DNA of 64,000 nt from Tachypleus tridentatus (taxonomy: Eukaryota; Arthropoda; Merostomata; Xiphosura; Limulidae), in contig NC_134830.1 of NCBI RefSeq assembly GCF_004210375.1, positions 168,771,874 through 168,835,873 on the forward strand, in the 5' to 3' direction. Made by a program: the position numbers and the translations under genes. Of this stretch, positions 1 through 64,000 are shown piece by piece (within the stretch, counting starts at the first letter, position 1; each line of letters begins with the position of its first letter). The notes beneath the pieces are model-generated. The model was not told the DNA's origin and searched no databases. It worked only from the letters and a program-made list of their open reading frames with translations.

Positions 1-1457
1 GCAATTCGGCTGTCAAAATGGATGTTTGGAAGCAGTCGTCGTTGTGCACGAGATGGATTATGGAAAGCCACAGTAAAGAGGAGTATGGTTGGAACATGAA
101 AGCGTTACAAATGTGATCTACACTTTAAGGCTAATATCAATATGCGTGGTCTTCAGGTAAATCACGAAGACATGAGCTGTGACAACGTGATGTATGTTAA
201 GTTATAACAGTTTGGTTATCAAATGTGAGTACAAGTCGATCAGCTGATAAGAGCTGGGAGTAATCGGATAACGAGGAATGTTATCAATTTATTTTATTTT
301 TTGTAAGTCCATATAACAAGTACGAAGGTAAACCAAATTTAAAAAACCGTTCTGGACTGCATAATCTGATATAATATGTGACATATCACAACTGCAGAAC
401 CATCAAATAAAGACGTTCCAAAGCTTTAAATTCGAAACGTTTTGATTCTAATGTGCTACGTAATGGCCTTTCAACACATTGTTATGGCATAAGTCACAAT
501 ATAAAAATATTAAAGTCTATACAGTTACAAGGAACACTTTGTTGACTCATTACTGTTTTCTGACAGTGTGTAATATTTGAAAATTTTAAAAATCAACACA
601 AGTTGATGTAGTTTGCTACATTCAAACTTTTCCTACACAGTAAAAATTTCTTTCATAAAACTTACACAAAATATTAAACTCATTAGACAATGGTACTGCA
701 ATTATTCATAAAAGAATCGATTAAAAAGTATATTAACTATAGCAATCTAGATTCAATTTCGTAGTTCATGCAATTTTAAAATTCGAATAACTCTGTACAA
801 CAAAGATAAAATTCAGTTACAACGCCTTCTATAATTGTACAAATTATTAACGTAACAATGGTATTAGTAATAATAATTTACAACTATGGTGAGTTATCTG
901 ATTCAAAAGCATGTATGTACCTGACATGCAGATAGAATATTAAATTTGTATCTGCAATCACTTTTGCTCTTGTTAGATTAATTTCTTAGCTTTCATGTGT
1001 GTGTGTTTTTAGATTAAACCTGCCTTATGTCTAGTATCTGACAAAATAATATAATTTTTCTTAATAAAAGAATGTTGACAACTTAATCCTACAAAAAGCA
1101 CAATTTATTCATACTAATACTAGTTTTTGTATATTAAACATGGTTTTGAAATATTCAATGTAAAAATGTCTAAAGCTTTGGAAAGAAGAGAATTGATGGA
1201 TTCGAAAACAGATGAAGTGATTTGGTGACTTTTACGATATAACAGAAAATTTCAAATTTCTTTCTAACCCACCTTGATACTTTACTGATTAGTATCAACA
1301 AATTAACCTTTTTTTCTATTTAACTCAGTGACCTCTTTACTGGAACCGTTACTTCTTATGTATACACAAACACGCGCGCATAGTAATAGCACATTTCAGT
1401 TGGTAATGCATAATAAACAAAATAGTGTATTAGAGTCTTGCTTGGGACCTGTACCTG
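1..1457. other. no gene recognised; slightly GC-richer first 110 bases
   Basis: AT-rich sequence without a recognisable gene or repeat. The first ~110 bases are less AT-rich than what follows and are open from base 1 in plus frame 1 up to a TGA at 109-111, so they could be the tail of an exon entering from the left. No family is recognisable and two other frames are open almost as far, so this is only noted. Confidence 0.3.
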
Positions 1458-2190
1458 TAGTGAAATAACAATCTCAATATCCATACCACATCTATAGTGA
1501 AATAACAATATCAATATCCATACCACATCTATAGTGAAATAACAATATCAATATCCATACCACACCTATAGTGAAATAACAATATCAATATCCATACCAC
1601 ATCTATAGTGAAATAACAATATCAATATCCATACCACACCTATAGTGAAATAACAATATCAATATCCATACCACATCTATAGTGAAATAACAATATCAAT
1701 ATCTATACGACATCTATAGTGAAATAACAATATCAATATCCATACCACATCTATAGTGAAATAACAATATCAATATCCATTTCCACATCTATAGTGAAAT
1801 AACAATCTAAATATCCATACCATATCTATAGTGAAATAACAATCTCAATATCCATACCACACCTATAGTGAAATAACAATATCAATATCAATATCAATAC
1901 GATCTATAGTGAAATAACAATATCAATATCTATACGACATCTATAGTGAAATAACAATCTCAATATCCATACCATATCTATAGTGAAATAACAATCTCAA
2001 TATCCATACCATATCTATAGTAAAATTACAATCGAAATATACATACGACATCTATAGCGAAATTACAGCCAAATATACATACCACATCTTTAGTAAAATC
2101 ACAATCTGAATATATATGTATATACATACCACATCGATAATGAAATTACAATCTATATATACATATCAAATCTGTAACGAAATAACAATT
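1458..2190. repeat. 37-bp minisatellite, about 20 copies
   Basis: Tandem array with unit beginning TAGTGAAATAACAATATCAA and ending in a CATACCACATCTA-like segment. Starts at 1458 and 1495 show the 37-bp spacing. Copies in the middle are nearly identical; from about 2020 to the right end they decay, with a TATATATG insertion near 2113. No coding potential. The graded divergence fits turnover by slippage or unequal crossing-over in the centre. Confidence 0.9.
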
Positions 2191-2556
2191 TGTTCATTGG
2201 GATAACTATTCAAGTTACTACAAGAGAAGAATCATACCAGTTCCTACATACACATATTTTCAGGATAAAAGAAAATTACGAGACAAAACAAGGTAAAGAC
2301 AGGATACACACTTTGTGGTACTAATCGTGACTCGAATCTTACAATTCTAACATCATGTTTTCAAGAACACCCACGTGCATTGTACTTTTAGAAATGATGT
2401 GTTTCAGTATTTTTTTTTTCTGGGTCCCCATAGTCTTCAAAATCCTGAACTTTCTTCTACAGAATTTATAGTTGACAAAGAAATCGTTATGACCAGAAAC
2501 CGACCTGAAGTAAAAATATATCTCAGGACGATTTGTATGGGTATTAACAGTTTTCG

Positions 2557-2684
2557 TCTCCAGTTGGTGCAGTGGTAAGTCTTCGGATTTACAACGCTAA
2601 AATCAGGGGCTCGATTTCCCTCGGTGAACTCAGCAAATAACTTTATGTGGCTTAGCTATGAGAAAATACACAGACACACACACA
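2557..2684 (+). mobile_element. SINE-B copy, diverged
   Basis: Carries the SINE-B head (GTGCAGTGGTAAGT, then GGATTTACAACGCTAAAATC), a damaged B-box (GGCTCGATTTCC) and the body ending in TATGAGAAAATACACAGACAC. It runs directly into the left arm of the dyad at 2684. Confidence 0.7.
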
Positions 2685-2784
2685 TTAACAATTTTACTAA
2701 TAAGTCAGAGAACAACGTTTCGACCTTCTCAGGCCGTCTTCAGGTCGAAACGTTGTTCTGTGCTTTATTAGTAAAAGTGTTAAC
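2684..2784. repeat. large dyad with hammerhead-like core
   Basis: Left arm 2684-2726 and right arm 2742-2784 are inverted copies with only a few mismatches; the innermost part, around AACAACGTTTCGACCT, is perfect. The 15-base loop is 2727-2741. Read on the minus strand it contains CTGAAGA, a short GGCC/GGTC stem and GAAAC, which fits the CUGANGA...GAAA core of hammerhead ribozymes. Such ribozymes are established in Penelope-like elements, and two decayed ones are in this window. No clear stem I was found, so function is inference. Confidence 0.5.
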
Positions 2785-5000
2785 ACCTATACCAGCCGTC
2801 CTGGGATATATTATGACCAAGGATTGTAACGGATTTATTATTATATATTTTACTTTAATATGGATGTTTATTTTAATTAAATATATATATCTAGAAATGT
2901 GTGTAACTTATAGTTAAACATGTATTGTGAAATTCCTGTCAATACCCTAAAATTATAGATGATTCTCCAGCTTTAGAAAAACAGTGTACTGTGTGTATAT
3001 GTAAAGTACTGGTGATTGTCAGTATTGTTGCTAACTAAACTATCGAGAACCTCGACTAAAGTTTATAAATCGACGCTCCAAGAGACAGTTATATATTGCT
3101 GGTTTGCTACAGTTAGTATTCTGTAAACCTAGGAAGCTGCAACTGTAATAAACACTTACCAATCGGGAAAGTACAGATACTTGACCAGGAACGATTATAG
3201 ATTCCGAATAATTATAAACCGTTTAACTTCAGTAAATTAACTCAGAACGTCAGCATCTGTACCAGGACATTAGATATTTTTGTCTGTAAAAACACTCACG
3301 TGTGCTCATTGAAGCAGCTAGCTAGTTAACCATAAAGAGAAATGTACCGATATTAACTAAAAATTAATTCGCTCGACGTCTATGACATTGCATTTAGTTG
3401 TGCTGTTAAATATTGTGCTTAGCCTAATCAACCTAAATATGTAATGACACACTTTGTAGTAGAAAGCGTGAATATTAAACTTAATTGAAGGAATTTGTTC
3501 AAATATCTTATTTCGTCTGAATTCTGTTAACAGAATTTATTTTTTGTGATGTTGAAAAAGAGACAACATTACGAGCTCAAACGTCATTGTTTGGCATCAG
3601 GTAATACGACTTTGGAAAGAACAGATTATTCAAGTTCTGAACCGAACACATTCTTATGGTCTGACTGTACAAATATTTTATAATAAAAGTGACTGTTACA
3701 CACCCTTCCCAAAAGCGATTGATTTTTAGTTTATTTCTACTAATGTTGTCACATAATTCATCGATTTGCTTATTCAAAACCATTTAAATATAACACATTC
3801 GACATTCTGTATTTGGCAGGTGGTAGATATTTTACTGTAGAATTAACAAATTACTTATGAGTTTTCACTGAACTTGAGGAAAAACATGTTTTTACTTTGA
3901 GTTGTCAATAATGGTAGTGTAATCTATTTTTTGATTGGATCAAATCAAAATATTTATTATTTTGGTGAACTTATCTCTAAAAAACAAAATCCGATAAAAG
4001 TAGATCACAGCACGCTTATATATAAATACGTCGGTGATAAATAAAGATTGATTACATATCCTTAGTGCAAAAAGTGTGCCTAGGTGGGCGGGTGTATCTA
4101 CATATAAATAATGTGTTATCGGATCTCTCAACAGATTTCTCACTAAGAGGTGGGTGGTCATGTCATCTACATTACTGAAAGATCGAAACTGTTTTCGTAA
4201 TCATTTTTATTTTTGAATTTTGTGAAGATAAACATAAACCAAATATTTACAGTGGGAAGTGATAATATGTATATGTTCATCGCAATGATTTTGATACTTC
4301 CCACAAAACAGATTCAATATATTGCACAGAGAAGAAAATAAAATTATATATAATTCTTTTAAACGTTATTAGTGAAGTTTAAGTAAGAAACCGCTTATAA
4401 CGGAACTGAATAATTATCAACTAAAAACGTATACTTAAATCTAGAAATAATGTAAATTATGGCTATTAAATATATAGAAGATATATAAAAAATGAAAAAT
4501 ACGTGTATTTTAATGTATTTATTAATATACTTGTGTACATAAGTAATGTAAACTGGTTACTTTTATATAATAGCTTCTATAACACTGTTCTGAAGGTTTT
4601 ACTTCTATGTTAATTTTTCTATTGATATAACGTTTTTTTTTACACTGTAAAACATACACATCTTGTGATATACCATATTCATATCCATATACATACTCTG
4701 TATTCTCTGTGTACTTTGGCCAGAAAGTATTTGTCACCCCGGTGTTATGAGCGTTTGTTTGTCATCTTTCAAATATTTTATTTAAAACATTAGCAGGAAA
4801 CAAAAGACAGTTTTACTTCGAGTTCTACGAGTTCGTAATTTAAGATTTTAGTCTAAAATCCTGCAACAAAGTCGTAATTTACTTAATATAACTTAATGAT
4901 CAGAAACAGTTTTAGAATTTTACAGTTAATATAATTATTAGTAAAGATTCTGAGTATTCGAAAACGCTGTGTCACAAAGAGCAGATAACTCACTAAAGCG
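2785..5000. other. 2.2 kb with no recognised feature
   Basis: AT-rich. Short open frames here have no family resemblance and no convincing splice context. I see nothing further. Confidence 0.5.
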
Positions 5001-5120
5001 GGCCCCCGCTAGTACAGCGGTATGTCTACGGATTTACAACTCTAAAATCAGCGGTTCGATTCCCCTCGGTGGGCTCAGCAGATAGCCCGATGTGGCTTTG
5101 CTATAAGAGGACACACACAC
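5001..5120 (+). mobile_element. SINE-B copy, near full length
   Basis: A good reference copy of this short family: head GCCCCCGCTAGTACAGCGG (A-box-like), B-box GGTTCGATTCCCC, body GGGCTCAGCAGATAGCCCGA and a tail of CTATAAGAGG followed by an AC-rich run. It looks like a tRNA-derived promoter with a very short body. No tRNA can be folded from it confidently because the anticodon-stem region (CGGATTTACAACTCTAAAATC) does not pair. Confidence 0.75.
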
Positions 5121-5306
5121 TAAAACGGCTGTATTATTCCAAAGAACAAAATCAGCATGTTCTTAACAATACAGTAAAACTCGGATTTTTATCAATGTAA
5201 AATATAATTCTTTTTTTCTCACTTGATTCTACAGGTTCTAAGCATAGTGTATGCTAAAATTATAGTCGTATCTTAAATTACTGAAAATATGATCGTACGT
5301 TCGGTT

Positions 5307-5543
5307 TTTTAATTTCGTGCAAAGCTACACAAGGGTTATCTGCGGTAGCCTGCCCTAATTTAGTAGTGTAAAGCAGCTAGTCATCACCACCCACCGTCAA
5401 TCGTTGGTCTACTCTTTTACCAACGAGTAGTGGAATTGACTCTCACATTATAACGCCCCCACGAGATGTGTGATGTGACATGGATTCAAACGCGCGACTC
5501 TCTGATCACGCATCGAGCGCCCTTACCACCTGACCATGGCCTG
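5307..5543 (-). mobile_element. Thr-SINE copy, near full length
   Basis: Reads from the AATTTCGTGCAAAGC 3' end at 5311 back to the tRNA head (CCATGGCCTG) at 5543. The A-box side is diverged and the B-box is damaged (GGATTCAAACGCG as written on the plus strand). Confidence 0.8.
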
Positions 5544-6714
5544 ATCCTTGTTTGTATAAGTTGTATCTCATTATCGTATTATGTTTTGTGGATTTTCTTT
5601 TAAACGAAATATTCAAACTTTAGAGAATAAAACACTCTAGAACTACTTGTGTATATTTTAACAAACGCGTCATTTTTTATAAAAAATACCTTAATAGAGT
5701 ATTTATTATCGGGTAAAATTGATATTTCACGTGAAATATATAACCTAATAAAATATTTTAAACAAATCAATATTTGCTTCATTTCTAAAACAGTGTGCAG
5801 AAAAGTTACAACACAATCTAAGGTTCACGAGATAGTTTTTTACTACTTTATTCTTGTGTTATTAAAATAAACGTCAGACGATACTTTTTTAAAACATATA
5901 ATTAACCATAATATACTCTTGACTTGATGATTAGTTAGCTTTCCATTAATTCCATAATCTCTCTAAGGAAAATACTCTAACATATTGGATGTAGCTCTTC
6001 CCACATAGCTGCATGATTTTATCTACTGACTGTACGCTATGGACACGATAATTGAAATACTAAATTATTACTCGGATTACAATCGAAGGAGATATGTATT
6101 AAATGGTAATAATTACACTAATAACTTTGAGCGAAACAAAAAATGTATGGAGTTTACATAGGATGAAAATTGGTAATTTTATGATGACGGTTCTTTCAGT
6201 TCTCAATCACTGCTATTGATCTGAAATGGAAAAGCTAATTAGACCATAATGCTTCTCTTGTGTATGATGTGATGAAACCAATGACCCTGTTTACTGGGAC
6301 TGTACAGATTTTCTTGTCATATATTACCTGTCAAACTGGTGGATTAATACCCCTTGTGGACAGGTAAGTGGAATAACCTAATTCACAATGTAAACATGAA
6401 TTAATCTGAGTTTATATTATCTAATTTAATTTTCTACATTTTGTAAAACAGTAATTTTCTACCTGCAGCACCAATGAATATTTAAATTATTTTCTTGCTA
6501 ACTCCATGTAATTTTACTTTAATTAAAAGAAAACATTATCCGAAAGTTGAAAACATAGCTTTTCCCTACAATATATACATAGATTAATTTTGCAGAACAC
6601 AAAAGGTCACTTATTGGATCGAGTTAAGCCTTTGGTAACCTCTTCGTCAAGTATTTCGTTTTACCCACCATCATGCTCCAAGTTGAATAAAATACGGGAC
6701 CCAGCTGAGTAATA

Positions 6715-6988
6715 GGCCCGGCATGGCCAGGTGGGTTAAGGCGTGCGACTCGTAATCTGAGGGTCGCGGGTTCCCATCCCCGTCACAATACACATGCTCG
6801 CCTTTTCAGCCGTGGGGGCGTTATAATGTGCAGTCAATTCCACTATTCGTCGGTAAAAGAGTAGTCCAAGAGATGGCGGTGGGTCGTGATGACTAGCTGC
6901 CTTCTCTCTAGTCTTACACTGCTAAATTGGAGACAGCTAGCACAAATAGCCTTCGAGCAGCTTTGCGCGAAATTCAAAAACAAACAAA
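6715..6988 (+). mobile_element. Thr-SINE copy with imperfect target-site duplication
   Basis: Full length from GGCCCGGCATGGCCAGGTGG to the CAAACAAACA tail. Flanks 6702-6714 (CAGCTGAGTAATA) and 6989-7001 (CAGCTAACTAATA) match at 11 of 13 bases and are best read as an aged target-site duplication. Confidence 0.85.
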
Positions 6989-7242
6989 CAGCTAACTAAT
7001 AATTGAATGCTTGCTGTAAAGTACTTACCAGTGATATAAGTATGACTACAAGTTTGACCGCAAATTTGTATTTTATTCCTTTCAATCGAACACTTAATAC
7101 CTTTTTTGCTGCGTATTTTTCACAACTAAGAAGTTCTTAATTTGATACCATGCCTTTTGTCGGTACCCAACAACAAACAACACTAAATAAAAAAGTGACA
7201 CTCGATAAGAATCCACATTAGCCTTAGGATGACAACACTATA

Positions 7243-7400
7243 GTTCAGAACAGACCTTTACTTTACAGAACCAACCGAATTATATAAAAATATATAGTGC
7301 TAGTTTTCCCTCTCTCAAACAGTGTTAATATCTTTTTTTATAGTACCACAGTGGAATTTAGATTAACCGTATCTTGTCATCACCGCAATTAGAAGATGGG
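7243..7400 (+). repeat. dispersed repeat, copy 1 of 2
   Basis: Begins TTCAGAACAGACCTTTACTT and stays recognisably similar for about 140 bases to the stretch starting near 55655. Both are in the same orientation and share ...AGAACCAAC..., TATAT, AGTTTTC, TAGTA(A)CACC/CAC and a closing CTTRATATTACCATC/CTTGTCATCACC-like block. No coding capacity or family was recognised. Confidence 0.5.
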
Positions 7401-7711
7401 TATAATAGGGAAGAAAGATATAAGATAGCTAAATAAATTTATAAAAAATAAACTCTAGTTTCATAGTTTGTCTGAATAAGTACATTCCGTTCGTAACATA
7501 GATTTATAGGTAAAATAGTAGCAATAAACTTCTATGGTTTTATTCTTTTAACGACTATATGTAAATATTTATTCATAAAGTTAAGTTGAAATCGCAAAAA
7601 ACGAGGTTTATAGAAATAAACTCTAGGTGAAATAACATTATTTATGTACTGATAACAAAATTATATTGTTCATAACGTAAGTAAAAATAAATTCTCTCTT
7701 ATTATAAGAAA

Positions 7712-7955
7712 AATCAGCTGGTCACCGAATGTTCGGTGCTTCAAGTGAATATTGTTTTCTAAACCTTGTATTTGAAAGCTAGCCACCGAATGTTCGGTGC
7801 TTCAAGTGAATATTGTTTTCTAAACCTTGTATTTGAAAGCTAGCCACCGAATGTTCGGTGTTTGAAGTGAATATTGTTTTATAAGGTTTGTATTTGAAAG
7901 TTGGCCACCGAATGTCGGTGCTTCAGGTGAATCTTATATTCGAAAGCTGGCCACG
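7712..7955. repeat. 61-bp tandem repeat, four copies, each with a perfect palindrome
   Basis: The 16-base palindrome CACCGAATGTTCGGTG starts at 7723, 7784 and 7845, and in a one-base-deleted form at 7906, giving a 61-bp period. Units 1 and 2 are nearly identical, unit 3 is slightly changed and unit 4 is diverged. The rest of the unit includes CTTCAAGTGAATATTGTTTT and TTGTATTTGAAAGC. It is non-coding. The regular spacing of hairpin-forming palindromes is its distinctive property. Confidence 0.85.
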
Positions 7956-9008
7956 TAGTGTTCAGGGCACTTGTCTGAGAAATCTTTTCGAATTGCAGAA
8001 CGTGGAGCATGTACAAGAAAAGCACGGTATAAAGTACAAGACATGTTCAGTCTTCAAGTGTAAAGAAGAAATGTGAGAGCTTTATATAAAAAGATAACCA
8101 TTTTAATTTAATTTAATTTAATCAGAGTAAAACTGCTGAAAAACACAATAAAAACTACTGTAGTAACGTACTCCAACTTAATTAACAGCGAGAATAATAA
8201 AATAGGTTTAGGCACGTAAACCTATGTTAAAGGTAATGAGAAGCAGGCAGTTGTAATGTTTTTATCTATTTTAATTTTTCTAGAAGATGTTTGTCTGAAA
8301 TGAGTTCTGAATAAACAAAACACAAGATTTCCATGAGTTTAACGAGCCTTCAAAGAAGTGTCTTTGGAAGACTGGCCATAGCCTCTTGCTTATGACAATA
8401 ACTGTCTAAAGTAATTAATTACCTCGACAAGCTTACTCTGAAGTTATGTGATCGAGTGTACTGACGAGAGTTATCTATCTCATAATAAACGTGGGTCTTT
8501 CTCATGGCATATGACACTTGTATATACTCGCTGTTTGAGAAATTTGCATTTCTTTCAGTATTTATTTATTGAAAAATACATAAATTATTTATCAGTAATA
8601 AACTTACGAAAAAATGTAAATATTTACCTCTTTACACGACATTGGAACAGTAAAAACTTTCTTGAAATTTCGTATAGCCTTGTTTATGAACAACCAGCGT
8701 TTGAAAAGTTTAATTTTAATGACGCTACAACGTGGTAATATACCATGGAAGAATACACAGTAACCTGGTGAATAGTGTCTATGGCTGTGGATAATAAAGT
8801 CTAGTGTTTGATCCCTGATAGATGTGTTATAGTTATGACAGTCAGTCCATCCTAACCACTCTTAAAAGTAGACATGGAGTCAGCAGTTGATGTTGACAAG
8901 GTATTCTCTGTACGGTCAGCCATTCTATGTTAGGGATAATTTCGAAATTTTAAACTGAGCGATTAACCTATATGCAAGTCTGAAAATACCAAAAAAAAAG
9001 TTATTGAA
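7956..9008. other. 1 kb with no recognised feature
   Basis: No gene. There is an (ATTTA)n-like microsatellite near 8101-8120. A GTTTGATCCCTGATAG-like segment near 8806 faintly resembles a SINE B-box but is too short to call. Confidence 0.4.
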
Positions 9009-9095
9009 CAGAAATAAAACAAACTGTACCCCGAGAGCTCTTACAGAAGGTAGATCTCTCTTCATCAAGAGAAATATGACGTTAAGTAAACTAAG
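9009..9095 (-). ncRNA. decayed hammerhead-like motif 3' of a Penelope-like element
   Basis: On the minus strand: TTGATGAAGAGAG, a bulged region, then CTCTCGGGGTACAG. The GAGAG/CTCTC pair would be stem II. The core deviates from consensus (first C changed, GAAA replaced by GGGG), so it should be inactive. Its place just downstream of the minus-strand Penelope-like remnant is what makes the reading credible. Confidence 0.35.
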
Positions 9096-9469
9096 CGAAA
9101 CGGTAGAATGACGTCACAGTTCAGAAACGGATTTCCATGACAACCTGGAAGTGATTTGATTATAACAAGAATTTTGTATGTGTGACTAATTTCCACTGTG
9201 CAGCATGAGAGAAATAAACCAGATAATGAGAATGCAATGATATAAAAGAGTTCAAAAGGTTTTATTCAAGAAATTTAATTTAAAAGCGAAAATATAGTGC
9301 ATACTGATAAAGCAAAGTAAGGATATGATATGAAAATTAAATAATAACAAAATTTAACAAGATAAAAACAAATATAGACAATGATCACAAATGAATAATA
9401 AATACGACAAGAGATTAGGAACAAAAAGAAACGACATCACCAAAGAGAAAAAAAGGATTACCAGTCACA

Positions 9470-10640
9470 CAGAGAATAATTGGTGATGGAAGATCGTTGA
9501 TTCCAATTTCTATGTTTATTTCTCAGGGTTAACGATATTGTATTAATGATCCAATAGGTTTTTATTATTGTTTTATCAACTTTACTTTTGAAACCAGTTT
9601 TGATAAGTATAAGAATAACATCATAAACAGAATGATCGGGTTGGTTGAAGTGTTTGGTATTAATAGATTTATGGTTGTTGAAACACCAGTTGTTTGGGTC
9701 TGTCCTGCATACTGGTTTTTAACACTCTGTACTCTGTACGAGATAAATGGAGTTGTTTGTTGTACAAGTAATATCTTTAGTAGTTTTGGAAGTGAAGTCA
9801 TAAGTTTCGCAAAAATAAACAGCAGTTTTTATAGACTTGCAGCTTACACAACGATCTCTATTATCCAGATAAAAACTATTCTGTGTGGTCTGTTAGCAGG
9901 TGTTTTAGTATAATCTAATGTATAAAACACTGCCATTCCTCAGTAACCATGTTTGTGTTGGAAACGATAGAACTACCAGGATTATTAGGTTTGTGTATTT
10001 TGGATAGGACACAAAATATATACGGACAAGCCGATTTGAGTGTAAAGCTCTGAAAACACTTGACACTATGTATGAATGACTAAGAACATTAGGTAGCTAA
10101 AGTGAAAGAAACTCACACACTTTTGCGACAGGTCTTCAAGTCAATCACTAATGGTTTTAGCATACTGAGTTATAGGGTCCTGTGTACGTTTCTGGTTTAA
10201 ATCACTGTCCTCCAGTTGGTAGTTTACTTCAGTGACATAATTATCTTTATGACAAATAAGAGTAGTTCTACCCTTGGCTCCTAGTTTTATTGTAATACTC
10301 TTGTTAGGTTTAAGGAATGTTAAAGTATATTTTGGGTGTGTGGGAGGTTAGAAGGGTGAAATTATTGTGATATTGCTTAGAATGTTTTAAGATTTAAATT
10401 TAGTCATTTTATACAACCTAAACATAACTCTCAAGACATGGTTCTCTGTCTGACGGAGCTTTCCAAAATGACTTCTCTTCGTAAGTTGGAGTTTGTTGGT
10501 GATCAGTAGGGTGAGAGTTGTAATTATAACATCTGAATTTCTTCAGACAATTCGTATAGTCAGTAAGAAGTTCATATTCATTAATAAATTTATTAATCGA
10601 ACGGGCCTGACAGTAAGTGAGAGTTTTACTAAGAAGACTG
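9470..10640 (-). pseudogene. Penelope-like retroelement remnant with internal deletion
   Basis: Translating the minus strand in shifting frames gives, in order: an N-terminal stretch with KSFWKAPSDREP (about 10480-10440); a reverse-transcriptase entry region with KGRTTLICHKDNY then DPITQYAKTI (about 10290-10160); PKIHKPNNPG-type residues (about 10010); and, only about 100 bases later, the Cys-rich linker (CVSCK) and GIY-YIG endonuclease (SIYLVQ, QYAGQTQTT, NNHKSINTKHFNQPDHS, then the YWI helix) near 9880-9545. The catalytic RT core (FDV and YVDD motifs) that should lie between is missing. Several stops and frameshifts are present, so it is a dead, internally deleted copy. The family assignment rests on the combination of RT and GIY-YIG that defines Penelope-like elements. 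Confidence 0.75.
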
Positions 10641-10644
10641 AATT

Positions 10645-11442
10645 CTCTAACTATAGGAACTATATTTGAAATATTACTTGTATTCAGAAAGTATGAATAT
10701 AGATTACGACAACGTTAACATAGCAAAACGTTAATGTTTTTGTGTGAAGCCACGATAAAAAAAAAATGCACCCGATTATACGATAAAGTGAAGGTATAAA
10801 TATTGGCATAGAAACAATACGACAGCAGGAAAAATACACAACTATACAGTAAGGCCAAGTTATGTATTTATATACATATATATTGGAAATAGAAAAGCAA
10901 AATGAGGAATGTAAGCAACGTTGAGTTTCAACATTTGATGATAAATTATTTAATTATTTGAAACTGGATTACTGGTTTGCACTTTCAAGAACAAAAAGAC
11001 CACGTTTGGGTATCATATCAGGGTAAGTTTATAACATGGTTATCGAATTTTTCAGTATGTCTCATAAATATGTTAGCACAGTTAGAAGCTATCTTAGTAC
11101 CGTCAAACTCAATGCAGACATATTAAAATACACTATATTACTTATATAATTGTATTTTCATATTATATTTATATATATATATACAGTAAATTTTGCCCCA
11201 CACCTTAAACTCTGGGATTCCTAAATTGACAGCTTTGGCTTTGGCGTGCAAATATTAAACTTAGAAACCATTAGAAATCATATACGATACGTATGGTGTA
11301 CAAATTACATAGCACAGAATTAAAATTATTAAATAACAGACCTGTTTTCATTTGTGATGTTAAAATTATGTTAAAATAAATAACGTACAGAAAATTTTGT
11401 GTTTTATTTGTTATTTCCAATACGCAAGTGCGTTTTTAGAAA
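10645..11442. other. AT-rich, no recognised feature
   Basis: Contains short TATA-type microsatellites near 10866-10885 and 11165-11184. Nothing else was recognised. Confidence 0.4.
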
Positions 11443-11503
11443 GGTGTGTGTGTGTTTTTCTGATAACAAAGCCAGATGCAGCTATCTGCTGAGTCACCCG
11501 AGA
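11443..11503 (-). mobile_element. SINE-B fragment (3' half)
   Basis: A GTGTGTGTG tail, TGATAACAAAGCC and GCTATCTGCTGAGTCACCC match the reverse complement of the SINE-B body. The tRNA-like head is missing. Confidence 0.6.
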
Positions 11504-11919
11504 AGATTTTAAAAATAAAATAAAAAGTGATTTCATTTTAAAATTGCAAGTTTAATTAATATTATTTTCAAAACTCGTGAGAAATAGCTTAAATTTAAGA
11601 TGGTAAACTAGCGCAAGTTCAGGTCGAATACATTTAGCGTTTATATATTTGATTTTTTAAAATATACTTTTAGCGTAAATGAAAATATAATTAAAATTTC
11701 AAATTTTCTCGCTGTGGTAGAGTAAGTATTATGCGTTCATATTATGAAGAAAAAAACAACAATATTTAGGTAGATAATGCATGTGTTAGAGTAGTGGGTT
11801 TTATTATTAGATAGAAAAATGTGTCTACAAGACAAGGTTTGATCAGAATGTAGGTTATATATCATTTACGATCAGCGATTGTAGTAATAGTCAGGTTCAT
11901 TTAGTCGATCAGGTTCGAT

Positions 11920-11943
11920 CCGGCAGGGCCAGGTCGGTTAAGT
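11920..11943 (+). mobile_element. Thr-SINE head fragment
   Basis: CCGGCAGGGCCAGGTCGGTTAA is the first two dozen bases of the Thr-SINE, cut off where a minus-strand copy starts. The pair is head to tail in inverted orientation, probably an insertion into an older copy. Confidence 0.5.
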
Positions 11944-11944
11944 T

Positions 11945-12220
11945 TAGTTTTGTTTTTTTGAATTTCGCACAAAGCTACTCGAGAGCTGTCTGTGCTAGCC
12001 GTCCCTAATTTAGCAGTGTAAGACTAGAGGGAAGGCAGCTAGTCATCACCACCCACCGCCAAATCTTGGGCTACTCTTTTACCAACGAATAGTGGGATTG
12101 ACCATCACATTATACGCCCCCACGGCTGGGAGGGCGAGCATGTTTAGCGCGACGCGAGCGCGAACCCGCGACCCTCGGATTACGAGTCGCACGCCTTACG
12201 CGCTTGGCCATGCCAGGCCT
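11945..12220 (-). mobile_element. Thr-SINE copy, full length
   Basis: Complete from the GTTTTTTTGAATTTCGCAC tail to TGGCCATGCCAGGCC. It carries a small duplication-like change (GCGCGACGCGAGCGCGAACC on the plus strand) near the B-box. Confidence 0.85.
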
Positions 12221-13282
12221 GAAGTGTGTGTCGATTAATAAGTTAAATTTGACCCAGTTTTCTTTTCATTATTTGGAAGAATATTATATTTTAGCACACA
12301 CTAGAAAGAGTGTATTGGGATCATGAGTACTTTATATTAAAACGACTTCTGAGCCTTACCATGTCATAACAACCCCTGTGGCTCCGTCCAGTCATGCTCT
12401 ACCTGACGACCGTGCATCTCGACAAAAGTCCTGCCTGCATCAGTGTTTTACAGTGAAAGGTCCTATCATAAGTAAGTCATATTTAAAGCACACACATCTT
12501 TTTTTGCAGCTTTCCATAAGCCATCTAGTTAACGAGGACAAATTTCTTTTAGTGTCTTTTTGAACATTACAATCACAAATAAGTCCGTAGCCACTACATT
12601 CAACGATTTGGCTGATATGTCTTCATGTAGAGTAATATCCAAACCCACTTCATTCTCCAACTGTTGGAGTAAACAGTGGTTGAACAAGCATGTAGTAAAA
12701 GCAACTTGCGTACAAGTGTTTGGTGTCACTTTTCCAGAGAGAAATATTTACTACCCATGATGTGTACTATTACCTGAGGCAATCTAACCGTCTTTTGCCA
12801 CTGACATTTGTTACAAAATGTTTCGTTTCACTTATCACAACTGGAATACAGATGGTTTCAGATCTCTGTCTGAATAGCTGTGATGTCTCTAGTTAATAAA
12901 TATTCCTTCGTTTTCTAATGATAAAGAGTATCCCAAGCTAAACAATTCTAAATCCCTGATTGAAACACATCTTTATGATCTAAGTGTATAAATATTTTGA
13001 TTGTGACAGGACTCATAAATACCCTTTTTTTACAAATGGCCATTTTTGTGACGTCATACTACGCACGCAAATGATGAAATGTAATCCTGACATATTCCAT
13101 CCCACCACGGCTGAGGTAGTCACATTGCTTGTTGATTTCTACGTTAAAAATTCGCTTCAATATAACTTACTGAAACCGCTGTACAGTTGATTGTTTATAT
13201 CGTAATGCTCTTTTAGAGCAACAACTTGAACAGAGTTAGGTAGTTAAATCATCTTATAAGTAATGATGTAAATATTTTAAGT
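12221..13282. other. 1 kb with no recognised gene
   Basis: Two overlapping open frames on opposite strands near 12530-12760 have no family resemblance and no splice context I trust. Nothing else was recognised. Confidence 0.4.
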
Positions 13283-13494
13283 GTGTTTGTTTTTTGAATT
13301 TCGCACAAAGCTACTCGAGGGCTATCTGCGCTAGCCGTCCCTAATTTAGCAGTGTAAGACTAGAGGGAAGGCAGCTAGTCATCACCACCCACCGCCAACT
13401 CTTGAGCTACTTTTTTACCAACGAATAGTTGGATTGACCGTGACATTATAACGCCCCCACGGCTGAAAGGGCGAGCATGTTTGGTGCGACCGGG
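13283..13494 (-). mobile_element. Thr-SINE copy, 5'-truncated
   Basis: The body is well preserved, but the element stops at GGTGCGACCGGG (plus strand), so the whole tRNA head beyond the B-box is absent. Confidence 0.8.
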
Positions 13495-14135
13495 AAATAT
13501 TTTAAATAAATCAAGAGAACAAAACGAGCAAAAACGTTAAAACTCTAAATTAAAAATATACGTATAATCTTATTAAGGTTTTTAATTAAACCTAATGTGA
13601 ATATTAATATTTTTAAAATTTTATTAATGAATGAAATCTGGACAGTAGTTACAATATCTGGCACGGGAGAAAGTAAAGGATATAAACATTTATCAACAGT
13701 TAATTGTTCTAATTACTTTCTTTTATAGAATAAACTTTTAGATACATATACAACAAACAACAAACTTAAATTAAACACATTTTTTGTTAGACATTATTTA
13801 AATGTTTTCAGGGCGGAAACTGGATAAACGAGATGGATATGATAAAACACTACTAGGTGAAACGTAACTTTGTGTATATGAAATAAGCATGCGTTTCAGC
13901 ATCAATAAGTCAAAGCTGTGCTGATAAAGCTCTGCACAATAACTAAATATTCATGAGAAAATTTAATTATTCTCACTCTAAAACGTGTCTGAATGATACT
14001 GCATTTGTTTACTATAGAAAGTCTGACCACACCTTATTCTGAGAAGAAGAAAAACATTAACAGTTTGAACTAAAAATGTCAGTGGTGAGTGTTAGGATTA
14101 ATTAAATGAATGAAAACACACACTGATATACATAT

Positions 14136-14209
14136 ATGTCACCCTAGTAATTGTATTGTATGTCATCTTAGTAATTGTTTTGTATGTCATCTTAGTAATT
14201 GTATTGTAA
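14136..14209. repeat. 24-bp tandem triplication
   Basis: Three copies of a TGTATGTCATCTTAGTAATT-type unit with 24-bp spacing, differing at one or two bases. The surrounding 1.1 kb (13495-14612) shows nothing else. Confidence 0.8.
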
Positions 14210-14612
14210 GCTTGAAGAGAGAACCCCAGTCGACACTTTAGCGATATTATGTAAGTAATTATTCTCGAAAAGGTTAGCAAAAATAAGTATCAGAAAAAAA
14301 GAGTAAATTTTGGTTTTGTTGTTTACAATGAATACAGTTAAACAAAATCCGTTTCCAGCTTCATAATACAGCATTGAAATAAGAAGTACGCAAGTCCAAA
14401 GTCTGGAAAAAATCCAAATGTAAATCACAGTCCACAAAGTTTGTGTTATTTTCTTTAGCTTAAAACTAAGCAATATCTATCTGATCTCTGTCCACCATGT
14501 GAAATCAAACCCCTTGTTGATCTATAATTATTTAGACAGTCAAAATAAACGTTTAATTGTTCAAAATTAACGGTATCATAATAACTAAGTTTTCCTGGCC
14601 TTTTTAGGAAGT

Positions 14613-14773
14613 GTTTGGTTTGTTTTGAATTTCGCGGGATTGACCGTCACTTATAACACCTCCACGGCTGTAAGGACAAACATGTTTGGTGTGACGGGAC
14701 TCAAACCCGCGACCATCGAATTACGACTAGAGTGCCTTAACCACCTATTGTTAACCATGACTAGAGTCATGCC
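14613..14773 (-). mobile_element. Thr-SINE copy with internal deletion
   Basis: The 3' end (TTTTGAATTTCGCG) joins directly to GGGATTGACCGTCAC, so about 120-140 bases of the central body are lost, while the promoter half with B-box survives. An insertion of GTTAACCATGACTAGA-like sequence disturbs the head. Confidence 0.7.
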
Positions 14774-15469
14774 AGTTATTAGAAAGCTAGTTTACAATAA
14801 TAAATACACATTTGTTGTTTTTTTTCATAATGACATTGAAACTCTTGGGAAGATAAAGTTGAAATGTTATTTCTATCTATAAAATAGCTACTACATTTCT
14901 CGGAGGTGTTGTTTAGAACAGAACAATACAATGGACTATTTACTCTCTGTCTACCGCGAGAAAACAAACTCTGGATTTTAACTTTGTAAGTCCATAGACT
15001 TACAGTTGACCCACCTGGGTACTTTTCGCGAAAAGTGGATATGCTGAGAGAAAATATCCAAGTATCATTACACTGTGACTTTGTATTCATTGTTAGTGTT
15101 TTTAACTACCAAAATCCAAACATGTTATTATGGTTTATGTCCAAAGTTTATTGGTGATCCTATTATAATCGCATCTCGGGCTATTTTACCTATTTTAATC
15201 TCAAGTTTTAAAACATAATTTTACAAGAGGTTTAAATTATGGATGTTAAGACACAGACTCCCTTATTAAATATTAACTCCCAAGTTTTAAAGTCAAAACA
15301 ATACTTTTCTTGTTTATCTTGTTTATCATTTACTTTACTTTAGACCTTTGGAAATGACATATCGCCCTAAGTGTCTGCATTGAAAAAGTATGAAATCGTC
15401 TGTTCTAAAATCTAGTTTATAGGAACATGTATGATTACCAGATAGCATGACATAATGTTTATGTTATAA
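14774..15469. other. no recognised feature
   Basis: AT-rich and non-coding by inspection. The minus-strand open frame at 14779-15090 has no recognisable domain. Confidence 0.4.
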
Positions 15470-16440
15470 TAACAACGTGACTCAATGTTTAGAAACAACA
15501 ATGGATCTATTGGTTCATCTCGACTGTTCCATACCTTAAACCCAACTATCACCCAACTAAGTTAGCAAAATAACTTAAATTTTTAAATCAACCCTTATCA
15601 TTAATATAATTATCAAACTTTATCTTAAACTCACTTAAATTTATGGACTACTCAACATCCGAGGGTAACCCATTTCAGAAGTTAACTACCCTTTAGAAAA
15701 ATAAAACTGTCTCAGCTAAAAATGACTTCTACCTTGCCAAGTTTTATATCTGTGCTCCGTAGTCCCCTATTTAAAATGTTATTTACTCTAACGTTATTTA
15801 AGCTGGTATTAAAAACTGCAACGAAAGTCGAGTCCTTTTAGCAGATCCTTGAAGAAATTCCCACCCCCAGCTAGTACAGCGGTATGTCTCCGGATTTACA
15901 ACGCTAAAATCAGGGGTTCGATTCCCCTCGGTGGGCTGAGCAGATAGCCCGATGTGGCTTTGTTATAAGAAAAAAACACAAGAAATTCCTCTGTAGATTT
16001 CGAAAAGAAGACATGGTTTTGGTAAGAAAAAGTTGAAATGAGAGATTGTCAACTGTGTGATAATATATTGTCAATTAATCTACTGGAACAAACAAAAATA
16101 TATATTAACCGAACTCTAAGCCTAACCCTAATTTACGTCTTTCCGTTCTATAATGTTTAAAGTACAGAATAAGGGGTTAAGGTTCTTATTTTATCGACCC
16201 CTCCCCCAAATAGTCTTGTATATTTCAGTAAGATCACCTATTAACCTTTTTTTTCAGAAGAACTAAAATTAAAAGATCCTTGCCTATCCCTATAAGACAA
16301 TATTTCCATTCCAATAATTGTTCTATTAAACCCTCCTTCAATTAGTTAATATCCTTACTCAAAGAATGTTAAAACTATACACAGTTACCAAATGGGGTGC
16401 TTATTACCTCTTTTGAATCATAATCATTGTGTCTATAAAT
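15470..16440 (-). pseudogene. LINE ORF2 C-terminal remnant (CR1/L2-like), split by a SINE-B
   Basis: Minus-strand translation gives GGDLTEIYKTIWGRG-type residues around 16210-16180. Beyond the inserted SINE-B comes RVVNF, stop, NGLPSDVE, then FKIKFDNY around 15695-15610. This is the typical C-terminus of non-LTR retrotransposon ORF2, where WN.LP..VV is followed by FK..LD. Two stops fall where tryptophans are expected. The 5' part, including the catalytic RT, is absent, as in most LINE insertions. Clade assignment is tentative. Confidence 0.65.
15862..15979 (+). mobile_element. SINE-B copy with 10-bp target-site duplication, inside a LINE remnant
   Basis: Near-consensus copy. The direct repeat AAGAAATTCC flanks it at 15852-15861 and 15980-15989. 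It interrupts the LINE remnant, so it is younger than that element. The duplication supports LINE-type integration of this short family. Confidence 0.85.
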
Positions 16441-16889
16441 ATACTTTAAAATAGAGTTAGCTTGACTGACAAACATGTTGTAGTGATTTGAGTTGTTGTT
16501 TTTTTTCTATTTTCAGCTGTTGTCAACAGAGTTATATAAGTGTATGCAAATTAATTTAATGTTTTGTCATGAACTGAGATGCAAACATTAATCAGTTTAG
16601 TTTAGCTGATGAATTTCTGTTTCTCACTAACTTCAAAACGTCATCACAATTTTTGTCTTTCGTGTTGCGTTACTAACTTCAAACAATGAATTAAAACTTT
16701 TTAGAACATACTTTAATTAATTGAAATAGCATAATCACGTTGTTCTATGCACGAATTTTACCTAATTGTCACCTTAAATTAGTTAACTTGACAAACTGTA
16801 TTTCCAAACATTGTTTAATTATTTTACTTTGTGTTTCGATAAAACGTTGAAATATAAAACATCTAAAAAAAACTACCTTGGTTCTCCAA

Positions 16890-17215
16890 CAATGTGAGTG
16901 CTTCTATAAATTGTCATGTTAAAGAGAGTACTTCTATAAATTATGTTTACGAAAGTGCTTCTATAAACTGTCATGATAACAAAAGTGCTTCCATAAACTG
17001 TCATGATAACAAAAGTGCTTCCATAAACTGTCATGATAACAAAAGTGCTTCTATAAACTGTCATGATAACAAAAGTGCTTCCATAAGCTGTCATGATAAC
17101 AAAAGTGCTTCCATAAACTGTCATGATAACAAAAGTGCTTCTATAAACTGTCATGATAACAAAAGTGCTTCCATAAACTGTCATGATGACAAAAGTGCTT
17201 ATATAAACCACCACG
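16890..17215. repeat. 30-bp minisatellite open on both strands
   Basis: About 11 copies of GTGCTTCCATAAACTGTCAT plus GATAACAAAA. Because 30 is divisible by three, both strands hold an uninterrupted 113-residue frame: plus 16894-17235 repeats SASINCHDNK, and minus 16873-17214 repeats YGSTFVIMTV. I see no promoter, splice context or family for either, so I treat it as a satellite rather than a gene. Confidence 0.85.
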
Positions 17216-17235
17216 TTAAAGACTTGAAAAAATGA

Positions 17236-18530
17236 TTCTTTTGTCTAGTTGCGACAATATGACACGAACAATTGTACAGGAGTAAATATTTCTCTCTTAT
17301 TTAATTTGTCAATGTCTGTTTATCTGTGTTTTAGTTTGTTTCTATCAATTAATCTATTTATCTAACAGTCGTTCATTATGTCAGCTTCTTTTGTTTTTAT
17401 GCTTAAGTTAAGCTAAGTTAATTGACTATTCTTATAAATAAATAGAGCGTTAGTAATTAAGCCTAAAAAAAGCTTTTTACTGTTAGTTTCGGTTTTTGTT
17501 TTACAGAACGCTCACGTAGAAGCTGTAAAGCGAAACGCTGAATTTCTAATTAAGTAAAAGGAACATTTTGATGTAATGATGTTATTTATTTCAAGTATTA
17601 ATATGTCTTCTATACACAAATATGCACTAGAGAAAATGAAAGATGGGATGTTATCTATCTATTAAAGAACCATTTCCGGTTCTTTATTTATAATTAAGTA
17701 CTAAAAACAAAACGGAGAGGCACGTCTTAGTAAACAGAATTATTTACTTCACGTTTTCCTAAAAATATTTAGAATGAACGAGACTCGGACAACAAATTAA
17801 AACATGGGCCTACTAAAACAGAAAGAAACTTCATTGATTGGCAAAAAAAATGCATTAAGTAAGAACTAAATCCTGCTTCACGTTTATGGACTAAAATTAA
17901 ACTAATATTCTTAACAATTCAATAAGCGTTAGTAAGTTTCTGTTCGAGTGAGATGTAAGGTGATCCAGTTGAAACTATACACAGGTGTCATACTTTCAGA
18001 GGAGTTTTGGTTTTGTTTTCGAGAATAATCGTGAAATCCGTCAGTAAGATGATTGTTTTGGTCACGGGAAAACGTAATAATGATGTGGAAGTGAAAACAG
18101 TTGAGATATAAGTTTATATAATGGAACAGAGATGAATATCTTGATATGCATGTCTACGAAACATTTGTTTCCGACCTAGATAATCTGGGGAATATTTTAT
18201 TATATTGTAAGTGAAAGCTACAATGAAAGAGGAACACGTGCCATTTAATTATCGTGTTTTTTTTTCATATGCTGACGTACTAAGTAACCATATTAATTGC
18301 TTTAGCCAAATCAACAGATAATACAAACGCGTATATTACAGTGCACGAGACCCGATGAACTTTTGATACATCCAACATTCGTGTTATTTGACTGCGTTCA
18401 CTTCTAGTGGTTCATTAATGTGAGAACAAATCTACAGGGTATATCGTCTTATTTCTGTTAAGTAAATGTGTAAATGTGCAAACATTATTTTTCTTTATGT
18501 CTTTAAATGCATATATGACAACTGCTTCTC
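17236..18530. other. 1.3 kb with no recognised feature
   Basis: AT-rich and without recognisable exons or repeats. Confidence 0.4.
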
Positions 18531-18531
18531 A

Positions 18532-18695
18532 ATATGCAGAAAGTAATAATACAATAGTGTAATAATTTAAAACGTATAATGATACAATAGTGTAATAATT
18601 TAAAATGTATAATAATACAAAATTTAATAATATAAAAACTATAATAATTCAAGAAGTATAATAATACAAAACGTAATAATACAAAAAGTACAACA
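18532..18695. repeat. AT-rich imperfect tandem repeat
   Basis: Two 38-bp units containing GATACAATAGTGTAATAATT, followed by degenerate RTATAATAATACAAAA-type units. Confidence 0.7.
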
Positions 18696-19289
18696 TTACT
18701 CGAATATCTTGAATTGTATAGACGTATACGACGGAACAGCAGTTATTGTTTTTTTGTAGGTAGAACTGCGTATCTTTGGCTTACTCTCTCTATTTCTTCC
18801 ATTATTTCGTACACAGACGTGTAGCCTATCTCGTTTGTTAACTCAGATCATATCTCGTTAGAATTTCCGTGTGCTGATTCTTTCATCTACCTTCTTCTTT
18901 GTACTGTTTCTCTGGTTACTTAAAGAGAAACCTTGGGAAGGGAATGATCTTTTTCCACACTGGAAAGTCGTGTCTTGGTTACAACTTGCCACGAACTACT
19001 GATGCACATCTGGCGAAATAGGAAATGTCACCTTTGCATTTCAAAGTGTAGTAATATTTTTATCTATCAAAACTACTCCAAACATTTCAACTGTGTTTCA
19101 AATGAAACTTAAACGGATCAAGTCAAGTCTTGGGCAACATCTATCTCAAGTAGAAGAGTGTGGTAGAACTTGATGTATTATTTTGTTGACAGATGTATAC
19201 GTCTACCAGTGCAGTGATATGTAGAACGTGGCATCGTGACAAGGTATTCATTACTTACACCGTGATGTTATCTCTATCCTTCTTCACAG

Positions 19290-19474
19290 TTGAGACAACA
19301 AAATTATATCCAAAGTGTTCTTCGGATTACCATACAAAACCAAGATTTATCCGAGGACAATCGTTCCAAGTGTTGGTTTTTATCTGTCACATTGACATCT
19401 GATGAATTACGTTCATGGCTTTGCGCATTATTGACTCAACTTCATGGAAATATCTCCTCAGTCCTGAACTCTCA
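19290..19474 (+). CDS. candidate coding exon, PH-domain-like C-terminal part
   Basis: A strong acceptor (ATCCTTCTTCACAG, ending 19289) is followed by a frame open for 61 codons and then a CA|GTAAAG donor; reading through the donor gives Q and stop. The residues KCWFLSV followed by SDELRSWLCALL look like the last strand and C-terminal helix, with its conserved tryptophan, of a pleckstrin-homology domain. A 51-bp phase-0 piece at 19193-19243, bordered by AG and GT, could precede it. No other exon of such a gene was found, so this could be a chance open frame or a decayed exon. Confidence 0.3.
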
Positions 19475-19867
19475 GTAAAGTTGTGGGTTTTTTAAGGTGT
19501 CGTATTAAGGCAACGTTTACATGACTTATGGAGTGATTTTTTTACGTGAAAGAGCCAGTTTCACAGAGTATAAAGTCCATTGATTTCGAGTACCTTAATA
19601 CTTTATTCACAATGGATTTGGATAAAAGCTCGCTGATTTTCATATCTTGGACGCTCATTCCTCCAAATTTGCACTCATTGGACTTTTTAAAGCCCTCTTA
19701 GCTCTTTTATTCCTGGAATCCTAGCTGCGATTGGGTGCCTGTGACAGGTAATTACCTTTATATGCTCTATGATGTTTACACGCAAGTTCAGTGTGAAACT
19801 TTAGTTAGTGTTTGGTGTATGTGCTATTTAAATATTTTTGTAGTGTGTGTGTGTACATATATTTAGT

Positions 19868-19980
19868 GGGCCCGGCATGGTCAGGTGCTTAAGGCACCCA
19901 TCTCGTAAACTGAGGGTCACGGGTTCGAATCCCCATCCCACCAAACATACTAGTCCTTTCAACTGTGGGGGTGTTATATC
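19868..19980 (+). mobile_element. Thr-SINE copy, 3'-truncated
   Basis: The head GGCCCGGCATGGTCAGGTGC, B-box GGTTCGAATCCCC and about 40 bases of body are present; the element then stops at GGGGGTGTTATATCGAGG. Confidence 0.75.
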
Positions 19981-20529
19981 GAGGGGTATCCGTACTTGTC
20001 ACGTGTTTACATGTCATCTTTGAAAATAAAAATAAAACCTGATATTCCTTAGCTCGTTCATTTTCATTATCAGCTAAAAGCTGTAAATCGTTTTAATTCA
20101 CTAAGCTTTTAGGAAAGTTCCTGAGGACGTTTTATAAACAATACGAGTCGTGACAACACCAGTGCCATCTGTTGATGACAGTGTCTCAGTTTTCGTTGTA
20201 AACAATATTTTAGACGTTACAACACAAACTAAAATATAAATTCTAAATAATCTTGAAAACTTCACTTATTTTATGATATGCTATAAATCAAGGTAATACT
20301 CTTCAGTATCTAAAAATATCAATTTTTCACATTTAATTTATAGTCGCGAAATCTGTTACCAAAAGCTCGATTTTAAGACACGTTTTTATCCAACACTATT
20401 TTAATTTTATCTTAATATTTAGTGTTGGCAGAATACAGTGATACACTATTTAGTTACAGCTCTTGAAATTCAGTTTTTATTATCTTACCATAGTACTGAT
20501 GGACATGCGCAGTGCCTTACTTACTCCTT

Positions 20530-20559
20530 TATAAATAGTTATAGATTCCTGTATTCAGC
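20530..20559 (+). promoter_or_regulatory. possible core promoter (TATA box plus initiator)
   Basis: TATAAATA at 20530-20537 is followed about 26 bases later by TTCAGC, a passable arthropod initiator. It would start a transcript whose first exon could end at the GTGAGT donor at 20892. Inference from motif spacing only. Confidence 0.25.
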
Positions 20560-20891
20560 AGACTAGCAAAGAGCTGAGAAAGAAGAGAGCTGAACCAGTG
20601 ACACTTAAAACAGTAATAAACACGTTTTATATACTTACATCTGCATATATCCCCCGCACTATTATTTTATAGTTTCATCAATCTGCGGGGTTTTGGTAGA
20701 TTTCCATACATTTTCGGCGGTAAGTTATTAATTTTTAAGAATTTCATTTATTCTCTTAGCATCAAATCGTAAATAAGTCAGAAAGAGAATGTAATATAGA
20801 TTATCTTAAAAGCGAAGCATTTGAGCATAACAAAAGACAGTTTAAACATACATTTTCTGATAAACCCCACTGTTACCAGCAGGTCATCAAG
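20556..20891 (+). other. possible noncoding first exon
   Basis: Lies between the candidate initiator and a consensus donor (CAAG|GTGAGTTTT, GT at 20892). It could be a distant 5' UTR exon of the RYamide receptor, whose start exon begins with an acceptor at 33877, but 13 kb separate them. It contains a hairpin-prone pair, CCCCCGCA (about 20651) and TGCGGGG (about 20684). Confidence 0.2.
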
Positions 20892-21145
20892 GTGAGTTTT
20901 AACCGCTTCTTTTATGTCTTGTCGTTTTTTATTGTTTTTATTTATTCTTCAGTAACTGGATATTAAATTCAGAGACGTTTTTTTCAAACGTTAACATGTT
21001 TTAAAATCGAGAATACCCAGAAATTATAAAAATAAATTGTTTTAACTGTGTTTCAAAAAAAAATTCTTAATATAATTCCTGGCATAGAAAGAACATTTTA
21101 ATTTTTCGACTTTCTAGACTGCATAAAATATTTTCTATTCAGGAA

Positions 21146-21420
21146 GGCCTGGCATGGCCAGGCGGTTAAGGCACTCAACTCGTAATCCGAGGGTTGCGGA
21201 TTCGAATTCTCGTCGCACCAAACATGCTCGCCCTTTCAGTCGTGGAGGCGTTATAATGTTAGGGTCAATCCCACAATTCGTTAAGAAAAGAGTAGCCCAA
21301 GAGTTAGCGGTGGGTGATGATGACTAGCTACCTTCCCTCTAGTCTTATACTGCAAAATTAGGGACGGCTAGTGGAGATACCCCTCGTGTAGCTTTGCGCG
21401 AAATCCAAAACAAACTAAAC
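21146..21420 (+). mobile_element. Thr-SINE copy with perfect 10-bp target-site duplication
   Basis: Full length. TATTCAGGAA flanks it at 21136-21145 and 21426-21435, after an A-rich tail (AAATCCAAAACAAACTAAAC). Confidence 0.9.
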
Positions 21421-22034
21421 CATATTATTCAGGAAATGGCGGAACGTCTTTGAAGTTTGTTGCTGTATTACATCAACACTTTAAGTGCATCGTTAAAATT
21501 CACTAAATCGGAACAGAATATTAAACAAAATCTAGTCGATTAAGAATTAATTAAGAAAATAACTACCTTTGCGTTTGTGTAAACGATGTTAATTATTTTA
21601 CGTTTAGAACCACCTAGATTTTGTAGTTCTGACAACACTCCAGCTAGGCTTCATGATACCTTTATTGTACTGAAATAATAATTTCGTTTGCTTGTTTATT
21701 TGTCTTAGAATATTCGCGCAAAGTTACTCAAAGATTATTAGTCCATAGCCTTTGATGGTTTTGTAATTATGAACTAGACAGATATAGTAGATAATCAACA
21801 ACACATATCACCATCCTTGGATTGTTCTTATTTGACCGTCACTTTTACTACAAAACCATGATATCAAAATGTGCGGAGTGCGTCGGGCTCTTAGTAACAT
21901 TACGTTAAACATTTGATCACGCCCTCCCCACTGTTCATCAGAGAATTTAATTCTAGTTAGTAAATGTCTAACATTATCAATTTCAAATAAAGTAATCTTG
22001 CTATTTTGTTTTAGCTCAGAAGTTATACGTGTAA

Positions 22035-22200
22035 TATGTTTAAATTTCGCGCAAAGCTACACGAGGGCTATCTGCGCTAGCCGTTCCTAATTTAGCTGTG
22101 TAAGACTAGAGGGGAGGCAACTAGCCATCATTACCCACCACCAACTCTTGAGCTACTCGTTTACTAACAAAAAGTGGGATTGACCGTCACATTATAACGC
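22035..22200 (-). mobile_element. Thr-SINE copy, 5'-truncated
   Basis: The 3' two thirds only, ending at CACATTATAACGC; the tRNA head is missing. A second minus-strand copy lies about 50 bases further on. Confidence 0.75.
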
Positions 22201-22251
22201 GTATATTTAATATAAAAAATGTAATATTTCGTAAAATTCATTAAATATATT

Positions 22252-22523
22252 TGCTTTTTGAATTTCGCTCAAAACTACACGAGGGCTATCTGCGTTGGTC
22301 GTAACTAATTTATCAGTGTAAGACTAGAGAGAAGGCAGCTAGTCATCACTATCCACCACAAGCTCTTGGGCTGCTCTTTTACCAATGAATAGTGCGATTG
22401 ACCGTCACCTTATAACCCCACCACAGCTGAATGGGCGAGTATGTTTGGAGTGACGAGTATTCAAACTCATGACCTTAGGATTAACAGTCGAGTTCCTTAA
22501 CTGACCACCTGGCCATGCAGGGC
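22252..22523 (-). mobile_element. Thr-SINE copy, full length, diverged
   Basis: Runs from TTTTTGAATTTCGCTCAAAA to GGCCATGCAGGGC. The anticodon region and B-box carry several substitutions. Confidence 0.8.
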
Positions 22524-22787
22524 TATTTCCTTTTGAAGTTGCAAAATAATTTATTCTTAATAAGTAGTTTATAACTCATTTCAAATATCTTAAAATATTA
22601 AATAAAAAAGTAAATGCAACCTGCTCTTTAAACCAAATATTTCAAACTTTGGACTCGTGTGTTCATAACACTCTTGCAAATAATTACTAGTCAAGTTTTT
22701 GAACATTTTAATCAATTTAACTTTCTTGATAATAGTTGTAGATCGAAATAAAAGTTATTAATTGCTACATTACTACACATTTGATTT

Positions 22788-23105
22788 TCATTGAGTCTTC
22801 CTGATACTGTAAACCTGGACAATTTTTTGTTCTTTGGCACATGATTGAGTCTTTCTTCTGTTCCAAATTCTACTTAAACGGAGATACTTAACATCAGTAT
22901 TATTGAGTTTAGTTGTTCTGCTCCTTCCTTTTCTATTTTTAAATTTATCTATCTCGGTCTCACGATATAGGATGTGCTTGACAATGTTTAGGGAACACTT
23001 CAAGTCTGTAGCAATTTGTCAGAGAGTCCAGCCAGCATCACAGTAAGCTTTTGTGCGAACTCGCTGTTCTACTGACAGTTCTCAACGCTGATTGGGCCGT
23101 GGCAT
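22788..23105 (-). pseudogene. Tc1/mariner-type transposase N-terminal remnant
   Basis: One minus-strand frame of 106 codons from an ATG at 23105 reads MPRPNQR, stop, ELSVEQRVRTKAYCDAGW, stop, QIATDLKCS, then RKGRSRTTKLNN and further basic residues. This is the paired helix-turn-helix DNA-binding region of a Tc1-like transposase, including the GRPRK-type linker (here GRSRTTK). Two TGA stops and loss of the DDE catalytic part show it is dead. I could not find terminal inverted repeats. Confidence 0.65.
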
Positions 23106-25580
23106 TACAACAAAACTTAATATATAGTGTTAGACATTGTTTTTGTTAAGATTTACTTGTAGAGTGCTACTAAATTGATTTCTTCTAGCAAATACCGATA
23201 CCGTATTTTAAATCTTTCCATGTGGTTAAGACCTTGCATGGGGTACCAAGACAGTTATTTCAGACCCTGAATTTGGTCGGTATGTTAATTCAAACAAAAC
23301 ACTAATCACATATCCTTGATACAAGTCTATGGTAGAATGATAAGTGGTTCGTTCAATTGTCAACATGGATCAGTGAAGCATTACCATAATGTCCAAGTTT
23401 AATTTCTGTAAAGACATGGATGAAGTAGCCACATAAAAGTAAAATAATGCCAAAATATTATCTTGTCGTAATACCTGTACACAGTACAGTAATGACTCAG
23501 TAATTACAAGCTATAAAAACGTAATGTAGAAGTTCACATCCATGTTTATTGCCAGCTATCCAACGGACACATAACATTGCCCCTCTGAGGTCAAGGTCAC
23601 TGATCAAAAGCAAAATTATACAGTAAAAGTTGTCATTTTCACAACTTTATGCAATTTCAGTAGTTTCGCACCGTATTATAGTTTATCTGTATTATGCATG
23701 ATGTTATTTTGGATGTAATATCTCTTGTAACAACAGTTTATTGCAGTCACCAATAGAGATAAGTTTCCATGGAGATGATTTCATGTCTTACGTTATAACA
23801 TCAGTCATGTAGCGTAATGTGAATAAACACTAAGTTCGATATTGATGTTTGGTGTATAGGTTTCCACCATAGATGCAACAACCAATAGTTTGAGGATCGT
23901 GGATAAATCCAACATTTATCAGATGTACAGTTTATCATTTCTTTGTGCGTGAAACTGTTTTCTTATCAGACTAAAATTATGATTGTGGTATCTAAATTAA
24001 ACACATTGAACTGGAAAAAAAGATAGTTTAATTGCCCAATCAAACCTTTTATTTCTGAAGGAACGATTCATATTTTACTATAAAACACAGTGAGAAGATT
24101 AAAGTTAGGTAAAATCTGAAAATAAAATGGAAAACAGACCAAATCTGACTCTTCCCATAACCGATTACGGTTTATGTTTAATTTTCAAACCTCCACAATA
24201 TAAAACCTAATGGGGTATATCGTCTCGTTAAAAGATACACGAAATGTGTTACAGAAAAGACCAAGTAATGCGAAAAGGCCTTCCCAGAAATAGTAAGAAC
24301 CACAGAAGATGAAAACTATGAAGTACCTCTGGCACAAATGTCTTCCTAACATATTGAACAAAAACCACTTCCTTTAAGAAAAAACTTTCTTTTATTTTTT
24401 ATAATGTTGACAAAACGAAACTCACTGCATGCATCTGGTAAAGAAAATGCCGGAAAAAGGTTTGTAAAAAATGTGGAAAAACATTTGCCTGAGAAAGAGA
24501 GAAATAAATCATTATAATAGGTCCCACACATGATACAGACCCACAGTAACACTTGATGTTTTAGTCTATTAATGTCAGCAGAGCCTCTTGATGTGCCTGA
24601 AGACAAAAGAAAACAAGCTTCAGTAATATCTGACATTGATGTAAAACTTTATTTCGTTAGTTTCGTCCAGGAATAGCTCCGGTAGTGACAAACATTCAAG
24701 GTACATCATTACAAGCCACACATGCAAACATACAAGAAGCAAACGGCGTGACAAGAGTAAAGATCACTGACAAAAGATTGAAATGATTTACCATGAACAA
24801 AATTACTCACAATGAACTCCACTAAGTATATTGGATCAGTGGATCCGATCGAGCCAGTGTAAAAATTATCAAAGGCTCTACCTAAACTATAGACAACAAC
24901 ACTGACAATTATCTTTCAGTTCTTCCAAGGTCCAGTTTCTGTTCTCTTGTTTAACGACTGAAGACGCACATTTTAAATCCAACTTCCCAAATAAATTCAC
25001 ATGATAAACTTTCTTCCTCATTAAAATAAAATTTATCATAGGCTAAATCATTAAGGTGCTACAATTTCAAGAAATAATTAAGTCGCCCTGTGTTTATGAT
25101 AAAGTTGCGCATAATAACGTGAGACAACGAAACGGATTTAGTAAACAATTAATTTGATAGGAGAAATATTGCACGGTGACATTGTCGTCGAATTCAGCAA
25201 AGGATTGCTAATTAACTGAACGACAAGTTATTTATTGGTTCATTAGGTTGAATCTCATCAAATATTTCATCTTTCTCTAAACTAAATTAATATACACTTG
25301 AGAAACATTTCGAGTTTAGTTATTTATCACTAAAATACTGTTCGAGAAACGTTCAGTTTTGTTCCCTTTTATATCTAACAAGCCTCTGACAGCTCTCTAA
25401 AAAATCGATCGAGACCTTCGGTGAAAAGATAAAAAAAAAATGGATGATGCCACAGTAAAGACTTCGTATCTGAAGTAAGTCAACGATCATCTCTGAAGTC
25501 CCATTATGATTTCTCTTTAAATACTTTTGTCTTTAACAAACACGGGTGTCAGTTAAAAGTCATATCGAAAATACATGAAG
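23106..25580. other. 2.5 kb with no recognised feature
   Basis: AT-rich single-copy-looking sequence. The minus-strand open frame at 24346-24636 shows no recognisable family. Confidence 0.4.
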
Positions 25581-25595
25581 CGGTTATAACTGTTT

Positions 25596-25877
25596 TCTCT
25601 GTTTTTGAATTTCGCGCAAAGCTACATGAGGGCTATTTTGCGCTAACCGTCCCTAATTTAGCAGTGGAAGGGAAGGCAGTTGCTAGAGGGAAGGCAGTTA
25701 CTCATCACCACCCACCGCTAACTCTTGAGCTACTCTTTTACCAACGAATAGTGGGATTGACTTTCACATAATAACGACCTATCTGCTGAAAGGGCGAGCA
25801 TTTTTGGTGTGATGGAGATTCGAATCCGCCACCCTAATATTGCGAGTCGAGCGCCCTAACCACCTGGTCATGCCGGG
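25596..25877 (-). mobile_element. Thr-SINE copy with 15-bp target-site duplication
   Basis: CGGTTATAACTGTTT (25581-25595) and CGGTTATAATTGTTT (25878-25892) flank the element with one mismatch. A short internal duplication (GGGAAGGCAGTTGCTAGAGG followed by GGAAGGCAGTTACT) distinguishes this copy. Confidence 0.9.
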
Positions 25878-26856
25878 CGGTTATAATTGTTTCTTGTAAG
25901 TAAAAATTTTTTAAAGTATTTATATCAGTTTAATATCTGATATTTTTTATTTGGTAGTCGTAGTTTACCTTGAGTAAAATGCACAATTAAATTATTTTAA
26001 AGAAAATAATAAATTACGTCGTTTTCTATTCCGACAATCTCTTCTTTTAAATGCCATAGTTTTTCCCTTATTTTTTACAACGGATATATTTGAAACGTAT
26101 ACTTTGCAAACTGTATATAATTCACAGCTAAAATCGTTGGTATAAAAAACGTAGTAAGTTAACTTTACTATCCAAAGTAACCTCCATTGTTTTTAATGTA
26201 CATTGTTGCAATGACATGAACACTAAACACATAATATCGACGGTTCGCCTGTTTACGTTAATTACGTATACCAGAATAAATAAATAAATCGTATTTTCAT
26301 GTTGTAACCACTAGTTCTTTATATCTTAATCTGAATATATTCGATGTAATTCTTATATTTAAACTTTCTAACAAATACTTAGAGGTTGACTGAATATTTT
26401 TCAAAGGTGAATCAGCTATTTAATTTTGTTTTCAAGAAAGTTTCCCAGATATTGTTGACTTTTATGCTAAATTAACCGAATGTTTAGTCTATTCGGTGAA
26501 CGTAGAAGGCTTTTCTTATTTTTCCTTTTTCTATTATGCAACTTTTAACTTATATTATCATTATTCCATTTTATTACACGTTCTTCTCTTCTGACATGAC
26601 GGATGTTACGCTAGTAGGTCAGTATGACAGAGTCGTTGGTTTTTTTTCTAACTCAAATGGGTGTGAAATCCGATTTCACAATAGTTGATGTAGATGGCGT
26701 ATTTATCATCCATTGAGCCTTTAGATGATATAGGGTATGTTGACTGTGATCACGCTGTATTTAGACTCCTGAATACGGTTCTTACATTCATCTCTTCGAT
26801 GTCCTCTGTATGTCTTGTGTAATATGGTTGTGTGTTTCTATTGTTCTTCCTCTTCA

Positions 26857-26925
26857 GTTACCCCCCAATTGACAGAGAATGATGTCTGCGGATTGACAAC
26901 GCTAGAAACCTGTTTTCGATACTCA
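26857..26925 (+). mobile_element. degenerate SINE-B or SINE-C fragment
   Basis: TCTGCGGATTGACAACGCTAGA followed by a B-box-like TTTTCGATACTCATT. Only the promoter half is visible. The rest of 25893-28440 shows nothing recognisable. Confidence 0.4.
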
Positions 26926-28452
26926 TTGAAAACAGAATGCAAACAGCCCGTTGTGTAATTTTGTTCTACAAGCAAACAAATTTCTTTTTTTTTTTGTTAG
27001 TTATTTTCTTCCTTATCAAGTGTTCAAGGCATCTTTACTCAAGGAAGGTTGTTGTGATGTCTTCTTCTCTCTTCGTGGCATCTTTGAATCACAGCCACTA
27101 TCATCCCAAAGGCGATCCTTCTTTCCCTCAAGATGGCAACATAATGGCAAGTTAAACATAGTCAGTGACTAATAACTAATAATATAAGAAATTAGTAACA
27201 AATCAGTAACTACAAATCCAGGTGATTGTACAGGCTACCAATCATTGGTTGATAATAATTACAAAAACCTGACCATAAGTATTCTTAGCGTTTATATATT
27301 TCTGTCATGCATTAGTAATCTTCAGCTAACTACATGCAACATTAATCTATTCTAATATTACTTCTGCGCTGAACTTGTTTATGAACAGATCGTATTGACA
27401 AGTTTCTATGTTTCAAGAAACGTGAAATTATCATAAAAGTTATTTTAGGTATAATTAACAGACTGATATTTCTACTTGATATCAAATGCAGAACATGATT
27501 GGTGAACATAGATAAGATTTATATCTTTAGTTTTTGTTACTTGATCATGAAGAATATTATGCTCACAAAATATTATGCTTATGATTTATGTTCTGAGCGC
27601 TTCATGTTTTATCATCGTCTTTATAAGAATGATTTGCACATGCTAATACAGTGGTGGCACATGCGAAACGTTTATTACTTTTGTTTTTTGTTCTTGGTAA
27701 ATTTCCTATCATTCAATATTGCAATGTCGCTAGAGGTGTTTGGACAATTACGTAACAGAGTTAATTTCTGTGAAAAAAATAGTTGTATAACGAGATTTTT
27801 AAACGAAACATTTTGAATGTTGGAGATGTCATTATTTTCCATGGGAGCTGGAAACCCCACCCATCAGACTTAGTGTTTAAGAAAAGAGCAAGAACCACAA
27901 CCATACTGCAAGCGACTCTGAGGCAATAAATTCATCCATAAAGATATTGGTAGCGAAAGGGACTCCTCCAACCCACAGAGCCATTATAATACATCTGGAT
28001 GAAGCTTCTAGTACTGGAACACGATTCTGAACAGAATTTGGAACTGATAAAGGTTTTAAGTTTAAAATTCCCAAATTCCAAAACACGCATTAAAACAACA
28101 AGTTACTAAAGCACTGAAATCACAGAATACCGTTTCACCAATTCCATTCTCAAATCACTCGAATTACCAATAAACTTTTATCTTTAATCTATAAGATATA
28201 ATATTGGAAGCTGATTTCACGTGCCTCTGAAAGGTTCAGGATGAATGATCTAAGAATGACTTTGCTTTCCTTCGCTAAATCTTTCTACTCAAAAAATTAT
28301 GGTCTTTGGCCATCATGGCAATTAGAGTTAGAAAGACCAATTCGCCGCTTACAACACTATCTTTCGACAAGATTACGGATGAAACTCGTGATATAAGTCT
28401 ATCTTCTGTCATTAGGTGAAGATAGAATTTATTTATTGTGCTAGTTTGCTCG

Positions 28453-28575
28453 TTTAAGATCGTTTTTTTTTCTAGCACAAAACTACACACAGGACTATCC
28501 ATTTTCTGTTCTTCTTGGTAGCAAAACTCGACTTTGACATTTTAAGCCCACAAACTTTCTGCTGAGCCATTGATG
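28453..28575 (-). mobile_element. degenerate SINE-C copy
   Basis: CTAGCACAAAACTACACACAGGACTATCC matches the SINE-C 3' body in reverse; the promoter half is poorly preserved. Confidence 0.35.
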
Positions 28576-28641
28576 GCATAATAAAACGAAACATTAAGGA
28601 GTAATTTAAATATTTACAATCTTATAATGAATGAACTGTAT

Positions 28642-28919
28642 GGCCCGGCATGGCCAGCTGGTTAAGGCACTCGACTCTTAATCTGAAGGTCTTGGGCTCA
28701 AATCACCGTCACACCAAACATACTCGCCCTTTCAGCCGTGGGGGGGCGTTATAATGTGACGTTTAATCCCACTATTCGCTGGTAAAAGAGTAGCCCAAAA
28801 GTTGGCGATGAGTGGTGATGACTAGCTGTCTTCCCTCTAGTCTTACACTGCTAAATTAGGGAGGGCTAGCACAGATAGCCCTCGAGTAGCTTTGCACGAA
28901 ATTCAAAACAAACAAACAA
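28642..28919 (+). mobile_element. Thr-SINE copy, full length
   Basis: Complete head GGCCCGGCATGGCCAGCTGG through the AAACAAACAAAC tail. The B-box is altered (GGCTCAAATCACC). Confidence 0.85.
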
Positions 28920-30362
28920 TTGTATCTAAATTACCTTTAATTTTCATTTAAGAAGAACAGAACTTTTGAACTATGTTTTCTATTCATAATAAGAGGTTAA
29001 GTAAAGAAATTAATTTCAGTTCAATTTGAAGTATATATCTGAGTATTAGTAATTTTAATTCACAAAAGTCAAAACAGTTGTAATCAGCAAATGTTTCGAG
29101 CCTAAAATAAAACGTAAAATCGATTTTGTTATTCCATGCATCAAACTGGACGATTCATAAAACGAATAATTTCGCAAATCCAGAAAAATCAAATTAATCT
29201 AGAAATGACATATTAGAGCAGCTTAAGATTTTTAATATTTGGTGATAAAGTCGAGTTTTCTTTAAGGTTTTCAAGTTGTTCGCTAATAATTTCTCACAAA
29301 AGCTGTAACTTAACGACCGTATTTCTTCTTTATAACATAATTCATCCATCACTACACTAAGTATGTCATTTTATTTGTCTATTCGAACTGAGTTCTTGTA
29401 AGTTTTCTTTGAACGAGACATCGTTGAAGAGTTAATCGTAAATTGAGCGCCAATTCCACACCAAATTTATTCTTCACACAGATCCTAAGTGACAAATCCA
29501 GAAAAATTACCATCAAAGGATAACGTAGTGTAATTAATTAAATATCTTACCAGAAATTTAAATGTATTTAAACGTTCAGTACTATATCTATTCATTTTGT
29601 CCTATTATCATAAAAGGCTGAATTGTGAAAACACAGAAGCAAATAAGACACTGGAAAGTGTGGACTTAAATCTTTTGCGTATGCAAATAAGCCCTTCAGA
29701 AATTCTTACAAAAGACTCCGTAACTCGACCATTGTCTATGGCTAGTTTCTTTCTCGTCAAAACCCGTTTTCACATTGTTTTTTTTTTGTCTAAAATTTGA
29801 AATTTTCTAAACTTCATCATCTTAAAATTTCTGCACTTTACACCTCAGAATGTTCTGTTTAATATATATACGTGGTACTAATGATGTCTATTAACATTCT
29901 TTCTAAGCTTTTCTTGATTGTATTATACTTTACCTATGTAGTTTTATTTAATTTTTTATAGGTGATTATAATATAACACTAGTTTTGTTTCAACTGAGTT
30001 TATATGCTGAATGATTTAAATACAAAGCTTCTTTTCAGAAACTGCTAACGAATTAAGCTACAAGATATATATTCAGAAAATGCTAATAACTTCATTCATA
30101 AAATTCATTTTCAGAAACATCTAATCGATTCAGCAACAATTTTTTAGAGAAGGCTAATCGATTCACTTACGATATCCCTGGTAATTTTAAAAAAGTGTCA
30201 TGTTCAATCGTTCCGTTTCTCTGTAGGTTCTACAACAACATGCTTTTTTTTATTTATTCAAGACGATATCATTATGAATAACCTCTCAAACCTCAAGCAC
30301 GTTAAACACTAACGAATCGAATAAGCGTATGTGTAATAATGTAATACAACGTTATAAATATA
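28920..30362. other. 1.4 kb with no recognised feature
   Basis: AT-rich, with no exon or repeat recognised. Confidence 0.4.
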
Positions 30363-30601
30363 CAGGGTTGCCCATAAGTCCCTACCCATCCATATGTTGT
30401 GTCAAACAACGTAATAATACTAATGATGAGTTGAAGGCAGCTATTACCGAGGCATTTGGAACAATAACCTCTGCTATGTTGAAGAAAATGTCTCACAGAA
30501 CATAGCGTCGCATAATAATATGCAGCGAGAATGAGGGACAGCACATATATACACTGGATACATAAGATATATGGATGGGTAGGGACTTACGGGTTACCCT
30601 C
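30363..30601 (+). mobile_element. 239-bp mariner-derived element with ~33-bp terminal inverted repeats
   Basis: The left end CAGGGTTGCCCATAAGTCCC and following CTACCCATCCATAT is matched in inverse at the right end (GAGGGTAACCCGTAAGTCCC and the same inner bases). TA dinucleotides flank both ends, the target duplicate of Tc1/mariner elements. Inside, plus-strand 30428-30555 still encodes a transposase C-terminus (ELKAAITEAFGTIT, MLKKMSHRT, stop, RRI, then NEGQH). It is an internally deleted, non-autonomous copy. Confidence 0.8.
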
Positions 30602-31958
30602 TACATTATAAAAGACATGTGTCCTGAGAAAAACCTTATATCACTGTATTATCAAATGAGAAGTAGGCGTAACATTCACTAAACATAATTTACTTTTATT
30701 ATTACAATGTTATGCTAACATATCTCTAAGTTAAATATAAAGTGAATAGTGATAAGAATATAAAGACTATTAATCTGCTGCTGCTTAGCTTTACATTATG
30801 TTTAATAACGTTGTTGTTATTGTTGTTGTGTCGTTTTCTGGTAAGTGAAAACTGTATGCAGCGAGCAGACGACATTCAATCACCAGTTCTAAGCCTTATT
30901 AGGTTCGATAATAAAATAAAGTTTGTGCAAAAGTAACATAATTAATAATAAAATTAGGATAATCCTAGTATGATTATTCGAACACTTAGGATGTTGCAGT
31001 ATAATTTTAGCTGTAAAAGTAATTGATAATTAAAACTATCCTACAACATTCGAACGAATGTTTTATCTAAATAGAAATATTACGACAAAGAAATTGGATA
31101 AAATGTTCTTTCAGTGTTGTAATGTTGCTCCCTTATGGCTCAATAGTAAGCTTATAATGTTAAAATTCGTGGCTCCATCTGTGTTATAGACACAGTTTTG
31201 GACTGCAAAAAACAAACATTATATTTTTTATTATCAAATTGCAATAATTAACGTGACTTACCAAAAGGTTATTTTTCGTTTTAATCGAAATCTACAATAC
31301 TTTTTAGCCTCTAATTTGTAAGTATTTGAGGTTCAAGGAGTTTTTTAGAAAGCAAAACTATGTCTCTGGTCGCTTCTTCGTTTCGTATATAATCCACTAA
31401 TGTTGCTTCATCGCCTATGACGTCACTGTGAATAAAGTGAATTTTGTGCATGACTTGAAAAAAACGAAAATCTAAATATAATCACATTTCTTCCATATAA
31501 AGCTTATACCAAAATTCGTAATTTTATACAATTTATCCTGCTTGTCATTATGTAGGAAAAAACAACAAATATTCACAATATTAGGTTACTTTTATGATGG
31601 CATATCTGCGTGTTATTGTAATAATTGTGTGTCAATGCTCTCCTGAACTGAAATTTCTTTTTTCTTTTTTTTTGTTTAGCTAGGAGAAGAAAAATAGTAG
31701 AGGGCACGGATTCTTCAAAATAAAACTAAGCAACTAAATATTAATATAATCAAGATACTGCTATTTTCACCATTCTTCCTACTCTTTTTTGAGAAAAAAA
31801 CTTGTAATTTTACACAATTAAAAAAAGAAAAGTAGTAAATCTTATTGTATTCGATTTAGTTAACATTGTAATGTATTTAAAAAAATTATCTTTATCATGT
31901 GAGGGCTTATAATTATACATCCTGTTATTTTACAAGTTATTATCTTCCCAGCTATTTA
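30602..31958. other. no gene; possible SINE-B relic at 31126-31208
   Basis: A faint SINE-B-like segment (GTTAAAATTCGTGGCTCCATCTGTG) lies near 31160. Nothing else was recognised. Confidence 0.3.
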
Positions 31959-31959
31959 G

Positions 31960-32190
31960 TTTGTTTTGTTTTTTAATTTCGCACAAAGCTACACGAGGGC
32001 TATCTGCGCTACCCGTCCCTAATTTAGCAGTGTAAGACTAGATAGAAGGCAACTAAGTCGTCACCACCCACCGCCAACTCTTGGGCTACTCTTTTACCAA
32101 CGAATAGTGGGATTGACCGTCACATTATAACGCCCTCATAGCTAAAAGGGCGAGCATGTTTGGTGCGACGAGGATTCGAACCCGCGACCC
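31960..32190 (-). mobile_element. Thr-SINE copy, 5'-truncated
   Basis: Well-preserved body; it ends in the middle of the tRNA head just past the B-box (CCCGCGACCC on the plus strand). The 30-bp minisatellite starts close by. Confidence 0.85.
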
Positions 32191-32215
32191 ATCTATTTCA
32201 ACAAGTTGAAAGTTG

Positions 32216-33080
32216 TTCAACTTCACAAAATAGCAATTTGTGGAGTCGTGTATGTTTAGAACAGAATTTGTGGAATTGTGTATCCTCTGAACAGAATTTA
32301 TGGAGTCGTGTATGTTTATAACAGACTATGTAGAGTCGTGTATGCTTAGCACAAATTTGTATAGTCGTGTATGCTTAGCACAGAAGTTGCGGAGTCGTGT
32401 ATGTTTATAACAGAATTTGTGGAATTGTGTATCCTCTGAACAGAATTTATGGAGTCGTGTATGCTTATAACAGAATATGTAGAGTCGTGTATGCTTAGCA
32501 CAAATTTGTAAGTCGTGTATTCTCAGAACAGAATTTGTGGAGTCGTGTATGTTTAAAACAGAATTTGTGGAGTCGTGTATGTTTAGAACAGAATTTGTGA
32601 AGTCATGTATGGAGAGAACAGAATTTGTGGAGTCGTGTATGTTTAGAACAGAATTTGTGAAGTCGTGTATGGAGAGAACAGAATTTGTGGAGTCGTGTGT
32701 GCTTAGAACAGAATTTGTGAGTCGTGTATTCTCAGAACAGAATTTGTGGAGCCATGTATCATCAGAACAGAATTTGTGGAGTCGTGTGTATGTTTATACA
32801 GAATTTGTGGAGTCGTGTATTCTCAGAACAGAATTTGTGGAGCCATGTATCATCAGAACAGAATTTGTGTAGTCGTGTGTGTGTTTAGAACAGAATTTGT
32901 AGAGTCGTGTATGGAGAAAACAGAATTTGTGGAGTCGTGTGTGCTTAAAACAGAATTTGTGAGTCGTGTATTCTCAGAACAGAATTTGTGGAGCCATGTA
33001 TCATCAGAACATAATTTGTGGAGTCGTGTGTATGTTTAGAACAGAATTTGTGGGGTCGAGTATTTTTAGAACAGAATTTC
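32216..33080. repeat. 30-bp minisatellite with higher-order structure
   Basis: About 28 units of GTTTAGAACAGAATTTGTGG plus AGTCGTGTAT with many variants (GGAGAG, CTTAGC, TTCTCA, ATCATC starts). Blocks recur: 32692-32798 and 32933-33039 are nearly identical, 241 bases apart, and an older block near 32272 recurs about 150 bases later. Single-base losses shift the frame, so open stretches such as 32537-32872 (repeating ESCMFRTEFV) are incidental. Confidence 0.85.
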
Positions 33081-33876
33081 CATTTTCATTTTACGCTCAG
33101 CTGGTTAATTGTAATTTCAAAGAGGTTAAATTATTCTCTAATCAAAATATTAAGATGAGCAGCTACTACCGTTAATAATTCCAGTAACTTATCTTGAAAA
33201 GATTCATGTCAACTCTAGCACAGACATATATTTTTTCGTCATCCTTCTATTTTAAATATGCTACTTGGAGATAAGAGTACACGCCTAATTATTGTTCTCA
33301 TATTAGATTCTAATTTCATACATACAAACTTGCCTTATCTAGCTATGTACGTTCTATCTTCTGCGGTAATATGCCCAATAACCTTTTGAAAACTCCCAAA
33401 GTTATTATTTTTAATTTCAAGCTTGTATGTTTTGTCTTTTAAAAATGTCTCTGTTAATTACGTCCTGATGCAAAAAAAAAACATACTTTTATAACTAAAA
33501 GGAGTTGATCCAACATATATATATTTTTAAAAATACTTAAAGCATTGGTTTCATGTTTTAAGTTTTCTTAAGTTTTAAGATGTTGTTTTCGCTCTAATTG
33601 TTTATCTACAGTACAATTAATTGCCCCTACTTTATTAACGCACTCACTAACTAAACGGAAAATATCTATTTCTGAAACAGCTTCGTGCACACTCTGATAG
33701 CACCATATATATTTTTAACTAACCTGAAAACAACTATTTCTCAGATAATCACATACATAGACTGACACCATTAAACATTTCATCAATGATAACTCTAATT
33801 AAAATGAAATATGCTAGGATATTCTACAATGTTACGTTCGTTCCTAATAAGCTTCGTGTTCGATGTTCTTTTGCAG
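33081..33876. other. region just upstream of the RYamide receptor start exon
   Basis: Non-coding and AT-rich. It ends in a polypyrimidine-AG acceptor (GTTCTTTTGCAG, ending 33876), so at least its right part is probably intron. Confidence 0.5.
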
Positions 33877-34008
33877 GCAGATTTAGTATGACTGTTACCA
33901 ATGTGAAACTACAATAGCTGAAAACTCCAGTTTTAGCAGTACCATTACCAATGTGAAGCTAAAATGGCTGAAAATTGACAAAACAATCAATTTTCAATAA
34001 ACGGTAGA
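33877..34008 (+). promoter_or_regulatory. 5' UTR of the RYamide receptor with two upstream reading frames
   Basis: Begins after the acceptor at 33876. An imperfect direct duplication (GTATGACTGTTACCAATGTG and AGTACCATTACCAATGTG, each followed by AARCTAMAATRGCTGAAAA) makes up most of it. Upstream frames: 33888-33917 (nine codons) and 33964-33978 (four codons). The second is in the receptor's frame, and its TGA closes that frame 31 bases before the main start, which fixes the start at 34009. Confidence 0.55.
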
Positions 34009-34800
34009 ATGTCGAAGACACCCACAAGCTCTTCCACTGGCCCCTGGGAGACGGTCATGTTCACCGAAATGTACATGTCCATAGAACTGTCTAAGGAGAA
34101 TACCTCCGCTGACTCTGACCTCCAGCAGGAACAAAACTTAGTCCCAGTTGGAATCCAGGTGTTGATGTCCATCATGTATATAACGATATCCCTTGCTGCT
34201 GTTGGAGGTAATGGGATCGTGTGTTACATTGTGATGTCTGATCCTCGAATGAGAACTGTGACCAACTTTTTCATCGTTAACCTTGCGGTTGGAGATGTTT
34301 TGATGGCTGTTCTGTGCATTCCCTTCACCTTCGTGGTTAATCTCATCTTGGGACGTTGGCCATTTGGTGGGGTCTTTTGTGTGATTTTCACTTACGCTCA
34401 GGCTGTTTCTGTATTCGCTAGTGCCTACACACTAATAGCGATCAGTGTGGACAGGTACATCGCCATCATCAAGCCACTAAGGCCACGAATGACCAGGCTA
34501 CAGGCTAAGCTACTTATATTTGCCGTTTGGTTGGTGGCGCTGCTGACACCACTCCCCACTGCTATCGTTTCGAAACTAGTTCCACAGAACAACACCGACC
34601 ATTACCTCTGCACCGAAGTTTGGAGCACCCCAATTCAAAGATATTACTACAGCATGGCTCTCATGACATTACAATACTTTCTACCATTGATTGTACTCAT
34701 CTTTACTTATACCAGGATAGCTATTGTTGTGTGGGGAAAACAAACACCGGGGGAAGCCGAAGACAACCGAGATCACCGATTGGCTGCATCAAAACGAAAG
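34009..34800 (+). CDS. RYa-R: RYamide receptor, exon 1 (residues 1-264)
   Basis: Encodes the N-terminus and membrane segments 1-5 of a class A neuropeptide GPCR that should couple extracellular RYamide peptides to G proteins at the plasma membrane. Visible: one N-glycosylation site (N31), TM1 with GN (67-68), TM2 NLAVGD (91-96), TM3 with C124 and DRY (148-150), TM4 with W174, C201 in loop 2 to pair with C124, TM5 with P226, and PGEAEDNRD (247-255) followed by SKRK. That last stretch and the exon boundary after SKRK match the arthropod RYamide receptor family (Drosophila CG5811) from my knowledge. The exon ends at a consensus donor (AAAG|GTAAGT), phase 0. The start is fixed by an in-frame TGA at 33976. 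NPF or leucokinin receptors are less likely alternatives. Confidence 0.93.
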
Positions 34801-35164
34801 GTAAGTATTTCAGTAAATGTAAGCACCAATCACTTTGATTATTCCATTCTTTAATTTCGGTATCAATTCGGTGAGCTGGAGATTTTTCAATAATTTACTA
34901 GTTTCAATGAATTGCATTATGAAATTGTGTGTGGGAATACTTGTAAACTTATAAAATGTAACACAAGTGCAGTTTAAAAGTGAGTTCATAGAAATAATAA
35001 CAGATAATTGATTTATACTTTAATATTAATCTTAAGGTATTATGAGTGGTTAATTTAAAATTAAACCCGGTGACAGAAATAATATATTTTATTTGTTGAA
35101 TACAAGAAACTTCTCAAACGTACAATTTTATTAGGGTTCATATATTTTGTCCATTTTTGTGTGT

Positions 35165-35420
35165 TTTTTAAAACTTCCCACAAAGCTAAACGAGGGTTAT
35201 CTGCGCTATCCGTTTCTAATTTAGCAGTGTAAGACTAGAGGGACGGCAGCTAGTCATCACCACCCACCTCCAACTCTTGGATTACTCTTTTACCACCGAA
35301 TAGTGGGATTAACTGCAACTTTATAAAGCCCCCACGGTTGAAAGGGGAAGCGAAAGGAATTCGAACCTGCGATCGTCAGGTTCCGAGTCGAGCGCCTTAA
35401 CCACCTGACCATGCTGAGCC
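35165..35420 (-). mobile_element. Thr-SINE copy in the receptor intron
   Basis: Near full length (AAACTTCCCACAAAGC to CCTGACCATGCTGAGCC), quite diverged, with part of the B-box-proximal region deleted (GGGGAAGCGAAAGGAATTCG). Confidence 0.8.
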
Positions 35421-35720
35421 ATACATTCTGTCTAACGGCGTTAAATTTCAGGGCAGATGCTGAATAATTGTGTAAGGAAAGTTACAGTTTGTTGTATTCT
35501 TATGAACAAGGTTTCTCTCTTTTTGTGTGTTGTTATGAAATATTAGCTTTCATTTTAGAATTACGTATATTTTAAGCGGATATACACATTACCTCGTCTC
35601 ACAAATGAAGTTAACTTTAATTAGTCCAAAAACAAACAATTACATCTAAGTATAAAGAAAACAGATATATTCGTGAAAAGTTAAATCAAATAATTAAATA
35701 GAACGCTAAAGTTATGCCTG

Positions 35721-35842
35721 GTTTGTTTGTTTGTTTTCTTTTAGCAAAGCCACAAAGGCTATCTGCTCAGCCCACCGAGGGTAATCGAACCCCTGATTTT
35801 AGCGTTGTAAATCGGGAGACATACCGCTGTACTAGCGGGGGG
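35721..35842 (-). mobile_element. SINE-B copy in the receptor intron
   Basis: From TTAGCAAAGCCACAAAGG to CCGCTGTACTAGCGGGGG. This copy has a GTTTGTTTGTTTG tail like that of the Thr-SINE rather than an AC run, hinting at shared priming or a chimeric tail. Confidence 0.75.
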
Positions 35843-36693
35843 TATTTTGTGCCTGGTAATACACGTTCACGCTTTATATTACCACTTTTAATAAATGACC
35901 ACATGAAAATGGATGTTTGTTGTCTATAGGCGCAGTTATATTCTACAGTGTTAAAATACGTCTAACTAGCCCTATAATGACGTATTAACAGTATCTAATT
36001 TATTTGCTCATTGTATTTTGGTGAAACAATTGAAATAAAAGCATCGTTGTACTTTAAATGTACACATATAACAGTTAAGTAATAGCATGTAGCCTTAAAA
36101 ATATCAAACATCACAATTTTGAAATAAAATCCAAACCTTTCGTCTATGAAGAGCATTTACAATGAAGATAACAGAAAAACGTTTTTGCTACTTTAGAAGT
36201 GTGCTATAAAACAAAAGTTTAGTCTTTCGTCAGTTTTGGCATCTTCAACATATATATATATATCACATTAAATTGTAATGACGTTAATAAACAATTTAAA
36301 TACAAATTAAAAGTAAGTTTGAGCTTTGAAAAACTTTGATAAGCCTGTGATAAATGTTCTAACATTGTAATTACGTCATCCAAATGCAGTTGTATTATCT
36401 TGTTTTTTGCGAAACTTTAAAATTATTTTTATATAAAATATTAGATGATTCATTAACTGAAAAATGCCCAAAGTTTGCTTTTTCCTTTGCAATATACATA
36501 TTCTCATGTATCTAATTCCAAATTTAACTTTAAACTGAATCTAGTAGGCGATCAAAAAACTAAATTTGAAGTTTCTTTCTTGGGTTTTAGGCCTAACTTA
36601 TGTGAAAAATACCGTTCAACAATTTTTATTATTGTTTCATACAAACATTTCTAACAACACGATCATTAATTGTTAATTTACATTTCACAATAA

Positions 36694-36812
36694 CTGGCAT
36701 GGGCTAGTGGTTAGGGCGTATAATTAACATGCTCACCTCAGCAACCCTGAGAGTAATATTATGTGATTAGCAATCCTACCTTTCGTTGTTAAAAGGGTAC
36801 TCCAAAAGTTAG
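36694..36812 (+). mobile_element. degenerate Thr-SINE 5' half
   Basis: GGCATGGGCTAGTGGTTAGG resembles the head, and CCTACCTTTCGTTGTTAAAAGGG the body; the B-box region is replaced. An old copy. Confidence 0.45.
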
Positions 36813-36910
36813 TTGTGCTCTAGACTTTTGATCTGCAAAAAAATTACTTTAACAACAATATTTCTGTAATAATGGTCACTTCGAGTTTCGATGGATTTCA
36901 ATCCACTAGT

Positions 36911-37144
36911 GGCCGACATTGCATGGTCGTCGCGGGTTCGAATCCCCGTCACCCCAAACATGTTCGCATTTTCATCCGTGAGATGTTATATTGTGAAAGT
37001 CAATCTCACTATTCGTTGGTAAAAATAAGTAGCCCATGAATTGGCGGTGGGTGGAGATGATTAATTTTCCTTTCCTCTAGTCTTTCACTGCTAAAATAGG
37101 CATAGCAGACAGCCCTCGTGTAGCTTTGTGCGAAATTCAAAAAC
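36911..37144 (+). mobile_element. Thr-SINE copy lacking the A-box region
   Basis: Starts in GGTCGTCGCGGGTTCGAATC with a clean B-box and reads through to GTGCGAAATTCAAAAACC. The anticodon side is replaced by unrelated bases. Confidence 0.8.
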
Positions 37145-37879
37145 CAAATAGTCTAGCTTATAAATATTTGTAACAATTTTCCACAGTTGTGTTGTTTTAT
37201 CATCACCATCAGTTCAATTTCTTCGAAAAGTTCCAACTTTGTTACAATACACATTTTTATTCTCAAAATGTTTTATATCAATATTTTCTATCAGGTTTAT
37301 TACAGTTTGTCAGCTTTCCGTTAGTTGTTTCAGAAATTAATAATGTAGCAAACAAATAATAATAAAACTTCGTATTAAGTAATTTATTTGGGCTATCAAC
37401 TCGTTTTGGGGCCTAAATCTTACGAAATGTACCGTTGAACGATTTTTTATTATTGTTTCGTATAAACCTTTCTAGCACTTTAATAATTTCATTCTTTGAT
37501 TTCAGTATCAATTGAGCAAGCTTGGAGATTTCACAATAACACACTAATTTCAGGAACGAACGTCATGTCATTGCATTGTATTAAATAATAGTTTTAAATG
37601 CGAATGTACACTTTGTCTCGCTTTACCCCGGTTTTTAAAACGTGTTGGTAATACAAATAAATGATTGAGTACAAATACTGAGTTCTCACGTTACAAATCT
37701 GGAAAGTTACCTAATGATAAGACCTGTTACAGTAATTTCCAACCATATCTTTTCCTGTTTAAACAATATGTGTTCTGTTTAAATATGTTCTAAAAACAGA
37801 AATGCTAAACATCTGTACTTCATTGTTAGATAATTTTACTTATCTGTGTTTCAATATTCTCACCTTATCTCTTTTCCAG

Positions 37880-38254
37880 ATGGTCAAAATGATGATCACC
37901 TGTGTTACAGCTTTTACTCTCTGTTGGTTGCCCCTAAACACTTTACTTGTCGCCGGAGATCACGACCCAAGCATCTACACCCATCCACATATTGTTTACA
38001 TATGGTTTGCCTGCCACTGGCTAGCAATGAGTCATGCCTGTTGCAACCCTTTCATTTATTGCTGGATGAACTCCAAGTACAGAGCAGGGTTTCGTAAAGT
38101 CTTCTACCTGCTCTGTTGCAGGCTCCTACAACAGCATTCGGAAAATCCCCTTCACTCCATTGTTGCTACTCCGAGTTACAGGACCTCTGGTGGGCAGAAT
38201 TTTTATTCCATTAAAAGATTTTCTAGAACACCACCAAAGAAAGTGAATGTCTAG
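37880..38254 (+). CDS. RYa-R: RYamide receptor, exon 2 (residues 265-388, stop)
   Basis: Joins exon 1 in phase 0 so that SKRK runs into MVKMM. It carries TM6 with the CWLP toggle (279-282), the HDPS loop, TM7 with WFACHWLAMSHACCNPFIY (306-324) including the NPxxY motif, helix 8 (RAGFRK, 332-337), a likely palmitoylated CC (343-344) and a short Ser/Thr-rich tail. HWLAMSH..NP is characteristic of RYamide and leucokinin receptors; the third loop in exon 1 decides for RYamide. Total length 388 is normal for the family. Start codons just upstream of the acceptor (37802) are intronic. Confidence 0.93.
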   Translation: MVKMMITCVTAFTLCWLPLNTLLVAGDHDPSIYTHPHIVYIWFACHWLAMSHACCNPFIYCWMNSKYRAGFRKVFYLLCCRLLQQHSENPLHSIVATPSYRTSGGQNFYSIKRFSRTPPKKVNV

Positions 38255-38392
38255 GTATATATACATATATTTTATTCTTATTATTACCTTGTATATATAA
38301 ATATATATATATATATATGCATACAAATATATCTACAGATACATAACTTGTGTTATTAAATGTTTCATGTTTCACTTAGGAAGATGCAATTA

Positions 38393-38398
38393 AATAAA
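38393..38398 (+). terminator. polyadenylation signal of the RYamide receptor
   Basis: AATAAA about 140 bases after the stop codon, preceded by an (AT)n run; the first good signal in the 3' UTR. Confidence 0.55.
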
Positions 38399-38564
38399 AA
38401 TAAATGACGTATATTAGACATATGATAACAAATATTGTAACAATCATGAATATACAGTAATGAAATTGTTCTATTGTTATTTTTCATTTTTCCTTCTCAT
38501 AATATTTTGTTCAATTTCTTTTTAATGACTACCTTCCAGTTTTATAGCTAAATCAACTGCAATC

Positions 38565-38805
38565 CGAGGGTCGCGGGTTCGAATACCCGTAACATCAAAC
38601 ATGCTCGCCCTTTCAGCCGTGGAGGCATTATAATGTGACGGTCAATCCCACTATTCGTTGGTAAAAGAGTAGCCCAAGAGTTGGCGGTGGGTGGTGATGA
38701 CTAGCTGCCTTCCCTCTAGTCTTACACTACTAAATTAGAGACGGCTAGCACAGATAGCCCTCGAGTAGCTTTGTGCGAAATTCAAAAACAAACAAACAAA
38801 CAAAC
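38565..38805 (+). mobile_element. Thr-SINE, 5'-truncated, with perfect 13-bp target-site duplication
   Basis: Begins inside the anticodon arm (TCCGAGGGTCGCGGG), so the A-box is missing, yet AAATCAACTGCAA flanks it exactly at 38552-38564 and 38806-38818. The truncation therefore happened at insertion, as in LINE-type reverse transcription. The tail is (AAAC)n. Confidence 0.92.
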
Positions 38806-38931
38806 AAATCAACTGCAAACATATACCATCAAATTTAGACAAATCAGTCCAATTTATTTAAAGGAAAAAAATAAAAAATTATGTGTTTAATTAAACTCAA
38901 TACTTATGCAAATTTATTTATGGGTATCTTT

Positions 38932-39030
38932 ATTTGTTTGTTAATAAACAGAAAGCTTCACGATGAGCTATCTATACTGTGCCCAGTTTTCGTCATTACT
39001 AGCCTGTAGGCTTACCATTGAACCAATGGG
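38932..39030 (-). mobile_element. SINE-C copy, diverged
   Basis: TTTGTTTGTTAATAAACAGAAAGCTTCACGATGAGCTATC followed by TGTGCCCAG and a weak promoter half (TAGGCTTACCATTGAACCAA). Confidence 0.45.
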
Positions 39031-39378
39031 CGGTTCATGGTCGTCATTAATTATTTTAAAAAAATAATAATTTTTCGCCAAACACGTCTGTTTAAAAATC
39101 TACCGATAAATAATGATCAATAACAACGCTATCCTTATCTAAGTCTACGAAACATCGGTTAACTCGTGATAATATGGATATTAAGTGCTTGCAACTTAAC
39201 TTTAAAATATTTGTCTTAGAATAATATATTTTGAAAACAATTAATAAAACATATTTTTAGTTTTTAACAAAAAATTAGTGTTTAGTTATAAACTGCTTGT
39301 TTTTCAGCAATGCCCGACTTAAATCTGAAATTCCAGTTGCTATTCTAACTTAAGAAATACTCTAGTTTTATATAGTTA

Positions 39379-39500
39379 GCTCTCAGTAACACGGCAGTAT
39401 CTCTGCGGACTTATACCGCTAGAAACCAGAGTTCGATACCCATGGTGGGCAGAGCACAGATACCCCAATGTGTAGCTTTATGCTCAATACAGACAATCAT
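39379..39500 (+). mobile_element. SINE-C copy
   Basis: Head ACACGGCAGTATCTCTGCGG, then ACTTATACCGCTAGAAACC, B-box AGTTCGATACCC, and a body GGGCAGAGCACAGATACCCC leading to GTAGCTTTATGCTCAATAC. The promoter resembles SINE-B, the body differs, and the 3' end (GTAGCTTTGTGC) resembles the Thr-SINE. Confidence 0.6.
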
Positions 39501-40330
39501 ATTGTTGGTTTACCTCGCTTTCTAGCAAAAAATTTACAAACTCATCCTTCTAGGACGAAATTAGATTTAAACTAACTGTAATCTGCACCTATAATCTTGT
39601 TGTTTGTCTTTAAAAGAAAATAATTTATGAATAAGAGATAAACTTTGAGAACTTACAAATCAGTTAGGCTTTAAGTGATTTCAAGCACTTTAATTAAGCC
39701 TAAAACTAGGCAATACTTTACCTGCTCACGTTGTAGCAACATTCCAATGCAGTTTTTATGCTCCATCAAATAGAATTTCTGTATTTTCTTATGTCCATCC
39801 TAATTGGTGGGTTCTGATACTAAGTAATACACTTTCTTGGCAATGGCGTGTAGAAGACAAAATACATGTCTGAAACGGTAGAGAAAAAAAAATCAGTCAA
39901 ACATGATTTTAATTAAAATTCCTTATCGTAGACTAGAGGTTAAACACCTCTAGTTATCAACTCATGTTTCAGCTGCCGTGAGAACAAACATACAGTATTA
40001 CCATAGAAATAAAGTAATTATTATATCTAATTTGTTCCTTTTTGCACTCGAACTTGTTATTTATCAGATACGCTGACACGCATAAAATTTAATTTCTATT
40101 AAAACTACCTAAATATAATCGAAAAAAAAATCTTTCTTAATGCATAAAATGATTAGCATTGTAAAATTTAATATTTTAATTATAAGTTGTATGTGATTCG
40201 CCAAACACAACGAAAAATTGAAAATAAAGTCAAATTCTAGAGTTCATATCTTAACATCTGTGGCTCAGCTGCTTAATATTTGTTTGTTTGATTTTTTTTA
40301 AATTTCGTAACAGGCAATAAATATCAAGTG

Positions 40331-40603
40331 GGCCCGGCATGACCAGATGAGTTAAGGCGTGCGACTCGTAATATAAGGGTGGCAGGTTCGAATCCCCATC
40401 GCACAAAACATGCTTGTCCTTTCAGCGGTGGGGGCGTTATAATGTGACGATCAATCCCACTATTCTTTGAAAAAAGAGTAGCCCAAGAGATGGCGGTGGG
40501 TGGTGATAACTAGCTGCCTTCCCTCTAGTTTTACACTGCTAAATTAGGAACGGCTAGCGCACATAGCCCTCGTGTAGCTTTGCGCGAAATTAAAAAACAA
40601 AAC
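40331..40603 (+). mobile_element. Thr-SINE copy, full length
   Basis: Complete, with CTCGTAAT anticodon region and GGTTCGAATCCCC B-box. Just upstream (about 40280-40312) is a small minus-strand tail fragment (TGTTTGTTTGATTTTTTTTA). Confidence 0.88.
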
Positions 40604-40898
40604 GATATTGTACTAGTGTAAATTAATTTCAATGTATTTGACACGATCTATTTATTAACTATAAATAGTGTCTGGCCTTGATACCACACAGAAAATACAA
40701 CGCTAGCATAAAGTTGAGCAATCTACTCTAAACAAGCAAACAAGGTAGACAAGATTTTAATATTATCCGTTAGATATGAAATAAAGACAAATTAAAATAT
40801 TACAAATATATAAATCATAATGTTTTTAAAGTACTCGTTTGTTTTGTACGTAGAAAGGTTGCATGTGTTTTTTTACATGTAGCTTTCTTCAATTTGTC

Positions 40899-40970
40899 TC
40901 CTAGAGTGTTAGTGGTGCATTTACAACGCTAAAATTCAGTGTTCGAATCCTCGGTGGATAGATCTCAGAC
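40899..40970 (+). mobile_element. SINE-B fragment
   Basis: TTAGTGGTGCATTTACAACGCTAAAATTC then GTGTTCGAATCCTCGGTGG; the A-box side is shortened and the body is lost. Confidence 0.5.
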
Positions 40971-42001
40971 TGTCCTTTGAACTTTGAACTAAAATAAAAT
41001 ATTTCAATTTTACATTCAGGGAATTTGGAGTTTAATACGTTGTATTTTTAATCCATACAAATCTGCAATACATTTCGTTAGAATTGTTTTTCAGTGTAAT
41101 ATTTTAAACGTCACTCACGCCCCACTTCTTCTTCAAATTACTTAGTACATTTTTTTTTCACACACTTCAGAGATTATTGTATGGTTATGGTTTTCAATGG
41201 ATACCTAAAAACATCATTTTTCTTCGTTTTTTGTATAATTCTAGCGCTTAGGCGTGAGTTTTGATAACTATACAGCGACCAGCAGGTATACAATCAATTT
41301 AAGATGTAGTGACACCGTGCTTAAGATAGTATCGTTGTAAAACCTGGCTTGTAAAATTTACGTTACAATCATGCTAATTAAACACCTGATATTAAATACA
41401 GGAGGCTAAAACATGTTTTAATGCTCTTCTCTGCAGTCGATATTGCGTCGTTTACGGTAATGTTATGCATGCCATAGCGCTCATCAGCTCAGATACTCGA
41501 CACGATAACATTTGAGCGAAGCAGTAACGTTCATTATTAATGTGAAATTTAGGGTTGTATTTTTTAGAAAATTATAAAATCTATAATGAAGTTGGAAGTT
41601 TACAAAACTAATCCCATTTTATTCCAAACATTTTATACGAATCAAACGTATTTTAAATGACAATAGAACATCACAAATAACAGTTCCGTTATTATACACT
41701 AATTTATACCTTGTTTTAATATTAAAAAAATTCTCCATCAGTATATTTACAAGTATAATAATTATTCTATTCTTAACGTCTGTGGAATCAGGCTTTATTA
41801 TATGTTATTATATTACATATTATACGTTATTTTTAATCCAACGAAACATGTAAGCTTAAACACTTAAATTAACTATAATGAAATCAGTGGAAATTTGTAA
41901 TTAAAGTTTCAAAGGAATTTCTGTTAAAAGTAAAAGAAAAACACAAACACAATTGTAGTTTTTGACACAATGAAAGGTTTTAATATTTAATGTTATCTAC
42001 A

Positions 42002-42210
42002 GCCTACTAGTTTCGGTAGCAAAGTTACCTTTATCAGGCCTCAAAACTACTAACATATAAATGTGAGTGATGTCGAGAAAACCCACTGGTAGAGAAAATC
42101 ATATATGTAAAAACGGCTCGTAAATTTTATGTAAAATATTTTCTCAACCCAAACGAGCCGTTTTTACATATATATTTTTAATGTACAAATGTGTTACCGA
42201 AACTAGTCAG
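42002..42210. repeat. nested inverted repeats with hammerhead-like ends
   Basis: The inner arms are perfect 21-base inverted copies, 42101-42121 (ATATATGTAAAAACGGCTCGT) and 42153-42173, with a 31-base spacer. Outside them, CTACTAGTTTCGGTAG (42004) and GTTACCGAAACTAGT (42192) are also inverted copies. The minus strand at about 42045-42004 reads CCTGATAAAGGTAACTTTGC, TACC, GAAAC, close to a hammerhead core with one core base changed. Probably the terminal part of a Penelope-like element. Confidence 0.5.
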
Positions 42211-42356
42211 CTATAAGAATATCAATTGACATATATTATTTTATTATTATAATTCAGAGAACAAACAAAACATTCGATCTAAGCTACTCACTCTGAGACC
42301 TTTAGCGGACTTAAATCGACATGAGCTCGTACTTCTAGTGCCTATCCTTGAGGATA

Positions 42357-42420
42357 TGTTTGCTTGTTTGTTTGTTTTGAATTTCGTGCAAAGCTACTTG
42401 AGGGCTATCTGTGCTATCAC
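42357..42420 (-). mobile_element. Thr-SINE 3'-end fragment
   Basis: GTTTGTTTGTTTTGAATTTCGTGCAAAGC to GGGCTATCTGTGCTA only; about 60 bases of the 3' end. Confidence 0.7.
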
Positions 42421-42664
42421 AAGTTCTATTGATGCCAGGCACCCATAAGCATAAGAAAGATGACCAATGATGCTTAAACAGCAATCTCAGTTCCAGCATA
42501 AAACGTAACCATGTGTAGTATATCATATACTATACGAGTAAGGCAATTATACTTCACATATCATCCCATCATACACAGTTAGAACTTATAACGCAATTAA
42601 GAAATGTACTTTGAAAAAAAAAACATTAATAAATTACTACAAAGCGATTCGAAAATTCTAGAAC

Positions 42665-42893
42665 TTTCCGTAAGCTCGAGAACTTTCAACGCTAAAATTC
42701 GTGGTTCGATCGCCACGATGGCGTATCTCAGTTATTGTATTGTTTAGTTAATTTGTTTAATAAGAAACAATTGCTTTGATTCGTGTTTTATCTTTTACTA
42801 TTATACGTATTTTACAAAGTGTTTACCAATGGGAGTCTAACCCAAAATTTTAGCATTGTAAATCCGAAGACTTCCCTCTGTGCCAGCAGGGTA
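42665..42893. mobile_element. two SINE-B relics in opposite orientations
   Basis: A plus-strand relic (TTCAACGCTAAAATTCGTGGTTCGATCGCC, about 42685-42715) and a minus-strand relic (AATTTTAGCATTGTAAATCC with GTGCCAGCAGGG, about 42850-42890). Both are too decayed to give limits. Confidence 0.4.
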
Positions 42894-43327
42894 CGTAATT
42901 AAAAAAGAGAATACATTATATAATTGTTCATATTCGTTCTTGAAATATTTTATGCACTAAAAATTTTTACCTTAAATATAACCATGTGATAGGCAAGGCT
43001 TCAATGAGGTCTATTAGTTATTTCATTGATTCTTATAAGTAATGTAGATAAAAATAGCAGATTATAAAAAGGAAACTTTTCATGTTATCTTTTTCAAGTC
43101 CTAATATTAATAGCAATCTTATTGGTCAACAAAATCTAAGTCACAGTTATACCGTTATTAAACATTAAAGGTGTCTTACAGATTAAGTACGTACATAGAA
43201 TCAATATCACTAATTAGCCCATTTATGTTGAACCTTCTTAGTAACTTTCTTCTTGTTTACTGTTTAAGCCTAATACGTGAAAATATTTACACCTGTAGAC
43301 ATGAAAATACATTAATAACGATAATGA

Positions 43328-43601
43328 TGGCCCGGCATGGCCAAGTGGTTGAAGCACCAGACTCGTACTCTAAGTGTCGCGGGTTGGAATCTCCGTCACA
43401 CCCAAACATGTTCGCCCCTTCGGTCGTGGAGGCATTATAAAGTGACGATCAATCACACTCTTCGCTGTTAAAAGAATAGCCCAAGAGTTGGCGGTGGGTG
43501 GTGATGATTAGCTGCCTTCCCTCTGCTCTTACACTGCTAGATTAGGGACGGCTAGCGCAGATAGCCCTCCTGTAGCTTTGCGCGAAATTCAAAAAACAAA
43601 C
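43328..43601 (+). mobile_element. Thr-SINE copy, full length
   Basis: Complete. The second of the pair follows after 17 bases in the same orientation. Confidence 0.85.
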
Positions 43602-43618
43602 AATGAACTGTATAGACA

Positions 43619-43891
43619 ACCCGGCATGGCCAGGTGATTAAAGCACTGGACTCATAATATGAGTGTCGCAGGTTTTAATCTCGGTCGCACCAAACATACT
43701 CGCCCTTTCAGCCGTAGGGGCGTTATAATGGTACGGTCAATCCCACTCTTCATTGGTAAAAGAGTAGCCCAAAAGTTGGCGGTGGGTGGTGATATCTAGC
43801 TGCCTTTCCTCTAACTTTGCACTGTTAAGTTAGGGACGGCTTACGCAGATAGCCCTCCTATAGCTTTGCTAGAAATTTAAAAACAATTAAA
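43619..43891 (+). mobile_element. Thr-SINE copy, full length, tandem to the previous one
   Basis: Complete but more diverged (B-box GGTTTTAATCTCG). Both copies carry the CCTCCTGTAGC/CCTCCTATAGC variant in the 3' part, suggesting one subfamily or local duplication. Confidence 0.85.
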
Positions 43892-44008
43892 CAGTAATGA
43901 AATTGTTAGGGTTCAGAATCTGCTCTCTTCGTGTATGTTGTTAACTAACAATATTGCATGCTTTCCTAAAATAACAGTCTTCTCTTCGAAGTTTTACTTG
44001 AAAATGTT

Positions 44009-44075
44009 TTGTTTGTTTGTTTTGCTTGGAATTAAGAACAAAACTACAGAGTGGGCTATCTGTGCTACTTTAAAA
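44009..44075 (-). mobile_element. Thr-SINE 3'-end fragment
   Basis: TGTTTGTTTGTTTTGCTTGGAATTAAGAACAAAACTAC then GTGGGCTATCTGTGCTACTT; the remainder is absent. Confidence 0.5.
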
Positions 44076-44235
44076 TGTTATAATGGTTTTGAATAAGGCA
44101 TTTAATATTGTGAGCTTAGTTTTTACTTGTATTTGGAGAGATTGCAATGTTAAAAATTGAATATAGATTTTTAAATATGATATTTTATTAGAAAACTCAC
44201 TGCATAATGTAAATATTTATTATATTTTCTATTAG

Positions 44236-44584
44236 ATGACCAAGATGGTGTTCATTGTAGGTTTCAGTCTTTGCCGTTTGCTGGCTGCTCTTTAACATTC
44301 TAACAGTGATGGGAGACCAGGACCCTACTCTCTGGAACCTCAGAAACATGGAATACATCTGGTTTGTTTGCCACTGGTTGGTCATCAACCTCATTTCCTA
44401 TAATTCTCTCACATGCTGGTGGATGAGTCCTAGGTTTCGAACAGGGTTTCGACAAATTTATCTTCGCTTCCTATGTTTTAGAACATATGGAGAAACCAAT
44501 CGTCTGAAGCGGGACAACGATTCCAGCTCGTTTACTCATGAAATTAACCTGCGTCTAACCCACAATTTTCGACTACAAGTATAA
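44236..44584 (+). pseudogene. diverged duplicate of the RYamide receptor last exon
   Basis: A TATATTTTCTATTAG acceptor (ending 44235) is followed by MTKMVFIVGF. One extra base at about 44266 then shifts the frame to VFAVCWLLFN, GDQDP, MEYIWFVCHWLV and MSPRFRTGFRQI, aligning residue by residue with receptor exon 2 up to helix 8. NPFIY has become NSLTC, and SHACCN has become NLISYN. The frameshift plus loss of the TM7 activation motif argue for a pseudogene. No copy of exon 1 was found between 38254 and here, so it is either a duplicated exon or the tail of a decayed tandem gene. An alternative last exon is unlikely because of the frameshift. Confidence 0.8.
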
Positions 44585-44890
44585 AAAATAGCATCAGAAC
44601 AAGCAACGTTTCCAAAGAAAAATAACACATAAACGTTACATTCCTTACTCAGAAGCCTGGACTAACTCCTGTCATTTGTAACATAATTAGAAACCTTTTT
44701 GCCTCAAATTCCAATACGCAGAATGTTTGTAATGTAATTGAAAATTCTTGGGATCTGATTTTCAACTAATACTTAATTAGTTCGTTTTGTTTTTTTTAAT
44801 TAGGTTTACACTAAATAATACTACTAGCATATTAAATTCAAGTCTGAGAAACTTACCACAACACATCGTTCTAATTACATGAACTCAATG

Positions 44891-44962
44891 ATTTGTTTGT
44901 TTGCTTTTAAATTTCTCGCAAAGCTACACGAGGGCTATCTTCTCCAGCTGTTCCTAATTTAG
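44891..44962 (-). mobile_element. outer Thr-SINE, 3' part (split by nested copy)
   Basis: TTAAATTTCTCGCAAAGC to CTAATTTAGCACTG; continues at 45232 after the nested copy. Confidence 0.85.
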
Positions 44963-44968
44963 CACTGT

Positions 44969-45225
44969 TTTTTTGTCTTTGTTTTAATTTCGCGCAAAGC
45001 TACTCGAGGGCTATCTGCGCTAGCGGTCCCTAATTTAGCAATGTAAGGCTAGAGGGAAGGCAGCTAGTCATCACCACCCACCGCCAACTCTTGGGCTACA
45101 CTTTTACCAACGAATAGTGGGATTAACCGTCACATTATAACGTCCCCACGGCTGAACGGGCGAGCATGTTTGGTGCGACCGGGATTCGAACCCGCGTCCC
45201 TCGGATTACGAGTCGAACGCCTTAA
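44969..45225 (-). mobile_element. nested Thr-SINE inserted into another Thr-SINE
   Basis: A young-looking body that ends at GAACGCCTTAA without the last ~20 bases of the tRNA head. CACTGT flanks it at 44963-44968 and 45226-45231, which is the target-site duplication within the outer copy. Confidence 0.88.
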
Positions 45226-45231
45226 CACTGT

Positions 45232-45436
45232 GTGAGACTAGACGGAAAGTAGCTGGTCATCACCACCCACCGCCAACACTTACGTTTCTCTTTAACCAAC
45301 AAAAAGTGGGATTTACCGTTCACATTATAACGCCTCCGCGGCTGAAAGGACGAGTATGTTTGAGGTGACGAGGATTCGAGACCGCGATCCTCAGATTACG
45401 AGTCGAACGCTCTAGCCACCTAGCCAAGCTGGGCCA
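45232..45436 (-). mobile_element. outer Thr-SINE, promoter part
   Basis: GTGAGACTAGACGGAAAGTAGC to CTAGCCAAGCTGGGCC. It is more diverged than the nested copy, as expected for the older host element. Confidence 0.85.
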
Positions 45437-45611
45437 ATAATCACGGGTTTCCCTGTTTTTGGATTGTTCCTTTTAGTTTTAGGCTTAACACAACCTACGC
45501 TTACTGTTAGCACTTATAAAAATGGTTTATTTTTCCTCTTGTGTATTGAAAGTTTTTACACCGTAATAATAGTCAGTGTTTAAAAACTATTTTCGTTTCT
45601 AAGAATCTCGC

Positions 45612-45736
45612 GTGTGTGTGTGTTTTCTTATAGCAAAGCCAAATGGGGCTATCTGCTGAGCCCACCGAGGGGAATCGAACCCCTGATTTTAGCATTATAA
45701 ATCCGTAGACATATCGCTGTACCAGCGGGGGACAAA
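45612..45736 (-). mobile_element. SINE-B copy with 8-bp target-site duplication
   Basis: GTGTGTGTG tail, full body, head ending CCAGCGGGGG. AATCTCGC flanks it at 45604-45611 and 45737-45744. Confidence 0.8.
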
Positions 45737-46788
45737 AATCTCGCACTGATCCTGATAAGATAATTTAAAAATTCGGCACTTAATATATCATGTTTCTGTT
45801 AGCAGGTTTTTGTAGGTTGATTATTTTGAGAGATAGTTTCTTATCAAACTATGTATATATATCACTCTGAACTTAACATCTCACAAAACGAACTCAATAA
45901 ATCATCTACTTTACAACATAGCATCTGGCTTCACGACGTTGTTACTGTGATGTTAAAAATCAGACAAGGTTGTAGTTTAGCGCACAAAGTCTAACTCGCT
46001 AAATTATTAGTGTGAAGTTGAAATTCAACAAATCATTTAGCTCACTACAGAAAGTCTGACTTCAGTGCAATATTAGAGTAAAGCTCAAATTAAAAAAAGC
46101 ACGTGTTGTATTTTCTCTCACAAAACCTGACTTATCTAGAGTAATGAACTATAAGCACTTCGTTAAGCGAAATCAAAGTGTCGTGTTGTGGTTTGAGCTC
46201 AGAAATAACATTAGCTTCTACACACGTAATTTTACTTCCTTCAATAGGACCGAGGTAAAGACGTTGAAATCCAATGATTGTGCATTACGTCATCAAGTCT
46301 ATTTGAAATAACTTATTACTTCTTCAATATTAATGCTAGGCAGTGTCCAGTAAATCACTTCTTTTATACATTATGGTCCAGTAATATAAAAAGTAATTAG
46401 TGTATTTTTACTAAGAATATTCAAGCATGTATTGCGTGAGGTAATGGTACTTCCATGTCTTTAAGACATTTCCATGTTAAATTTCCAGACAGACGATTTT
46501 TTCATCTGAGAATTATGTGTATTCCAGATTTAATGTTTATCAAATTGCTCCGGCGATTATTTACCAATCATTTTTCAACATCAAGCAACTAAGAAACGTA
46601 TCTGTTTTGTGTATTACTGAACTTTGGAAAGTTCATTTAACGTATTAGTATTTGATTTTGTGTGACGAAAACGTTTTTTTTTTTTTTGTACTAAAGTGAT
46701 TTTAAAACGTAAATGTTGTTTTTTTTTTGTAAACATATATATTTGTTTTAGACGAACGTTTAAAATAATAGGTTTTGGTAGCCTAAAT

Positions 46789-46850
46789 CAGTGACTTTTT
46801 AAACTTTCGTTCGAGGGCACCCTTCAAGCTGTACTTCGAAAGGTTGTATA
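46789..46850 (+). mobile_element. hAT-like transposon end fragment
   Basis: CAGTGACTTTTTAAACTTTC then TCGAGGGCACCCTTC resembles the common hAT terminal motif (CAGTGRTTTYYAAACT...GGCACCC). No opposite end was found. Confidence 0.35.
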
Positions 46851-46865
46851 TTAGCGGAAAAGGAA

Positions 46866-46980
46866 TGTGTGTGTTTACTTACAACATAGCCACATCGGGA
46901 TATCTGCTGTGTCTACCGAGAGGAATCGAATCCCTTATTTGAGCGTTGTAAATCCGTGGACTCATTGCTTGTAAAGGAAG
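46866..46980 (-). mobile_element. SINE-B copy, diverged
   Basis: TTACAACATAGCCACATCGGG, GTCTACCGAGAGGAATCGAA and GAGCGTTGTAAATCCGTGG are the reversed body, B-box and anticodon side; the A-box end is lost. Confidence 0.65.
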
Positions 46981-47576
46981 TGACAACATACTGTATAGAT
47001 CTCACTGCTGTTCAAAGAAATGATAAAAAAAAACAGATGGCTTTCGAATAAAAGAGTTTGAAAATTTGGTCTAATATATTCGTACACGTTTGTGTTGAAT
47101 AGTCAAGTAAAACTGAGATATTTTTACTTATGACACACATTACATTACATTTAATTCAACTGTTCCAAATGGTAATTGTTAAGATTGCGGTTAACTTATT
47201 TAAAACTTGTCGTTGAAGACCTTGGCATATTTGAATTTGGGTCTTAAGATAACAAAGTTTGCTGCACAAATTAAATTATAAATGTTTCATTCGTTCAGTG
47301 TTCTTTTATCATGCTTTGTTGTATGTATGTTGCAGTGAACGAGCTTGTAGGTCTGTATTTTTCACTTTGGATTTATTATTGTACGTTGGTAATTACAATA
47401 AATAACGTTTTCAGCCGTTAGTTCATGTTTCTATGAAACATAATAGTTTCTAATAGCTACCTTTCTACTGAAACGTTTTCGCAACTAAAATGCTAAGTTA
47501 TATATATTGTTTACGTTGTCGAGAATGACACGCTATGACCAAACATAATTAACAGATTAACCTTTATATGACATTA

Positions 47577-47845
47577 GGCTCGGCATGGCCAGGTGGTTAA
47601 AGCGCTCGACTCGTAATCCCAGGGTCACGGTTTGAATCCCCGTCATACCAAACATGCACGCCATTTCAGCCGTTGGGGCGTCATAATGTTCGGTCAATCC
47701 CACTATTCTTCAGTAAAAAATAGTTCAAGACTTGGCAGTAGGAGGTAATGACTATCTGCCTTCCCTCTAGTCTTGCACTGCAAAATTAGGGATGACTAGC
47801 GCAGATAGCCCTCCTGTAGCTTTGTGCGAAATATTAAAAACATAA
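47577..47845 (+). mobile_element. Thr-SINE copy, full length
   Basis: GGCTCGGCATGGCCAGGTGG to GTGCGAAATATTAAAAACAT; moderately diverged. Confidence 0.85.
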
Positions 47846-48004
47846 ATATCTATTGTCACGATTTTCCTGAAACTCTAAGGTAGCTATAGCACAGTAATTA
47901 GAAAACAAGTTAACTAAATATTTCAGCCAACGTTTCTTGTACTACAAGCCCTAGTAAAGCCCATGAAATATTAGCTGAAAGGGAAAATTTTATATTCTTC
48001 TCTG

Positions 48005-48163
48005 CAGTGGCGAACGTAAGGTAGTGTGGACCCAGGAGCTAATCATTTTTGTGGGCCTAACTTCCCACGTAATTTTACATAGAATAAAATTATCAATGGG
48101 CCCCGTTAAAACCATAGGTCTTGAGACTGAGTCTCCACTAGCCCCTACTTAAATACGCCACTA
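48005..48163. mobile_element. short hAT-like non-autonomous element (MITE)
   Basis: The ends CAGTGGCGAACGTAAGGTAG and (inverted) TAGTGGCGTATTTAAGTAGG form imperfect terminal inverted repeats around 125 bases that contain GTGGGCCTAACTTCC and ATGGGCCCC. AGTGGCG(T)A ends are typical of hAT elements. The 8-bp flanks (CTTCTCTG, ATTTTCTG) agree only partly. Confidence 0.45.
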
Positions 48164-48540
48164 ATTTTCTGGATGTTTTTAAAGGTAATTTTTCTGACTT
48201 TATCGTCAAAAAAATACTTCATGTGTCATTATATCACAGATACCCCATATGTCGTTATATGTCTAAATACCTCCAGTATACAGATTAAACTTTGAAAACA
48301 ACAAAATGGACATCATTGTTATCATACTACACTATAAAATCACTATGGATAAGATAGTACGTAGTCTTCACAATTCTATGTTTCTTTTACTGCAAATAAA
48401 CTGACATATAAAATAAAATTATTTTATGAATTGTGTGTATAATTTTCTCAGAAAAAAATATGTTCTCAGTTCGTTTCTCTAAGTAATCCCCGGATGTTCA
48501 ACCCAATACGAAAAGCACTCTTCAAAGATTGATTGGGTTA

Positions 48541-48802
48541 GGTTTGAATTTCATGCAAAGCTATACGAGAGCTATCTGTGCTAGCCGTCTGTAATTTATC
48601 AGTGTAAGACTAGAGGAAAGGCAGCTTGTCATCACCACCCACCGACAACTTTTGGGCTATCCTTTTACCAACGAATAGAGGGATTGACCGTCACATTAAA
48701 ACGCCCTCGACTTAAAGGGCGAGCGTATTTGGTGTGATGGGGATTCGAACCTTCGCTCCCAGATTACGTGTCGAGTACCTTAACCACCTGGCCTTGCTGA
48801 GC
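48541..48802 (-). mobile_element. Thr-SINE copy with perfect 12-bp target-site duplication
   Basis: CTCTTCAAAGAT at 48518-48529 and 48804-48815 flanks the element plus a short GATTGGGTTA tail stretch. Confidence 0.9.
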
Positions 48803-48924
48803 CCTCTTCAAAGATGAGGCTCTTTGAGCGGTTGTTTCTCAGTAAATTTTAATTGCAAATAATTTTTAATCACCTAAAGATTTGTATGTGTTATAACAAA
48901 AATATTTGGTTTGTATTCTTCATC

Positions 48925-49176
48925 CACGTGGGGAATCAACCCCCCTCCTCTCAGACTATAACGTTAAAAATTCGTAAATTTACCGTTATCTTACCGGGTG
49001 GACTATCTAATGAAAGTTTTTGCTTGTTTGTCGTTTAGCAAAAAGCTACACGCTGGGCTAATCTAATCAAATAATAGGTTTGGACATCATATTATAACGT
49101 CCTAACGACTGAAGTAAAAATATGTTTGGTGAGAAGATTCGAATCAGCGACTAATATATCGGGCCATACCAAGCCT
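48925..49176 (-). mobile_element. SINE-B relic followed by degenerate Thr-SINE
   Basis: About 48925-49000 resembles a reversed SINE-B (GGGGAATCAACCCCCC, CTTACCGGGTGG). 49017-49176 is a Thr-SINE with a large central loss (GCAAAAAGCTACACGCTGGGC, CATCATATTATAACGTCC, ATATGTTTGGTG). Confidence 0.5.
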
Positions 49177-49396
49177 GTCTCACGTACAGTACTTGTACCT
49201 ACACAAGGGGAATCTTCAATACTCTAAAGAAAACACCAAGTAAAACTTAGATCTCTATAACTTTCTTTATGTTAGTGATTTTATTTACCGAAAGAAGGAC
49301 TTCAATAACGGAAGGTGAAAAAAAAAAATCCAAGTATTCGTTATATTTTATATACTTATGACTTAAAACACACGAGGGTTCGTTTCGGTACAGAAA

Positions 49397-49650
49397 GGCC
49401 CGGCATGGCCAGATGGTTGGGGCGACCGACTCGTAATCTGAGGGTCGCGGGTTCGATTCCACGTTACACCAAACATTCTCGCCCTTTCAACCGTGGGGGC
49501 GTTATATTGTGACGGTCAATCCCACTATTCTTTGGTAATAGAGTAGCTCAATAGTTGGCGGTGGGTGAGTATGACTAGCTGCCTTCTCTCTAGTCTTGCA
49601 CTGCTAAATTATGGACGGTTAGCTTTGCGCGGAATTCAAACAAACCAAAC
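49397..49650 (+). mobile_element. Thr-SINE copy, near full length
   Basis: Complete promoter with B-box GGTTCGATTCCAC. A deletion near the 3' end joins ATGGACGGTTAGC to TTTGCGCGGAATTC. Confidence 0.85.
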
Positions 49651-49697
49651 CAATCGATAACTCCTGACAAAGCAAATTATTGAGGTGATAAAAATAC

Positions 49698-49797
49698 ATG
49701 TGTGTGTGTGTGTGTTTCATAGCAAAGTTAGATCTGCTGTGTGCACAGAATGGAATCGAACCTCTAATCTTAGCGTTGTAAATCAGTAGAATCACCA
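49698..49797 (-). mobile_element. SINE-B copy, diverged
   Basis: GTGTGTGTGTGTG tail, ATAGCAAAGTTAGATCTGCTG and GAATCGAACCTCTAATCTTAGCG are recognisable; the A-box part is lost. Confidence 0.65.
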
Positions 49798-49969
49798 CAG
49801 ATAAATGTAACAGAAATGAAGATAATATTTTAAAATAATTAACGATTTGGAGCAACTAAATTTTATGCACATGATTGATTTATTAAGAGTAATTAGTTAA
49901 TTATGGGTTTGATTGTTAACAAGTACAAAGAGATAATTAGCTAATTTTACGGTTTCTGTACAAGTAGAG

Positions 49970-51440
49970 GCAGTTTAGTGTTAGCTCCATTGGCCTTGCA
50001 ATGATCTTAAACAAATTAGGTTAAGAAATGACGCAACTTCTCTTGAGGCATGTTCGAAAATATTAGACTTAATATGGGTTCTTAGATTATCATGTTTTTT
50101 TTCTCTTGCTTCATCAATCTGTCTTTTCATTTTTTAGTTGGACTGATATCGCCTTGCCGAGAGAAAGGGGAGGCAAATATATGATGGTTGTAAATCAGAA
50201 AGTGAGTCCTTAAATCTAAAGATAGACTGCAGTTGGGTTTAAACTTACATATAATCTCTATTTCTGGGCACATCGTCTTTAGTGATATTTATTATTACTG
50301 ATATGTGTCCTGGAAAATAAACTGGATTGTTAGAGTGAATAAAGTTTTTAAAGATGGTACTAGTGTCATCAACATATTTGCGACGACCAAGAGGTTTAAA
50401 ATGTTGCGAGATATTTTCCAACCACAAAAACATAAAAAAATATATATTGTTCATTGATGGTGCAAATCGTAAAACCTTGGTGACACAATCGATCTGATCC
50501 TAATGTCTTCAATGAAGTTAGATTCCTCAACTGTTAGATTCTTTAAGTACAGAAAAATCTGACTTGGGAATAGCTGCATTGTTAGACATATCGTTGTGAA
50601 TCAAGTTAGCACTGAGCTGTTCTGTCGCTTCTAACGGTATATTTCTATATAACGATTCAACATTAAAACTAAATTGGGCCAGGTGGTTAAGGCACTCGAC
50701 TCTTCATCCGAGTATCGCGGGTTCGAATGCCTGTCGCACCAAACATGCTCGCCCTTTCAGCCGTGGCGGTGTTATAATGTTCTGATCAATCCAACTACTC
50801 TTTGATAAAAGACCAGCTCAAAAGCTGGCCGTTGATGGTGATGAATAGTTGTCTCCCTTCTAGTCTTACACTGGTAAATTAGGGACAGCTAATACAAATA
50901 AATCTCGTGTAGCTTGCTGCGAAATTAAAAACACAAACAAACAAAATTAATTTAAAGCACATAGTCATATAAAACTTCAACATCTGTATTTCTTGATACA
51001 ATGTAACTCCCTCCTTTGTGAGGAACTTTTTTCAGAAATACAACTAAAAAAAAAAAAACAGTTCAAGCATGGTTGTAAGCTCCAATATTATAACGACTTA
51101 TAAACTGTAAGTCGATCGTAGAATGTTTCTGGATAATTACATGACGATCTAACATCCAAATTCTACCATTAATTACGCATATTTTCAATAAACACGTTTC
51201 AATTTATCTTCTCTTTGTATAGTGCCACAAATTTAGCAATCACGTAAGGCATCTATAACTTTCTTTAAACAATCATTTTATCTGGTATGGATAATTTTGT
51301 TTCTCCTATCGGGTTTAAGAGTCACAACAGCCTCATTTTTTAATTTAAACCCTCTGAGACCTGGAATCAGTGTTAATAGAGCTTGTAATAAACTGTTTCT
51401 ACCTTTAAAGAACTGTTGTTTTATAGACGCAAGTTCAGAA
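49970..51440 (-). pseudogene. Penelope-like retroelement remnant interrupted by a Thr-SINE
   Basis: Minus strand, in order: EAVVTLKPDRRNK (about 51345-51300, the entry motif of the RT); a disrupted stretch; the inserted Thr-SINE; SFNVESLYRNIPLEA (about 50670-50625, the FDV..L..NIP motif); then RRKYVDDTSTIF with YVDD at 50376-50365. Further 3', a KSNIFEHASRE-like stretch (about 50060) may be the end of a GIY-YIG domain. Frameshifts and stops occur throughout. Order, spacing and the YVDD context fit Penelope-like elements better than LINEs. Confidence 0.65.
50677..50945 (+). mobile_element. Thr-SINE copy inside a Penelope-like remnant
   Basis: Lacks the first ~12 bases of the consensus (starts GGGCCAGGTGGTTAAGG); B-box intact. 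It splits the RT region just upstream of the FDV-type motif, so it postdates that element. Confidence 0.85.
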
Positions 51441-51477
51441 TGTCATTGTTATAGATATAAACGATTAATTAAACAGT

Positions 51478-52080
51478 AGTACAGTTGCTAAAACACCTAA
51501 CTTATTAATTAAACAATAATATAGTTGCAGACAGGTATAAACAGCTGAATCAAACAATAGTGTACTTACAGACAGGTATAAACAGCTGTATCAAACAATA
51601 GTGTTCTTACAGACAGGTATAAACAGCTGTAACAAACAATAGTGTAGTTACCGACAGGTATAAACAGCTGTGTCAAACAATAATGTAGTTACAGACAGGT
51701 ATAAACAACTGTAACAAACAATAGTGTAGTTACCGACAGGTATAAACAGCTGTGTCAAACAATAGTGTAATTAGAGACAGGTATAAACAACTGTAACAAA
51801 CAATAGTGTAATTAATGACGGGTATAAACAACTGTAACAAACAATAGTGTAATTAGAGACAGGTATAAACAACTGCAACAAACAATAGTGTAATTAGAGA
51901 CAGGTATAAACAACTGCAACAAACAATAGTGTAATTAATGACGGGTATAAACAGCTGTGTCAAACAATAGTGTAATTAGAGACAGGTATAAACAACTGTA
52001 ACAAACAATAGTGTAATTAATGACGGGTATAAACAACTGTAACAAACAATAGTGTAATTAATGACGGGTATAAACAATTC
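51478..52080. repeat. 41-bp minisatellite, about 14 copies
   Basis: Unit CAAACAATAGTGTAATTAGA, GACAGGTATAAACAACTGTAA. Two main variants alternate (ACAGCTGT versus ACAACTGT; TTAGAGACAGG versus TTAATGACGGG). The array abuts the Penelope-like remnant and degenerates at both ends. Confidence 0.9.
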
Positions 52081-52495
52081 ATTGAGCAACAGCACAGTTG
52101 ACAAGTAAAAATTATTAATTAAACAATAATACAATTGCTGAATGTATAATTAATTAAATAGTAGTACAGTTATAAACAATTAATTAAATGTGTTATTATT
52201 CGAAAACACTCAGGTTTCTGGGTCTTTTGAAGTCTGTTTGTTTTTATGATTTCTTGTATTAGTTATTTCGTCAAAACATAATACACGAACTCTTAGTTCA
52301 TGAATGGTGATGTCGTTAACTGATATGTTCAAGTATTTAGTAATATATAAATTGTTATCAGGTATGAAGAGTTACTGAGTGGCCGACATATCTAAATAAA
52401 CGTAAAGAATAACTAGTAATACATCTCACTAGGTATAAAATTTAACCACCCGCACTGCTTAACAGTATTGTCTTGTCTGTCATTCACTCAGCAGG

Positions 52496-52778
52496 GGCCT
52501 GGCATGGCCAAGCGTGTTAAGGCGTGCGACTCGTAATCTGAGGGTCGCGGGTTCGAATCCTCGTCGCGCCAAGCATGCTCGCCCTTTCAGCCGTGGGGGC
52601 GTTATAAAGTGACGGTCAATCCCACTATTCGTTGGTAAAAGAGTAGCCCAAGAGTTGGCGGTGGGTGGTGATGGCTAGCTGCCTTCCCTCTAGTCTTACA
52701 CTGCTAAATTAGGGACGGCTAGCACAGATAGCCATCGAGTAGCTTTGTGCGAAATTCAAAAACAAACAAACAAACAAA
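52496..52778 (+). mobile_element. Thr-SINE reference copy with 11-bp target-site duplication
   Basis: The cleanest full-length copy here: GGCCTGGCATGGCCAAGCG, CTCGTAAT (tRNA-Thr CGT anticodon loop), GGTTCGAATCC, CCCTTTCAGCCGTGGGGGCG, GCGGTGGGTGGTGATGGC, and an (AAAC)n tail. CACTCAGCAGG (52485-52495) and CACTCAGTAGG (52779-52789) flank it. Confidence 0.93.
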
Positions 52779-52789
52779 CACTCAGTAGG

Positions 52790-54099
52790 CAAAAATGACG
52801 TCACATAATGAACACTATACGTTGTTGTTTGTACTCTTGTGATTCAGTAAAACGTACGCATTCCACTGATCACGAGAACAAGTACGCATTCTTTAAACTA
52901 CAATAAAACTTGGTATACTATCGAAAGATTTGAATAATCACTGAATAAGTGTGTGTGATGATATAATTGGAACATGAGCCAGTCAAAGAAAAAAAAAATA
53001 TATATATATATGGTGCGGATAGATTTGGAATATAATCTTAAAATATCGGCTATTGGAAGAAATAACAATAACATTTTTCCCCATTAACATAATATTTTAT
53101 TTCAAAATAAAAGGATTCGAATACCGTAGAAAATAGTGCAAATTTGGTAATTTACGTTACTTGATAAATTATTATATCAAATTGCTGATATTTCGAAGTC
53201 TGCAAATGTTTAGAAATGTGCAAATAGCATGAGCTAATCCCCATATCAGGTGGAGGAAGCTGTTACTGTGCATCTTCTCGTGAGAAACATAAAATATAAT
53301 AACCATAAACTTGAAAAATGTCCATTATATCGCAAACCTTTTCCCATTAAGTTCTGATACGTCATATTTCCTTCCTTACCATTCCTAACGTTTACTGTTA
53401 AATTATGCACTCTATTTGGTTATTAATACGATTGCTCCAATACCTATAAGCCTAGATATATTCCAAGTTATCCTGTAGTGTTGAATATACTACAGATCGT
53501 AATTTTCGAAAGAGTTATTTAAAGTAATTACAATATTCTAAACGGATAAAAAATTATAAACCAGCTATTGGTGCAGCATTATTCTTATTTTCTGCAATCT
53601 TTATCAATGCTAAAAAATAATGTAATTCTTAACATTTTAATGCGTAAATTTTAACCTTTCAACATGAAATTCTTAACATTTTTAACATGCAATTCCTAAC
53701 TTTTTAACATGCAATTCTTAACCTTTCACAAAGTAAACTCTAATTATATATTTCTGTTGCGAAAAGCTAGGATGAGTAAATATTAGTGGCAAAAATTTGT
53801 TGAAAGGTTAATATAAGCGAAAAAACTGCATTTTTCTTTGAGTATCTCGTTACTTTATTATATATTTTCTTTTTGTTGTTTTTTGTAAAATATCCCCCTA
53901 AGTTACTCTCTCTGGATATAAAATTAACTTTATTTTCATTTTAAAATTATAGTATCCTTGAACTACCAGATTAAAATCTCTAAAATCATAAACCATATTC
54001 GAAAAATTACTAGGCTATTAAACTGTGATGCCAAAAACTACAGGAGAAAAAATTACTAAAATATAAATCTGTAACGTGATTAACCATGTGAGGAAATTT
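52790..54099. other. 1.3 kb, no gene; small AT-rich repeats
   Basis: Contains an (AT)n run near 52999 and, at about 53615-53725, four loose ~27-bp units of the type AACATGCAATTCTTAACCTTT. Nothing else was recognised. Confidence 0.5.
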
Positions 54100-54222
54100 T
54101 TTTGTTTGTTCTTAAGCCTAAAACCACACAATCGGTTATCTGTGTTGTGCTTATCACAGGTGTCGAAACTCAGGTTTTAGTGTTATAAGCCTAGTAATTT
54201 ACAGCTCACCAACTGGCATTAA
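54100..54222 (-). mobile_element. SINE-C copy
   Basis: TTTGTTCTTAAGCCTAAAACCACACAATCGG, TATCTGTGTTGTGCTTATCAC and the weak promoter half (GGTTTTAGTGTTATAAGCC, CTCACCAACTGG). Confidence 0.5.
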
Positions 54223-55028
54223 ACATTACACTAGCTTTTCCATCAAAGGGAAAACAAAAACCTATAGTTTTTATGACCTGGTTCTATATAGTAATTGTTA
54301 ATGCAAGTATAAGATTTGTTCCATGTTCGATAACCAAAACAGACTTATTCTATTCACACATTAATTTTTTAACTGAGTTTATGACGGAATAAAAATGGAG
54401 TGCATAGTCCATTAGACGAGAATTTAACTGAAACTGAGGTAAGCTTTTACCGTAATTGTAAGTCACAATTATGTCGAACACACGTTTATTCTAGTTAACA
54501 AAGAAAAATATTTACTCTCTGTTAGAAGCCTAAAGTGTGTTTCCTTCCGTACATTAGTGAATGTGGAGAAATTGGTTAGAAAAACAAAAGTGAAATGAAA
54601 ACAATGTGTCTTTTATTATCTTGCGTAAAATAAAGCAATTTCTTTGTAACTGCACTTTATAATACAATAAATTAAACAAGTTAATAAGGTCAACCCTTAA
54701 AGGTTAAAATGTGGTAATAATTAATTGATAAATTACACTCTAATATGTCGCTATTGCATTACCAAAACGTCTTTTTTAACTTTGGTTCTATGAATAAATG
54801 TGTTGCTTTCTCTTATAATTCGAAAAAGATATGTGGTTTCTAGCACACTAACATGGGTCTACAAATACGAATCGTATTCATTTAGTGCAATTACCTGTTA
54901 CCATACGACCAGACACAAGAAAGAAATGAATATCGTCAGTGAGCCTTTCTTTATCGAAAACAAACATTTCTTAGACGGTTATACATCATTTGTATACAAT
55001 ATAACATATCACAGACCAATTACAGCAA

Positions 55029-55034
55029 TTTATT
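55029..55034 (-). terminator. possible polyadenylation signal of the Spatzle-like gene
   Basis: AATAAA on the minus strand about 15 bases after the stop codon. Unusually close, so a later signal (for example near 54612) may be the one used. Confidence 0.25.
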
Positions 55035-55048
55035 CATGGAAATTGTTT

Positions 55049-55292
55049 TTAAACAATCCCGCTAGAGGGCTCTCCAGAAGTCTGATGAATTGTTACAAAC
55101 TTTCTTCTATACTCTGGCGATACAGTAACATAACACGTGCAGCAAGAAGGAAAACGGAAATTTTCTTTATAAGGTTCCCTGTCTTCAGGCTTTATAGCTA
55201 AAAGGGTCTTGAAAGCATACCGTTGTCGACAAAAACTTCGGTACCCTAACGGGAGGTTGTCGCTGACGTACCTGCACGATCCCCCGTCGTCT
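55049..55292 (-). CDS. spz: Spatzle-like Toll ligand, last exon (cystine knot, C-terminal half)
   Basis: After a TTTTTCCCTTAATTAG acceptor, one base completes a codon (CA+A, Gln) and 80 codons follow to a TAA... stop at 55051-55049. It carries SCRYVSDNLPLGYRSFCRQR and, later, FRFPSCCTCYV: five cysteines (positions 6, 21, 50, 51, 53 of this exon part) in the spacing of the Spatzle cystine knot, including the hallmark FPSCC.C. With two cysteines in the preceding exon this makes the canonical seven. A 25-residue basic/polar tail follows. Secreted, dimeric Toll-receptor ligand by family knowledge. The plus-strand frame over the same bases is a shadow. Confidence 0.9.
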
Positions 55293-55649
55293 CTAATTAA
55301 GGGAAAAACAAATCTCATTAAAGAACCAAGAGTGAAGCACTAAAAGAAACAGAAATATTAATTAGTGAGCATTTTGTTGACACGTGACGTCACGAAAATG
55401 CACGTCAGTTCCAACTTCACTTCCTAATGGCTTCCAGAAAACACTGTCACTTATTACTTTATTTGTAATCGTTACTTCAGTCGATTAGTTTTCTTGTTGC
55501 TTATTAAATATTCGTGTTTGTTCAGGCTATATTTATCTCTCGTCGTTTATAACTTCTTATTGTTAAATCCCATGTTCTCCTTTAGGTTTCAATGAATTCA
55601 CATCATTTGTAGAGAATGTTTATTGTTAAATGTTTATTAGGACCCCAAC

Positions 55650-55800
55650 TGCATTATTCAGAACAAACCTATACTTTATAGAACCAACAAAAGCCTGTGA
55701 AATATATGGTGGTAGTTTTCTTATCTTAACAACTTCCTCTATAGTAACACCATGGAAAGTAGACTAACAGTTTCTTAATATTACCATCATGCAAGACAAC
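55650..55800 (+). repeat. dispersed repeat, copy 2 of 2
   Basis: TTCAGAACAAACCTATACTTTATAGAACCAAC and following bases match the copy at 7243, in the same orientation. Boundaries are uncertain. Confidence 0.5.
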
Positions 55801-55954
55801 TGTATCAAGCATCATTATTTATGCTAATTGCTTAAGGTAATATTATGTGCTCCTAAACTCTCTTTAAATAGGATAATTTCATAAAATATACTAAAACTGT
55901 GCTGTAAGGTTGGCAGTGAAAAATCAGTAATAATTCTGCTTCTGTAGCTTCCCT

Positions 55955-56635
55955 TTGTTATTGTTTTTTTTTTTGTACTGGTGGGCCCTCATACTGCTAC
56001 TTCCTAGTCCTACTTTTAACTTAGCCTACTTTTTTCTGTGTATCATGTTTTTATTCTGGTGGACCCTCATACTGCTACTTCCTAGTCCTACTTTTAACTT
56101 ATCCTACTTTTTTTCTGTGTTCATGTTTTTGTACTGGTGGGCCCTCATACTGCTACTTCCTAGTCCTACTTTTAACTTATCCTACTTTTTTCTATGTGTT
56201 ATGTTTTTATTCCGGTGGACCCTCATACTGCTACTTCCTAGTCTTACTTTTAACTTATCCTACTTTTTTCTATGTGTTATGTTTTTGTTCTGGTGGACCC
56301 TCATACTGCTACTTCCTAGTCCAACTTTTAACTTATCCTACTTTTTTCTATGTGTTATGTTTTTATTCTGGTGGACCCTCATACTGCTACTTCCTAGTCC
56401 TACTTTTAACTTATCCTACTTTTTTCTATGTGTCATGTTTTTGTACTGGTGGGCCCTCATACTGCTACTTCCTAGTCCTACTTTTAACTTAGCCTACTTT
56501 TTTCTATGTGTTATGTTTTTGTTCTCGTGGACCCTCATACTGCTACTTCCTAGTCTTACTTTTAACTTAGCCTACTTTTTTCTATGTGTCATGTTTTTGT
56601 ACTGGTGGGCTCTCATGTTGCTACTTCCCAGATGA
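55955..56635. repeat. 78-bp minisatellite with a 226-residue hydrophobic open frame
   Basis: Nearly nine units containing GGTGGACCCTCATACTGCTA and CTTTTAACTTATCCTACTTT. The unit is 26 codons, so the plus strand stays open and repeats MFLFWWTLILLLPSPTFNL then a YFFLC run; each unit looks like one membrane-spanning segment. It lies in an intron of, and antisense to, the Spatzle-like gene. Without a promoter, a start context or homology I regard it as a satellite whose frame is kept by unit length, but it is worth testing. Confidence 0.85.
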
Positions 56636-57811
56636 ATGAGTAGACATTTGTTTCTAATAGTGGGGATAGAAATTTCCTTGACCGAGGAATCAGAAAAAGC
56701 TCCTCTCCCCCAGCGACTCAGTGATAAATCTGAGAGAGGACTTCTAATGCTAATAACTTGGTTGGGTGCCTGTGGTAAACATAGCATAAACTGGGTAGCT
56801 TTATGCTTAGGAACGTCATCTGTTCGAGTTGGGTATTTATCTGATTTCATTGTTTTATACGTCATGTCTTTAATGGTTACTCAATAAAGAAAGACGCCCG
56901 TTTAAGTTAGATGATTATGTTTGTTTGTTTTTTTCATTTTATAACGTTATATTTTATTTTAATATGCAGATGTACTTCGTAATAAATTTTCAGTTATTAA
57001 CATTAATTCCAGATCTTAGTGATTTCCGTGACTCATTGTATCTTACGATATTTTGCCTGTAAAGCTTCTTAGAATTTTTTCTGGTTTTTGATAACTTTCC
57101 ACACTGTGTCCCGGAGGGTTTCTACACAGCGTTTAAATGTACAAACGCGAAAAATATTTTTAAATCTGCATGTTTGTAGGAAGAGGGGTCGTACTTCCTG
57201 AAATACTAATTCTCATTGTACAAAGTTGAAATATTATACCCTAGACTCTGTATATGTCAGCCTAGAAACTAAACTTCGTTTCAAGGGTTTTAATTTGACC
57301 TTCATTTAAACGTGTGCGCGCACTAGATATTTAGATACATCTGAACACTTAAAGATCAGTGTCAATATATTTCCATTTTTTCTTCTACGTAATATAGCTA
57401 AATGTTACAAAATAGGTCAATTTCCTTTCCTTGAAAGGAACATATCTTTATAAGAGTAACAAATTTCTGTGCACAGTCAGTTTCTCCTTTCAAGAGAATC
57501 CAAAATTCATCTCTCCTTTGGTGAATTGAACTTATAACATAATGTACACTGTATGTATAAACATCGATTACCGAGAAAAAATAGAGGTGTATACATTCTG
57601 AGCAGTGTTTCCTTTAGATGTGACCGGTTTTTTTTTTCTCGAAAAATTGAGGTCTTACTGAAGATAAAGTAATCAGCGTTTATACGATAAAGAGGGTCAA
57701 TTTGAAGCCAAAAATAGATTTGTGAGGTAAGTGTTGTTTTCACTTCACAAAACTCGTATGACTTTGAAAGCGCTTAAACTGGGGATTTGCCTTTTTTTTT
57801 TTTGGTGGTGT

Positions 57812-58088
57812 TTAGTTTGGTTTGTTTTTAATTTCGCGCAAAGCTACTCGAGAGCTATCTGCGCTAGCCGTCCCTAATTTAGCAGTGTAAGACTAGAGAG
57901 AAGGCAACTAGTCATCACCACCCACCGCCAACTCTTGGACTACTCTTGCACCAACGAATAGTGGGATTGACCGTAAAATTATAACACCCCCACGGCTGAA
58001 AGGGCAAGCATGTATGGTGTAACGGGGAATCAAACCCGTGACCCTCAGATTACGAGTCGAATGCCCTAACCACCTGGCCATGCCGGGC
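57812..58088 (-). mobile_element. Thr-SINE copy, full length
   Basis: GTTTGTTTTTAATTTCGCGC to GGCCATGCCGGGC; close to consensus. Sits in the Spatzle-like intron. Confidence 0.9.
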
Positions 58089-58232
58089 ATGTCTGTTGAA
58101 TTATTGATATAATAATTGTAAGCTATAGCGTATAATACCATTACTATAGTTGTCATTTTTACATTCTATTAAATGGTATCTTACTGTGTAATTGAATTTC
58201 AGTATAATTTGCTATTATTTCCCCCATAGTCT

Positions 58233-58495
58233 TGGCCTTGCAATCCGAGGGTCGCGGGTTTGAATTCCTGTCGCGCCAAACATGCTTGCCCTTTCAGCCG
58301 TGGGGGCGTTATAACGTGACGATCAATCCCACTATTCGTTGGTAAAAGAGTAGCCCAAGTGTTGGCGGTGGGTGGTGATGTGTAGCTGCCTTCCCTCTAG
58401 CCTTACGCTGCTAAATTAGGGACTGCTAGCGCAGATAACCCTCGAGTAGCTTTGCGCAAAATTAAAAAAAACAAACGAACAAACAAAACAAACCA
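58233..58495 (+). mobile_element. Thr-SINE copy, 5'-truncated
   Basis: Starts near GCAATCCGAGGGTCGCGGG, almost the same truncation point as the copy at 38565. Body close to consensus; tail an (AAAC)n-like run. Confidence 0.88.
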
Positions 58496-58685
58496 ACAAG
58501 TTTTTTTATATATAAAATTAATTATTTTTAGTGTTTTGTAAACGATATTAAACCTAGAAGCGGAGAAATCGAAGAAAGCTAATCTGGTTGTGCTGTAATG
58601 TTTTCGACATTGATTAAATAGATAAAAACATAGATCGTAGTAGTACTTATACAGTTTTAATTATAATGCTACTTAGTCGACTCAC

Positions 58686-58919
58686 TGGCATGTTTCTGCA
58701 GTCACCACTTGCTCGTAATGAATGTTGTTCACAACATATACCCATTCTTTTGCACTCGTCTTCCCTGCTTTAGGCCTAAATGTTCTAGTCTGAGATTGGC
58801 ACAATGGAGTCTCCGACAAGTCGCCAATAGGATAGGTTGACCTGCCTGTCAGTCCTGTTGAAAATACCACTTTAAAGGCATCTTTCGATAACTTACTCAT
58901 TGAATTCATTATTTCTGCG
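58686..58919 (-). CDS. spz: Spatzle-like Toll ligand, middle exon (activation site and cystine-knot N-terminal half)
   Basis: Acceptor CTTTTTTGTTACAG precedes; the first base completes AA+C (Asn), then 77 codons and two more bases before a GTGAGT donor, i.e. phase 2 on both sides. Residues AEIMNSMSKLSKDAFKVVF form the helical end of the prodomain, LTGRS is a plausible activation-cleavage site, and SETPLCQSQTR...EWVYVVNNIHYEQVVTAETC supplies the first two knot cysteines and the W..VVN...Y.Q.V..E.C pattern typical of Spatzle. The apparent Q-stop at the end is intronic read-through. Confidence 0.9.
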
Positions 58920-59137
58920 CTGTAACAAAAAAGAAATTAATTAACAAGTTAAAGGTCATGAACCATACATCTTTGAAGCGTTTGTATCAACGACTGTCAA
59001 AAACAACAACAACAACTGTAGAATAGAAACAGAAATATCTAACCACTTTAAGTTATCTAAGAGATCCTGAATACTCTATAAAATGCGTTTCACTAAAATT
59101 TGTGTATTTTTTCTATGGTATAACTAAAATGTTGTTT

Positions 59138-59253
59138 TTTCAATTAACCAGAAAGCTACATTATAGACTATCTGTGCTCTGCCCAACACGGATATCGAAA
59201 TCCTGTTTTAGCGTTGTAAGTCCGCAGATATACCGCTGTGCCGCTGGGAGCTA
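59138..59253 (-). mobile_element. SINE-C copy, best preserved
   Basis: AACCAGAAAGCTACATTATAGACTATCTGTGCTCTGCCCAACACGG, B-box side ATATCGAAATCCTG, TTTTAGCGTTGTAAGTCCGC and CCGCTGTGCCGCTGGGAGC. It shows the family's hybrid layout: a SINE-B-like promoter and a Thr-SINE-like 3' end. Confidence 0.65.
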
Positions 59254-59504
59254 ATTAATATGATAGCAGTGTTCTGCAAAACGAAAGGTTTCTGAAATTA
59301 GAACCTATATAAGGCATGTTTCATGAAATGATTTCGTAATTTTCACGAGATACGAAAAGCTTTCACGTTATCAAATTTCATTTCAGAAACGGTTTAATAA
59401 GTTAACAAACATTATGTGTACATTGCTTAAAATCAATGCTCACCAAACCTTATTTATACCAAAACTTACTAATGAATGAGTAATGGTGGCGGTCACTTCT
59501 TTTA

Positions 59505-59779
59505 GGCCCGGCATAGCCAGGTAGATAAAATGCTGGACTCGTAACCTGAGAGTCGCGGGTTCGAATCCCCGTCGCACAAAACATGATTGCCCTTTCAACC
59601 GTGGGTACGTTATAATGTGACGGTCAATCCCACTATCCGTTGGTAAAAGAGTAGTTTAAGAGTTAGTGGTAGGTTGTGGTGACTAGCTACCTTCCCTCTA
59701 GTCTTACACTGCTAAATTAGGGACAGTTAGCGCAGATAGCTCTCGTGTAGCGTTGCGCGTAATCCAATAACAAATAGAT
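59505..59779 (+). mobile_element. Thr-SINE copy with 7-bp target-site duplication
   Basis: Full length. ACTTCTT flanks at 59495-59501 and 59780-59786; a few bases (TTA) lie between the left repeat and the head. Confidence 0.85.
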
Positions 59780-60560
59780 ACTTCTTATGGTGATACTTTA
59801 TAGATCAATTGAAAATTATAGTGATATATATGGAGAAAATTTGTGGAACAGTTAAAGAAACAGTTCGAATATCACTGCCATTACTGAGTCAAAATTCATT
59901 CTATTCCTCAGAAAGTAAATAATGAACTCTTCAATCTTTTAGCAATATCGAATTCAAATTCAAAGGCGGACATAAAAATACCATGTAACATCTGGCATTG
60001 GAGTCATCATGATGTATCGTTACAACAGTTGTAACGCTTGGAAGAACCTTACGTTCGTCTTTCTATTGAACATGTCTTTATTTAAGCACGTTCAGTTAAA
60101 TTTCAAAACTTTTTTACAATTGTTCTGCACGCCATTGGATGGCGTCCTTCTAAATATAATGTATAAAGATTTAGCGCTAAATGGTATCTTACACAAAGGT
60201 TATGTATTGCAACGCTTATTCTAAAAAGCATATACTTGGTTGACCATATTTCTGTGCCTTACCTTCTTGAAATATATTAATACTCAATTCGAAGGATGAT
60301 ACAAAAAGTTGTATAAGTTAGTATGAGTAGAAAGGTATAGTTGGAATGACTTGACGAACAATGAAGCTGGCTAGTTTAATGAAATCCACAGACATTCTTG
60401 TAATGATAAAGATCGTGTACTTTTATTTATTCATTTCTGCTTTTTTCCTCTATTTTCCATGATCATTTGTTTCTTTTCTCAACATTTGTCAAACATAAAG
60501 GTCTCGCAGATAACTGTATTGCAAGTATATGTGGAGTCATTCTTTCTGGTTGAAAGCATG

Positions 60561-60682
60561 TATGTGTATGCGTTTTCTCATAGCAAAGCCACGTCAGACT
60601 ACCTACCGAGTCCACTGAAGACAATCGAAACCCTGATTTTAGCGTTGTAAATCTGCAGACTTACCGCTGTACCAGCGAGGGA
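60561..60682 (-). mobile_element. SINE-B copy
   Basis: GTATGTGTATGCGTTTTCTCATAGCAAAGCC to CCGCTGTACCAGCGAGGG; B-box slightly altered (CAATCGAAACCC). Confidence 0.75.
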
Positions 60683-62315
60683 CAAAAGTATATAAAAGAT
60701 ATAGATTTTGTTAATGTATATAGTTTTATCTACCAGTATGCATACTAAACAGTAAATAACGTTCCAGTATGAATGATTTCATTATCATTATATTTAACGC
60801 TACTGCCTTCCTTACAGAATAAACACTAAAACAAGTATGTATAGATTAAACAATAATTAATTATCATTTTTCTATGGGGATTAACTTCGCAGGAATACAA
60901 CCAAGATGGCGATGAATATATAAAATATTCTCTCGTGAAAATGTTTCTGAAGTAATCTAGGATGTATAGAAAACTAATAATAGTATTAAATATGCCAAAC
61001 TATTATTAACTATATTAAACTATAAAGTTTTAACATCAGTTTGTTTGCCTTTCAACTTTGAATTGTTAGAGAACTGAAACTGTTGCTGAGTCATGATCAA
61101 AAAGCTCAGAGACGATACTTAACTCGATCTTCTATAGTTTCGGGTTTAGTGAATAAATAAACTATTCGCATCAGAAAAAGCTAAAAAAAAAACCAAAGTG
61201 TTCTCTTAAAAGTCTTGAGTCAGATACTCAGTCTTGTTTGAATCGAAGCTGTTGTTGTTTTCTCCTTTCAAATTCTAATTTTAATAGTTTTATTTATTTG
61301 ATTTACTAAAACTTATTTTGATACTTCAAGAGATGTTTACAAACAAACAGTGCTGTAGTAACATTGACATGGCCACATTGGTTAAATCTGTTCTGTCCGA
61401 AGGTACTTTGTACAAGAAATACTTTAATGTGTTCTATTCTGTACTTCTAAGCCTAAATGGCGAATTCGATAATGTTGTCTTCTTCATTTATTAGTCCTTC
61501 TTTCAACGTATTACTGAATGTAAAAAATAAACGAAACGAGTATACATTTACAGTACATGTAGTAAAAATAACGTTGAATAAAGTACACATTATGATATAG
61601 AATAAAACTGAGGATAAGTTGTTAAACTATTTTTTTAATATTCAATGTTTACTAGAGTGGAGGTGTCATCATGTCATGATGATAATGGAAAGTTTGAGTA
61701 CTAAGTAGAAAACGAAAACAATACAAAAAAGAGAATTTATCAGTTCAGTATTTTTAGTGACTTATAGAATGAGAGTTATTACGTATATTTTCTTGCAAGC
61801 TAATTAATAGTGCGTCCGTTTACGTATCTGATCGATTAGAAAAGAAATTCCAAGAGTAAGTTTACATGTAAGTTAGGCCTACAAGTGACTGTAACCAGTG
61901 TTAACCACTCTTGAAGAAATAAATGAATTCGTTATCGTGACGTGGTTTGCACTTGGATAATGTTTACTAAATAATCCAAAAGCGACCTCTCAAGGATAAA
62001 ACATGTTACAAAAAACATTGTGTAAAGAATATCACTAATGTTATTTTAACAAGCAACATAATTCCCAACCTAATTTCCTATAAATAAAATATTCTGCGAA
62101 TTGATAAGATAATTTACAAAGTTTTACTAACACACTGACAATCATTTTTTCACGTTTGTCGGTTGTACCCATAAAACTGTTTTGAAAACCTTTTCCAAAG
62201 ATTCACATTTTATGATTTTTTTTAATGCATAAACTATTCAACCTAAATACAACACTAATTATATTATTTGTTCCTTTAGTAAAAACACTATTCTGACTTT
62301 TCGTATTTTAATTAC

Positions 62316-62542
62316 TTGGGATAATCGGGTACTTCTTCACAAAAATTGCTTGTGTTGTTTCGTGCACATTCGGGTATTCCAAACTTATCGACAGGTGGCG
62401 CAAGAGGTTGGACTTCATTTTCTCGAAAGATGACGGCAGCTGAATCGAATTCAGGCATTATTGGTTCGCCTTTAGACTTTTCCCTCTCACTGTTTGGTGA
62501 AGGAAAACATACGCCATCTTCTATGCAAAAGTTGGAGAAAAC
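62316..62542 (-). CDS. spz: Spatzle-like Toll ligand, prodomain exon
   Basis: Open from a TTGCATTTCAG acceptor (ending 62543) for 75 codons plus two bases to a CCAA|GTAATT donor. It contains CIEDGVCFPSPNSE near the start and ends GIPECARNNTSNFCEEVPDYP. The C....T.FCE.V..YP signature just before the knot domain is characteristic of Spatzle-family prodomains. Exit phase 2 matches the next exon exactly. Two other acceptors are possible: CAG ending 62582 (same frame, longer) and CAG ending 62490 (exon from 62489). The last would be the only one in phase with the candidate signal-peptide exon. Confidence 0.8.
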
Positions 62543-62695
62543 CTGAAATGCAAAATCTATGTTGCAAAATATGCAAATAGTCTGAAACAATATTAGAATA
62601 CCATATTTAAAGTGATAAAACTGACTTTATTTCAGATTGAAAGTGCAAAAAATTCGAGAATGGACGCTGGAAACTTTTGGTAATAAAATACTTAC

Positions 62696-62877
62696 TTTGA
62701 TATATAAAAAACATATTTCTTAATCAACTCATGTAAATAGGAACAGAAATTAAGATTCTCAAAACACTCTCTAGAGCAGCCATAATATTTCAAATTGGTA
62801 GATGTCCTTAATAAAAATAACAAAAGTATAAAAACTAAGAGACCTAACCTAAGAAAAGAGTGAGTAATCTCAAACAT
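62696..62877 (-). CDS. candidate first exon of the Spatzle-like gene (signal peptide)
   Basis: ATG at 62877 begins MFEITHSFLRLG followed by a strongly hydrophobic stretch (LLVFILLLFLLRTS), a credible signal peptide. About 34 residues with four cysteines (GCSREC, NFCSY) follow to a perfect TCAAA|GTAAGT donor, phase 2. It joins in frame only with the acceptor ending at 62490, giving a 277-residue precursor. If the stronger-looking exon start at 62542 is the real one, this is not the first exon. It may also be chance. Confidence 0.35.
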
Positions 62878-63241
62878 TTAGAACACTAAGTCGTCCAAAT
62901 TTTCCATAGGAACTTTCGTTTTGGTTTACAATATCTGAGTAAAATACTATTAATCTGCTCATTTATTTGGGAAAAGCAACAAAAAACTCTGATACCTGTC
63001 TTTCCCACTACCCACACATTCATCAGTATCTTTGGCAGTAAACATTATATTTAATACATTGATACTCTACGACACAAACTTATATGGTGAAGAGAAAAAA
63101 CATTAATTTCTGAGCATAGGTTTACTACTAAACCTAAAATAACTACTAAATCCTTTAGCTAGTCAGACATCAAAGTATGATGTACTCAATAAACAGGTCA
63201 CGAAAATATGTGTATAAAACAACTTGATGTCAAGACAGTCA

Positions 63242-63300
63242 CAGCGTTGATATAACATTATCTTATATAACATTATCTTATGACATAACATTATCTTATT
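63242..63300. repeat. short TATAACATTATCTTA tandem repeat
   Basis: Three to four imperfect units of about 16-20 bases. The surrounding 62878-63440 shows nothing else. Confidence 0.6.
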
Positions 63301-63440
63301 ATATTTCGTGTTAGAGTTAGTTCACCTTCAATGGTGAAATAATGCTAAAGACAAAAAAACTATAATATGAAAACTAACAATCTATTCGATGATGTTTTCA
63401 GTTTCAACAATGGGTCCTATAAAATATCCATAACATTCAT

Positions 63441-63709
63441 AACTGGCCAGGTGGATTAAGGCGTTCGACTCCTAATCTGAGGGGCGCATGTTCAAATCCC
63501 TATCACACCAAACATTCTCGCCCTTTCAGCCGTGAGGATATTATAATCATACCGTCAATCCCACTATTCGTTGGTAAAAGAGTAGCCCAAGAGTTGGCGG
63601 TTGGTGGTGGTGACTAGCTGCCTTCCCTCTTGTCTTACACTGCTAAATTAGGAACGGCTAGCTCAGATCGTGCTTAAGTAGCTACGTGATAAATTAAACA
63701 AACAAACAA
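63441..63709 (+). mobile_element. Thr-SINE copy, near full length
   Basis: Starts at AACTGGCCAGGTGGATTAAGG (first few bases lost). The 3' part is altered (CTCAGATCGTGCTTAAGTAGC) and ends AAACAAACAAAC. Confidence 0.8.
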
Positions 63710-63860
63710 CATCTTGCCATCTTGTGAATAAGATGGTAACTATTGTAACCAGTTTAATTTTTTTTTTACTAACATCGTTAAACATGTAACCAACTGAAAT
63801 ATATAAAAACGTTTATGTTTACAGTAAAACAAACATTTAAACAGCAGCGGTAATTCAAAA

Positions 63861-64000
63861 TATGCTTTCAGAAAGGATAATTCATTGTTTAACACATTCT
63901 AAATGTTATAAAGACGTTATCAGAAAGAGTTTGTTTGTTTGTTATGCTTTCAGAAAGGATAATTCATTGTTCAACACATTCTAAATGTTATAAAGACGTT
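63861..64000. repeat. direct duplication at the window edge
   Basis: 58 bases beginning TATGCTTTCAGAAAGGATAA at 63861-63918 recur at 63943-64000 with one mismatch. They are separated by 24 bases that include GTTTGTTTGTTTG. The period is 82 bases and may continue beyond the window. Confidence 0.85.

Follow-up and report, generated by a model that had tools for sequence, protein, structure and literature searches.

The locus described here raises the question of whether the horseshoe crab Tachypleus tridentatus carries, on the minus strand of one 64,000-nucleotide stretch of its DNA (the window), a gene for a Spätzle-like ligand, and what such a gene says about the origin of coagulogen. Spätzle is the protein that, in insects, activates the immune receptor Toll; the resemblance of the coagulogen fold to Spätzle and NGF has long been known. 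An earlier note on the window had proposed the gene from three short exons, and had argued that it would bear on the evolution of coagulogen if the host were a horseshoe crab; the host is one, and its coagulogen gene is present in the same genome (C11:9.02 Mb). Taken alone the window gene is ordinary, and its interest lies in how it compares with coagulogen.

When splice sites are read along the minus strand, three exons (62542-62316, 58919-58686 and 55292-55049) join exactly as had been claimed, giving an open frame of 234 residues that ends at a TAA (55051-55049), with consensus splice sites and both internal introns in phase 2. The prodomain exon (62316-62542; acceptor ttgcatttcag|GTTTTC in phase 0, donor CCCAA|gtaatt in phase 2) encodes residues 1-75 plus two nucleotides of codon 76 and contains CARNNTSNFCEEVPDYP. 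It is followed by intron B (58920-62315) and by an exon (58686-58919; acceptor ttttgttacag|CGCAG) that encodes a helix, the activation linker and the first half of the knot, and whose phase-2 donor (TGCCA|gtgagt) cuts the codon directly after a knot cysteine. Intron C (55293-58685) thus falls after the first cysteine of a C-x6-C spacing, and the last exon (55049-55292; acceptor cccttaattag|AGACG) supplies the second half of the knot (GSC...SFC...PSCCTC) and a short tail. Both knot exons are supported by the PF16077 match; an AATAAA just past the stop codon (55029-55034) is a possible poly(A) signal. The in-frame stops that end two of the exons when read alone (YPK* and CQ*) are false, as the note had supposed. 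A 78-bp minisatellite occupies 55970-56628 within intron C.

The predicted product is probably a canonical (Spz1-type) Spätzle pro-cytokine. The Pfam profile PF16077 (Spaetzle) matches it over positions 2-96 of 96 with E = 6.2e-27 and 94.5 bits, compared with a curated cut-off of 27 bits, and the best PDB matches are Drosophila Spätzle (3e07, 2.5e-15; 4bv4, 5.9e-15). Every one of the seven knot cysteines has its aligned counterpart in 3e07, including the seventh in the CC.C ending, so that both the family assignment and the complete seven-cysteine knot of the earlier proposal hold. Matches to LDL receptor structures (E of 0.014 and up) were dismissed as chance likeness between cysteine-rich sequences. 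PF16077 was the only profile reported at E up to 1, the Coagulin profile PF02035 giving no match to the protein, and the window is absent among the 19 PF02035 matches in the genome. The gene also has an intron inside the knot, a feature that a passage of PMC2586362 describes as conserved in Spätzle and absent from fly Spz4 and Spz6.

As in other Spätzle proteins, a prodomain lies upstream of a predicted protease site, here a prodomain exon ahead of a conserved G-x-x-G-[RK] motif. The prodomain signature noted earlier holds, and the motif C..(F/Y)C...YP followed by a phase-2 donor was found in 10/10 Spätzle prodomain exons checked, all with the same position class for intron B. The start of this exon is placed at 62542 because Q|VFTSYC of the C7 paralogue aligns there with Q|VFSNFC of the window; an alternative start at 62581 (CAG|ACT), attractive from the length of the C12 exon, was dropped, as the C7 acceptor is homologous to 62542 and no likeness could be seen upstream by eye. 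A filtered scan of ~39 kb upstream for the start-codon exon returned five candidates (phases 2, 1, 2, 1 and 2), none of which fits the phase-0 acceptor; the filter demands that a hydrophobic stretch lie within the first exon, a feature not necessarily present in members of the family, and the absence is therefore uninformative.

The window gene, on C6, is one of four close paralogues, and after the gene itself the best genome matches are the other three (C7:89.34/91.13, C3:11.94 and C12:108.2 Mb). These share its three-exon layout, with matching prodomain exons, its G-x-x-G-[RK] site and pairwise knot identities of 45-66%; the C3 paralogue differs in that its prodomain exon lies ~12.5 kb ahead of the knot exon. 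At least 48 Spätzle loci are present in the genome, falling into 40 clusters at 95%; the counts are lower bounds, although the 48 include identical C7 and C3 pairs that may be assembly duplicates; six loci form a single-exon class. There are also 17 TIR matches in the genome, of which 13 lie in frames 397-1282 codons long.

The coagulogen gene was read in the same way, and its read residues match PDB 1aoc except at one position; further coagulogen-type sequence lies at C7:19-20 Mb. The gene has two introns in phase 2, with split codons that are consistent with 1aoc, and it carries the G-x-x-G-R pattern twice, as GVLGR|T and GVSGR|G, which we take to be its two cleavage sites. In coagulogen and in Spätzle of the window type alike, a phase-0 intron lies at the signal peptide (a predicted one in the window gene itself, whose start exon was not located), a phase-2 intron lies ahead of a helix and a G-x-x-G-R site, and a phase-2 intron cuts the codon after a knot cysteine, the last of these positions being exactly alignable. 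The relevance to coagulogen claimed at the outset is thereby extended to intron phases, to one intron whose position aligns exactly in the two genes, and to the pattern of the cleavage site. The post-cysteine site was present in 23/23 joined Spätzle genes and 9/9 coagulogen-type exons in a count that was not blind: the Spätzle search specified a donor of Cys codon + 2 nt + GT[A/G] with acceptors picked in phase 2, and so shows that the site is always available at the knot edge, and the coagulogen-type exons were likewise located through a motif whose final residue is Cys. Because this intron is family-wide, it supports coagulogen as a relative of Spätzle and not as a derivative of the window subgroup. 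The prodomain exon has no detectable similarity to that of coagulogen (profile 0.3%).

Profile comparison establishes homology of the knots themselves. With hhalign, coagulogen-type knots matched two-exon Spätzle knots at 97.5% probability and a score of 61.0, whereas 100 cysteine-preserving column shuffles reached no more than 18.1; the redundancy filter left 4/8 coagulogen-type rows, and the Spätzle profile comprised 25 rows, two of them with X at the split codon. C6_166, shortened by knot trimming, was kept in the profile and left out of the tree, and four of the six single-exon loci entered the profile comparisons and the tree. By profile the window group is not the closest to coagulogen: at 84.8% it is exceeded by five of the eight other groups (F 95.3, G 93.7, C 89.9, A2 87.3, E 85.6) and lies above C10_63 (74.1), D (4.7) and the single-exon class (0.3), in a ranking of subgroup profiles that hold one to six rows each and are not strictly comparable. 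The tree gave no settled position for coagulogen, which falls beside the intronless class (support 71/40) in a join that the program flagged as long-branch, and which is not adjacent to the window subgroup. In a passage of PMC2586362, sequence trees are said to leave the coagulogen/Spätzle origin unsettled, and fly Spz4, reported there to lack the knot intron, is mentioned as once named the closest coagulogen relative at 29% identity. The common intron position, the phases and the profile match speak against deriving coagulogen from the intronless Spätzle type.

The account that we consider probable is as follows. The window product would be secreted as a pro-protein and cut by a trypsin-like protease that has a clip domain and is of the same kind as the clotting enzyme, after Arg102 of P0001, at GLTGR|STY (58838-58843, between Arg102 and Ser103); the cut would free the seven-cysteine knot, which would dimerise and activate a Toll receptor. 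Coagulogen would be a paralogue in the same gene family that retained the phase-0 signal-peptide intron, the phase-2 introns before the helix and after the knot cysteine, and the G-x-x-G-R pattern, and then acquired its clotting role. A stronger version, in which coagulogen is a duplicated, re-purposed Spätzle and this subgroup is a further target, at G-x-x-G-R, of the endotoxin-triggered clotting enzyme, is put forward tentatively and is rather unlikely as a whole.

From the motif we infer that this Spätzle is activated by a protease of the clotting-enzyme type, and the main competing explanation, which has a chance not far below even, is that the likeness of its activation site to coagulogen reflects convergence or chance, Spätzle being cut by clip proteases other than the clotting enzyme. 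G-x-x-G-[RK] occurs in 4/4 linkers of the window group and 0/27 other Spätzle linkers, a contrast weaker than 0/27 implies, as 11/27 control linkers are shorter than 30 residues. In this count some linkers take in in-frame sequence from ahead of the exon, and others are shortened by the exon edge. When the group linkers are shuffled, the motif turns up in 313 of 20000 cases (1.6%), a rate at which its arising once is not especially unlikely; the P3/P2 residues are unlike among the four paralogues, and Lys replaces Arg at the predicted cut in C7 (GIKGK). Against chance stands the position of the motif, which in all four paralogues, as in coagulogen, follows the phase-2 intron and helix and precedes the knot. 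A test substrate of the clotting enzyme is Boc-Leu-Gly-Arg, as given in part of PMC9960723, and the C12 paralogue reads GVLGR|T.

A less likely explanation is that this Spätzle paralogue serves in development or as a neurotrophin and not as an immune Toll ligand, its GxxGR being cut by another trypsin-like protease. At least 48 loci leave scope for subfunctions, and neuronal survival roles are described for Drosophila Spz, DNT1/Spz2 and DNT2/Spz5 (in a section of PMC2586362); the window group nevertheless clusters in the tree with the Spz proteins of Drosophila and Aedes (87/74), and its linkers carry a dibasic pair in 0/4 cases versus 8/27 of the others, findings that point away from such a role and are still compatible with it. 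That the window gene is an unexpressed or decaying duplicate left by genome duplications is very improbable. Duplicates are many, and a one-base difference shifts the prodomain frame of the C7 copy at 89.34 Mb relative to the copy at 91.12 Mb; the window copy, by contrast, has three open exons with consensus splice sites, and its differences from the C7 paralogue over 89 codons are concentrated at third positions (17/18/43), as expected for protein-level selection. As far as sequence can tell, it is a real, selected and intact-looking gene, and it is presumably expressed.

On the preferred reading, of a Spätzle pro-cytokine cut at Arg102 with coagulogen as its paralogue, the comparison suggests that clotting and Toll signalling arose from one ancestral gene. 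A common origin of the two cascades has already been proposed (in part of PMC3634835), and the common intron position, intron phases and profile match are further evidence of common descent. On the stronger version, one protease would trigger clotting as well as the Toll pathway of horseshoe crabs. The GxxGR site makes it possible to ask biochemically, with one substrate, whether a Toll ligand is among the products of the endotoxin cascade. A term search of the main text of three horseshoe crab genome papers ('tzle', and in some 'spz') found no mention of Spätzle.

Among known systems, Drosophila Spätzle (3e07, 4bv4) shares the seven aligned cysteines and differs at the activation site, the aligned fly stretch starting at VGGSDE, which we take to be the mature N-terminus, where the window protein has GLTGR|STY. 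Aedes Spätzle (7b1c, 1.7e-9; 7b1b, 1.8e-9) is likewise matched over the knot, and has no counterpart of the six-residue stretch LPLGYR that lies between two cysteines. Coagulogen (1aoc) is alike in its intron phases (0/2/2), in a C-x6-C whose first cysteine is followed by a split codon, in its CC.C ending and in its G-x-x-G-R sites; it differs in its additional cysteines, in one or more further introns within the first half of the knot region, in two presumed cleavage sites and in its clot-forming role.

The three minus-strand exons proposed in the earlier note (62542-62316, 58919-58686 and 55292-55049) join as claimed: the first has consensus splice sites with a phase-2 donor, the second a consensus acceptor and donor with a phase-2 intron on each side, and the third a consensus acceptor and a TAA stop at 55051-55049, with AATAAA 14 bases beyond it. 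The joined frame of 234 codons, containing two internal introns (both phase 2), is stop-free up to that TAA, and two exons read singly do meet false stops formed by the donor sequences. The joined protein, start exon not included, matches the Pfam Spaetzle profile (E 6.2e-27, positions 2-96 of 96). Among PDB structures it matches two of Drosophila Spätzle (2.5e-15 for 3e07, 5.9e-15 for 4bv4) and two of Aedes Spätzle (about 2e-9 for 7b1c/7b1b). Each of the seven Drosophila knot cysteines pairs with a cysteine of the window protein, bearing out the proposed Spätzle identity with a full knot. The locus is a selected, spliced-looking gene encoding a Spätzle pro-protein, by itself a real but ordinary member of a known family.

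Its last intron holds a 78-bp minisatellite (8.4 copies, 55970-56628) that yields a false 226-residue open frame on the plus strand, with no Pfam match. A dispersed repeat, a SINE by appearance, lies in the Spätzle gene introns and elsewhere (57800-58100, 58250-58480, 59500-59750, 44886-45410); it shows tRNA-like box motifs by eye, and ARAGORN found no tRNA in it. The window also carries, at 34009-38254 on the plus strand, a neuropeptide-type GPCR gene with two or more exons (7tm_1, 1.5e-49 and 2.6e-9; top PDB match neuromedin-K receptor, 3.6e-38). Downstream, a plus-strand open frame at 44306-44584 with no Pfam match resembles by eye the TM6-TM7 part of this receptor, and is perhaps a second, degenerate copy.

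A search of the whole genome (2.167 Gb, 205 contigs) gave 73 PF16077 (Spaetzle) matches among 112 candidates; 72 of the 73 were read, and 48 loci encode the knot's C-terminal half, falling into 40 clusters at 95% identity. Excerpts of published work give one to seven Spätzle genes per species in a table of eight species (PMC4833078) and three rounds of genome duplication in horseshoe crab history (PMC7210998, PMC7815833); those duplications fit the 48 loci. Searched with the window protein itself, the genome gives 35 matches with E no greater than 1, from 106 candidates; beyond the gene's own exons, the best are paralogues on contigs C7 (two copies), C3 and C12. These form one group with the window gene in the tree (92/94), with pairwise knot identities of 45-66% and codon differences mostly at third positions (e.g. 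17/18/43 by position over 89 codons, window vs C7). The tree puts Drosophila and Aedes Spätzle close to this group at modest support (87/74), so Spz1-type is the most fitting label for the window gene. The C7 paralogue is the closest, and its two copies (89.34 and 91.12 Mb) are near-identical, a one-base difference within an A run moving the prodomain frame out of register in one of them; in C7 89-94 Mb, Spaetzle last exons occur as four pairs with identical members, perhaps an assembly duplicate.

The linkers preceding the knot share a predicted activation site, GLTGR/S in the window gene, GIKGK/T in C7, GIQGR/S in C3 and GVLGR/T in C12. The motif G-x-x-G-[RK] occurs in all four linkers of the group and in none of the 27 linkers examined from Spätzle genes outside it (11 of these shorter than 30 residues); shuffles of the group's linkers contain it in 313 of 20000 cases. 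Coagulogen, the horseshoe crab clotting protein, has it at residues 14-18 (GVLGR/T) and 42-46 (GVSGR/G), its two cleavage sites. The chromogenic substrate of clotting enzyme is Boc-Leu-Gly-Arg, according to a passage of PMC9960723. Given this substrate and the motif's distribution, a protease of the clotting-enzyme kind is proposed to cut the window Spätzle. By analogy with established Spätzle biology, the pro-protein would be secreted and cleaved after Arg102. The seventh (CC.C) cysteine functions in the fly Spätzle dimer, and the window protein would dimerize through its counterpart and activate Toll. The genome has 17 TIR domain matches, 13 of them within frames of 397 to 1282 codons, as expected if these encode Toll receptors; coagulin is reported, in part of PMC9777084 citing another paper, to interact with a Toll-like receptor and activate NF-kappaB signalling.

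The earlier note tied relevance to coagulogen to the host being a horseshoe crab, and the same genome indeed contains the coagulogen gene. Among 28 candidates, 19 matches to the coagulogen family PF02035 include a four-piece gene at C11:9.02 Mb, whose translated exons equal the coagulogen structure 1aoc (the T. tridentatus protein) at all read residues except one, an I for T close to an exon edge; eleven 1aoc residues, probably a small exon, were unread and entered as X. This agreement makes T. tridentatus or a near relative of it the host. Up to eight further coagulogen-type genes, including a cluster on C7, lie at C7:19.2-20.5 Mb, C7:29.07 Mb and C11:42.93-42.96 Mb; a published count for T. 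tridentatus, in a portion of PMC7011531, is 6.

Parts of PMC2586362 and PMC3634835 already present the coagulogen-Spätzle-NGF fold relation and common protease ancestry. In a literature search that could not take accented words and mostly excluded subscription papers, none of the listed titles and abstract openings pointed to an account of Spätzle genes in horseshoe crabs or of the shared introns, which is weak evidence for novelty; such genes are likely annotated in databases already.

Spätzle genes here have a recurrent architecture. In all ten prodomain exons checked, the motif C..(F/Y)C...YP is followed two bases later by the exon end, in phase 2; the hydrophobic signal-segment exon starts directly after AG in phase 0 in four paralogues outside the window's group (L024, L026 and two in L031), and by our reading the window gene also has a phase-0 start to its first read exon, as do its relatives on C7, C3 and C12. 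A phase-2 intron splits the codon immediately 3' of a knot cysteine in 23/23 joined genes, a count made by a script searching for that type of site and so not blind; a single-exon class of six loci has no knot intron.

Coagulogen likewise has a phase-0 acceptor at its signal peptide (ctag/AAATTG), a phase-2 intron ahead of KIEKAVEAVAQESGVSGR/G, and a second one of that phase within the post-cysteine codon (TGT CG/GTAAGA; TGC CA/GTGAGT in the window gene), with identical C-x6-C spacing. Residues restored across its two phase-2 introns match 1aoc, and the post-cysteine donor is present in all nine exons read from coagulogen and its paralogues. In profile-profile comparison, eight coagulogen-type knots match 25 two-exon Spätzle knots with 97.5% probability (score 61.0, vs at most 18.1 when the Spätzle columns were shuffled 100 times around fixed cysteine columns), the split codons occupying one column, whereas the single-exon class reaches 0.3%. 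The shared introns and this match argue that coagulogen and Spätzle are homologous in sequence, not just in fold, and that the simplest grouping puts coagulogen with Spätzle of the intron-bearing kind. Five of the eight other Spätzle subgroups (F 95.3%, G 93.7%, C 89.9%, A2 87.3%, E 85.6%) are nearer coagulogen by profile than the window's group (84.8%), two-exon subgroup D reaches only 4.7%, and a tree of Spätzle and coagulogen gave no firm placement of coagulogen. The gene architecture common to coagulogen and the window Spätzle gene is what lifts the interest of the latter.
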